A stretch of DNA of 38,828 bases from Centipeda noxia ATCC 43541 (lineage in GTDB: Bacteria; Bacillota; Negativicutes; Selenomonadales; Selenomonadaceae): the NCBI RefSeq assembly GCF_000160555.1, contig NZ_GG749279.1, forward strand, positions 472,828-511,655, given 5' to 3'. A program made the translations under genes and the position numbers. The notes below the pieces were generated by a model, which worked only from the letters and a program-made list of their open reading frames with translations, made no database searches and was not told the DNA's origin. Every line of letters begins with the position of its first letter. Position 1 is the first letter of the stretch. This document shows positions 1-38,828 of the stretch, piece after piece.

Positions 1-118
1 CCGGTATATCATATCCAACTGATTGAATAAAACCTTGTGCCTGCATATCATTTGGCGATAACGTCTTGTCAAAATCGTAACAAATTGCTACAACAGGCTG
101 TTTTGTTTCCATATCCAT
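1..118 (-). CDS. HAD-family hydrolase, N-terminal fragment (runs off window)
   Basis: Only the first 39 codons are present; the gene continues beyond base 1. Residues 14-18 read DFDKT, the HAD motif I (DxDxT) whose first Asp is the usual phosphoryl-accepting nucleophile. Start: an AAGGAG sequence at 129-134 sits 10 bases before the ATG at 118, which favours it over the second ATG two codons later. The gene lies 64 bases downstream of crcB with no obvious terminator between, so read-through from the cobalamin operon is possible. Small-molecule phosphatase is the likely class; the substrate cannot be told from this fragment. Confidence 0.75.
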   Translation of the reverse strand, partial: MDMETKQPVVAICYDFDKTLSPNDMQAQGFIQSVGYDIP

Positions 119-182
119 AATCTCATTTCTCCTTCTTGCTGATGTTTGATTACATTCAATGAATAACAAGCATACTCGATTC

Positions 183-554
183 TCAACCCCATATATTTAC
201 AAAGTACTTTGCCATCAGCAGAGCAAGAATTCCAAACACGACGCTCAAAACAATATAGAGTACAGCAACGACAAACTTTCCTTCTTCAAGAAGAGACACT
301 GTCTCAAGGGAAAATGTTGAGAACGTCGTAAAACCGCCGCATATCCCTGTCTGCAGGAAGAGTACAAGGCGCGGACCAAGCCCACTGTTCCTGCCCACAA
401 AGCCAACGATCGCTCCGATCATAAAGCAGCCGATTAAATTGACAGAAAATGTGCCAAACGGGAAACCGCTTCCAAGCTTCGGTATAAATTGTCCAAGAAA
501 ATAACGGCACAGCGCTCCTATCGCACCGCCCAGACCAACAGCAAAAATATTCAT
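183..554 (-). CDS. crcB: CrcB/FluC fluoride channel
   Basis: A 123-residue, four-helix membrane protein of normal length for the CrcB/FluC family, which exports fluoride as an antiparallel dimer. Family marks are an N-terminal GGAIGALCRY segment, the conserved Asn in FSVNLIGC near residue 40, and GGFTTFSTF near residues 73-81, the phenylalanine-box region of the pore. Its ATG overlaps the stop of the cobC-like phosphatase by four bases (ATGA), so it is translationally coupled to the cobalamin operon. No fluoride riboswitch is seen in front of it, since the upstream sequence is coding. Many genomes carry two crcB copies; only one is in this window. Confidence 0.95.
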   Translation of the reverse strand: MNIFAVGLGGAIGALCRYFLGQFIPKLGSGFPFGTFSVNLIGCFMIGAIVGFVGRNSGLGPRLVLFLQTGICGGFTTFSTFSLETVSLLEEGKFVVAVLYIVLSVVFGILALLMAKYFVNIWG

Positions 555-1174
555 TCTCCAATCCCTGAGCTCAAATGTGAGGTATCGTTCATAAGAGAAA
601 CAACGGCAAATCCGTCATCTTCAAATCGGATGCGATTGACCGCTGTATTGAGCTGAGAGATATGCCAGATCGAACGAATTGGCATAGCAAGAATATCGGC
701 GAACAGGATCCGGATGGACGCTCCATGCGAAACGATAATAACACGCTTGCCGCAATGCTCTTCCGCAATCCCACGCACACGTCGCGCGACGCGCTTCTGA
801 AAATCGGTAAAGTTCTCACTGTCTGGAATATCAGCCAGTTCGGGATCATTGTAAAAATTCTTCATTGCACCCGGATACTCTGCATTGACATCATGAAAGT
901 TGCGCCCTTCCCACGCGCCGAAATTCAACTCCCGCAGAGCAGCATCCGGAATGACTTCCAACCCGAAACGCTTCGCAAGAGGCGCAGCCGTCTCCATAGC
1001 TCTCGTAAGATCGCTTGCATAAATCGCGTCCACATCGTCAACGGCGAGATTTCGTCCCAATGCCGCTGCCTGCGCACGCCCCTCCTGTGAAAGAGCTATA
1101 TCTGAATGTCCCTGAAACCGTCCCGTCTTATTCCACTCGGTTTCCCCATGCCGAATGATGATGATTTCTGTCAT
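551..1174 (-). CDS. cobC: Histidine phosphatase, probable alpha-ribazole phosphatase (CobC)
   Basis: A 207-residue histidine phosphatase. R8-H9-G10-E11 is the catalytic RHGE box whose His is phosphorylated; GRFQGHSDIALSQEG follows, and the second catalytic His lies in VSHGAS near residue 150. Fold alone cannot separate alpha-ribazole phosphatase from phosphoglycerate mutase-like enzymes. Its place at the end of a cobalamin operon, after pduX and cobS, argues for CobC, which removes the 5'-phosphate from alpha-ribazole phosphate or adenosylcobalamin phosphate. The ATG follows AAGGGG by nine bases. The stop overlaps crcB by four bases. Phosphatase class is near certain; the substrate is inferred from context. 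Confidence 0.85.
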   Translation of the reverse strand: MTEIIIIRHGETEWNKTGRFQGHSDIALSQEGRAQAAALGRNLAVDDVDAIYASDLTRAMETAAPLAKRFGLEVIPDAALRELNFGAWEGRNFHDVNAEYPGAMKNFYNDPELADIPDSENFTDFQKRVARRVRGIAEEHCGKRVIIVSHGASIRILFADILAMPIRSIWHISQLNTAVNRIRFEDDGFAVVSLMNDTSHLSSGIGE

Positions 1175-1196
1175 ATCCCCCTGCCCCTTTCATTGT

Positions 1197-2075
1197 TCAG
1201 GCTCTGATCTCGCATACGACACCGCCGGAGATCAGCCGTGCATTCTGCATATAGGTGTAGGCACCGTCAAATGCCTCCGCAAGCTCCTGCGTGCGCGCCT
1301 CCATATCTGCTGCACGCATATCCGATGCCCAGAGCGCTCCTACAACGGTTCCGCTGTGTGCAACGAGAACGCCAAGAGCCCCCTTCTCCTCAGCAGCAGC
1401 GATAAAATCATCCAGTCGTGCCTTGGGCAGATGTTCCTGGTTGAGGCGTGCGCTTTCCGTGGCCGTCTCTCCAAGGAGCCGTTCCTGTTCCCGTCCATCC
1501 GCTTGAAATGCCCGGCTGACGGTATCAAGCAGGCGGCGGTATGTCTCATCTTGATTGCCGGAGTTTCCTTTGCTCCGATAGTATGCAATGGTGTCTACTT
1601 CTCCGCCCACATCAAAGATGGAAATGCCGAGAAGAGGCACATTCCGATACTGTGCAAAGAGTTCCCCCGTTGTATGGCTGACATGGGAGAGCCCCGCAAA
1701 GGAAATGCCGTCGCTCGGCTCAATCGCAATGGCAATGTCCATGATCTCACGTCCTGTAAGCACACGACCGAATATCCGTGCCGCAGCATAGGAAACCGCT
1801 GCAATATCCGCACTGGATGAGGCCATCCCCTTGCCCTGTGGGATATGCGATGCAAGGCGTATGCCGAAGGGAAAGTGTTTCTGACCGATATAGACTAATG
1901 TCCGCTCAAGTGCCTCCTGCGCTTTTGTTCCAAGGCCGTGCATGCCCGTAAATGCATCCGACACCGTTGCTGTCGCATACATACTGATCGGCGCGGTCAC
2001 AAGAAACGGCGTCCCTTCCAGGACGCCTTCGAGGAGTTCACCGCAGGATGCCGGTGCTTTTGCAATTATTTCCAT
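1197..2075 (-). CDS. pduX: GHMP kinase, probable L-threonine kinase (PduX-type)
   Basis: A GHMP-superfamily kinase of about 292 residues. The N-terminus reads KAPASCGELLEG, typical of PduX, and the phosphate-binding loop is PQGKGMASSSAD near residues 85-96. PduX makes L-threonine-O-3-phosphate, the precursor of the aminopropanol linker that CbiB attaches to cobyric acid. The position beside cobS and cbiB fits. I place the start at the ATG at 2075, which has GGGGG a few bases upstream and begins MEIIAKAP; an in-frame TTG at 2087 would add four residues. The start lies inside the end of cobS. No threonine-phosphate decarboxylase (cobD) is present in the window. Confidence 0.85.
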   Translation of the reverse strand: MEIIAKAPASCGELLEGVLEGTPFLVTAPISMYATATVSDAFTGMHGLGTKAQEALERTLVYIGQKHFPFGIRLASHIPQGKGMASSSADIAAVSYAAARIFGRVLTGREIMDIAIAIEPSDGISFAGLSHVSHTTGELFAQYRNVPLLGISIFDVGGEVDTIAYYRSKGNSGNQDETYRRLLDTVSRAFQADGREQERLLGETATESARLNQEHLPKARLDDFIAAAEEKGALGVLVAHSGTVVGALWASDMRAADMEARTQELAEAFDGAYTYMQNARLISGGVVCEIRA

Positions 2076-2833
2076 AAGAGCCCCCAAACATTAGGTTGTG
2101 TTGATGCAAGAGAATAGACAAAAAGGACAAGCGTCTCCGTGAGAACTGTAGCTGCACCGTAAACGTCGCCGGTCACACCGCCCAATACATGCGTGATCAG
2201 CCGGCAGAAGAGAAGCGCAAATACGGTTCCCAGCACAAGCGCCAGTGCCGCCAGCCCCCCCCACGGCAGGACTAGGATCATTGTTATGAGGGCAGCAATC
2301 ACAATTGTCTTGCGGTCCGCCATATCTGCAAACGTCTTCCCCATCCCATCCTCACGTGCATAAGGGAAACAGGCAACGGAAAGCACCATTGCAAATCTGC
2401 CGATCACGGGCATAACGAAGAGCGCAGGAATCAGCAGCAGCGGGTGCATATCGGAGATCAGCGCATACTGAACGAACATGAGCATCACGAAGGAAACCAC
2501 ACCGAACGCGCCGACCCTGCTGTCCTTCATAATCTCGAGTTTTCGTTCACGATCGCGTCCAGAGAACACACCGTCCGCTGTGTCCATAAAACCGTCTGCA
2601 TGCAGGCCGCCTGTCAGGAGAAGAGGAAGAACCAGCAGGAGCGCTGCCGTGAGTGCGCGCATTCCGACTGCATAAAGCAGCAGCAATGCAAAGAGCGCAT
2701 AGCATATGCCGAGAACGAGACCGACCAGAGGAAAAAAACGCGTACTGCGCCCGAAATCCTCTGCTGTCCATTCCGTCTGGCGCACGAGTCGAATCCGTGT
2801 AAGAAATTGAAGTCCAATGAGAAAAGAATGCAT
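2066..2833 (-). CDS. cobS: Adenosylcobinamide-GDP ribazoletransferase (cobalamin synthase)
   Basis: A 255-residue integral membrane enzyme that joins adenosylcobinamide-GDP to alpha-ribazole or its phosphate, closing the nucleotide loop. The diagnostic stretch GGLHADGFMDTADGVFSG lies near residues 75-92, followed by KDSRVGAFG; the acidic residues there bind the metal. Several hydrophobic helices fill the rest. It lies between cbiB (9 bases upstream) and pduX (overlapping). CobT, which activates the lower ligand, is not in the window, so the lower-ligand branch must be supplied from elsewhere. Confidence 0.96.
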   Translation of the reverse strand: MHSFLIGLQFLTRIRLVRQTEWTAEDFGRSTRFFPLVGLVLGICYALFALLLLYAVGMRALTAALLLVLPLLLTGGLHADGFMDTADGVFSGRDRERKLEIMKDSRVGAFGVVSFVMLMFVQYALISDMHPLLLIPALFVMPVIGRFAMVLSVACFPYAREDGMGKTFADMADRKTIVIAALITMILVLPWGGLAALALVLGTVFALLFCRLITHVLGGVTGDVYGAATVLTETLVLFVYSLASTQPNVWGLLWK

Positions 2834-2842
2834 AAAGCGCCT

Positions 2843-3799
2843 CTATTTGTAGAGAGAAATCAAATAGTAAAAGAGCAGAAAGAGTACCGCAGCCGTATAC
2901 ATAAGCCGGATGGCACCTATAATGTGCTTCGCGGATATATCCATATGGGGGTCTCCCATATAGGCGCGAAAATGCCGCTCGCCAAAGTAGTAATTCACGC
3001 CGCCGAGCCGGACATGCAGAGCTCCGGCAACAGGAGCCTCTGCATGTCCGCCGTTCGGACTTGGATGCCCGGCGGCATCGCGCACGAGAATGTTCAGCGC
3101 ATTCCGACCGTCATAGCCGAGCAGAAATGCCGCCATAACAAAGAGTATGCCCGTGATGCGTGCCGGGACAAAGTTCAGCACATCATCCACACGCGCGGCC
3201 ATGCGGCCGAAGTAGAGATAGCGTGTGTTCTTATACCCGAGCATCGAGTCCATTGTATTTGCTGCACGATAGAGCACGGCGAGCGGAGCTCCGCCCAATG
3301 CAAAGAAGAAGAGCGGTGCTACGACACCATCCACGGTATTCTCCGCAACAGTCTCAATCGTCGCACGTGCAGCATCTGATTCATCCAGCTGTGCCGTATC
3401 ACGCCCGACAATATAGCCGACGTGCTCCCGCGCCGCCGAAAGGTCTCCCTTGACAAGCAGCGCATAGATGTCCTGCCCTGCCTTTGCCAGTGTACGCGGC
3501 GAAATGCAAAAGTAGAGCAGTATGATGCCGGCAGCATCCGTCCCCCACTCTATGGGCAGCTGGCGCACCGCTATAAGAAGTCCCTCTGCAAATGCATAAG
3601 AAATGCAGAGCACCAGCAGCGTAAGCACGGCTCCCATGGCAAACTTTCGCTGATCGCTTCCTTGCTCCGGATACAGCAGCCGATCAAGCCAGCCGATGAA
3701 ACGTCCGAGAACAGCAACAGGATGCCACCGTGTCTGCGGGTCACCAAGCGCCGTATCCAGGAAAAACGCAGCCATAGCAGCGATGGAGGCAGGGATCAT
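2843..3799 (-). CDS. cbiB: Adenosylcobinamide-phosphate synthase CbiB (CobD)
   Basis: A 318-residue membrane protein that attaches (R)-1-amino-2-propanol phosphate to adenosylcobyric acid. Recognisable family sequence includes FLDTALGDPQTRWHPVAVLGR at the N-terminus, ATIETVAENTVDGVVAPLFF in the middle, and HPSPNGGHAEAPVAGAL near residue 240. Multiple hydrophobic stretches agree with membrane location. The ATG overlaps the cbiP stop by four bases (ATGA). Length is normal for the family. Confidence 0.96.
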   Translation of the reverse strand: MIPASIAAMAAFFLDTALGDPQTRWHPVAVLGRFIGWLDRLLYPEQGSDQRKFAMGAVLTLLVLCISYAFAEGLLIAVRQLPIEWGTDAAGIILLYFCISPRTLAKAGQDIYALLVKGDLSAAREHVGYIVGRDTAQLDESDAARATIETVAENTVDGVVAPLFFFALGGAPLAVLYRAANTMDSMLGYKNTRYLYFGRMAARVDDVLNFVPARITGILFVMAAFLLGYDGRNALNILVRDAAGHPSPNGGHAEAPVAGALHVRLGGVNYYFGERHFRAYMGDPHMDISAKHIIGAIRLMYTAAVLFLLFYYLISLYK

Positions 3800-5337
3800 C
3801 TGAGCGCCTCCACGCCGGCAATCTTCATGAGTTTCTCCATATCAAGACTCGTGCGCACTGTCTCAGCGAGGCGATCATAGGCGCGTTCCTTCGCCGCACG
3901 GTAGCGGTACTGCACGGGGAGCTCCTCCCATCCTCGCCGGACACGCAGACGGTTGAGCACAGTCCGCCGGAACGCATCATCATCAAAGATGCCGTGGATA
4001 TACGTCCCTGCGACGAGGCCGTCATGCGAGAGGGCTCCGTCGAGCAGATCTGCTGCTGCATTGCCGGCCCGCACAATACGGAATGGGCGGTGAATATCCT
4101 CCGTGAACTGCGTCTCCCCCATATGAATCTCATAGCCGGGAAGTCCGCTGCCTGAAATCGGCGTACCCATGAAGGGGAAATCTGCACACTCTGCCGTGAC
4201 CTGGCGCAGTCGTTTCTTCGCAGCAAAGGTCGTCTCGATGGGGAGATAGCCAAAGCCCTCCGTCTCGTCATGTTTGGATTCTGTATGATGCGGATCGCGA
4301 ACAACGCGGCCAAGCATCTGATAACCGCCGCAGATGCCAAAGAGCGGCATGCCGCTCGACACGCAACGGCGGATCGCGGCCTCCAGACCGCTCTCGCGGA
4401 TGTAGAGCAGATCCTCCGTCGTATTCTTCGAGCCCGGCAGCAGAATGAGGTCGGGGGTCCCCAATTCTGCAGGCGAGCTCACATAGTAGAGTGCTGCATC
4501 CGGCTCATTTGCCAGCGCGTCAAAATCCGTAAAGTTCGAAAGCTTCGGCGTGCGGATGACAGCAATGCGCAGCTGATCTGCACCTGCAGCCGCATCGCCG
4601 TAATGCTTTTCATCCAGGGAGACAGAATCCTCCTCATCAATGCCAAGCTGTTCGATATGCGGAACAACGCCAAGTACGGGCTTGCCCGTCTTCTCCTCAA
4701 GAAAGGTCAGTGCGGGCGCAAGCAGTGTCACATCACCGCGGAATTTATTGATGACAAGCCCCTTGACAAGCGCACGCTCCTCCTCGTCGAGCAGTTCCAG
4801 CGTGCCCACGAGAGAAGCAAGTGCTCCGCCGCGGTCGATGTCCGCAATGAGCAGGACAGGCGCCTGCAAATGCTTTGCCACACGCATGTTTACAATATCG
4901 TTCGCTTTGAGGTTGATCTCTGCGGGACTGCCTGCTCCCTCGATAACGAGCATGTCATACTCTTCCTGCAGACGCTCCAGAGCCTCTTCGACGGCTCCCC
5001 ACGCCTTGAGAGAATACCCCTTGTGATACTCACGAGCGCTCATGTTGCCGACCGGTTCCCCCATAATGATGACCTGGGACTGAGCGTTTCCGCTCGGCTT
5101 CAGGAGGACGGGATTCATATCAACCATCGGAGCAAGCCCTGCCGCCTCCGCCTGTACGACCTGCGCGCGCCCCATCTCACGCCCGTCCAGCGTGACATAG
5201 GAGTTCAGCGCCATATTCTGCGCCTTGAACGGTACGGCACGGCAGCCCTCCTGCCGAAATATGCGGCAGAGCGCCGTTGTAAGAATACTCTTGCCTACAT
5301 GAGAGCTCGTTCCCATCAACATGATGCTCTTTGCCAT
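3796..5337 (-). CDS. cbiP: Cobyric acid synthase CbiP
   Basis: A 513-residue glutamine-dependent amidotransferase that amidates four side chains (b, d, e, g) of adenosylcobyrinic acid a,c-diamide. The N-terminal dethiobiotin-synthetase-like ATP domain carries the P-loop variant GTSSHVGKS at residues 9-17 and FKAQNMALNSYVT. The C-terminal class I glutaminase-like domain carries GICGGYQMLG near residue 335, with the nucleophilic Cys. It starts directly after the cobU stop and overlaps cbiB by four bases. The CobB/CobQ families are related, but the N-terminal pattern and 513-residue length fit CbiP rather than CbiA. Confidence 0.97.
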   Translation of the reverse strand: MAKSIMLMGTSSHVGKSILTTALCRIFRQEGCRAVPFKAQNMALNSYVTLDGREMGRAQVVQAEAAGLAPMVDMNPVLLKPSGNAQSQVIIMGEPVGNMSAREYHKGYSLKAWGAVEEALERLQEEYDMLVIEGAGSPAEINLKANDIVNMRVAKHLQAPVLLIADIDRGGALASLVGTLELLDEEERALVKGLVINKFRGDVTLLAPALTFLEEKTGKPVLGVVPHIEQLGIDEEDSVSLDEKHYGDAAAGADQLRIAVIRTPKLSNFTDFDALANEPDAALYYVSSPAELGTPDLILLPGSKNTTEDLLYIRESGLEAAIRRCVSSGMPLFGICGGYQMLGRVVRDPHHTESKHDETEGFGYLPIETTFAAKKRLRQVTAECADFPFMGTPISGSGLPGYEIHMGETQFTEDIHRPFRIVRAGNAAADLLDGALSHDGLVAGTYIHGIFDDDAFRRTVLNRLRVRRGWEELPVQYRYRAAKERAYDRLAETVRTSLDMEKLMKIAGVEALR

Positions 5338-5910
5338 TCAGATGTCCTCCGCCAGTTTCTTGATGTTCACGGGAATACCGCAGGTGACAAGATAAACCTC
5401 CTCTGCATGGGAGGCAATCTGCTGATTCGCAAGGCCCGCCATATCCCGATAAAGGCGCCCGAGGCGATGCTCCGGAACAATCCCCGCCCCCACCTCATTC
5501 GTCACAAAGACTGTGGTCGCCGAAACCTCCAGCGCCGCAGAAACAAGCGCCCCTATGCGCTCTCCGACATGGACAGCGAAATCATCGCGCTCCTGTTCCT
5601 CCTCCGGATACTGAAGCATGTCGTTGCTCAGGAACATGGTAATGCAGTCAAAAAGGATGACACCGTGCGACGCTCCCGCCGCACGGATGGCATCCTCTGT
5701 ATGGAAAGGCGCTTCATAGGTGGACCAATCCGCCGGACGGCGGTTTTGGTGAAGATCGACACGTTGGCGCATCTCCTCATCGTAGACCTGCGCAGTTGCA
5801 ATATAGGCAACCTGCGCTCCCGTCTGTGCGGCGCAGCGCACTGCATAACGTTCAGCAAATGCCGATTTTCCGGAGCGCACACCGCCCGTGACAAGAATTA
5901 TTTTCCCCAT
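5338..5910 (-). CDS. cobU: Adenosylcobinamide kinase / GTP:adenosylcobinamide-phosphate guanylyltransferase
   Basis: A bifunctional enzyme of about 190 residues that phosphorylates adenosylcobinamide and then adds GMP. The P-loop is GGVRSGKSAFAE at the N-terminus; HQNRRPADW near residue 52 holds the His that accepts the guanylyl group; TNEVGAGIVPE and LGRLYRDMAGLANQ are family blocks. Two ATGs compete. A GGAGG lies one base before the ATG at 5919 but ten bases before the ATG at 5910, so 5910 (MGKIILVTGG) is the better start. It overlaps the end of cbiA by 13 bases. Confidence 0.95.
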   Translation of the reverse strand: MGKIILVTGGVRSGKSAFAERYAVRCAAQTGAQVAYIATAQVYDEEMRQRVDLHQNRRPADWSTYEAPFHTEDAIRAAGASHGVILFDCITMFLSNDMLQYPEEEQERDDFAVHVGERIGALVSAALEVSATTVFVTNEVGAGIVPEHRLGRLYRDMAGLANQQIASHAEEVYLVTCGIPVNIKKLAEDI

Positions 5911-7265
5911 CCGCTGCATGCCTCCACAAAGCGCTCTGCTGCATCCGGGCAGCCTGCAAAATGCAAGTGCAGATAGCTGCCAAGCGTATTTTTATAAATG
6001 CATCCTGCCGGATACTGCGCGCCGCTGCGCAGCTTGGTAAAACGGAACGGGCGTACAGTCTCCGCCTCATCCGCAGCTTCCTCTACAGAGAAGTGGAACT
6101 CATGCCCGTGCAGGACAAGCCCCGCCGGACCAAATACCGTATCTTCCGTCTGCTCCGCTTCAACATAGCCGACCATCTGCAGTTTCTCCGTCATCTTCGC
6201 CTGTGCGGGGAAGACACCGGCCATCTCGTGAACAGCACCGGAAAAATCAGCTAATGACTGCATTAGATACATATATCCCCCGCACTCGGCATAGATGGGC
6301 ATGCCAGCATCTGCCGCCGCACGAATGGAGGTACGCATAGATACATTGGCAGCAAGTTCTCCCGCGAACATCTCCGGGAAGCCTCCGCCGATGATGATCC
6401 CGTCCGCATCCGGAACGGCAGCATCACGCAGAGGACTAAACTCTATGATTTCGGCACCGCATACCTCAAGCACAGCGAGGCTCGCCGCATAGTAAAACGA
6501 AAATGCGTCATCTCGTGCAACCGCAATGCGGCATCTTCGTGCAGCGCGCTGCACAGGATTCTGCGGAAGGGGAAGAGCTGCTGCACTCTTGGCAAGTTCC
6601 AGTATATCTGCAATTGCAAGCCCTGCCTCGACCCTCTCTCCGACAGCACGAATCGTCTCCGATGCCGCATGCTCCTCCACCGGGGTGAGTCCAAGGTGCC
6701 GCTCCGGCAGAGCAAGTACATCGTCACGGCGAAGTGCGCCGTATACCGGCATATCAATGCCTGCCATCGCCTCGCGCACCATCTCCTCGTGCGTCTCGCT
6801 CCCAAGACGGTTGATGAGAACGCCTGCAAGGTTCAGTTCCGAGTCATAGGAGCGAAACCCGAGTGCAGTTGCTGCGACAGAGGCTCCTGCAGATTTTGCA
6901 TCAATGACGAGGAGTACAGGAGCCCTCAGCAACTTCGCAACCGCAGCAGTTGAACTGACGCCGCGCCGCCCGCCGTCATAGAGTCCCATAACGCCCTCAA
7001 TCACCGCGATATCCGCTCCTGCGCATTCGCGCGCAAAGATTTCCGTCAGGCGGTCCTCCGGCACGAGCCAGGTATCCAGATTATGCCCTGTGCGGCCGCC
7101 GGCGATCCGGTGATATCCGAGATCGATATAATCCGGCCCCACCTTAAATGACTGCACACTAAGACCGCGTGCCCGCAATGCCGCCAGAAGCCCCGCAACA
7201 AGCGTCGTCTTTCCTGCGCCCGACTGCGTTGCGGCAATGACAATGCGCGGAATATTCCACTGCAT
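5898..7265 (-). CDS. cbiA: Cobyrinic acid a,c-diamide synthase CbiA
   Basis: A 455-residue amidotransferase acting on the a and c carboxylates of cobyrinic acid. The N-terminus has AATQSGAGKTTLVAGLL (P-loop), then VGPDYIDLGYH, a family mark. The C-terminal glutaminase domain has YAECGGYMYLMQ near residue 330 with the catalytic Cys, and HGHEFHFS near residue 385. It lies 14 bases after cbiC and overlaps cobU. Length and motif order separate it from CbiP downstream. Confidence 0.97.
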   Translation of the reverse strand: MQWNIPRIVIAATQSGAGKTTLVAGLLAALRARGLSVQSFKVGPDYIDLGYHRIAGGRTGHNLDTWLVPEDRLTEIFARECAGADIAVIEGVMGLYDGGRRGVSSTAAVAKLLRAPVLLVIDAKSAGASVAATALGFRSYDSELNLAGVLINRLGSETHEEMVREAMAGIDMPVYGALRRDDVLALPERHLGLTPVEEHAASETIRAVGERVEAGLAIADILELAKSAAALPLPQNPVQRAARRCRIAVARDDAFSFYYAASLAVLEVCGAEIIEFSPLRDAAVPDADGIIIGGGFPEMFAGELAANVSMRTSIRAAADAGMPIYAECGGYMYLMQSLADFSGAVHEMAGVFPAQAKMTEKLQMVGYVEAEQTEDTVFGPAGLVLHGHEFHFSVEEAADEAETVRPFRFTKLRSGAQYPAGCIYKNTLGSYLHLHFAGCPDAAERFVEACSGWGK

Positions 7266-7279
7266 GAACCGATCTCTCC

Positions 7280-7915
7280 TTAGGGGCGCGTATTGTCAAT
7301 CAGATACATCAAGGCATTGACTGCAGCGGCCGCAATCGGGCTACCGCCCTTCGTGCCCTCAACGGTGATATACGGCACAATGCCGTTCTCCGCGAGCTCT
7401 GCCTTGGACTCTGCCGCGCCGACAAAGCCGACGGGAATACCGACGATGCAAGCGGGGCGAATCCCCTCCTCGCGCACCATGCGAAGCACCTCAAAGAGCG
7501 CCGTCGGTGCATTTCCAATCGCAACAATACTGCCATCCAGCGCCTTGCCGAACTGGCGCATCGCGACCATCGAACGCGTAATGCCGAGTTCCTTTGCGCG
7601 AACGGCAACATCGGCATCAGCAACGAGACAGTGCACCTCTCCGCCGAACGAGGCCAGCTTCTTCTTGTTGATGCCTGTGCGGACCATCTCCACATCCGTA
7701 TAGATGTGCGCGCCGCTCTTGAGCGCCTCAATCGCACGATCAATCGCCTCCGGATGAACGCGCGTGATCGGCGCATAGCCGACGTCGCCCGATGCATGAA
7801 TCAGGCGCGAATAGACTTTCGTTGCACGCTCATCGAGGTTAAGCCCCTCCAGGTGCGGTGCAATCAGCTCCATGCTGCGGTTTTCAATTGCCATCGGCTC
7901 CTTAATAAAATCCAT
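7280..7915 (-). CDS. cbiC: Cobalt-precorrin-8 methylmutase CbiC
   Basis: A 211-residue enzyme that moves the C11 methyl to C12, giving cobyrinic acid. The catalytic His is expected in SRLIHASGDVGYA (near residue 40); the C-terminal half has GIPVGFVGAAESKAEL, the strongest family block, and TKGGSPIAAAAVNAL. The ATG follows GAAGGGG by seven bases. It lies between cbiJ and cbiA in the same transcript. Confidence 0.97.
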   Translation of the reverse strand: MDFIKEPMAIENRSMELIAPHLEGLNLDERATKVYSRLIHASGDVGYAPITRVHPEAIDRAIEALKSGAHIYTDVEMVRTGINKKKLASFGGEVHCLVADADVAVRAKELGITRSMVAMRQFGKALDGSIVAIGNAPTALFEVLRMVREEGIRPACIVGIPVGFVGAAESKAELAENGIVPYITVEGTKGGSPIAAAAVNALMYLIDNTRP

Positions 7916-7931
7916 ATTTATACCCCTTCTT

Positions 7932-8714
7932 TTACAATTTACTCATTGATTCAACAAATGTCTGTATTTCCTCAAATGTGTGCGCCATGTGCGGATAGTC
8001 AAGGACAGGACGGTCAATGACAACCACAGGCAGGCCCAAATCCTCGGCCGCCTGGAATTTTTCATCGGTACCGCCGATCGTCCCGCTGTTCTTTGTCACA
8101 ATGACATCGGCATGATACTTCTCATACATGGAACGGTTCAGCTCCCGCGAGAAGGGCCCCTGCATCGCAATGATCTGTGCCGGCGTCAGCCCGAGCCCCT
8201 CACAGAGCGCAATGACCTCTGCCGTCGGCAGAACACGCGCAATCAGTGTGGCGTCCGCGAGCGGCGGTGCCTTGACAAAGCGCTCCAGATTCCGGCTTCC
8301 TGTCGTCAGGAATACCGTTTTCCCAAGACGCGATGAGACCTCAGCCGCCTCCTCATAGGAGTGGACGAGATGCACATTGCGGCAGGATATATCGGTCATG
8401 TTGCGTTCGTATCGAATGTAGGGGATCTTCTCCTCTGCCGCTGCTTTCATTGCATTCCGCGATACATTCACTGCATAGGGATGCGTTGCATCGACAAAGA
8501 GGTGAACCCCATGCTCTTTGAAAAATGCATGGAGGCCGTCTTCATCAAGCGGCGTATCGTTGATCAGAAGCTTCCCGCCGCCCGCTTCGCGCTGCTCTGA
8601 GAGAAGCTGCTCGCCATAGGAGCTGACCACAGATGCGGCCACATCGTATCCTGCAGCGCATAATCGGCGCACAATTTCCCGTCCGTCTTGCGTGCCTGCT
8701 GCTACGAAAATCAA
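7932..8714 (-). CDS. cbiJ: Cobalt-precorrin-6A reductase CbiJ
   Basis: Reduces the corrin ring of cobalt-precorrin-6A with a pyridine nucleotide. The N-terminus IFVAAGTQDGREIV is the nucleotide-binding segment; FVDATHPYAVNVSRN near residue 80 is the family block; the C-terminal part has VTKNSGTIGGTDEKFQAA. I place the start at a TTG at 8714 that overlaps the cbiH stop as TTGA and has GAGGGAG about eight bases upstream; this gives about 260 residues and the usual N-terminus. An in-frame ATG at 8759 with AGGAG five bases upstream would add 15 residues and overlap cbiH by 49 bases, so it cannot be ruled out. Confidence 0.93.
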   Translation of the reverse strand: MIFVAAGTQDGREIVRRLCAAGYDVAASVVSSYGEQLLSEQREAGGGKLLINDTPLDEDGLHAFFKEHGVHLFVDATHPYAVNVSRNAMKAAAEEKIPYIRYERNMTDISCRNVHLVHSYEEAAEVSSRLGKTVFLTTGSRNLERFVKAPPLADATLIARVLPTAEVIALCEGLGLTPAQIIAMQGPFSRELNRSMYEKYHADVIVTKNSGTIGGTDEKFQAAEDLGLPVVVIDRPVLDYPHMAHTFEEIQTFVESMSKL

Positions 8715-9466
8715 AGTCCCGGCTCCCTCTTCTGATAACCGCGCGGCGTAATCATCCACTCTCCTACACGTCGTGTCTTAGAGTTGCCGATGATAACGAG
8801 TGAGAACATATTGATATCTTCTTTTGTAAATGTACCAAGTGTTGAAATTAGAGTTGTTTCATCAGCACGACTTGCGCCTGTCACAATGCCGACTGGTGTC
8901 TCAGGCATACGATGATGGAGGAAGATTTCCTGTACGGCTTTGATCTGGCCCACGCGCTTATTGCTGCGCGGATTGTAAAGCGCCGTGACAAAATCGCCCT
9001 TCGCCGCGAGCTCTGCGCGATCCTGAATGACCTCCCACGGCGTAAGGAGATCAGACAGGCTAATCACGACAAAATCATGCATAATAGGCGCTCCGAGAAG
9101 CCCCGCTGCAGCGCTCATCGCTGAGACCCCTGGAATGACGCCGCCGAACTCCGGCCGCTCCGTTTCCTCCATCTTCACGAGAAGCTCAAGGACAAGCCCT
9201 GCCATCCCGTAGATACCCGCATCGCCGCTTGAGATGACAACAACCGTCTCCCCATCCGATGCCGCTTTGAGCGCCGCCCGGCAGCGATCAATCTCCTGCG
9301 TCATACCCGTGTCGAGTACTTGTTTCCCTTCAACGAGTTCGGCAATGAGCTCAACATAACGCTTGTATCCGACGACTGTCGTCGCTTCTTCGATCGTGCG
9401 TCGTGCACGATAAGTCATATCGTCCAAACTGCCGGGGCCAATGCCCACAACGCTTATTTTTCCCAT
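8711..9466 (-). CDS. cbiH: Cobalt-precorrin-3B C17-methyltransferase CbiH
   Basis: A 251-residue SAM-dependent tetrapyrrole methylase that methylates C17 with ring contraction. VVGIGPGSLDDMTYRA at the N-terminus, SSGDAGIYGMAGL near residue 80, GVIPGVSAMSAAAGLLGAP and ALYNPRSNKRVGQ near residue 165 mark CbiH/CobJ within the methylase superfamily. It overlaps the end of cbiG by 13 bases. No fused domain is present; in some species CbiH is joined to CbiG or to a C-terminal extension. Confidence 0.96.
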   Translation of the reverse strand: MGKISVVGIGPGSLDDMTYRARRTIEEATTVVGYKRYVELIAELVEGKQVLDTGMTQEIDRCRAALKAASDGETVVVISSGDAGIYGMAGLVLELLVKMEETERPEFGGVIPGVSAMSAAAGLLGAPIMHDFVVISLSDLLTPWEVIQDRAELAAKGDFVTALYNPRSNKRVGQIKAVQEIFLHHRMPETPVGIVTGASRADETTLISTLGTFTKEDINMFSLVIIGNSKTRRVGEWMITPRGYQKREPGL

Positions 9467-10548
9467 AAGAGTGCCACCGTCACTTTCCCAAATCCTGTTT
9501 TTCCGAGCGCCATGCGCCCTCCTTCTTTTCCTGCCGCACAGAGCGCCGCCGCTTCGGAAACATTCCCAACGCCGATGGTCTGCCGGACAAAATCGGACTC
9601 TGTCAGTCCATATTGATCAATCATATGTGCAAGGGCCTCGTTTGGAAAGAATTGAATCTCCCGGCCAAGCGTCCGCACTGCTGCGAGGAGACCTGCCTCA
9701 TCGCGCTTGACCTCTGTACTGGCAAACGCATCAATGAAAGAGGGGCTCCGTCCAATCATGCTGCATGCCTGTGTGAGTGCCCGCAGAATCTTTGCCTCGG
9801 GTACGCCCGCGCGGCATCCGACCCCTGCAATCAGGCGCCGAGGCGTCAGATAGAGTGTGCGCGGCGGCATTGCAGACATCTCCGGAACTGCTTCTGCCCG
9901 CGTAATAATCACATGGTATTCGTCCTCTCCCACCGGAGGCAGCACCCCGCAAAAGAGCCTCGGCTGTATTTCCTCTGCGCGCAGATGCGCTTCATAGAAC
10001 GCCGCATGCGGGAGGTCTGAATCAATGAAGTAGGATGCGGTTCTGCCCTCGACCAGCGCCGTATTTATTACCTGTATCCCGCTCTTTGGAACAGGGCGCA
10101 GCGCCAGCTGCGCTGCAATGCTGTCAGGCGCGAGAACGCCCGTCACATCCGTCGCTGTCGTAATGACAGGATCGGCACCCACAGCTGCACAAAGCCGCCG
10201 CGTAAGTTCATTTGCACCGCCGATATGACCTGACAGGAGGCTGATGCCGTGTTTCCCCTGCTCATCAAAGACAAGAACCGCGGGGTCATAGAGCTTGCTA
10301 TCGGCATAGGGGGCAATCATGCGCACGACAATGCCGGTCGCCATGATGCAGACAAGTGCATCATAGCGTGTGAATGCCGTTTTCATGACATCTGCCAGAC
10401 GCAAAAAATATACTGTTTCATATCCTTCCGAAATATTGCCGCGCAGGCGTTCCGGGATATGAATTACAGTACTGCCGTCTACTGCATCTGCAAGGCGGAC
10501 AGCAAGTTGCACGCCTCCGGCGGTCAGCGCAAAGAGTGCTGTTCTCAC
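9454..10548 (-). CDS. cbiG: Cobalt-precorrin-5A hydrolase CbiG
   Basis: A 364-residue protein that opens the delta-lactone of cobalt-precorrin-5A and releases acetaldehyde. The central domain carries LLSGHIGGANELTRRLC near residue 105; the C-terminal CobE-like domain begins near RLIAGVGCRAGVPEAKIL (about residue 238). Both family domains (CbiG N/mid and C) are intact. Its ATG overlaps the cbiF stop by four bases. Confidence 0.95.
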   Translation of the reverse strand: MRTALFALTAGGVQLAVRLADAVDGSTVIHIPERLRGNISEGYETVYFLRLADVMKTAFTRYDALVCIMATGIVVRMIAPYADSKLYDPAVLVFDEQGKHGISLLSGHIGGANELTRRLCAAVGADPVITTATDVTGVLAPDSIAAQLALRPVPKSGIQVINTALVEGRTASYFIDSDLPHAAFYEAHLRAEEIQPRLFCGVLPPVGEDEYHVIITRAEAVPEMSAMPPRTLYLTPRRLIAGVGCRAGVPEAKILRALTQACSMIGRSPSFIDAFASTEVKRDEAGLLAAVRTLGREIQFFPNEALAHMIDQYGLTESDFVRQTIGVGNVSEAAALCAAGKEGGRMALGKTGFGKVTVALLWEK

Positions 10549-11300
10549 TGCTTTGCATCCCGGAACATATGCGAGAATCCGGGCGCATAGAGCTTGGAGA
10601 GCTCATAATTCGTATCGAGACAGTCTCCAACAACGATCATCGCTGTACGGTCGATCTCCTCCGCCTTTACCTGCTCTGCAATCGTCTCAAGCGTACCGCG
10701 CAGAATCTTCTGCTCCGGCCACGTTGCACGCTGCACAATAGCGATCGGTGTTGTTTTCTCATACCCGCCGGCGACAAGTTCCGCTGCAACCTCCTCAATC
10801 ATTGAAATCGAGAGAAAGATACACATCGTCGCATGATGTGCAGCAAGGCCGCGCAGGTTCTCACGCTCTGGTACGGGCGTCCGTCCCTCATTGCGCGTAA
10901 TGATGACCGTCTGGGAGATGCCGGGCAGCGTATATTCCTGTCGCAGGGCCGCTGCCGTTCCAAGGAAGGAGCTCACGCCGGGCACCACATCGTACTCGAA
11001 CCCACGCTTCTTCCACGCATCCATCTGCTCCTGAATGGCGCCGTAGATCGCCGGATCGCCCGTATGCAGGCGAACGGTCATCTTGCCCGCGGACTCCGCC
11101 TGCGCGATCACTTCGACTACTTCATCGAGCGTCATATGCGCAGAGTTATGAATCTCAGCCCCATCCTTGCACATATTGAGAAGGGCAGGATTGACGAGAG
11201 ATCCTGCATAGATGACGACATCCGCCTCTCCAAGATAGCGTGCGCCCTTTACCGTGATAAGCTCAGGATCACCGGGCCCCGCACCGACAATATGAATCAT
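10545..11300 (-). CDS. cbiF: Cobalt-precorrin-4 C11-methyltransferase CbiF
   Basis: A 251-residue SAM methylase. GAGPGDPELITVKG (residues 6-19), YAGSLVNPALL, LHTGDPAIYGAIQEQ near residues 78-92 and VPGVSSFLGTAAAL define CbiF/CobM. The enzyme methylates C11 of cobalt-precorrin-4. It starts 9 bases after cbiT and overlaps cbiG by four bases. Confidence 0.97.
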   Translation of the reverse strand: MIHIVGAGPGDPELITVKGARYLGEADVVIYAGSLVNPALLNMCKDGAEIHNSAHMTLDEVVEVIAQAESAGKMTVRLHTGDPAIYGAIQEQMDAWKKRGFEYDVVPGVSSFLGTAAALRQEYTLPGISQTVIITRNEGRTPVPERENLRGLAAHHATMCIFLSISMIEEVAAELVAGGYEKTTPIAIVQRATWPEQKILRGTLETIAEQVKAEEIDRTAMIVVGDCLDTNYELSKLYAPGFSHMFRDAKQ

Positions 11301-11309
11301 ACATATACC

Positions 11310-11885
11310 TCACTTTCTCTCTGCCGTGATAATATAAATCGGGTTCAGCGCTTTTGCCATATCATAGGGGCCAACACGCTCCAATCGGCTGATCTGTACC
11401 TGTATCGCTTCATATGTATAGCGGTCTGCATGACTGTGAAAATAATCCAAACATGCAGCAACCGTCTGCATCGTGATCGCATTCGCCACAATGCGCCCGT
11501 TGGGATGCAGACGCTCTCCCACAATATCCAGAATGTCGGCCAGCTGCCGTCCGCTGCCGCCGATCAGCGCCGTATCAAGCGCCGGCAGCCCCTCCAAAGC
11601 GCCAGGGGCAGTTCCCTCGACCACCGTGATATTCTCCACGGAAAACCGCTTCGCATTCTCAGCGATGAGGCTGATGCCCTCCGGATTCTTTTCAATCGCG
11701 TACACATGCCCCTGGGGTGCAAGACGCGCGGCCTCGATCGAGAGCGAGCCGGTCCCTGCACCGATGTCATAGACAACGGCATCCGAAGCAATCTGTGCCT
11801 TGACGAGGGTAAGAATACGAATTTCCTCCTTCGTCATCGGCACCTTCCCCCGCAGGAAGGCATCATCCTTTATTCCAAGATCCAT
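11310..11885 (-). CDS. cbiT: Cobalt-precorrin-6B C15-methyltransferase (decarboxylating) CbiT
   Basis: A 191-residue class I (Rossmann) SAM methyltransferase, unlike its tetrapyrrole-methylase neighbours. The N-terminal PMTKEEIR is typical of CbiT; VYDIGAGTGSLSIEAARL near residue 38 is the SAM-binding motif; a second block reads IGGSGRQLADIL. It methylates C15 and removes the C12 acetate carboxyl. CbiE and CbiT are separate genes here, five bases apart, rather than the fused CobL seen in aerobic-pathway organisms. Confidence 0.95.
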   Translation of the reverse strand: MDLGIKDDAFLRGKVPMTKEEIRILTLVKAQIASDAVVYDIGAGTGSLSIEAARLAPQGHVYAIEKNPEGISLIAENAKRFSVENITVVEGTAPGALEGLPALDTALIGGSGRQLADILDIVGERLHPNGRIVANAITMQTVAACLDYFHSHADRYTYEAIQVQISRLERVGPYDMAKALNPIYIITAERK

Positions 11886-11890
11886 TATGT

Positions 11891-12544
11891 TTACTCCTCA
11901 TTATCTGCACAGACGACAAGCACGCCGTGTCCGATCCCGGCGGCTCGAGACGCTTCTCCGATCGTCGTGTGCACAATCTGTTCATCTGCATACGAAAGCC
12001 GCGTGCAAATGTGCATATCATCATTTTCCTTCCAGCCGTGCGAAAGGAGTCTCTCTGCGATGGTCTGAGAATTGTTCCGTCCGTCGGTCAGCATACCGAG
12101 AACAGCTCCTGGCGCCCGAAAGAGTTCCTCCGGCAGAGGTTCCCGTCCGTGAAAACTGAGCAGACGTGCATTGTGCCACGGGAGAGCCAACCGGGAAAAC
12201 GCAAGCTGCAGAGAGCTGATGCCCGGAATCACCTCAATCTGATCGAGGGGAAATGTGCGGCGTAGCGCATCCAGCAGAGAGTAATAGCCGGGATCCCCGG
12301 AGACCATGACAACAACGTCATTCTCTGCGAGAGACGTACAGATAAACGCAAGAACGCCCGGTATATCGGCACCAATCGCATACGTCTTTGCCGCAGGATG
12401 CGCAAAATCTTCAAGCGCACGCCGTCCCCCGACAAGAATACGCGCATTTGCGATCGTATTCTGTGCTTTTGGCAACAAATACGCCGGATTCCCCGGACCA
12501 ATTCCTGCAACAATTATCTTATGCGTCACGCTTCCAGTTTCCAT
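11891..12544 (-). CDS. cbiE: Cobalt-precorrin-7 C5-methyltransferase CbiE
   Basis: A tetrapyrrole methylase of about 217 residues. IIVAGIGPGNPAYLLPKA lies at the N-terminus, MVSGDPGYYSLLDALR near residue 80 and VIPGISSLQLAFSRL near residue 105. The open frame extends far upstream but those residues overlap cbiD and look random. Start: AAGGAG lies five bases before the ATG at 12544. A GTG at 12529 that overlaps the cbiD stop as GTGA is the other candidate, with a weaker ribosome site. Confidence 0.93.
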   Translation of the reverse strand: METGSVTHKIIVAGIGPGNPAYLLPKAQNTIANARILVGGRRALEDFAHPAAKTYAIGADIPGVLAFICTSLAENDVVVMVSGDPGYYSLLDALRRTFPLDQIEVIPGISSLQLAFSRLALPWHNARLLSFHGREPLPEELFRAPGAVLGMLTDGRNNSQTIAERLLSHGWKENDDMHICTRLSYADEQIVHTTIGEASRAAGIGHGVLVVCADNEE

Positions 12545-13635
12545 CCATGCTCCTTTGCAAAGGCACGCGCGCGATCGTCGGCGCCGAGAATATCCCCGGC
12601 AAAATTGACCATCAGCGCACCGACCTGCACCTTTCTGAAAAGATACCGCTCTGCCCGCACATGCACACGTTCGGCAATGACGGCGCAAACACGCTCCGAA
12701 AGCCCCGCCTCCGCAATACGCTCCATGGCATCTTCGGTTGTATTGGACGCAAGAACAGCACGCACGCCATCCTGCTCCAGCCCCTCTGCTGCCGCATATG
12801 CAGCAAGAGTTTCAAGACGTGCGTCAGCAATGCGGTTATGCGTATGAAAGACACCGGCAGCAATCTTTACAAGCTTGCCGGTATGTCCGAGAATGAGCAC
12901 GCCCTTTGCCCCGCGCTCTGCAGCACGGTCCAGCATAAAGCCGATAAAATTACTGGTCTCAATGATTGCCGCCTGTGAAATGCCCAGAGCCAGGGCAATT
13001 CTCTCGCCAATTTTCCCAGGAACAAAGACGAGCACGTCTTCTCCGGATGCAAGCGCCACATCGATCTGCGGCACAAGAGAATCCTTGAACGCCTCTTCAG
13101 ACATCGGACGCAGCACACCGGTCGTTCCGATCACAGAAATACCTCCCTCGATCCCGAGAACGGGATTGAGGGTTTTTTTTGCAAGTTCGACACCTTCAGG
13201 GATAGCAATGGTGACCTCCGCGCCAAAATCCTCCTGTCCTGTCATCTCTGACACAACGCGGCGAATCAACTCGCGCGGTCCTTTGTTGATTGACGGTTCA
13301 CCAACCGGGAGACTCATGCCCCGCTTGGTCACTGTCCCGACACCTTCACCTGCACGAAAGACAATGCCCTGATGCCCATCAAGCATCTTCACTGTGGTAA
13401 ATACAGAGACACCGTTTGTGATGTCCGGATCATCGCCTGAAAATTTAATGACCTCAGCGCGGACGCCGTCCGGCGTCTCCACAACGGCTTTCACAGGGAT
13501 GACAAGCGGCGTACCGTCCAGCGCCGTGAGCGCGATCTCATTCCAATCTTCGCCCGCCTGAAATAAAAAGCAAGCTTTCACACCTGCCGCCGCACACGCA
13601 CCTGTCGTGTAACCGCTGCGCAATTCTTTTGCCAT
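12526..13635 (-). CDS. cbiD: Cobalt-precorrin-5B C1-methyltransferase CbiD
   Basis: First gene of the cobalamin operon, 369 residues, normal length. The N-terminus has RSGYTTGACAAAGVKA, the family signature; the C-terminal half has LILGHTGKLVKIAAGVFHTHNRIADAR near residues 250-275. CbiD methylates C1 with SAM and belongs to its own fold, distinct from the CbiE/F/H methylases. GAGAGG lies six bases before the ATG. The promoter at 13669-13697 gives a leader of only about 30 bases, with no room for a cobalamin riboswitch. Confidence 0.97.
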   Translation of the reverse strand: MAKELRSGYTTGACAAAGVKACFLFQAGEDWNEIALTALDGTPLVIPVKAVVETPDGVRAEVIKFSGDDPDITNGVSVFTTVKMLDGHQGIVFRAGEGVGTVTKRGMSLPVGEPSINKGPRELIRRVVSEMTGQEDFGAEVTIAIPEGVELAKKTLNPVLGIEGGISVIGTTGVLRPMSEEAFKDSLVPQIDVALASGEDVLVFVPGKIGERIALALGISQAAIIETSNFIGFMLDRAAERGAKGVLILGHTGKLVKIAAGVFHTHNRIADARLETLAAYAAAEGLEQDGVRAVLASNTTEDAMERIAEAGLSERVCAVIAERVHVRAERYLFRKVQVGALMVNFAGDILGADDRARAFAKEHGWKLEA

Positions 13636-13668
13636 AATCGCCTCTCAAACGACAGAAAAAACAATCTC

Positions 13669-13697
13669 ATTATATCATTCTTCGACGCAAATGAAAA
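13669..13697 (-). promoter_or_regulatory. Promoter of the cobalamin operon
   Basis: On the minus strand, TTTTCA (13692-13697) and a perfect TATAAT (13669-13674) are 17 bases apart. The -35 box overlaps the foot of the lexA terminator stem. Transcription should start near 13662, about 27 bases before the cbiD ATG. The -35 is only a 4/6 match; the -10 is exact. Confidence 0.65.
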
Positions 13698-13726
13698 GAG
13701 CGCTGCACACCCGTGCAGCGCTCTTT
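13695..13726 (-). terminator. Terminator of lexA
   Basis: A perfect 14-base-pair stem (13695-13708 with 13713-13726) with a four-base loop begins 9 bases after the lexA stop. On the minus strand it is followed by TTTTCATTT, a modest U tract. It separates lexA from the cobalamin operon. Confidence 0.85.
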
Positions 13727-13734
13727 GTCATCTG

Positions 13735-14349
13735 TCAGATATGGCGATAGAGGCCGATCACCTTGCCGAGCACTTGTACATCTGTCTCATAGAAGGGTTC
13801 CATCGAGTCATTCTCCGGCTGCAGGCGAATGCAGTTCTTTTCGCGGAAAAAACGTTTTACTGTTGCAGACTCTCCGTTGACAAGCGCCACAACAATATCG
13901 CCGTTGTTCGCCGTCGGCTGCTGACGTACGAGAACAAAGTCTCCGTCAAAGATACCGACGTTAATCATGCTGTCCCCCTGAATGCGGAGCATGAACACAT
14001 CCTCTGCCGTCCCGATAAGGCCGCGCGGAAACGAGAATACATCCTCGATGTTCTGCTCTGCAAGAATGGGCTCGCCTGCCGTTACAACACCGACAAGAGG
14101 GACGGGAATCGTGCGCCCCCACGGATTCTCCCCCATGATGTCAATGGCACGCGGCTTTGTCGCATCACGGCGAATCGCGCCGTTCTCCTCCAACATGGCA
14201 AGATAGCGATGTACCGTTGAGCTGGATTTGAGCCCCACAGCCGTTCCAATTTCGCGCACCGAAGGCGGATAGCCCTTCTCGATCAAAAAGTCTTTTATGT
14301 ACTGCAAGATTTCGGACTGGCGCCGCGTGGATATTCTGGTTTTCTTCAC
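13735..14349 (-). CDS. lexA: LexA repressor (SOS regulator)
   Basis: About 204 residues. The N-terminal winged-helix DNA-binding domain includes [26 protein letters not shown] (residues 26-50). In the C-terminal autoprotease domain, cleavage is expected between A91 and G92 (VTAGEP), with catalytic S127 (GDSM) and K165 (ATVKRF). All key residues are present, so this is a functional SOS repressor. Start: the frame reaches an ATG at 14379 that lacks a ribosome site and lies in a palindrome; a GTG at 14349 has AGGGGG seven bases upstream and gives a normal LexA N-terminus, so I prefer it. It lies about 95 bases downstream of tyrA. Confidence 0.95.
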
Positions 14350-14369
14350 GGTGATACCCCCTGACAGGA

Positions 14370-14383
14370 TTGTATGCATACAA
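14370..14383. promoter_or_regulatory. 14-base perfect palindrome before lexA, candidate autoregulatory operator
   Basis: TTGTATGCATACAA is exactly self-complementary and lies 20 bases upstream of the preferred lexA GTG. LexA usually represses its own gene, so this is a plausible operator. It is not the Bacillus-type GAACnnnnGTTC box. No second copy was noticed in the window. Function is inference. Confidence 0.4.
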
Positions 14384-14444
14384 CTGTTCTTATTACATCA
14401 TATCATATGTACGTTCTAAAAAAAAGACTTTTTTAGGAAAAACG

Positions 14445-15335
14445 TCAGTTTGTATCAAATTTTTGTTCCGCATCGCGTAGAATCCCATCGCGGCGCTCCT
14501 TTGAAGCAGTGAAATAATCATGTACGGTCTGCCGATCTTCTGCTTCAATTGCAGTAGCGACCTCGCTGAGAATATCCTGCAGCTCACGCAGCGCATCCAC
14601 AATCAGTCTTTTATTCGTCATGCAGATATCCGCCCACATATCTGCATTGGAGGAGGCAATGCGCGTCGTATCTTTGAACCCGCCGCCGATGAGTTTAAGA
14701 CACGCATCCAGATCATCGCCGCTGCGGTTGAGCAGCGTGACGAGCGCCGCTGCCGCCAAGTGCGGGACGTGGCTGATGACCGCTGCGCAGCGGTCATGCC
14801 GAGCGAGATCGAGCGTTGTAAAGTTCGCCCTCGTATGCACGAGAATATTCATCAGCCGTTCTTTGACATCCCGCGGTACAGACGGATCATCAATAATGAC
14901 ATACGCTTTGCCGGCAAACAGATCCTTCGTCGCCGCCTCCACGCCGCTTTTCTCGCGTCCCGCCATCGGATGCCCCGGCACGTAGAAGACAGACGGCGGC
15001 AGAATCTCATGCAGCGCATCGTATACATAGCCCTTCGTGCTTCCCGCATCTGTCAGAATGGTACCCGGCTTCAAATACGGCAGAATCCGCTTGACCATCG
15101 GCACAATCTGCAGAACCGGCGGGCTGAGGTAGACGATCTCCGCGCCTCCGACTACGGACGCGAGATCAGCTGAGGCCTCATCCACCGCACCAAGCTGCAG
15201 CGCCTTCTGCATAGATTTCTCTGAGCGGCAGAGCCCTGTGATATAGATGTCATCGCCAAGCGCATCCTTGAGACAGAGGCCGAGCGATCCGCCGATGAGT
15301 CCGACGCCGATAACAGCAAGCTTCGTCCGACTCAT
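14445..15335 (-). CDS. tyrA: Prephenate dehydrogenase
   Basis: A 296-residue enzyme converting prephenate to 4-hydroxyphenylpyruvate for tyrosine synthesis. The N-terminal Rossmann motif is VIGVGLIGGSLGL (residues 8-20); GHPMAGREKSGVEAA near residue 126 and ISHVPHLAAAAL near residue 190 are the conserved active-site blocks. There is no C-terminal ACT domain at this length, so feedback control would lie elsewhere, perhaps in AroF. The ATG overlaps the aroF stop by four bases, so the two are coupled. Confidence 0.95.
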   Translation of the reverse strand: MSRTKLAVIGVGLIGGSLGLCLKDALGDDIYITGLCRSEKSMQKALQLGAVDEASADLASVVGGAEIVYLSPPVLQIVPMVKRILPYLKPGTILTDAGSTKGYVYDALHEILPPSVFYVPGHPMAGREKSGVEAATKDLFAGKAYVIIDDPSVPRDVKERLMNILVHTRANFTTLDLARHDRCAAVISHVPHLAAAALVTLLNRSGDDLDACLKLIGGGFKDTTRIASSNADMWADICMTNKRLIVDALRELQDILSEVATAIEAEDRQTVHDYFTASKERRDGILRDAEQKFDTN

Positions 15336-16345
15336 ACGCGCCGTCCGACCGCAGGCGCAATCTGACGTACTTCATCCATGAGCAGTTCGAAGTTCTGAGG
15401 AATGAGGCTCTGATCACCGTCCGAAAGAGCCTCCTCCGGATGGCAGTGCACCTCGATGATGAGGCCGTCCGCACCGACAGCAACGGAGGCGCGCGCCAAC
15501 GGACGGACCATCTGCCAGCGCCCGGTCCCGTGGCTCGGATCTGCAATCACCGGGAAGTGCGTGAGCTCTTTAAGTGCTGCGACGGCATTGAGGTCCATCG
15601 TATTGCGTGTAAAGGTCTCATAGGTGCGAATGCCGCGCTCACAAAAGATGATGTTCTGGTTGCCGCCCGATGCAATGTATTCGGCAGCATTCAGCCACTC
15701 ACTGATCGTCGCAGAAATTCCTCTCTTGAACAAAATTGGCATCTGTATCTTTCCGAGCGCCTTGAGCATCTGGAAGTTCTGCATATTGCGCGCACCGACC
15801 TGGAGGAGGTCTGCGTATTCGGATACAAGTTCAATATCCTCCTTGTCCACGATCTCCGTCACCACGCGCAGCCCCGTCTTGTCTCCGACATCGCGCAATA
15901 TCTTCAGTCCCTCAAGGCCAAGACCCTGGAAATCATAGGGACTCGTACGCGGCTTGAAGGCTCCGCCGCGCAGGAACTGTGCGCCGGCCGCCTTGACCTT
16001 AACCGCAACGTCATAGACCTGATCGTAACTCTCCACCGAGCATGGCCCCGCCATGATCGCAAGCTGCTCCCCGCCAACGGGGAAGCCTGCGACGTCCACG
16101 ATGCTGTTTGCCGGATGGAAATCGCGGCTGACCATCTTGTATTTCTCCGTAATGCGAACCGTTTTCTCAACGCCTTCCAGCATATTCATTTCAAGACCTG
16201 CAATGACTTTCTTGTCGCCGATCACACCAATGATGACACGGTCTTCACCCTTGGAGAGATGCGTGCGGAGTCCGGCCTGCTCAATCTTTGCGGCAACCTG
16301 ATCAATATTCGCCTGTGTGGCTCTGGGGTTCATAACGACGATCAT
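15332..16345 (-). CDS. aroF: 3-deoxy-7-phosphoheptulonate (DAHP) synthase, type I-beta
   Basis: A 337-residue enzyme condensing phosphoenolpyruvate and erythrose 4-phosphate, the first step of aromatic biosynthesis. Residues 1-70 form the ferredoxin/ACT-like regulatory domain found in Thermotoga-type enzymes, which confers tyrosine feedback in studied members. The barrel carries AGPCSVES (metal Cys), [27 protein letters not shown], and DPSHGTGR (metal His). GGAGG sits seven bases before the ATG. It lies 13 bases after the acetyltransferase gene and overlaps tyrA. Confidence 0.96.
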
Positions 16346-16358
16346 AGCTTTACCTCCA

Positions 16359-16808
16359 TCATACCTTGATCATAGCAATCTCATCACAGTTCGGATACTT
16401 CGGGCAGTCGATGCATTCCTTCCACACCTTCTGCGGCAGTTCCTCCCGACTAATACGGATAAATCCGAGCTTCCGAAAAAAATCCGGCTTATAGGTAAGG
16501 GTAAACACCTTTTCAATACCGAGTGCATCTCCCTCATCAAGCAGCAAACGAACAATCTCCGTGCCAATTCCTCGCCTCATATATGCGGGAGCAATTGCCA
16601 TCATCCGGACTTCGGCAAGTCGATCCCACATGATATGAAGAGCACCGACGCCAACAACCTCGCTTCCACTCTCGGCAATCACCATGTCACGCAGATTTTC
16701 ATAGAGCGTATTGCGCGAACGCGGAAGCATCTCCCCCTGCGCTGCATAGATATGCACAAGTCCAAATATGGACTCGATATCGTCAAACCGCGCTTTTCGG
16801 TAGATCAC
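16359..16808 (-). CDS. GNAT acetyltransferase, probable short N-acetylglutamate synthase type
   Basis: A 149-residue GNAT protein starting at GTG. The acetyl-CoA loop is MAIAPAYMRRGIGTEIV near residue 70. The C-terminal tail, LPQKVWKECIDCPKYPNCDE, matches the short ArgA-like enzymes of Firmicutes, including the Cys cluster. These make N-acetylglutamate in the arginine pathway. No other arginine gene lies nearby, so the substrate rests on the tail motif alone. An unrelated GNAT substrate is possible. Confidence 0.8.
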   Translation of the reverse strand: MIYRKARFDDIESIFGLVHIYAAQGEMLPRSRNTLYENLRDMVIAESGSEVVGVGALHIMWDRLAEVRMMAIAPAYMRRGIGTEIVRLLLDEGDALGIEKVFTLTYKPDFFRKLGFIRISREELPQKVWKECIDCPKYPNCDEIAMIKV

Positions 16809-16838
16809 TCGCCCACGCTCCTTCCCTATTGAAATTCT

Positions 16839-17471
16839 CTAGGCTGCGCTGCTTGGGCATATAAAGCTGAGCGGACAATCGCCACAGAGTGGTTTGCGCG
16901 CCTTGCAGATCTGACGTCCATGCAAGATCAGCCAGTGATGCGCGTCACTCCAATCTGCACGCGGAATCGCCTTCTGCAGCCCCTTCTCAACCTCGAGCGG
17001 CGTCTTGCCGACAGCAAGGTGCAGGCGATTCGCCACGCGAAACACATGGGTGTCGACGGCAATCGCAGGCACGCGGAAGGCCACGCTCATAACGACATTC
17101 GCCGTCTTGCGCCCGACGCCCGGGAGCTTCTGCAGTGCCTCGAAATCTGCCGGAACCTCACCGCCATATTCCTGCAGCAGGATATCACAGGTCTCAAGGA
17201 TATGCTTTGCCTTCATGCGGAAGAACCCGCAGTCATGGATCGCCGCCTCAAGTTCCGCCTGTCCGAGCGAGGCAATTGCCTCCGGCGTATTTGCACGGGG
17301 AAAGAGACGGCTCGTCACAATGTTTACCCGCACATCCGTGCACTGTGCCGAGAGAATTACGGCAATGAGCAGTTCAAACGGCGTCTTGAATTCAAGTGCC
17401 GGTCTCGCGTTGGGATAAAGTTCGCGGAGAATGCGAAGTTGCTCCGCTTTGATGGCTTTCGTTACTCTCAT
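16839..17471 (-). CDS. nth: Endonuclease III (DNA glycosylase/AP lyase)
   Basis: A 210-residue base-excision repair enzyme that removes oxidised pyrimidines and cuts the abasic site. LPGVGRKTANVV is the helix-hairpin-helix with catalytic Lys122; Asp140 in AVDTHVFR is the second catalytic residue. Four Cys at 189, 196, 199 and 205 (C-x6-C-x2-C-x5-C) hold the 4Fe-4S cluster. It begins one base after the DUF711 stop. All functional residues are present. Confidence 0.97.
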   Translation of the reverse strand: MRVTKAIKAEQLRILRELYPNARPALEFKTPFELLIAVILSAQCTDVRVNIVTSRLFPRANTPEAIASLGQAELEAAIHDCGFFRMKAKHILETCDILLQEYGGEVPADFEALQKLPGVGRKTANVVMSVAFRVPAIAVDTHVFRVANRLHLAVGKTPLEVEKGLQKAIPRADWSDAHHWLILHGRQICKARKPLCGDCPLSFICPSSAA

Positions 17472-17472
17472 A

Positions 17473-18834
17473 TCAGTTCGTCAGTGACCTCGTAGGTGCA
17501 GGGATGCGGCCGCCGCGCGCAATGAATGCCGCCGAGCTGAACGCACTGCGCACGGGAACAATCGGAGAGTAGCCGAGGAGTCCTCCGAACGAGACTCCCT
17601 CGCCTACTTTCTTGCCAGGGACTGGGATAATGCGCACCGCTGTCGTCTTGTTGTTCACTATCCCGATCGCAGCCTCATCTGCAATGATAGCTGCAATAGT
17701 TGATGCTGATGTATCGCCCTCAATCGCTATCATATCGAGTCCGACCGAACAAACACAGGTCATCGCCTCGAGCTTCTCGATCGTTAGACTGCCGCGTTGC
17801 ACAGCATCAATCATGCCCTCATCCTCGCTGACGGGGATAAATGCGCCCGATAGTCCGCCGACATGGGAACTCGCCATGAGGCCGCCCTTCTTGACCGCAT
17901 CGTTGAGCAGTGCGAGCGCAGCCGTTGTCCCCGGAGCTCCGCACGCCTCAAGACCCATCTCCTCAAGAATGCGCGCCACGCTGTCACCAACCTCGGAGGT
18001 CGGTGCAAGCGAGAGATCAATGATCCCGAACGGCACTCCGAGGCGCCGAGATGCCTCACGCGCAACCAACTGGCCAACACGCGTGATCTTGAATGCGGTC
18101 CGCTTGATCGTCTCTGCAATCTCGGTAAAGTCCGCACCCTTGAGATCCTCCAGCGCATGCTTTACAACGCCGGGGCCGCTGACGCCGACATTGATGACGC
18201 GGTCCCCCTCGGCAACACCGTGGAACGCCCCTGCCATAAAGGGATTGTCCCCAGGCGCGTTGCAGAACACCACGATCTTTGCACAGCCGATCGCCTCCTG
18301 CTCACGCGTCAGTTCCGCCGTACGCTTGATCACATCGCCCATCTCGCGCACGGCATCCATATTGATGCCGGCCTTCGTGGAACCGATGTTCACCGATGAG
18401 CAGACAATATCCGTCGCAGCCATCGCCTGCGGGATCGAGTCGATGAGCACGCGGTCGCCGCGAGTCAGCCCCTTCTCCACAAGAGCAGAGAATCCGCCGA
18501 TGAAGTTGACGCCGACAGCCTTTGCTGCACGGTCAAGCGCTTCTGCCACAGGTACAAAGGAATCTGTCCGGCATGCATCCGCCGCGATTGCAATCGGTGT
18601 GACGGAGATGCGCTTGTTGATGATGGGAATGCCGAATTCCGCTTCGATATCCTCACCGGCCCGCACGAGATCCTCAGCGGAGTGCGTAATCTTCTCATAC
18701 ACATTCTGACAGAACTTGTCAATGTTTGGATGCGCGCAGTCACGCAGGGATATCCCCATGGTAATCGTGCGCACATCGAGACGATTCTCCGTAATCATCC
18801 GGTTTGTTTCCCGGATGTCCTCAAATGTAATCAC
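17473..18834 (-). CDS. DUF711/UPF0210 (PFL family) protein of unknown function
   Basis: A 453-residue protein matching the UPF0210 family in length and in blocks such as [12 protein letters not shown] near residue 22, [32 protein letters not shown], and [17 protein letters not shown] near the C-terminus. A structure of a family member resembles the glycyl-radical barrel (hence PFL), but no glycyl-radical motif is seen here and no activity is established. It starts at GTG with GAGGAG eight bases upstream and lies 15 bases after an ACT-domain gene, a pairing seen in many Firmicutes. Joint function is inferred. Confidence 0.93.
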
Positions 18835-18849
18835 TCTGCCGCTCCTCGC

Positions 18850-19122
18850 TCAAATGCTGTGCATGACCTGAAAAATTTCCTGGTGCTGAACCTTGATCTC
18901 GAGGCCGCACTCCTCTCCCTTTTTCCGCAGCATCTCCTGCAGGTCCTTCAAACGGATCTCCGCATCATCCGGCATCTCAGCAATCATGACCATGTTGAAG
19001 AACCCGTCCATGATATTTTGGTTCACGTTCATGATGTTCACGCGCTGCTCCGCGAGAATCCCGCTCACCATCGCGACAATACCGACCTGATCTCGACCGA
19101 CAATCGTCACAACCAGCTTCAT
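18850..19122 (-). CDS. ACT-domain protein (UPF0237)
   Basis: A 90-residue single ACT domain beginning MKLVVTIVGRDQVGIVAMVSG, with LAEQRVNIMNVNQNIMDGFFNMVMI following. ACT domains bind small ligands, often amino acids, and act as sensors; GcvR is a distant relative. GAGGAGG lies about seven bases before the ATG. With the downstream DUF711 gene it forms a conserved pair, so it may regulate or sense the substrate of that protein. Ligand unknown. Confidence 0.92.
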   Translation of the reverse strand: MKLVVTIVGRDQVGIVAMVSGILAEQRVNIMNVNQNIMDGFFNMVMIAEMPDDAEIRLKDLQEMLRKKGEECGLEIKVQHQEIFQVMHSI

Positions 19123-19186
19123 CTTTGTCCCTCCTCACAAGAAACAAGCGTTTACTCAACACAGACATTCATAAAATATACACTAA

Positions 19187-19215
19187 GTTATAGCAGATAA
19201 TACCGAAAGCGTCAA
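19187..19215 (-). promoter_or_regulatory. Promoter of the ACT/DUF711/nth transcript
   Basis: TTGACG (19210-19215) and TATAAC (19187-19192) on the minus strand are 17 bases apart, each 5/6 to consensus. The start of transcription should be near 19180, about 58 bases before the ACT gene. Confidence 0.75.
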
Positions 19216-19294
19216 TAATTATGCAATGATTCAGTCCTTTACGAATGTATATTCTTTGTTATGAGAGGTTTTAAACAATAAATAGCAAACAAAA

Positions 19295-19336
19295 ATACGG
19301 TACGTGTCGCAAGAAAATATGCGGTCCATACCGTAT
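19295..19336 (-). terminator. Terminator after the 219-residue exported protein gene
   Basis: Outer arms at 19295-19302 and 19329-19336 form an 8-base-pair stem enclosing a short inner CGCA/TGCG stem. On the minus strand the outer stem runs into TTTTTG. It begins 12 bases after the stop at 19348. Confidence 0.7.
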
Positions 19337-19347
19337 CCTCATATGAA

Positions 19348-20007
19348 TCAGAGCCCAAGGTCGCCCATTTTGATTTCTTCCACACGCCCATGCTCAATCT
19401 CGAAAGCGAAGCCAACCGTTGGATCTTCTTCGGAAAAGTAGATGTAGTCCTCCCCATAGATCATGCTTGGCTCACCATACACACGACGGAGCTCCTCCAA
19501 AGAAGTACCGATACAAACGCCCTTCCCCGAAGCAAGTGTACTGCGCTCTGATATCTTGACCTGGCGTACAAGGCCATCTACGAAATCCAAGGACAAGCCG
19601 TCTGTGTAATCATACTCAACAACTTCTTTTCCCGCATAACGCATGGAGCGCTCCGACTCCACTTCAAATGGCGCTCCATAACACGCACGCACATCATCCT
19701 CCGAAGCCCCATAAGCGATATCGCCAAGTACCAGCCCGTCGCGTGCAATGCGTGCAGCTGATTTTTGTTCCTCTGCACGATGCTGACGCAATGTCTCCGC
19801 CTCGCGCTTGGCAGCATCATCCGCCGAAAGCGTCTGCTCCACAGAATCACGTGCGATGGTGATCCTTTTCTCTTCATTCGTATGCGGCGGCACTGTCACA
19901 GTACTGCAAAACGCATCCATTGTAAAGTTCGCAGCGACACCGGCAATGACTGCAATTCCGACAAACGCCGCACCCATTCGAATATTCAACGGCCGTCTCT
20001 CCCTCAA
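19348..20007 (-). CDS. Exported/anchored protein with two BamE-like repeats (paralogue A)
   Basis: A 219-residue protein I cannot name. Residues 11-30 are a hydrophobic signal anchor; 45-90 are charged and probably a coiled linker. Two repeats follow: GDIAYGASEDDVRACYGAPFEVE near residue 94 and CIGTSLEELRRVYGEPSMIY near 158, each leading to a beta-rich stretch that ends in a valine/isoleucine-lysine motif (VRQVKI, VEEIKM). The pattern G-x-S-x-x-x-V-x-x-x-Y-G-x-P resembles SmpA/OmlA (BamE) domains. It is a paralogue of the next gene, 40 bases upstream. Start is uncertain: TTG at 20007, TTG at 19989 (with GGGAG upstream), or ATG at 19977. Confidence 0.7.
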   Translation of the reverse strand: MRERRPLNIRMGAAFVGIAVIAGVAANFTMDAFCSTVTVPPHTNEEKRITIARDSVEQTLSADDAAKREAETLRQHRAEEQKSAARIARDGLVLGDIAYGASEDDVRACYGAPFEVESERSMRYAGKEVVEYDYTDGLSLDFVDGLVRQVKISERSTLASGKGVCIGTSLEELRRVYGEPSMIYGEDYIYFSEEDPTVGFAFEIEHGRVEEIKMGDLGL

Positions 20008-20047
20008 AATCCTTTTATGAGCTGTATCACTGCCGCCGTGCAGATAC

Positions 20048-20527
20048 TCAGCGAATCACGCCCATCTTGATCTCGTCGACACGATTATTCTCAATTTCAA
20101 AGGCAAAACCAATCGTCTGGTCGCCATCCGCAAAGTAGATATAATCATCCCCGCGTATTGTATCCGGCTGTCCGTAGGCCGCAATCAGCGTATTTACATC
20201 CGTGCCGACAGCAATATTTTCCTTTGTCTGAATACCGTTGCGGGCATCAATTTCAATGCGGCGTGCAGCACCATCTACAAAGGTAATGTCAAAGCCGCTG
20301 CCATACTCCCATTCGACTGCCTGTCCGCCCGAATAGAAGGGATTATATTTTGTCTCAACTTTATGTGGGGCTCCATATACGCTCCGCACATAATTCTCCG
20401 AAGCCCCATACTCGATGCCGCCAACAACGAGCGCATCTTGCGGCACAGACGCCTGTGCCGTCGTCCCTGCCCCAAGGAGACCGACGCCAAGAGCAATGCC
20501 CGCAATTTGCCTGCCAATTTTAAACAT
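20048..20527 (-). CDS. Secreted protein with two BamE-like repeats (paralogue B)
   Basis: A 159-residue protein with a signal peptide (hydrophobic residues 8-22, likely cleaved after AQA near residue 26). Its mature part is two repeats: GGIEYGASENYVRSVYGAPHKVE and VGTDVNTLIAAYGQPDTI, each followed by a short beta-rich stretch ending in RRIEI or VDEIKM. It aligns along its whole mature part with the 219-residue neighbour. AAGGAG lies nine bases before the ATG at 20527; the longer frame to 20647 runs into a terminator hairpin and is unlikely. Function unknown; periplasmic or envelope location is inferred. Confidence 0.75.
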   Translation of the reverse strand: MFKIGRQIAGIALGVGLLGAGTTAQASVPQDALVVGGIEYGASENYVRSVYGAPHKVETKYNPFYSGGQAVEWEYGSGFDITFVDGAARRIEIDARNGIQTKENIAVGTDVNTLIAAYGQPDTIRGDDYIYFADGDQTIGFAFEIENNRVDEIKMGVIR

Positions 20528-20600
20528 AATCCACATCTCCTTCACTAAAAACACATTTTCATGAATCCCCAATTCTATTGAAGAATTATAAAGTAAGACA

Positions 20601-20640
20601 ATGAAAAGCCTCTGAAGGATTCTTTTCAGAGGCTTTTCAT
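20601..20640 (-). terminator. Second hairpin downstream of PFOR
   Basis: A perfect 16-base-pair stem (20601-20616 with 20625-20640), loop of eight bases. The right arm on the minus strand ends GGCTTTTCATTG, so the U tract is part of the stem. It lies seven bases past the first PFOR terminator and probably acts as a back-up, insulating the exported-protein gene. Confidence 0.65.
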
Positions 20641-20646
20641 ATGTCA

Positions 20647-20678
20647 AAAACTGCTGCGGAAAAATCCGCAGCAGTTTT
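20647..20678 (-). terminator. Terminator of PFOR
   Basis: A perfect 14-base-pair stem (20647-20660 with 20665-20678), four-base A/T loop, begins 16 bases after the PFOR stop and is followed on the minus strand by TTTTTG. It has T tracts on both sides and could work in both directions. Confidence 0.9.
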
Positions 20679-20693
20679 TTCTAAAAAAGAGAT

Positions 20694-23600
20694 TCACGCC
20701 TTGCCTGCAAGTTTTTTGTAGTTGTTGTAGCGCATCTCCGCATCCTTCCGTGTCTTTTCAAAGAGCGCCTCCGCGGCTTCGGGAAAATTGGTCTTCAAGC
20801 TGATGTAGCGGTTTTCGCCAAGCAGGAACTCTTGGAACTTCGAAAAATCCGGTTCCTTTGAGTCAAGTGTGAACGGATTCTTATCCGTATCAACCAGCTG
20901 TGGATTGTAACGATAGTTTGCCCAATAGCCGCACTCGACGGCAAGCTTTCCCTCAAGCTGTGCACAGCCCATGCCTTTGCGAATGCCATGATTAATACAC
21001 GGCGAGTATGCGATAATGAGAGACGGACCTGGATATGCCTCCGCCTCACTGATCGCTTTGAGTACCTGGTTCTGGTCAGCGCCCATGTCCACCTGAGCAA
21101 CATAGACGTAGCCATAGGACATCGCCATCATGCCGAGATCCTTCTTTTTCGTCTTCTTGCCCGTTGCCGCAAATTCTGCAATCGCTGCTGCAGGCGTTGC
21201 CTTCGATGCCTGACCGCCCGTATTCGAGTAAACTTCCGTATCAAAGACCATGATATTGACGTCTTCACCCGAGGCAAGGACATGATCAACCCCGCCGTAG
21301 CCGATATCATATGCCCAGCCGTCGCCGCCGAAGATCCACTGCGACCGCTTCACGAAGTAATCGTGATCGCTGTAGATGCGGCAGAGAAGTTCATCCTCGC
21401 CTTTCTCCTTCTCAAGAAGAACGCGAAGCAGGTCGGCACGGTCACGCGTCCCCTCTCCGCTGTCACGCTTATCAAGCCAGAGCTGCATTGCTGCCTGAAG
21501 CTCTTCTGAGCCCTTCTTCTCCTCAAGAGCCTGTGTTACGGCAACGGCGATGGACTCACGCACCGCCTTCGTTCCAAGCAGCATGCCGAGGCCGTATTCA
21601 GCGTTGTCTTCAAACAGGGAATTTGCCCATGCAGGCCCCTGCCCGTGTACATTTGTCGTATAGGGCATGGCTGGGGCGCTCGCCCCCCAAATAGAGGAGC
21701 ATCCCGTTGCATTTGCGATCAGCATACGGTCACCGAAAAGCTGTGTGACCAGCTTTGCATACGGTGTCTCACCACAGCCCGCGCATGCGCCCGAGAACTC
21801 GAACAGCGGCTTTTCGAACTGAGAGCCGATCACTGTCGTCTTTTTCATCGGGGTATTCTTAACGGAAACTTTCTCAGGATCTACGCCATAATCGAAATAC
21901 TTTTGTGCATCACGGAGCTTGTCATCGAGAAGAGTCATATCGAGCGCCTTACCCGGGCATACCTGCGCACAGTTGCCGCAGCCGAGACAATCGAGGGTTG
22001 AAACTGCTATCGTGAAATTCAGTCCCTTTGCTGGGCGTGATTTCACTGACTGAAAACCTTCCGGAGCCGCCGCAAGCTCTTCATCAGTCGTCAAAATAGG
22101 ACGAATGGTCGCATGTGGGCAAACAAAAGAACACTGGTTGCACTGAATACACTTTTCCGGACGCCATACAGGTACGGAAATCGCCGTCCCACGTTTCTCA
22201 AACGCCGTTCCGCCAAGCGGGAATGTGCCATCCTCCATGCCGATAAGCTCAGAGATCTTGAGCTTATCGCCTTCCTGGCGGTTCATGACATTCTGGACTT
22301 TGGTGATGAATTCCGGCGTCTTCTCATTCACCGGCACTTCCTCATCCACAGCATCTTTCCATTCTGCGGGCACATTAACTCGATGGAGTGACGCAATGCC
22401 TTGATCAATTGCGCCATTGTTCATGTTGACAACCTTCTCGCCCTTGCTTCCATAGGATGAACTGACTGCGTCCTTGAGATATTTGACAGCATCCTCAATG
22501 GGAATGATGTTGGCAAGCTTGAAGAAACCTGACTGCATGACCATATTGAAGCGTCCGCCGAGGCCGAGATCCCGCGCAATTTGGACAGCATTAACCGTAT
22601 AAAATTCGATCTCATTCTGCGCAATATAACGCTTCATCGACGCGGGCAGATGCGTGCTCAACTCCTCATCAGACCACAGTGTATTAAGCAGAAATTTACC
22701 GCCTTTCTTGAGCCCAGCAAGGAGATCGTACTGTCGAACATAGGACTGCTGAGAGCAGGAGATAAAGTCCGCCTTATTGATGAGATATGGACTCATGATT
22801 GGTGACTTCCCAAAACGCAGATGACTCATCGTAATACCGCCCGATTTCTTCGAGTCATAGGCAAAATATGCCTGGGCATACATGTCCGTCTTGTCGCCAA
22901 TGATCTTAATGGCACTCTTGTTCGCACCGACTGTGCCGTCCGAACCAAGCCCCCAGAATTTACATGCCGTTGTCCCCTCTTTCGTAAGGTTGACATCGCC
23001 GTGAATCGGCTTGAGGCTGCGATGCGTCACATCATCTTCGATGCCGAGCGTAAAGCCGTGCATCGGCTCATCCTTCTTGAGCTCCTCATAGACTGCAAAA
23101 ATCTGATCCGGCGTTGTGTCTTTTCCGCCGAGGCCATAACGGCCGCCGACAATAACGGGGGTCATACCGGAGCTGTAATAAGCCGCCTTAACGTCGAGGT
23201 AGAGCGGCTCACCGAGAGCTCCTGGCTCCTTCGTTCGGTCGAGAACAGCAACCTTTTGTACCGTCTTTGGAAGATATTTGAAGAAATGCTCGATAGAGAA
23301 CGGTCGGTAGAGGTGAACAGATAAAATACCAACCTTCTCTCCCTGTGTATTCAAATACTCGGAGACTTCCTGCGCCGTCTGGCAGACCGATCCCATTGCA
23401 ATAATGATACGCTCGGCATCCGGCGCGCCGTAATAATCAAAGAGATGGTGCTCGCGCCCCGTGATTTTCGTCATCTGAGCCATCGCTTCTTCGACAAGCT
23501 CAGGGATTGCGTCATAGTAGCGGTTAACAGCTTCACGTCCCTGGAAATAGATATCGGGATTCTGCGCTGTGCCGCGGATAACAGGATGATCTGGGTTAAG

Positions 23601-24221
23601 CGCACGGCGGCGAAATGCGTTAACAGCATCCCAATCGAGAATCTTTGCGAGATCATCATAGTCAACGACCTCGATCTTCTGAATTTCATGCGAGGTGCGG
23701 AATCCGTCAAAGAAGTTGATAAAAGGGATACGCCCCTTGATAGCAACGAGATGTGCCACTGCAGAGAGATCCATAACCTCCTGCACGCTTGACTCCGCAA
23801 GCATCGCAACGCCAGTCTGGCGCGCTGCCATAACATCCTGATGGTCGCCGAAAATATTCAGTGAAGATGCAGCGATTGCACGCGCACTGACATGGAATAC
23901 ACCCGGAAGAAGCTCGCCTGCAATCTTATACATATTTGGAATCATCAGCAGGAGCCCCTGCGATGCCGTATAGGTCGTTGTCAAAGCCCCAACTTGTAGT
24001 GAGCCGTGCACTGCTCCTGCGGCACCAGCCTCCGACTGCATCTCAATAAGACGCACCTTCTGCCCGAAGAGGTTTTTCGTCCCCTTTGCTGCGAGGCTGT
24101 CGACATGTTCTGCCATGGGCGATGACGGTGTAATGGGATAGATTGCTGCTACATCCGTAAACGCATAGGAAATATATCCGGCGGCTGTATTGCCGTCCAT
24201 TGTCTTCATTTTTTTTGCCAT
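20694..24221 (-). CDS. nifJ: Pyruvate:ferredoxin (flavodoxin) oxidoreductase, single chain
   Basis: About 1175 residues, the full length of one-chain PFOR, which oxidises pyruvate to acetyl-CoA and CO2 and reduces ferredoxin. Near residues 689-701 and 743-755 two ferredoxin-type motifs (CIQCNQCSFVCPH, CLGCGNCAQVCPG) bind two 4Fe-4S clusters; CAGCGETPY near 810 and SPCINHG near the C-terminus supply the proximal cluster. The thiamine diphosphate site is GDGWAYDIGYGG near 963, then SNTGGQASKATP. I start at the ATG at 24221 (MAKKMKTMDGN), with GGGGAG about eight bases upstream; the 12 codons before it look non-coding. Single-gene unit with its own promoter and terminators. It is oxygen-sensitive, which marks an anaerobe. 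Confidence 0.98.
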   Translation of the reverse strand: MAKKMKTMDGNTAAGYISYAFTDVAAIYPITPSSPMAEHVDSLAAKGTKNLFGQKVRLIEMQSEAGAAGAVHGSLQVGALTTTYTASQGLLLMIPNMYKIAGELLPGVFHVSARAIAASSLNIFGDHQDVMAARQTGVAMLAESSVQEVMDLSAVAHLVAIKGRIPFINFFDGFRTSHEIQKIEVVDYDDLAKILDWDAVNAFRRRALNPDHPVIRGTAQNPDIYFQGREAVNRYYDAIPELVEEAMAQMTKITGREHHLFDYYGAPDAERIIIAMGSVCQTAQEVSEYLNTQGEKVGILSVHLYRPFSIEHFFKYLPKTVQKVAVLDRTKEPGALGEPLYLDVKAAYYSSGMTPVIVGGRYGLGGKDTTPDQIFAVYEELKKDEPMHGFTLGIEDDVTHRSLKPIHGDVNLTKEGTTACKFWGLGSDGTVGANKSAIKIIGDKTDMYAQAYFAYDSKKSGGITMSHLRFGKSPIMSPYLINKADFISCSQQSYVRQYDLLAGLKKGGKFLLNTLWSDEELSTHLPASMKRYIAQNEIEFYTVNAVQIARDLGLGGRFNMVMQSGFFKLANIIPIEDAVKYLKDAVSSSYGSKGEKVVNMNNGAIDQGIASLHRVNVPAEWKDAVDEEVPVNEKTPEFITKVQNVMNRQEGDKLKISELIGMEDGTFPLGGTAFEKRGTAISVPVWRPEKCIQCNQCSFVCPHATIRPILTTDEELAAAPEGFQSVKSRPAKGLNFTIAVSTLDCLGCGNCAQVCPGKALDMTLLDDKLRDAQKYFDYGVDPEKVSVKNTPMKKTTVIGSQFEKPLFEFSGACAGCGETPYAKLVTQLFGDRMLIANATGCSSIWGASAPAMPYTTNVHGQGPAWANSLFEDNAEYGLGMLLGTKAVRESIAVAVTQALEEKKGSEELQAAMQLWLDKRDSGEGTRDRADLLRVLLEKEKGEDELLCRIYSDHDYFVKRSQWIFGGDGWAYDIGYGGVDHVLASGEDVNIMVFDTEVYSNTGGQASKATPAAAIAEFAATGKKTKKKDLGMMAMSYGYVYVAQVDMGADQNQVLKAISEAEAYPGPSLIIAYSPCINHGIRKGMGCAQLEGKLAVECGYWANYRYNPQLVDTDKNPFTLDSKEPDFSKFQEFLLGENRYISLKTNFPEAAEALFEKTRKDAEMRYNNYKKLAGKA

Positions 24222-24374
24222 ATTGCTGCTCCCCTTTCGAAAGAAATGCACAAACATTTCTCAAAATACTAAAATATAAACACATAAGCAAAGAATTTAT
24301 CCCTTCATTTCTTCTTGATAAAAAAAATCAAAAAGATTATCTATGAAGGAGCATCAATCCTATACTTTTCGTTT
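24222..24374 (-). promoter_or_regulatory. Long untranslated leader of PFOR
   Basis: About 147 bases separate the predicted start of transcription (near 24368) from the PFOR ATG. The stretch is AT-rich. I see no strong hairpin, known riboswitch or coding frame in it. Confidence 0.5.
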
Positions 24375-24403
24375 ATTATACAACGGAAAAACAGCCTTGT
24401 AAA
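24375..24403 (-). promoter_or_regulatory. Promoter of PFOR
   Basis: Minus-strand TTTACA (24398-24403) and an exact TATAAT (24375-24380) with a 17-base spacer. One of the strongest promoter matches in the window, fitting a central metabolic gene. Confidence 0.85.
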
Positions 24404-24487
24404 CAAGATAGCAATTCTCAAAAATATAAGCAATTGTTCTTCCCGTTGTTTTATTATGGAGAAAATAACCGATTGTCCTACCAAAAA

Positions 24488-24510
24488 ACGAGCTGCACTC
24501 AGCAGCTCGT
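24488..24510 (-). terminator. Terminator of the corA transcript
   Basis: A 9-base-pair stem (24488-24496 with 24502-24510) followed on the minus strand by TTTTTTGG. It overlaps the last codons of the small ORF at 24499-24720, whose stop codon falls in the loop. Confidence 0.85.
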
Positions 24511-24720
24511 CCGTCCTAGAAGGGGGTGAAGCGTCGGCCTTAGATCCCGTACTCGTATGAGATAAAGCGCTTCCGTAAGGTCAATATCACGACGGCTGTT
24601 GCCATACTCATATACATAGACAGGATGTTCCGCGCCGACCTCACTTCCTGGCATATATACATATTCATCCGTATGTCGATCGCCGAAAATAATGCCGCGC
24701 TCAAGCTGCGCCTCGCGCAT
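24499..24720 (-). CDS. Small protein coupled to corA, unknown function
   Basis: A 73-residue frame whose ATG shares a base with the corA stop (TGATG), a typical coupling arrangement. The sequence is polar, with tyrosine- and acid-rich EYVYMPGSEVGAEHPVYVYEYG in the middle; no membrane helix or signal is seen. I do not recognise a family. Its end runs into the terminator, which is unusual and is the main argument against it. The alternative is that it is chance coding between corA and the terminator. Confidence 0.5.
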   Translation of the reverse strand: MREAQLERGIIFGDRHTDEYVYMPGSEVGAEHPVYVYEYGNSRRDIDLTEALYLIRVRDLRPTLHPLLGRTSC

Positions 24721-25673
24721 CAAAACATATCCCTCCGCCAAAGCATATAGACGACTGCAGACGACACGCAGACCGCAATGATGACCACGCGGGTAAATCC
24801 CATCGGATCCCCTTCATAGGGCACAGGCACATTCATCCCAAAAAAACTTGAGATCACCGTCGGAATCGCGAGGATAATCGTGATTGCCGTCAGAAATTTC
24901 ATCACGAGATTCAGGTTGTTCGAGACAATCGAAGAAAACGTATCAGCAAGACGCGCAAGAATTTTACTGTACATCTCTACCATCTCACGAGCCTGTTTAT
25001 TCTCAATGATAACATCCTCGAGCAGGTCTTCATCTTCCTCGTACATCTTGAAAATATGGTGTACCGTCGTATTTGTGCGCAGGCGCATCAGGCGATCCAG
25101 AACCGCTCCGTTCGAGCGCAGTGCCGCATTGAAATACGTGAGGCCCTTCTGCAGCTGCAGGAGGCGTAGGATCTCGCTGTTTTTCATATCATGGCGCAGA
25201 CGATCCTCAATTTCCTCAGAGAGTTTGCTGATCTGACGCAGATAGCGCAAATAGAAGACATCCGACTTGTAGAGAATCTGAAAGAGGAAGCGCGTGCGCT
25301 TGTAGGTACGAAAAAGTTTCGCCGTACGCTCGTTGAACTCTGCCATCACGGGCGTCTCCTCGAGACAGACCGTGATGATGTGCTCGTCCGTGAGGATGAT
25401 CGCAAGCGGCAGCGTATCGTAGCTGTCCTCACCGCGATAGACTGGCACGTTTGTCAGGATCATGACCGAGTCATCTTCAACATCCGTATGCGAGCGCTCC
25501 TCATCATCGAGTGCAGAACGCAGGAAGTCGGGGTCAACCTCGGTGAGCGTACTGACAACCTTCAGCTCGTATGGCGTTGGGTTGACAATATTGATCCACG
25601 CCCCCTTGGTAAGCGTCTTAAGAGAAAGCTCTTGAAGAGGACCGGATTCCATGGATTTATAAATTTGAAGCAA
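24720..25673 (-). CDS. corA: CorA-family magnesium/cobalt transporter
   Basis: A 317-residue CorA-type channel. The large N-terminal cytoplasmic domain is followed by two C-terminal helices with the signature GMN near residue 279 (SSFFGMNVPVPYEG) in the periplasmic loop. The family moves Mg2+ and sometimes Co2+ or Ni2+. The start is a TTG at 25673: AAGGAG lies nine bases upstream, and no good ATG is near. The transcript has a leader ORF of 26 codons upstream and a coupled small ORF downstream. Cobalt import for the cobalamin pathway is possible but unproven, as the genes are far apart. Confidence 0.93.
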   Translation of the reverse strand: MLQIYKSMESGPLQELSLKTLTKGAWINIVNPTPYELKVVSTLTEVDPDFLRSALDDEERSHTDVEDDSVMILTNVPVYRGEDSYDTLPLAIILTDEHIITVCLEETPVMAEFNERTAKLFRTYKRTRFLFQILYKSDVFYLRYLRQISKLSEEIEDRLRHDMKNSEILRLLQLQKGLTYFNAALRSNGAVLDRLMRLRTNTTVHHIFKMYEEDEDLLEDVIIENKQAREMVEMYSKILARLADTFSSIVSNNLNLVMKFLTAITIILAIPTVISSFFGMNVPVPYEGDPMGFTRVVIIAVCVSSAVVYMLWRRDMF

Positions 25674-25706
25674 GGGATGGCACTCCTTTCCGACCGCCCT
25701 CCCCTG

Positions 25707-25787
25707 TCAGCACAGAACGCTGTCTGTGAAGCAAAGAGAGGACGGGCTGTATATGTAGGGATCGGACTGCAAAGGTGTATCGTCCAT
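25707..25787 (-). CDS. 26-codon ORF in the corA leader, candidate leader peptide
   Basis: An ATG at 25787 preceded by GGAAGGAAGTGAAGAGC (purine-rich ribosome site) opens a 26-residue frame, MDDTPLQSDPYIYSPSSLCF and six more, ending 34 bases before the corA start. It is inside the transcribed leader set by the promoter at 25843-25871. It could be a leader peptide, as known for Mg2+ transporter genes such as mgtA in enteric bacteria, or chance. It has two Pro-containing segments. No homologue is known to me. Confidence 0.4.
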   Translation of the reverse strand: MDDTPLQSDPYIYSPSSLCFTDSVLC

Positions 25788-25842
25788 GCTCTTCACTTCC
25801 TTCCGGCTTTCAGAAATACTTCACATGAAAATGACCGAATGA

Positions 25843-25871
25843 ATTGTAACGCAAAAAGAGCTGCTTGTCCA
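25843..25871 (-). promoter_or_regulatory. Promoter of the corA transcript
   Basis: Minus-strand TGGACA (25866-25871) and TACAAT (25843-25848), each 5/6 to consensus, are 17 bases apart. Transcription should start near 25836, about 160 bases before the corA TTG. Confidence 0.75.
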
Positions 25872-25888
25872 TACCAGCAAGTAAAAAC

Positions 25889-26995
25889 TTATATATTAAA
25901 GCGGAAATTCACCACATCTCCGTCACGCATGATGTAGTCCTTTCCCTCGAGGCGTACGAGCCCCTTATCGCGCGCTGCTGCCACACTGCCAAGAGAAACG
26001 AGATCATCATAGTTCACGATTTCGGCGCGGATAAAGCCGCGCTCAAAATCCGTGTGAATTTTCCCCGCCGCTCTGGGTGCCGTCGTACCGCGTGTGATCG
26101 TCCACGCGCGGCACTCATCCTCTCCCGCTGTGAGAAAAGTTTGGAGGCCAAGCAGGGAGAATGCGCCGTGAATGAGACGATCAAGGCCACTCTCCGCAAA
26201 TCCGAGATCCTCAAGGAATGCTGTAGCCTCCTCCGCATCGAGCTCTGCAATTTCCTCCTCGAGGCGTGCCGAGATGGTTACGACTTCTGCCCCTGTACGA
26301 GCGGCGTATTTCTTCACCGTCTGCACATATAGATTCTCGGCATCTGCCGTCGCAGCCTCGTCCTCACCGACGTTTGCGATATAGAGAATTGGCTTGCGTG
26401 TGAGGAGGTTCAGATCGCGCAGAGTCGCCTGCTCCTCGATGGAAAGCTCCACCTCACGCGCAGGCTTTCCCTCATCAAGTGCAGATTTCAGACGCTCAAG
26501 CGCCATGTGCTCCGCCTTTGCCTCTTTGCTGCCGGACTTCATGAGCTTTGTCACTTTCGCCATGCGCTTTTCGATCGCCTCGAGATCTGCAAGGCAGAGC
26601 TCCGTCTCGATGATCTCAATATCACGCAGCGGATCAACCGCGCCCTCCACATGTGTGATATCTGTACTCTCAAAGCAACGCACAACATGTGCGACAGCAT
26701 CGACCTGGCGGATGTGCTCGAGAAATTTATTGCCAAGCCCCTCCCCCTTCGATGCGCCCTTGACGAGTCCTGCAATATCGACAAACCGCACGCTCGCAGG
26801 CGTCGTCTTCTTCGAATGATAAAGGTCGGTCAATACCTTAAGGCGCCCATCCGGAACCGCCACGACACCGACGTTCGGTTCAATCGTACAGAATGGATAG
26901 TTTGCCGCTTCTGCTCCCGCCTTGGTAATTGCATTGAAAAGTGTACTTTTTCCTACATTCGGCAGTCCAACGATCCCGACTTCAAGATTGCTCAC
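25889..26995 (-). CDS. ychF: Ribosome-associated ATPase/GTPase YchF (OLA1 family)
   Basis: A 368-residue Obg-family P-loop protein. G1 is GLPNVGKST (residues 10-18); NYPFCTIEPNVG is the switch I region; DIAGLVKGASKGEGLGN is G3. The G4 region reads NVGE rather than NKxD, which in studied YchF/OLA1 proteins goes with ATP preference. The C-terminal TGS domain ends in DYIMRDGDVVNFRFN. It starts at GTG with AGAGGG upstream. YchF binds ribosomes and affects stress translation in studied bacteria. It is a single-gene unit facing left, with a divergent DUF1858 gene. Confidence 0.97.
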   Translation of the reverse strand: MSNLEVGIVGLPNVGKSTLFNAITKAGAEAANYPFCTIEPNVGVVAVPDGRLKVLTDLYHSKKTTPASVRFVDIAGLVKGASKGEGLGNKFLEHIRQVDAVAHVVRCFESTDITHVEGAVDPLRDIEIIETELCLADLEAIEKRMAKVTKLMKSGSKEAKAEHMALERLKSALDEGKPAREVELSIEEQATLRDLNLLTRKPILYIANVGEDEAATADAENLYVQTVKKYAARTGAEVVTISARLEEEIAELDAEEATAFLEDLGFAESGLDRLIHGAFSLLGLQTFLTAGEDECRAWTITRGTTAPRAAGKIHTDFERGFIRAEIVNYDDLVSLGSVAAARDKGLVRLEGKDYIMRDGDVVNFRFNI

Positions 26996-27075
26996 GGCTA
27001 TTCCCTCTTTCAGTGAGTGAGATTTATCTGAAATAATGATATATTTTCCTGAATCATAACGTATACACTCGTTAT

Positions 27076-27104
27076 GTTATACCAAAAAACCTGAAGAAGG
27101 TCAA
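27076..27104 (-). promoter_or_regulatory. Promoter of ychF
   Basis: Minus-strand TTGACC (27099-27104) and TATAAC (27076-27081) with a 17-base spacer, about 80 bases before the GTG start. Confidence 0.8.
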
Positions 27105-27203
27105 TCGTCACGGGTTTTCAAACACAGATAAATATATTCGATATTTTTTCTTATGAACATACATGCAAATGTTGCAAATGGCACTTCCCTTTTTAAAATC
27201 TTG

Positions 27204-27212
27204 TGATATAAT
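27204..27212 (+). promoter_or_regulatory. Extended -10 promoter of the DUF1858 gene
   Basis: TGATATAAT fits the extended -10 (TGnTATAAT). No good -35 lies 16-18 bases upstream (the place holds CTTCCC), which is common with extended -10 promoters. Transcription should start near 27219, about 55 bases before the ATG. Confidence 0.65.
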
Positions 27213-27274
27213 CTGAGGCAAGCAGGGGATTCCCCTTTACAGTCAATTCACTTTCACGATATAGGAGGTCTATC

Positions 27275-27487
27275 ATGGCAATTACAAAGGATATGAGCAT
27301 CATCGAGATTGTGCAGACATATCCCGATACCGTCGAGATTCTGATGAATGCAGGCATGGGCTGCCTCGGCTGCGCAGCAGCACATTTCGAGAATATCGAG
27401 CAGGGCGCAATGGCGCACGGCATCGACATTGACGCACTGATTGATGCGCTCAACGAGTCCATCGGCGAGACGGCAACAGCGCAGTAA
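27275..27487 (+). CDS. DUF1858 domain protein
   Basis: A 70-residue DUF1858 protein: TKDMSIIEIVQTYPDTVEIL then GMGCLGCAAAHFENIEQGA with the two conserved Cys (C-x2-C) near residues 30-33. Related domains occur in hybrid-cluster-like and ScdA-type proteins, so redox or metal work is likely but not shown. A strong GGAGG lies six bases before the ATG. It is the only plus-strand gene found and ends at a bidirectional terminator shared with the next gene. Confidence 0.92.
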   Translation: MAITKDMSIIEIVQTYPDTVEILMNAGMGCLGCAAAHFENIEQGAMAHGIDIDALIDALNESIGETATAQ

Positions 27488-27501
27488 GCACTGAACGAGA
27501 C

Positions 27502-27541
27502 AGAGGGCATGAAACCCGTTTGGGTTTCATGCCCTCTTTTT
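27502..27541. terminator. Bidirectional terminator between convergent genes
   Basis: A perfect 16-base-pair stem (27502-27517 with 27522-27537) with a four-base loop, followed by T residues on the plus strand. It begins 15 bases after the DUF1858 stop and lies just past the stop of the minus-strand MEMO-AMMECR1 gene, where the minus strand lacks a long T tract. Confidence 0.9.
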
Positions 27542-27544
27542 ATC

Positions 27545-28942
27545 TCAATGATGACGAACAACTTCAAAACGCGCAAGCGAAATTGGTTCTTTCGGTTGAA
27601 TACGGGCCTTCTCGCGGGCGGCAGTGATCTGCTCCTCTGCCGTATCAATTCCAGCAAGATCTGGCAAAAGAAGGCCGCGCCTATTATCTGTAAGACTCTT
27701 TACAATCACGCCGTAAACCTTTGGATCAAGCTCGGCCGCCGAAGAAATCGGCTCAGGTGCACTAAGAACGTCAACGCTGTAGACGAGGCGATTCAGTTCG
27801 CCTTCTGCGATGGGATTAAAGCGCCCGTCATGCGCCGCAGCCGAAACTGCATTGTACAAAATTTCCTCGGCGAGATTCTTCTGCGCCGGCAAGAATGTTC
27901 CAATACAACCGCGTAGCCTGCCGTATTTCTTAATGGAGACAAACACGCCTGCACATGTTTCCGTCAATTCGCGCGGTAGTTCATGTGGGAGAGGCATATA
28001 CGCATGCGTCCGAACATAATGCTCGATGCTCTTGCGTGCCAGACACACATAGGCATCCTCTGACGCACGCAGGTCGGTAATCGCCTCATCCTCGCTGCGC
28101 GTAAGCTGTGCAGCGAAGTCATGTCCTGCATCAGCACCCGTCACGGTAAAAGAAGCGACAGCATAACCAACGCCGAAAGGCCCCTCATAGCTGTGAAGCC
28201 GGCTCTCCATTGACGTGCAGTCCAGCACCCCCGCGAGCATCCAGAGCCCATTCAGCCCGCAGTGCCCTGCCGTCTCGGCGTAGCTGCCCGGGATCTGCAG
28301 GAGAGACAGAAAATCCCCGGCTTTCATAAAGGTGCTGCAGAGTCCATCAAATTCTGCGCCTTCCGGTGCAAATCCATTGGGTCCGCCTGCTTGGAGGCGA
28401 TGTGAGAGATCTCCGCTCGCAATACAAATTGTCCGCCGTCCAAGCTTTTTAGCCGTCGCAGCAATACACTGTCCAAGCAAAGCATGCATATGGGCAGGAA
28501 GGCCTGAGATGCCGATACGCACAAATTTTACCGCTGCATCTTCCAGATATTCACTCAGAAAAGCCAACGGTATCATCGTGCCGTGATCAAGCGAGGCATC
28601 CCTCTCCCCAAGGGTTCCCGCGGGAATCTCATTCTCTTCCGCCGCTGCAGAGAGAGCCCGCACAAAGTCCTCATCATATTCAATCCCCACAGATATCTCA
28701 GGATGACCGAATGCAGCAAAATTCCCCTCAGCGCCCGCTCCTGGCGAAATATGAAAAAAATCATCATATCCTGTTGCATGCGGACTGATAATGACAACGG
28801 TATCAGGATGGAGCGCTGCTGCTGCACACATCGTTTCATGATATGCCCGAATGGTCGCTGCAATTCCCCTCTCCCGTCCGGCACCAATAGCGGGGATGAT
28901 GAGCGGCGGATGCGGAACGGCATAGGCGGCGAGAACAGCCAT
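27545..28942 (-). CDS. MEMO-AMMECR1 fusion (AmmeMemoRadiSam proteins B and A)
   Basis: A 465-residue two-domain protein. Residues 1-270 are a MEMO/class III extradiol dioxygenase-like domain: YAVPHPPLIIPAIGAG, VIISPHATGY, LDHGTMIPL and ASGDLSHR carry His residues of the metal pocket. Residues about 285-465 are an AMMECR1 domain: GVFVSIKKYGRLRGCIGTF is its signature. These are two parts of the AmmeMemoRadiSam set; the third, a radical SAM protein, is not in the window. Function is unsettled; a metal-assisted redox role is inferred from the dioxygenase fold. AAGGAG lies nine bases before the ATG. Confidence 0.93.
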   Translation of the reverse strand: MAVLAAYAVPHPPLIIPAIGAGRERGIAATIRAYHETMCAAAALHPDTVVIISPHATGYDDFFHISPGAGAEGNFAAFGHPEISVGIEYDEDFVRALSAAAEENEIPAGTLGERDASLDHGTMIPLAFLSEYLEDAAVKFVRIGISGLPAHMHALLGQCIAATAKKLGRRTICIASGDLSHRLQAGGPNGFAPEGAEFDGLCSTFMKAGDFLSLLQIPGSYAETAGHCGLNGLWMLAGVLDCTSMESRLHSYEGPFGVGYAVASFTVTGADAGHDFAAQLTRSEDEAITDLRASEDAYVCLARKSIEHYVRTHAYMPLPHELPRELTETCAGVFVSIKKYGRLRGCIGTFLPAQKNLAEEILYNAVSAAAHDGRFNPIAEGELNRLVYSVDVLSAPEPISSAAELDPKVYGVIVKSLTDNRRGLLLPDLAGIDTAEEQITAAREKARIQPKEPISLARFEVVRHH

Positions 28943-28975
28943 TATTGTTCACTCCTTCTCCGACGCAGAAAAAAG

Positions 28976-28994
28976 CCGACTGCATCACAGTCGG
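28976..28994 (-). terminator. Terminator of tRNA-Leu
   Basis: A 7-base-pair stem (28976-28982 with 28988-28994), loop CATCA, is followed on the minus strand by CTTTTTTC. It lies about 100 bases past the tRNA and before the MEMO-AMMECR1 ribosome site. Confidence 0.75.
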
Positions 28995-29095
28995 GCGATA
29001 CGTGGGCCACAATACGAATCAGTACAAAACTTCCCTGTTGAGGAAATAAATTATGCAAAGACTTGTTGGCACAAAAAGCAAAAATATATTTAAGA

Positions 29096-29180
29096 TGGTG
29101 CGGATGAAGGGGGTCGAACCCATACGCCTTACGGCACTGGATCCTAAGTCCAGCGCGTCTGCCAATTCCGCCACATCCGC
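29096..29180 (-). tRNA. tRNA-Leu (anticodon UAG)
   Basis: On the minus strand the acceptor arms are GCGGATG (29174-29180) and CATCCGC (29100-29106), followed by discriminator A and an encoded CCA (29096-29098). The anticodon loop reads CTTAGGA, so the anticodon is UAG, decoding CUN leucine codons. A long variable arm and the GGTTCGACCCC T-loop sequence fit a class II tRNA of 85 bases. Confidence 0.97.
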
Positions 29181-29438
29181 ATTAAAAATTAAGAATTCTC
29201 AGCATGCGTATTCTATCACGAAGGCACAGGACTGTCAATCTGCACAACTTCCCGAGAGAGAAACATTCCGGCGCTCCCCTCGCATACGGAGTTCCACGCA
29301 TAAGACTACACTTCTCCCAAGTGAAACAAAGGAGTATCCTCCCTTCCTCCCTTCCTCTCTTCGTTTTCTCTTCTTGCTTTCACTTCAAATTTGAAAAGCA
29401 AGCGATAAAGAAAGGGTCCCCCTGATTTACTGCATAAG
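29181..29438. other. Gene-free spacer upstream of tRNA-Leu
   Basis: Holds the tRNA promoter and then about 200 bases with no credible gene. On the plus strand 29336-29385 is almost pure pyrimidine (the minus strand has repeated GGAAGGGAGG blocks). An 8-base inverted repeat, CTTGCTTT (29373-29380) with AAAGCAAG (29395-29402), follows. No promoter or terminator of its own is seen. Confidence 0.5.
29210..29238 (-). promoter_or_regulatory. Promoter of tRNA-Leu
   Basis: An exact TTGACA (29233-29238) and TAGAAT (29210-29215) with a 17-base spacer on the minus strand. Transcription should start about 22 bases before the tRNA. Confidence 0.88.
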
Positions 29439-29476
29439 AAAATACGCCTCCCACCGGGCAGCGGGAGGCGTATTTT
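29439..29476 (-). terminator. Terminator of the 94-residue exported protein gene
   Basis: A 14-base-pair stem (29439-29452 with 29463-29476) with a ten-base loop, followed on the minus strand by CTTATG after a TTTT end. A weaker 8-base-pair stem lies just before it in transcription order (29513-29520 with 29530-29537). Confidence 0.75.
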
Positions 29477-29562
29477 CGATAGAGAGAAAGAAATGTAGGG
29501 AATGTATGTGAATTCTGCGGAAGGGAAGGCCGCAGAAAACTCACCTAAATAAGTTGTAAGCC

Positions 29563-29847
29563 TTAGGTATTCTTTGCAATGAACGCACCAACGACGGCAC
29601 CAACAATTGCGGCAGTCGTGACGGAACCCTGCGAGTACCCCTTGCGCCTCGGCTTCTTGCGGCGTGCCGCAAGCTGTGTCACCTCGATGGAGTCACCATA
29701 GCTCGTACGCACATCCATCGTGCGCGGCACATCTGCCGTGTAACGCGGACTTGCCTCTGCAATGGCAGCGCTCGTACCAACAAGGCTGAGCGTCATTACG
29801 CCAAAGAGTGCAACAGCTATCGATTTTTTTACTTTATTCGTATTCAT
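29563..29847 (-). CDS. Small exported protein with basic patch and glycine-rich hydrophobic tail
   Basis: A 94-residue protein with a signal peptide (KVKKSIAVALFGVMTLSLVG, likely cut near residue 30 after AIA or AEA). The mature part has RRKKPRRKG near residues 62-70 and a hydrophobic C-terminal stretch with GAVVGAFIAKNT, a glycine-zipper-like segment. A family is not recognised. It stands alone, with a hairpin in the leader (29885-29890 with 29896-29901) and its own terminator. Association with the envelope is inferred. Confidence 0.75.
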   Translation of the reverse strand: MNTNKVKKSIAVALFGVMTLSLVGTSAAIAEASPRYTADVPRTMDVRTSYGDSIEVTQLAARRKKPRRKGYSQGSVTTAAIVGAVVGAFIAKNT

Positions 29848-29972
29848 AAATACTCACTCCTATCCAAGGGGCTCGTAAAAGACTGCACACCGTTTGTGTG
29901 CTCTGCTCTTGCTTACATGCATAATATAGCGGAACGATTTTAGAACGTCTTGTGAGAGGCGTTAGTTTTAAA

Positions 29973-30767
29973 TTAGCTTAAAAGAAGACTATCATTAGCG
30001 AGCTCGCTTCCCGCTGCCTGTTCAAACATGGAAAGGAGATCGCGTGTCGTCAGCCCCCGCTTCTCCTCCTGGGGCACATCGAAAAGAATACGGCCCTCGT
30101 GCAGCATGATGAGACGATTGCCGTAACGGAGCGCATCTCTCATATTGTGCGTGATCATCAGCGTCGTCAGTTGATCTTCCGAAACAATCTGCTGCGTCAG
30201 CTCAAGGACCTTTGCCGCTGTCTTTGGATCAAGCGCCGCCGTATGTTCATCAAGCAGGAGCAAATTTGGTTTCACAAGCGTCGCCATGAGAAGTGTCAAT
30301 GCTTGCCGCTGTCCGCCGGAGAGAAGCCCCACACGTGAGGAGAGGCGTTCCTCGAGACCGAGTTTAAGGCGCCCAAGTTTCTCACGGAATATATCGCGCA
30401 TCTCGCTTGTCGATCCCCAGCGTAGGGTCGGCATTTGTCCACGCCGCGCAGCAATAGCCAGATTCTCCTCGATCATCATCCGGGCAGCCGTTCCCATCAT
30501 CGGATCCTGGAAAACCCGCCCGATAAACTTTGCACGCCGATGCTCCGGCCACTTGGTAATATCTTCTCCTGCAATAGAAATTTTACCGGTGTCAACAGAG
30601 ATTGCTCCTGCAATGGCGTTCATCAGCGTAGACTTTCCCGCGCCGTTCCCGCCGATGACGGTCACGAAATCGCCAGGGTTCAAATGCAGTGTAATACCGC
30701 ACAGGGCTTTCTTCTCCGTAATCTTCCCCGGATTAAATGTCTTTTTGATGTCCTCGATGCGCAGCAT
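29973..30767 (-). CDS. ABC transporter ATP-binding protein (COG1101-type)
   Basis: A 264-residue ATPase: Walker A GGNGAGKSTLMNAIAG near residue 38, Q-loop FQDPMMG, signature LSGGQRQALTLLMA near residue 148, Walker B LLLLDEHTAALDP. It powers the importer formed with the overlapping permease (TAATG junction) and the two lipoproteins upstream. Systems of this COG1101/COG4120/COG2984 arrangement import aromatic amino acids in some studied species; the substrate here is not known. Confidence 0.93.
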   Translation of the reverse strand: MLRIEDIKKTFNPGKITEKKALCGITLHLNPGDFVTVIGGNGAGKSTLMNAIAGAISVDTGKISIAGEDITKWPEHRRAKFIGRVFQDPMMGTAARMMIEENLAIAARRGQMPTLRWGSTSEMRDIFREKLGRLKLGLEERLSSRVGLLSGGQRQALTLLMATLVKPNLLLLDEHTAALDPKTAAKVLELTQQIVSEDQLTTLMITHNMRDALRYGNRLIMLHEGRILFDVPQEEKRGLTTRDLLSMFEQAAGSELANDSLLLS

Positions 30768-31648
30768 TACTGGACCCCTTTCTTCATCGTATTATACTTC
30801 GATTGAATGAGGGGCAGTGAGAGCGCGATTGCCACGAGGATTGCCGTAAAGAGTTTAAGATCGTTCGGCGGCATCCCGAGTTGGAGAACAATCGCAATAA
30901 CCGCACGATAAACAATGGAGCCGAGGACAACAGAGATCAGCCAATTCTTAAAACTGCGCGTACCGAACAGCACCTCACCGATGATGACGGAAGCAAGCCC
31001 AATAACAATCGTGCCAGTGCCCATGCCGACATCTGAAAAACCGTTGCTCTGCGCGACAAGCGCGCCACAGATTGCTACAAGGCCATTCGAAAGGAGCAGG
31101 CCCAAAACAATCATCACATCTGTATTTACACCGTTTGCACGGATCATATGGGGGTTCGCGCCCGTAGCACGGATTGCCATGCCGAGCTCCGTGCCAAAAA
31201 ACCAATACGTCAAAAGAACAGCGAGTATAACAACAACCGTACCAATGAGGAGAACATTCGCCGCCGCATCGAGGCTCCAGATATTCCATTCCGTAAACAG
31301 GGTCTCTTGCTGAAGTAAGGGGAGATTCGCCTTGCCCATGACACGCAGATTGACGGAGTACAGTCCGATCATCGTCAAAATTCCCGCGAGCAGCGCAGGT
31401 ATCTTAAGTTTCGTGCAAAAAAAACCTGTGATAACGCCGGAGACACACCCTGCCGCACAGGCGACAAGAATTGCCGCGATCGGCGTATAGCCCGATACGA
31501 GCATTGATGCAGCAATAGCTGCTCCCAGAGGAAAGCTGCCCTCAACCGTCAGGTCGGCAATATCCAGAACACGATATGTCAGATAGACGCCAAGCGCATA
31601 AAGCCCCCAAAGGACACCCTGCGCAGCCGTCGCAATGACGAGATCCAT
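30767..31648 (-). CDS. ABC transporter permease (COG4120-type)
   Basis: A 293-residue membrane protein of the branched-chain-type permease superfamily with about eight hydrophobic helices. The N-terminus GVLWGLYALGVYLTYRVLDIADLTVEGSFPLGAA is typical of the COG4120 group. Its stop overlaps the ATPase start by one base. A strong terminator lies between it and the upstream lipoprotein gene, so it is probably expressed at a lower level than the lipoproteins. Confidence 0.93.
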   Translation of the reverse strand: MDLVIATAAQGVLWGLYALGVYLTYRVLDIADLTVEGSFPLGAAIAASMLVSGYTPIAAILVACAAGCVSGVITGFFCTKLKIPALLAGILTMIGLYSVNLRVMGKANLPLLQQETLFTEWNIWSLDAAANVLLIGTVVVILAVLLTYWFFGTELGMAIRATGANPHMIRANGVNTDVMIVLGLLLSNGLVAICGALVAQSNGFSDVGMGTGTIVIGLASVIIGEVLFGTRSFKNWLISVVLGSIVYRAVIAIVLQLGMPPNDLKLFTAILVAIALSLPLIQSKYNTMKKGVQ

Positions 31649-31676
31649 AACGTCACTCCCTATAAGTCCGAAAAAA

Positions 31677-31699
31677 AGCGGACACGCTGCGTGTCCGCT
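31677..31699 (-). terminator. Intra-operon terminator between lipoprotein and permease genes
   Basis: A 10-base-pair GC-rich stem (31677-31686 with 31690-31699), three-base loop, followed on the minus strand by seven T residues. It lies 18 bases after the lipoprotein stop and 28 bases before the permease start. Partial read-through would give more binding protein than membrane components. Confidence 0.88.
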
Positions 31700-31717
31700 C
31701 CGCTGTGTTTAGACCAC

Positions 31718-32710
31718 TCACGGCACAATTGTCGCACCATTCAGCACATCTGCCGGAATCGTCAGACCGATCTTGTCTGCGTTCTTCTTGTTGATAACGA
31801 CCGTGAGATCGCGCGCCGTCTCGATCATCATATCCGCCGGCTTTGTCTTTCCCTCAAGGATGTCCGCCGCCATATCGCCCGTCTGGACACCGAGCTTGTA
31901 GTAGTCAATCCCCTTGGTTGCAAGAGCACCCGCCGTGACGCCGCCGATATAGCCACAGATCACACCTTTGCCCGCCGGGTCTGTGACACTCGTGAGCGTC
32001 GGCATCGCCGATGCGATTACATTGTCCGTCGGCTCGTAGAACACGTCTACATCATCAATCATGCTCTGCGCAGCCTGTTGGATGTCGTTGACCGTCGAAA
32101 TAGTCGCCGTGCGCACTGTCAGGCCCTTCGACTCCGCATATTCCTTCATTGCCTTGACCTGAATTTCGGAGTTGATCTCGCTGGAGGAGTAAATCGTACC
32201 GATGATCTTTGCATTCGGATACAGCTTCATCAAGAGATCAATCTGATCGGCAATCGGGCTAATGTCACTTGTACCCGTAACATTTCCGCCCGGCTTCTCA
32301 TTCGTCTTCACAACCTTCGCGCTCACATAGTCTGTGACCGCGGTGCCGACAATGGGAATCTCCTTCGTCGCATTCGCTGCAGACTGGACTGCCGGCGTTG
32401 CAATCGCACAAATGAGATCCACCTTATCGCTGATAAAGCGCTGGACGATATTCTGGAGATTCGACTGATCTGCCTGTGCATTCTGGCGATCAATCGTAAG
32501 ATTCTTCCCCTCCTCATAGCCGCGCGCCTTGAGTCCGTCCACAAATCCACGATTCGCATCGTCGAGCGAGCTGTGCTCGACAAGCTGAACAATACCTACT
32601 TTATATGTTTTTTCACCTTTATCCGCCTGTTCGCCGCAGCCTGCTGACGCCAGAATTCCAAGGGCAGCAATGCCAAGGGCGACGCATTTTGCGATTTTTT
32701 TCATACGCAT
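31718..32710 (-). CDS. ABC substrate-binding lipoprotein (COG2984-type), downstream copy
   Basis: A 330-residue lipoprotein: the signal ends ILASAGCG, with Cys as the lipid site. The mature part is a two-lobe periplasmic binding fold with KVGIVQLVEHSSLDDANRGFVDGLK and IDYYKLGVQTGDMAADIL. It is a tandem copy of the upstream gene, with long identical stretches. At the pocket-side segment near residues 250-265 it reads CGYIGGVTAGALATKG, where the upstream copy has CAEPFMVTGGCLATYG. Start: the ATG at 32710 has AAAGGTG eight to nine bases upstream, matching the other copy; a GTG at 32719 is less likely. Confidence 0.92.
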   Translation of the reverse strand: MRMKKIAKCVALGIAALGILASAGCGEQADKGEKTYKVGIVQLVEHSSLDDANRGFVDGLKARGYEEGKNLTIDRQNAQADQSNLQNIVQRFISDKVDLICAIATPAVQSAANATKEIPIVGTAVTDYVSAKVVKTNEKPGGNVTGTSDISPIADQIDLLMKLYPNAKIIGTIYSSSEINSEIQVKAMKEYAESKGLTVRTATISTVNDIQQAAQSMIDDVDVFYEPTDNVIASAMPTLTSVTDPAGKGVICGYIGGVTAGALATKGIDYYKLGVQTGDMAADILEGKTKPADMMIETARDLTVVINKKNADKIGLTIPADVLNGATIVP

Positions 32711-32738
32711 CGAATCCACACCTTTTCTAGTTCAATCA

Positions 32739-33734
32739 TTACTCCACCAGAGTTGCATCCTTGAGTACATCCTCCGGAATGGTAAGTCCCAGCTTTGCCG
32801 CATTTCCCTTGCTGATGACGAGTGTCAGATCGCGTGCTGTCTCGATCGGCATATCAGCCGGCTTCTTCTTGCCTTCGAGAATATCTGCTGCCATATCGCC
32901 CGTCTGGACACCGAGTTTATAGTAGTCGATGCCGTAGGTTGCGAGGCAGCCGCCTGTTACCATAAACGGCTCTGCGCAGATAACGGCTTTCCCCGCTGCA
33001 TCTGTCACGCCCACAAGCGTCGGAATCGAGGAGGAGATGACATTGTCGGTCGGCTCATAGAATACATCCACTTCGCCGACAAGGCTCTGTGCCGCCTGCT
33101 GAATATCATTGACGGTTGAGACTGTCGCAGCGCGCACCGTGAGGCCCTTCGACGCGGCGTATTCCGTCATCGCTTTGATCTGAATCTCCGAGTTGACCTC
33201 GCTGGAGGAATAGATCGTCCCAATGGTCTTTGCGTTCGGATAGAGTTTGATGAGCAGGTCGATTTGTTCTTTGATCGGGTTCAGATCGCTCGTCCCCGTG
33301 ATATTTGCTCCCGGCTTCTCATTGGTCTGCGCGAGTTTCGCACTCACATAGTCCGTGATCGCCGTACCGACGATGGGAATATCCTTCGTTGCATTCGCTA
33401 CAGACTGCGCTGCAGGCGTTGCAATCGCACAGATCAGATCTACCTTGTCGCTGACAAAGCGCTGGGCAATGTTCTGGAGGTTTGACTGATCAGCCTGCGC
33501 ATTCTGGCGGTCGATTGTGAGGTTCTTCCCCTCCTCGTATCCGCGTGCCTTCAGCCCGTCGATAAAGCCGCGATTCGCCGCATCGAGAGCGTTGTGCTCC
33601 ACGAGCTGGACGATGCCGATCTGATAGGACTTCTCACCACTTGCCTGCTGATCGCCGCCGCAGCCCGCCGTTATAACGAGCCCGAGTGCTGCGATGCCAA
33701 GAGCGATTGTTTTCATTGCCTTTGTCATCTGCAT
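32739..33734 (-). CDS. ABC substrate-binding lipoprotein (COG2984-type), upstream copy
   Basis: First gene of the importer operon, 331 residues. The signal ends LVITAGCGG. Binding-protein blocks are IGIVQLVEHNALDAANRGF, LICAIATPAAQSVANAT and YEPTDNVISSSIPTL. Tandem paralogue of the next gene, including near-identical ribosome sites and leader. The segment CAEPFMVTGGCLATYG keeps a Glu that is commonly found there in this family, whereas the downstream copy has lost it. Substrate may be an aromatic amino acid by family precedent. Confidence 0.92.
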   Translation of the reverse strand: MQMTKAMKTIALGIAALGLVITAGCGGDQQASGEKSYQIGIVQLVEHNALDAANRGFIDGLKARGYEEGKNLTIDRQNAQADQSNLQNIAQRFVSDKVDLICAIATPAAQSVANATKDIPIVGTAITDYVSAKLAQTNEKPGANITGTSDLNPIKEQIDLLIKLYPNAKTIGTIYSSSEVNSEIQIKAMTEYAASKGLTVRAATVSTVNDIQQAAQSLVGEVDVFYEPTDNVISSSIPTLVGVTDAAGKAVICAEPFMVTGGCLATYGIDYYKLGVQTGDMAADILEGKKKPADMPIETARDLTLVISKGNAAKLGLTIPEDVLKDATLVE

Positions 33735-33884
33735 CGAATTCCCACCTTTTCTATTGTTTTAATTTTTCAATACTTGTTTATTATACATGGACATGGTCAA
33801 AAAAGCTAGTATCCACATGATGAAAAATGGCAAAGGACTGCCTCGGAAAGTGAAACCTCCCCTAACGCAGTCCCTATTATTATA
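33735..33884. promoter_or_regulatory. Spacer with importer-operon leader and end of suf operon
   Basis: A minus-strand TATAAT at 33780-33785 lies about 45 bases before the lipoprotein ATG, but its -35 at 17 bases is poor (TAGCTT), so the promoter is uncertain. AAAAGGTG serves as ribosome site. A hairpin near 33835-33873 ends the suf transcript. No T-box or riboswitch was recognised. Confidence 0.45.
33835..33873 (-). terminator. Probable terminator of the suf operon
   Basis: GGACTGC (33835-33841) pairs with GCAGTCC (33867-33873) over 7 bases with a long loop; the minus strand then reads TTTGCCATTTTTC. It begins 12 bases after the sufU stop. The large loop makes it weaker than the others. Confidence 0.55.
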
Positions 33885-34337
33885 TTATGATGTTCGTCTC
33901 CCTTGCAGGATATCTTCAAGCGTATGCCATGCAAGCACCGCACATTTCACACGTGCGGGCATATTCGAAATGTTCTTGAGCGCTATCGCCTCGTCAAGTT
34001 CTTCGAGCGCGGCATCATCTGTAACTTCACGCTTGATCATCGAAGTAAATAACTGTGCCAGGCGATGCGCCTCCTCGACAGTTTTGCCGCGCATGAGATC
34101 AATCATGATATCCGTACTCGCCTGCGAGATGGCGCAGCCAACACCCGTAAAAGCAGCGTCCTTAATGATCCCGTCCGTGATCTCAAGTTCAAGCGTAATC
34201 TCATCGCCGCAACTTGGATTGTGTCCACGTTCACGCACTGTTGCAGATGAAAGCGTTCCCTTATTTTCGGGCAAACGGCTGTGTTCCCCAATCACCTCTG
34301 TATAAAGGTCACCGAGGGCTATTCCGTCAGTCGGCAT
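33885..34337 (-). CDS. sufU: Iron-sulfur assembly / sulfur-transfer protein SufU
   Basis: A 150-residue SufU. Zn-binding Cys are C43 (PSCGD, with Asp45), C68 (GVGCAIS) and C132 (VKCAVLAW). SufU takes persulfide from SufS and passes it to SufB in Bacillus. The insertion between the second and third Cys marks SufU rather than IscU. It overlaps the sufS stop by 11 bases. Confidence 0.95.
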   Translation of the reverse strand: MPTDGIALGDLYTEVIGEHSRLPENKGTLSSATVRERGHNPSCGDEITLELEITDGIIKDAAFTGVGCAISQASTDIMIDLMRGKTVEEAHRLAQLFTSMIKREVTDDAALEELDEAIALKNISNMPARVKCAVLAWHTLEDILQGRRTS

Positions 34338-35568
34338 AGCCCAACACCCCCCGTACCTTTTTCAAAGCATCAATGAATTGATCGACATCATCATGCGTAT
34401 TATAGAGGTAGAAACTCGCACGACAGGTTGCGTTCTGCCCGAGATAGCGCATCAGCGGCTGAGCGCAGTGATGCCCTGCTCGTATTGCAACGCCATGTGT
34501 GTCGAGAATTGTAGACACATCGTGCGGGTGGATATCCTTCACGTTGAATGTGATGATGCCAGTCTTGTTGCCGCGTGTGCTGTCGCACCCGTAGAGCTCC
34601 ACAAACGGAAGCTCGCGCAGCTTTGGCAGCGCATAGGAGAGCAGGTCTCGTTCAATCATCTCGATACGGTCAAAGCCGACCTTTTCAAGATAGTCGATCG
34701 CAGCGATCAGCCCAGAGGCCCCGCTGACATTTTGGGTACCTGCTTCAAACTTTGCCGGGAGCTCTGCGTAGGTTGTATACTGTTCGCCCACATACTCGAT
34801 CATATCACCGCCAAAGAGGAACGGAGGCATAGCATCAAGGATATCATATTTCCCATACAGCACGCCAATGCCCATCGGCGAGAGCATCTTATGTCCGGAA
34901 AATGCAAAGAAATCCGCATCCATTGCCTGTACATCCACCTTGATATGCGGTACGCTCTGAGATCCGTCGACAACAACAACTGCACCGACCTCATGAGCAC
35001 AATCTGCAATCACCCGAACATCGTTAACCAGGCCAAGCACATTGGACACATGGGTTACGGCGACAATCTTCGTCCGCTCCGTAATTTGTGACGCAATATC
35101 CGCCGCAGAGAGATTCCCATCCTCCTCGAGATAGATGTACTTCAGCGTTGCACGGCGCGCCTTCGCAACAAACTGCCACGGCACGATATTGCTGTGGTGC
35201 TCCGAGACCGTTATGACGATCTCATCACCCTCACGAATATTGGCACGCCCATAGCTATACGCAACAAGGTTCAGCGCCTCCGTCGCATTCTTCGTAAAGA
35301 CAATCTCCTCCGACCGCGCCGCGCCAATGAATTTCTGCGTGCGCACACGTGCCGTCTCATAAATATCCGTCGCCTTTACCGAGAGTTCATACGCTCCGCG
35401 ATGCGGGTTCGCATTATAGTAGGTGCAATAATCTGCGACCGCTTTGATGACTGCCGCAGGTTTCTGCGTCGTAGCGCCGTTGTCGAGATAGACAATGGGA
35501 CGACCATTCATCTTCGTCTGCAGAATGGGAAAATCCTGCAAATATTCGTTAAAGCTCTTGTGCTCCAC
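34327..35568 (-). CDS. sufS: Cysteine desulfurase SufS
   Basis: A PLP enzyme of about 413 residues that takes sulfur from cysteine. FSGHKMLSPMGIGVLYGK holds the PLP lysine; the catalytic Cys is in NATCRASFYLYNT near the C-terminus; YLDNGATTQKP lies near the N-terminus. The open frame runs 39 codons further upstream inside sufD, but those residues are not SufS-like. I prefer the GTG at 35568, with GAGGAG eight bases upstream, giving the start VEHKSFNEYLQDFP. It overlaps sufD by 20 bases and is coupled to sufU. Confidence 0.95.
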   Translation of the reverse strand: MEHKSFNEYLQDFPILQTKMNGRPIVYLDNGATTQKPAAVIKAVADYCTYYNANPHRGAYELSVKATDIYETARVRTQKFIGAARSEEIVFTKNATEALNLVAYSYGRANIREGDEIVITVSEHHSNIVPWQFVAKARRATLKYIYLEEDGNLSAADIASQITERTKIVAVTHVSNVLGLVNDVRVIADCAHEVGAVVVVDGSQSVPHIKVDVQAMDADFFAFSGHKMLSPMGIGVLYGKYDILDAMPPFLFGGDMIEYVGEQYTTYAELPAKFEAGTQNVSGASGLIAAIDYLEKVGFDRIEMIERDLLSYALPKLRELPFVELYGCDSTRGNKTGIITFNVKDIHPHDVSTILDTHGVAIRAGHHCAQPLMRYLGQNATCRASFYLYNTHDDVDQFIDALKKVRGVLGYAD

Positions 35569-36397
35569 CCAAAAGTCTCCTCTCAAGATAGTGTGCGATC
35601 TCTGCGCGCAGTTCGTCATTCTCGATACGTGCAAGCACAGGCTCAAAGGATGCCTCCACAATGAGCTGCTGTGCTGCACGATCATCGAGTCCCCTGCTCA
35701 TCAAGTAGAAGAGCTTCTCCTCATCCATTTTCCCGATACTGACTGCATGATGTCCGTCTACGTCTCCCTCATGTGAGAGCATGAGAGGAACGCTCCGGTT
35801 GCGCACATGCGGCGAGAGAATCGTGACTTCTTCGTCCTCTTTTCCGGTCGATCCGCGCGCTCCCTGAACAAAGTCCAGAGTTCCCCGGAATGTCTTGACG
35901 CTGCGGTTCAGCAATGCGCCGCGTACCTGCATATTTGCATCTGTGCGCTGCCCTTCCTGACGAATGATATAATTGAGATCAATCTTACGCTCGGCGTCAC
36001 CGAAGTAAAGCCCCCAAACATCTGCGCGTGCTTCATCACCCGCGAGCGTTACATGCAGCTCTGATGCCGTATGCGCTGCTCCAATCTCGGCAATCGTACA
36101 GGAGAACAGCCCCTGTTTGCCAACCTCCGCCTTGATGCGGCTCGCCGCCGATCGATCCGTCGATACAAACTGAACAAAGGTAACATGCATTTTCGCTCTT
36201 TCAGGAACATCGACGGTGATTTCCTGTAAACCACTCTCACGCAGATCAATGATATAACTTTTTTGCTCGCCGGGCATACAGGAGAGCGTTACGCTTTTTG
36301 CTTTGCCGAGATTCTGCGGCAGGGGGAGTTCGTTAACTCCGAGCCAACGCCATGTCAACAGGGGGATTTTGCTGAAAACTTCCCGCATTGCCATCAC
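35549..36397 (-). CDS. sufD: SufD, scaffold subunit of SufBCD
   Basis: A 282-residue SufB/SufD-core protein, shorter than the roughly 400 residues of enteric or Bacillus SufD; most of the loss is N-terminal, and the beta-helix core is kept. Blocks: DLNYIIRQEGQRTDANMQVRGAL, GTLDFVQGARGSTGKE, SHEGDVDGHHAVSIGKMDEEKLFYLMSRGL. The last matches the SufB/D C-terminal region. It starts by GTG at 36397 or ATG at 36394, sharing bases with the sufB stop. Confidence 0.92.
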   Translation of the reverse strand: MMAMREVFSKIPLLTWRWLGVNELPLPQNLGKAKSVTLSCMPGEQKSYIIDLRESGLQEITVDVPERAKMHVTFVQFVSTDRSAASRIKAEVGKQGLFSCTIAEIGAAHTASELHVTLAGDEARADVWGLYFGDAERKIDLNYIIRQEGQRTDANMQVRGALLNRSVKTFRGTLDFVQGARGSTGKEDEEVTILSPHVRNRSVPLMLSHEGDVDGHHAVSIGKMDEEKLFYLMSRGLDDRAAQQLIVEASFEPVLARIENDELRAEIAHYLERRLLGGAQEL

Positions 36398-37821
36398 CCC
36401 ATTGTCCCTTCCAACTCGATATTGACCAAGTTGTTCATCTCGACTGCGTATTCCAGAGGGAGTTCCTTCGCAATCGGCTCCACAAAACCGCGAACGATCA
36501 TCGCTCGCGCTTCATCTTCATCAATGCCGCGGCTCATCAAATAGAAGATCGCCTCATCACTGATGCGGCCGATCTTCGCCTCATGTCCGATATCCACCTG
36601 ATCGCACATAATATCCATCACGGGGAGCGTATCGCTGCGCGACTCCGAGTCAAGCATCAACGACTCACAGTCGACGGAACACTTCGCACCGACAGCACGC
36701 GGCGTCACCTTGACGGCACTGCGATAAACTGCAACACCGCCTGCCTTTGAGATTGACCGCGTACTGATATTCGCCGAAGTATTCGGTGCGTCAAAGATCA
36801 CTGTCGCCCCTGTATCAAGCTCCTGTCCCTTCGATGCAAATGTAATTCCCGTGAACTCACAAGTCGCGTTCTCCCCATGCAGAATACTGGTCGGGTAGAG
36901 CATCGATACATGCGAGCCAAACGATCCGGAGACCCATTCAATCGCACCGTTTTTTTCCACGATGACGCGTTTCGTATTAAGATTCATCATATTGCGCGAC
37001 CAGTTTTCGATCGTCGAGTAACGCAGCCGCGCATTCTCCCTGACGAACAGCTCAACGCAGCCAGCATGGAGATTGGTTACATTATACTTTGGCGCAGAGC
37101 AGCCTTCGATAAAATGAAGGTATGCTCCCTTCTCCACAATAATGAGTGTATGCTCAAACTGACCGGCCCCCGCTGCGTTGAGTCGGAAATAGGATTGCAG
37201 CGGGATATCCACCTTGACCCCCTCGGGCACGTAGACAAACGAACCGCCTGACCATACAGCGCCGTGCAGGGCCATGAATTTATGGGCTGTCGGCGGGAGG
37301 AGAGTCATAAAATACTCGCGTACAATATCGCCGTATTCCTGCAGCGCCGTCTCCATATCCGTGTAGACGACCCCCTGCTCCACAAGCGACTTTTGAATCG
37401 AGTGATAGACCACCTCAGAATCGTACTGCGCACCAACGCCTGCAAGCGTCGTCTTCTCCGCCTCCGGAATCCCAAGCCGATCAAATGTCTCCTTGATATC
37501 CTCGGGCACCTCGTTCCAGCTCCCTGTCATTTTAGCATCTGGCTGAACATAGGTCACGATATGATCCATATCGAGATACGACAGATCAGGCCCCCATGAA
37601 GGAAGCTCCATCGTGTGATAGGTATCGAGCGATTTCAGGCGAAACTCCAGCATCCATTCTGGATCATTCTTGCGTGCTGAAATATCACGAATAATCTCCT
37701 CCGTCAACCCGGATGCTGACTTATAGATAGAACGATCCTCATTCGTAATATCATAAATTGTTCGCTCAATATCGGCAACCTGTGTTTTTTTCTTTGGTAC
37801 AAAATCCTCCATCCGGCTCAC
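36394..37821 (-). CDS. sufB: SufB, cluster-scaffold subunit of SufBCD
   Basis: A 475-residue SufB of usual length. Blocks include SWGPDLSYLDMDHIVTYV, GVVYTDMETALQEYGDIV, GGSFVYVPEGVKVDIPLQSYFR, YLHFIEGCSAP (conserved Cys region) and HEAKIGRISDEAIFYLMSRGI. It is the main scaffold where a 4Fe-4S cluster is built. Start by GTG at 37821 overlapping the sufC stop as GTGA, or the ATG three codons later. Confidence 0.97.
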   Translation of the reverse strand: MSRMEDFVPKKKTQVADIERTIYDITNEDRSIYKSASGLTEEIIRDISARKNDPEWMLEFRLKSLDTYHTMELPSWGPDLSYLDMDHIVTYVQPDAKMTGSWNEVPEDIKETFDRLGIPEAEKTTLAGVGAQYDSEVVYHSIQKSLVEQGVVYTDMETALQEYGDIVREYFMTLLPPTAHKFMALHGAVWSGGSFVYVPEGVKVDIPLQSYFRLNAAGAGQFEHTLIIVEKGAYLHFIEGCSAPKYNVTNLHAGCVELFVRENARLRYSTIENWSRNMMNLNTKRVIVEKNGAIEWVSGSFGSHVSMLYPTSILHGENATCEFTGITFASKGQELDTGATVIFDAPNTSANISTRSISKAGGVAVYRSAVKVTPRAVGAKCSVDCESLMLDSESRSDTLPVMDIMCDQVDIGHEAKIGRISDEAIFYLMSRGIDEDEARAMIVRGFVEPIAKELPLEYAVEMNNLVNIELEGTMG

Positions 37822-38576
37822 CCCACTTTTCCCTGATCCGCAAGGATGTGAGTGAACCCTTCATCATTAATTTGCTGAACCAGCTCCGCTCCGCCTTCGC
37901 ACACAATTTTCCCATGCGCAAGAACGTGAACATAGTCGACCTGGAGCTTATCGAGGATCTTAGCATTGTGCGTGATAATGAGGCACGCGTTGTTCGATGT
38001 GTGAAACCTTGCCACGCCCTCAGACACAATTTGAACTGCATCCACATCAAGACCCGAATCCGTCTCATCAAGCAATGCCAGTTTCGGATGGAGCATAAGG
38101 AGCTGCAGCACCTCGCTGCGTTTCTTCTCACCGCCCGAGAACCCGACATTCAGATAGCGTTGTGCATAACTTGGATCGATCTGCAGCTCTTCCATCATCG
38201 CATTGAGTTCTTTACGGAACGGAAGCAACTTTATCTTCTCTCCCGTCATCATCTGACGCGCCGTCCGAATCATGTTCTCTACCGTAATACCCGGGATTTC
38301 CTCCGGTGACTGAAATGCGAGAAAAAGCCCACGCCGAGCACGCTCAAATGCGCGCAGTTCACCAATATCCTCCCCCTCGAACATCAGATTTCCACCCGTG
38401 ACCTCATACTTTGGATGTCCCATGATAACATTCATCAGCGTAGATTTCCCAGAACCGTTCGGTCCCAGGATGACGTGGACCTCCCCCTTGCGGATCATGA
38501 GGTCCAGACCTTTTAAAATTTCCTTTCCCTCAACGCCCGCATGAAGATCCTCTATCTGCAGCAATATACCTGCCAT
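37818..38576 (-). CDS. sufC: SufC, ATPase of SufBCD
   Basis: A 252-residue ABC ATPase: Walker A GPNGSGKSTLMNVIMGHP near residue 36, signature FSGGEKKRSEVLQLL near residue 145, Walker B LALLDETDSGLDVDAV. The SufC-type GEKKRSE signature separates it from transporters. First gene of the suf operon; AAGGAG lies eight bases before the ATG. Confidence 0.97.
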   Translation of the reverse strand: MAGILLQIEDLHAGVEGKEILKGLDLMIRKGEVHVILGPNGSGKSTLMNVIMGHPKYEVTGGNLMFEGEDIGELRAFERARRGLFLAFQSPEEIPGITVENMIRTARQMMTGEKIKLLPFRKELNAMMEELQIDPSYAQRYLNVGFSGGEKKRSEVLQLLMLHPKLALLDETDSGLDVDAVQIVSEGVARFHTSNNACLIITHNAKILDKLQVDYVHVLAHGKIVCEGGAELVQQINDEGFTHILADQGKVG

Positions 38577-38607
38577 TATAAACTCTCCTTAAAATAATCT
38601 GTTGTTT

Positions 38608-38632
38608 AATCCCTACAAAAATACTCGGGATT
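38608..38632. promoter_or_regulatory. Inverted repeat in the suf leader, candidate operator
   Basis: AATCCC (38608-38613) and GGGATT (38627-38632) flank 13 bases just downstream of the predicted suf start of transcription. The spot suits a repressor of the Rrf2/IscR/SufR kind, but none is coded in the window. It could instead form a weak RNA hairpin. Confidence 0.4.
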
Positions 38633-38644
38633 TACTTTTTCATC

Positions 38645-38673
38645 ATTGTAGGTGCTTTCATATAAAAAGTCAA
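38645..38673 (-). promoter_or_regulatory. Promoter of the suf operon
   Basis: Minus-strand TTGACT (38668-38673) and TACAAT (38645-38650), each 5/6 to consensus, with a 17-base spacer. Transcription should start near 38638, about 60 bases before sufC. Confidence 0.8.
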
Positions 38674-38828
38674 TAACCTCAAATATCATCTATAAATTAA
38701 ATAAATAATTGAGATTCTTTTTCATAGTTATCCATAGGAAAAAGCTCCTAAACGTCTCATATGCTCTGGTATTATATATTTGCTATTAAAAATCCGTATT
38801 TTCTGTAATATAAAAGAGCCCGTGAAAA

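Follow-up and report, generated by a model that had tools for sequence, protein, structure and literature searches.

Two adjacent minus-strand genes in Centipeda noxia ATCC 43541 encode exported proteins, P0001 and P0002, in each of which a helix motif resembling that of BamE occurs twice. They lie in a stretch of 38,828 nucleotides of contig NZ_GG749279.1 that was analyzed as a whole (the window), and the locus raises the question of whether the pair assists outer-membrane assembly, as the original prediction proposed, or has another role in the cell envelope. The evidence favors, with a probability of about 0.6, paralogous extracytoplasmic double-unit proteins of the BLIP-like superfamily (BLIP, SmpA_OmlA/BamE, PepSY, and DUF2874) that likely bind a protein partner in the envelope.

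P0002 lies 40 bp downstream of P0001 (Table 1). Inspection and hydropathy indicate export by a signal sequence in P0001 (cleavage after AQA, at AQA-S, by inspection) and by an N-terminal hydrophobic anchor in P0002, in keeping with a superfamily of exported proteins. P0001 contains no cysteine, and the P0002 linker region, among 60 residues, includes 12 that are basic or His and 11 that are acidic. The earlier description of one secreted protein and one anchored protein with a charged linker, both apparently exported, was accurate, and its coordinates were exact. A second TTG (19989), 18 nt downstream of the TTG at 20007, has a better-placed Shine-Dalgarno-like sequence, coincides with an L-N-I/M-R sequence common to orthologues, and may be the true start. 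The gene upstream of P0001 encodes pyruvate:ferredoxin oxidoreductase (by eye). A terminator-like hairpin parts the pair from it, and P0001 and P0002 are therefore probably co-transcribed as a separate unit; the hairpin statistics are weak, with 3 terminator-like sites found versus 1.6 (standard deviation, 1.2) in shuffles.

Table 1. Features of the P0001-P0002 locus, with positions in the window
Feature	Position	Strand	Basis or detail
P0001, secreted double-unit protein, 159 aa, ATG start	20048..20527	-	ORF
P0001 Sec-type signal peptide, residues 1-26	20450..20527	-	Inspection and hydropathy
P0001 unit 1, residues ~32-94	20246..20434	-	Motif GASENYVRSVYGAP at 20366-20407; AF2 model
P0001 unit 2, residues ~96-158	20054..20242	-	Motif GTDVNTLIAAYGQP at 20165-20206; AF2 model
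P0002, membrane-anchored double-unit protein, 219 aa from TTG at 20007	19348..20007	-	ORF
P0002 hydrophobic anchor, residues ~12-30	19918..19974	-	Mean Kyte-Doolittle 1.8 over 19 residues
P0002 charged linker, residues ~33-88	19744..19911	-	Hydropathy and AF2 model
P0002 unit 1, residues ~91-153	19549..19737	-	Motif GASEDDVRACYGAP at 19669-19710; AF2 model
P0002 unit 2, residues ~155-217	19357..19545	-	Motif GTSLEELRRVYGEP at 19468-19509; AF2 model
Terminator-like hairpin, 16 pairs, between upstream gene and P0001	20601..20640	-	

The two units of each protein are homologous and reflect an internal duplication. A six-frame translation of the whole window contains four copies of the relaxed motif G-x5-[VL]-x3-Y-G-x-P, two of them in P0001 and two in P0002, and none of 20000 residue shuffles per protein contained two copies (one copy was found in 5 and 7 shuffles). 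Profile-profile comparison of unit 1 with unit 2 gave a probability of 97.1, an E value of 5.7e-11, and a score of 50.1 over 51 columns, versus a best score of 20.2 (probability 30) among 50 column-shuffled controls. Motif count, shuffles, and profile comparison thus confirm the original observation of paired adjacent proteins with two pattern copies each. The pattern itself was drawn too strictly: the relaxed form fits all four copies, but S/T at motif position 3 is found in three, the second copy of P0001 having D. The strands of the four units end in I-E-I, I-K-M, V-K-I, and I-K-M.

AF2 models were obtained for mature P0001 (27 rows; mean pLDDT 95.1, pTM 0.88) and P0002 (22 rows; pLDDT 77.5 overall, with block means of 92 to 97 across both units, <50 at residues 1 to 50, and about 63 to 79 in a linker helix at residues 53 to 82). 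Both models contain two units, each formed of one helix and four strands; a unit of one helix and four antiparallel strands, in tandem in BLIP and DUF2874, is the arrangement by which the BLIP-like superfamily is recognized. A Foldseek search of the PDB with P0001 was led by SAV1118 (4h0a, E 7.7e-4), the SCP-domain protein 4ifa, the putative BLIP-like protein 3d4e, and the antifungal effector 9j9w; OsmE ranked 7 (E 0.65) and BamE ranked 15 (E 1.2).

Pairwise alignment with VIA-align placed P0001 nearest to SAV1118 4h0a (Z 11.7, rmsd 2.6, 120 residues), 4ifa (Z 11.6, rmsd 2.8, 113 residues), YjgB/DUF4309 of Bacillus subtilis (4ygt; Z 10.6, rmsd 3.5, 112 residues), and YfeY of Escherichia coli (2qzb; Z 9.7, rmsd 3.6, 115 residues), followed by 9j9w (Z 8.2, rmsd 4.2, 118 residues) and TagH 9a4o (Z 8.1, rmsd 4.0, 104 residues). 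Matches with a Z of <8, which may reflect just a common arrangement, were those to TagH 5bnd (Z 6.3, rmsd 4.7, 94 residues), 3d4e (Z 5.0, rmsd 9.3, 99 residues), OsmE (Z 4.5, rmsd 1.5, 55 residues), BamE 7txx (Z 4.4, rmsd 2.8, 68 residues), and BLIP (Z 3.4, rmsd 4.8, 86 residues). The first seven matches of P0002 were the same as those of P0001, and its best BamE row was 5d0o_E (Z 5.0, 64 residues). The four best solved matches were identical for both models, at Z 9.7 to 11.9 over 112 to 121 residues. The best matches span the whole module, and the alignment with BamE is roughly as long as one unit; the whole module therefore resembles known double-unit proteins. Taken as a whole, the modeled module has its nearest counterparts in the N-terminal part of SAV1118, DUF4309 (YjgB), and YfeY. 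Structure prediction, which had been proposed as a check, consequently upheld a BamE-like unit, but it is SAV1118, YjgB, and YfeY that match the whole module. The statement that no named family has two such units in tandem is contradicted by YjgB/DUF4309, YfeY, and the N-terminal part of SAV1118, as well as by BLIP and DUF2874 (PMC2954215).

The fold and its tandem arrangement are already known, and P0001 and P0002 reach the cut-off of no existing model in Pfam or NCBIfam. PF04355 (BamE), PF14504 (CAP_assoc_N), and PF14172 (DUF4309) do not match either protein at an E value of ≤10, and the single Pfam match of P0002, to DUF6023 (E 0.0022), is below the cut-off and lies partly in the linker. 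Relatives were represented by a profile, A1, of 36 rows, comprising P0001, P0002, and 34 rows hand-picked for spread from 65 domain rows. CAP_assoc_N, which we take to be the N-terminal region of 4h0a, matches 14 of the 36 members at an E value of ≤1 (best, 9.9e-7; curated cut-off, 29.3 bits), the most of any Pfam family. At the same threshold, BamE matches 8 (best, 2e-4), DUF4309 matches 7 (best, 6.3e-6), DUF2845 matches 6, and DUF3862 matches 3. The NCBIfam model ETEC_3214_dom matches 6 of 36 (best, 4.6e-4), the IsaB family matches 2 of 36 weakly, and PRK10718, the YfeY model, matches one family member (E 0.072). Together with OsmE and BamE among the fold matches, the PF04355 matches bear out the original view that the units are BamE/SmpA-like.

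A profile search of PDB sequences gave 7txx (Bartonella BamE, E 0.048) and 3d4e (E 0.076, spanning both units), neither of which is significant alone. Comparison by hhalign with single E. coli sequences scored 25.5 for YfeY (probability 19, E 0.0012, across the unit junction; not significant) and 18.9 for BamE (probability 4 over 21 columns), versus a maximum of 16.6 among six unrelated E. coli controls; with the single E. coli BamE sequence, the signal thus exceeds the controls but is weak. A single-protein search of genome contigs found no relative, and a narrower alignment recovered 16 loci. HAD phosphatases of ~365 aa (L033, L034, L035, and, by length, further rows) entered the first profile and were rejected as chance matches because the match falls between the HAD motifs; they were excluded from A1 and the tree. 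Locus counts rest on the first profile, and the same ORFs of L002 to L032 were recovered with P0001 and P0002 alone.

Relatives of P0001 were found in 86 of 121 genomes of the taxonomic family at an E value of ≤0.01, a count that includes the rejected HAD matches. The A1 profile matches 82 of 150 genomes of the class, in 41 of 70 genera, with 1 to 10 matches per genome, and 42 of 299 genomes of the phylum at an E value of ≤1e-4, some of these matches being partial. In the same 299 genomes, Omp85 exceeds its cut-off in 76: in 11 of the 42 A1 carriers and 65 of the 257 noncarriers (odds ratio 1.05, P 1.0). For the wider family, an association with BamA, whose co-occurrence across Negativicutes had been proposed as a check, is therefore not seen across the phylum. 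Outside the class, Omp85 was found in 3 of 34 carriers versus 63 of 255 noncarriers (odds ratio 0.29, P 0.048); within the class, Omp85 is present in all 10 genomes sampled, 8 of which also carry the family. The 31 carriers without Omp85 over the cut-off, 27 of which are at least 90% complete, are presumably single-membraned; one of them (G361) has an Omp85 match below the cut-off. Because the carriers from outside the class are only distantly related, these statistics inform on the module more than on the pair.

A double BamE that acts as a BAM accessory in Negativicutes and aids outer-membrane protein assembly would be in line with the PF04355 matches, with the appearance of BamE and OsmE in the fold comparisons (Z of at most 5.0, for P0002 and 5d0o_E), and with the Omp85/BamA gene in the genome of the window, but is very unlikely. 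P0001 has no cysteine, and Cys34 of P0002, after FTMDAF, does not fit the lipobox pattern; five orthologues (L053 to L056 and L059) have no cysteine there (by eye), and two others (L057 and L060) have G-C after the hydrophobic stretch. No outer-membrane gene was seen by eye within ~4 to 5 kb of the pair, and the same genome encodes a separate single-unit BamE-like lipoprotein ~4 kb from BamA. Since the family is not associated with Omp85 and varies in copy number, and since the pair does not fit the lipobox and lies in a gene context of this kind, a BAM role, and with it the outer-membrane assembly function first proposed, is not supported.

PF04355 exceeds its cut-off in 10 of 150 genomes of the class, and at least two of these matches are inside double-unit proteins (G007:C1 and G019:C1). 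In the genome of the window, it matches one other protein only, below the cut-off. The single-unit BamE-like lipoprotein (L129:5249-5731, minus strand; G000:C19 near 213859-214017; PF04355 E 6.2e-4, below the cut-off) lies in a cluster that contains, by eye, a glycosyltransferase gene, Skp-like genes, and LpxD. A sequence search of 150 genomes of the class recovered it in 2, one of them that of the window, and it is not established as the general BamE of Negativicutes.

The pair is conserved in the genus of the window, where P0002 was found in all 14 genomes and P0001 in 13, always adjoining; in the remaining genome (G085, locus L024), P0002 adjoins the oxidoreductase gene and there is no P0001 at the locus. 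The adjacent pair was found only in this genus. Among 16 loci from sequence records (L053 to L068), 8 (L053 to L060, from Centipeda periodontii and seven Selenomonas records) have both genes, and the other 8 (L061 to L068) are of the P0001 type, one of them (L064) with a 448-aa double-unit protein ~2 kb away. Among the closest homologues outside the genus (16 loci, L016 to L032 without L024), a second copy adjoins the first at L032 only, where an anchored copy lies beside a divergent secreted-looking one; the other 15 have one form alone within ~1.5 kb. The expectation that the pair would recur in related diderm Firmicutes was thus not borne out at these loci, whereas the family itself is widespread. 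Other tandem clusters of two to four copies occur (L048, L050, and L099), among them an array of four double-unit paralogues (L099) and one of three (L050), both from elsewhere in the class. The genome of the window also encodes a third double-unit protein, which is divergent (L089:1108-1767, plus strand; G000:C18:294724-295068; A1 E 7.2e-6, CAP_assoc_N E 0.0065).

This distribution bears on whether P0001 and P0002 form a hetero-complex, for example, an anchored sensor with a soluble modulator. Adjacent and probably co-transcribed genes, retained together in 13 of the 14 genomes of the genus, and the combination of both forms at L032 would agree with such a complex, but the occurrence of P0002 without P0001 in G085 and of single forms at 15 of the 16 outside loci makes it rather unlikely. 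A tree of 71 rows (excluding L003 and L069 to L072 as duplicates, HAD loci, rows with an E value of >1e-14 or <100 residues, and identical rows) groups P0001 with orthologues from other genera (97/88) and joins P0002 to anchored homologues that have a Pro-rich linker (97/79; inner fork, 89/34), with a secreted-looking row (L025) at the base of the latter group. The tree suggests an old split into secreted and anchored subfamilies. Both forms probably, though not certainly, predate the genus, as the tree rests on few columns and many of its forks are weak.

The gene neighbors of the pair are conserved within the genus, where present on the stretch covered, and give no functional hint. In nine loci compared across genera, no neighbors besides double-unit proteins were common; the ORF picker used for this comparison retains the longest frame and overlooks some genes. 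Conserved neighbors, with no adjoining toxin or secretion-system gene (by eye), argue against secreted interbacterial effectors or immunity-like proteins. That reading, which is highly improbable, draws on the antifungal effector 9j9w (Z 8.2 with P0001 and 9.0 with P0002), the toxin-immunity proteins 9uu1 and 6xtd (Z 5.2 and 4.9 with P0001), and the divergent paralogues in tandem arrays (L050 and L099), but Z values of 5 to 9 may reflect only a common arrangement.

Relatives place the module in diverse architectures: behind a PepSY domain over its cut-off (L081) and, below Pfam cut-offs or by eye, in beta-propeller-like proteins (L092 and L093) and in proteins that also carry a zinc ribbon and a membrane segment (L091 and L138). 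Two four-unit proteins (L139:765-2105 and L140:717-1919, both minus strand) seemingly contain two double-unit modules, the second partly matched; E values for the individual modules ranged from 8e-7 to 2e-11 when a small set of ORFs was searched. Across these architectures, the module appears to be separate and mostly C-terminal, as expected of a binding module.

For the favored reading, extracytoplasmic BLIP-like proteins that bind an envelope partner, P0001 would be free in the periplasm and P0002 would be anchored in the inner membrane, with the charged linker extending its module outward. The module might bind a cell-wall enzyme, a protease, or another periplasmic protein and could inhibit, stabilize, or position it. 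By analogy with BLIP, binding of a protein partner is the likeliest of the mechanisms considered; a small molecule, lipid, or glycan could be the ligand instead. A partial precedent may be found in CopD, a membrane protein with two PepSY domains that reportedly controls two penicillin-binding proteins (PMC10653890); according to that paper, the CopD homologue TseB binds PBP2A via its PepSY part in pull-downs. In the same paper, CopD binds through its membrane and cytoplasmic parts rather than its extracellular domain, and the fold therefore need not be the binding part.

A broader scheme, possible but doubtful, is that an expanded and unnamed family of extracytoplasmic BLIP-like double-unit proteins (free, anchored, lipoprotein, zinc-ribbon-linked, and four-unit) regulates envelope enzymes in Negativicutes, and that the secreted and anchored proteins of the window pair work as a two-part regulator. 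The fold family is known and its function has been shown in few cases, and a genus-conserved pair of one free and one anchored protein offers a convenient system in which to study, in a diderm Firmicute, what this module binds. The case for P0001 and P0002 as outer-membrane assembly factors of Negativicutes is lowered, and the family, present in more than half of the class genomes, could receive a model of its own.

Among the matches listed in a search of literature on BLIP-, BamE-, and DUF4309-type families, there was no description of the pair. In PMC2954215 (2010), the BLIP-like superfamily links BLIP, SmpA_OmlA, PepSY, DUF2874, and DUF3192, with BLIP and DUF2874 as tandem repeats, and is proposed to inhibit by binding partners. 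BamE/OsmE (PF04355) share the unit and the G...V...YG-P helix motif with P0001 and P0002 but are lipoproteins of one unit, with Z values of 2.7 to 5.0 in the rows listed. BLIP/DUF2874 (PF07467 and PF11396) and 3d4e have helix-plus-four-strand units as a tandem repeat, but the low Z values of BLIP (3.4) and 3d4e (5.0; rmsd 9.3) indicate that their units are probably placed otherwise than in P0001. YfeY (DUF1131), alike over 115 residues, differs in being annotated as a lipoprotein, and DUF4309 (YjgB) shares the double unit, although its model matches neither P0001 nor P0002. The remaining comparison is with CAP-domain proteins; PMC6568419 counts YlbC of B. subtilis among these and reports slow germination of a ylbC mutant. 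P0001 and P0002 have no CAP domain, their ORFs ending no more than ~3 residues from the last strand of unit 2, and are not matched by CAP_assoc_N as 14 of their relatives are, but their whole double unit aligns with the N-terminal module of SAV1118 (4h0a) and 4ifa.
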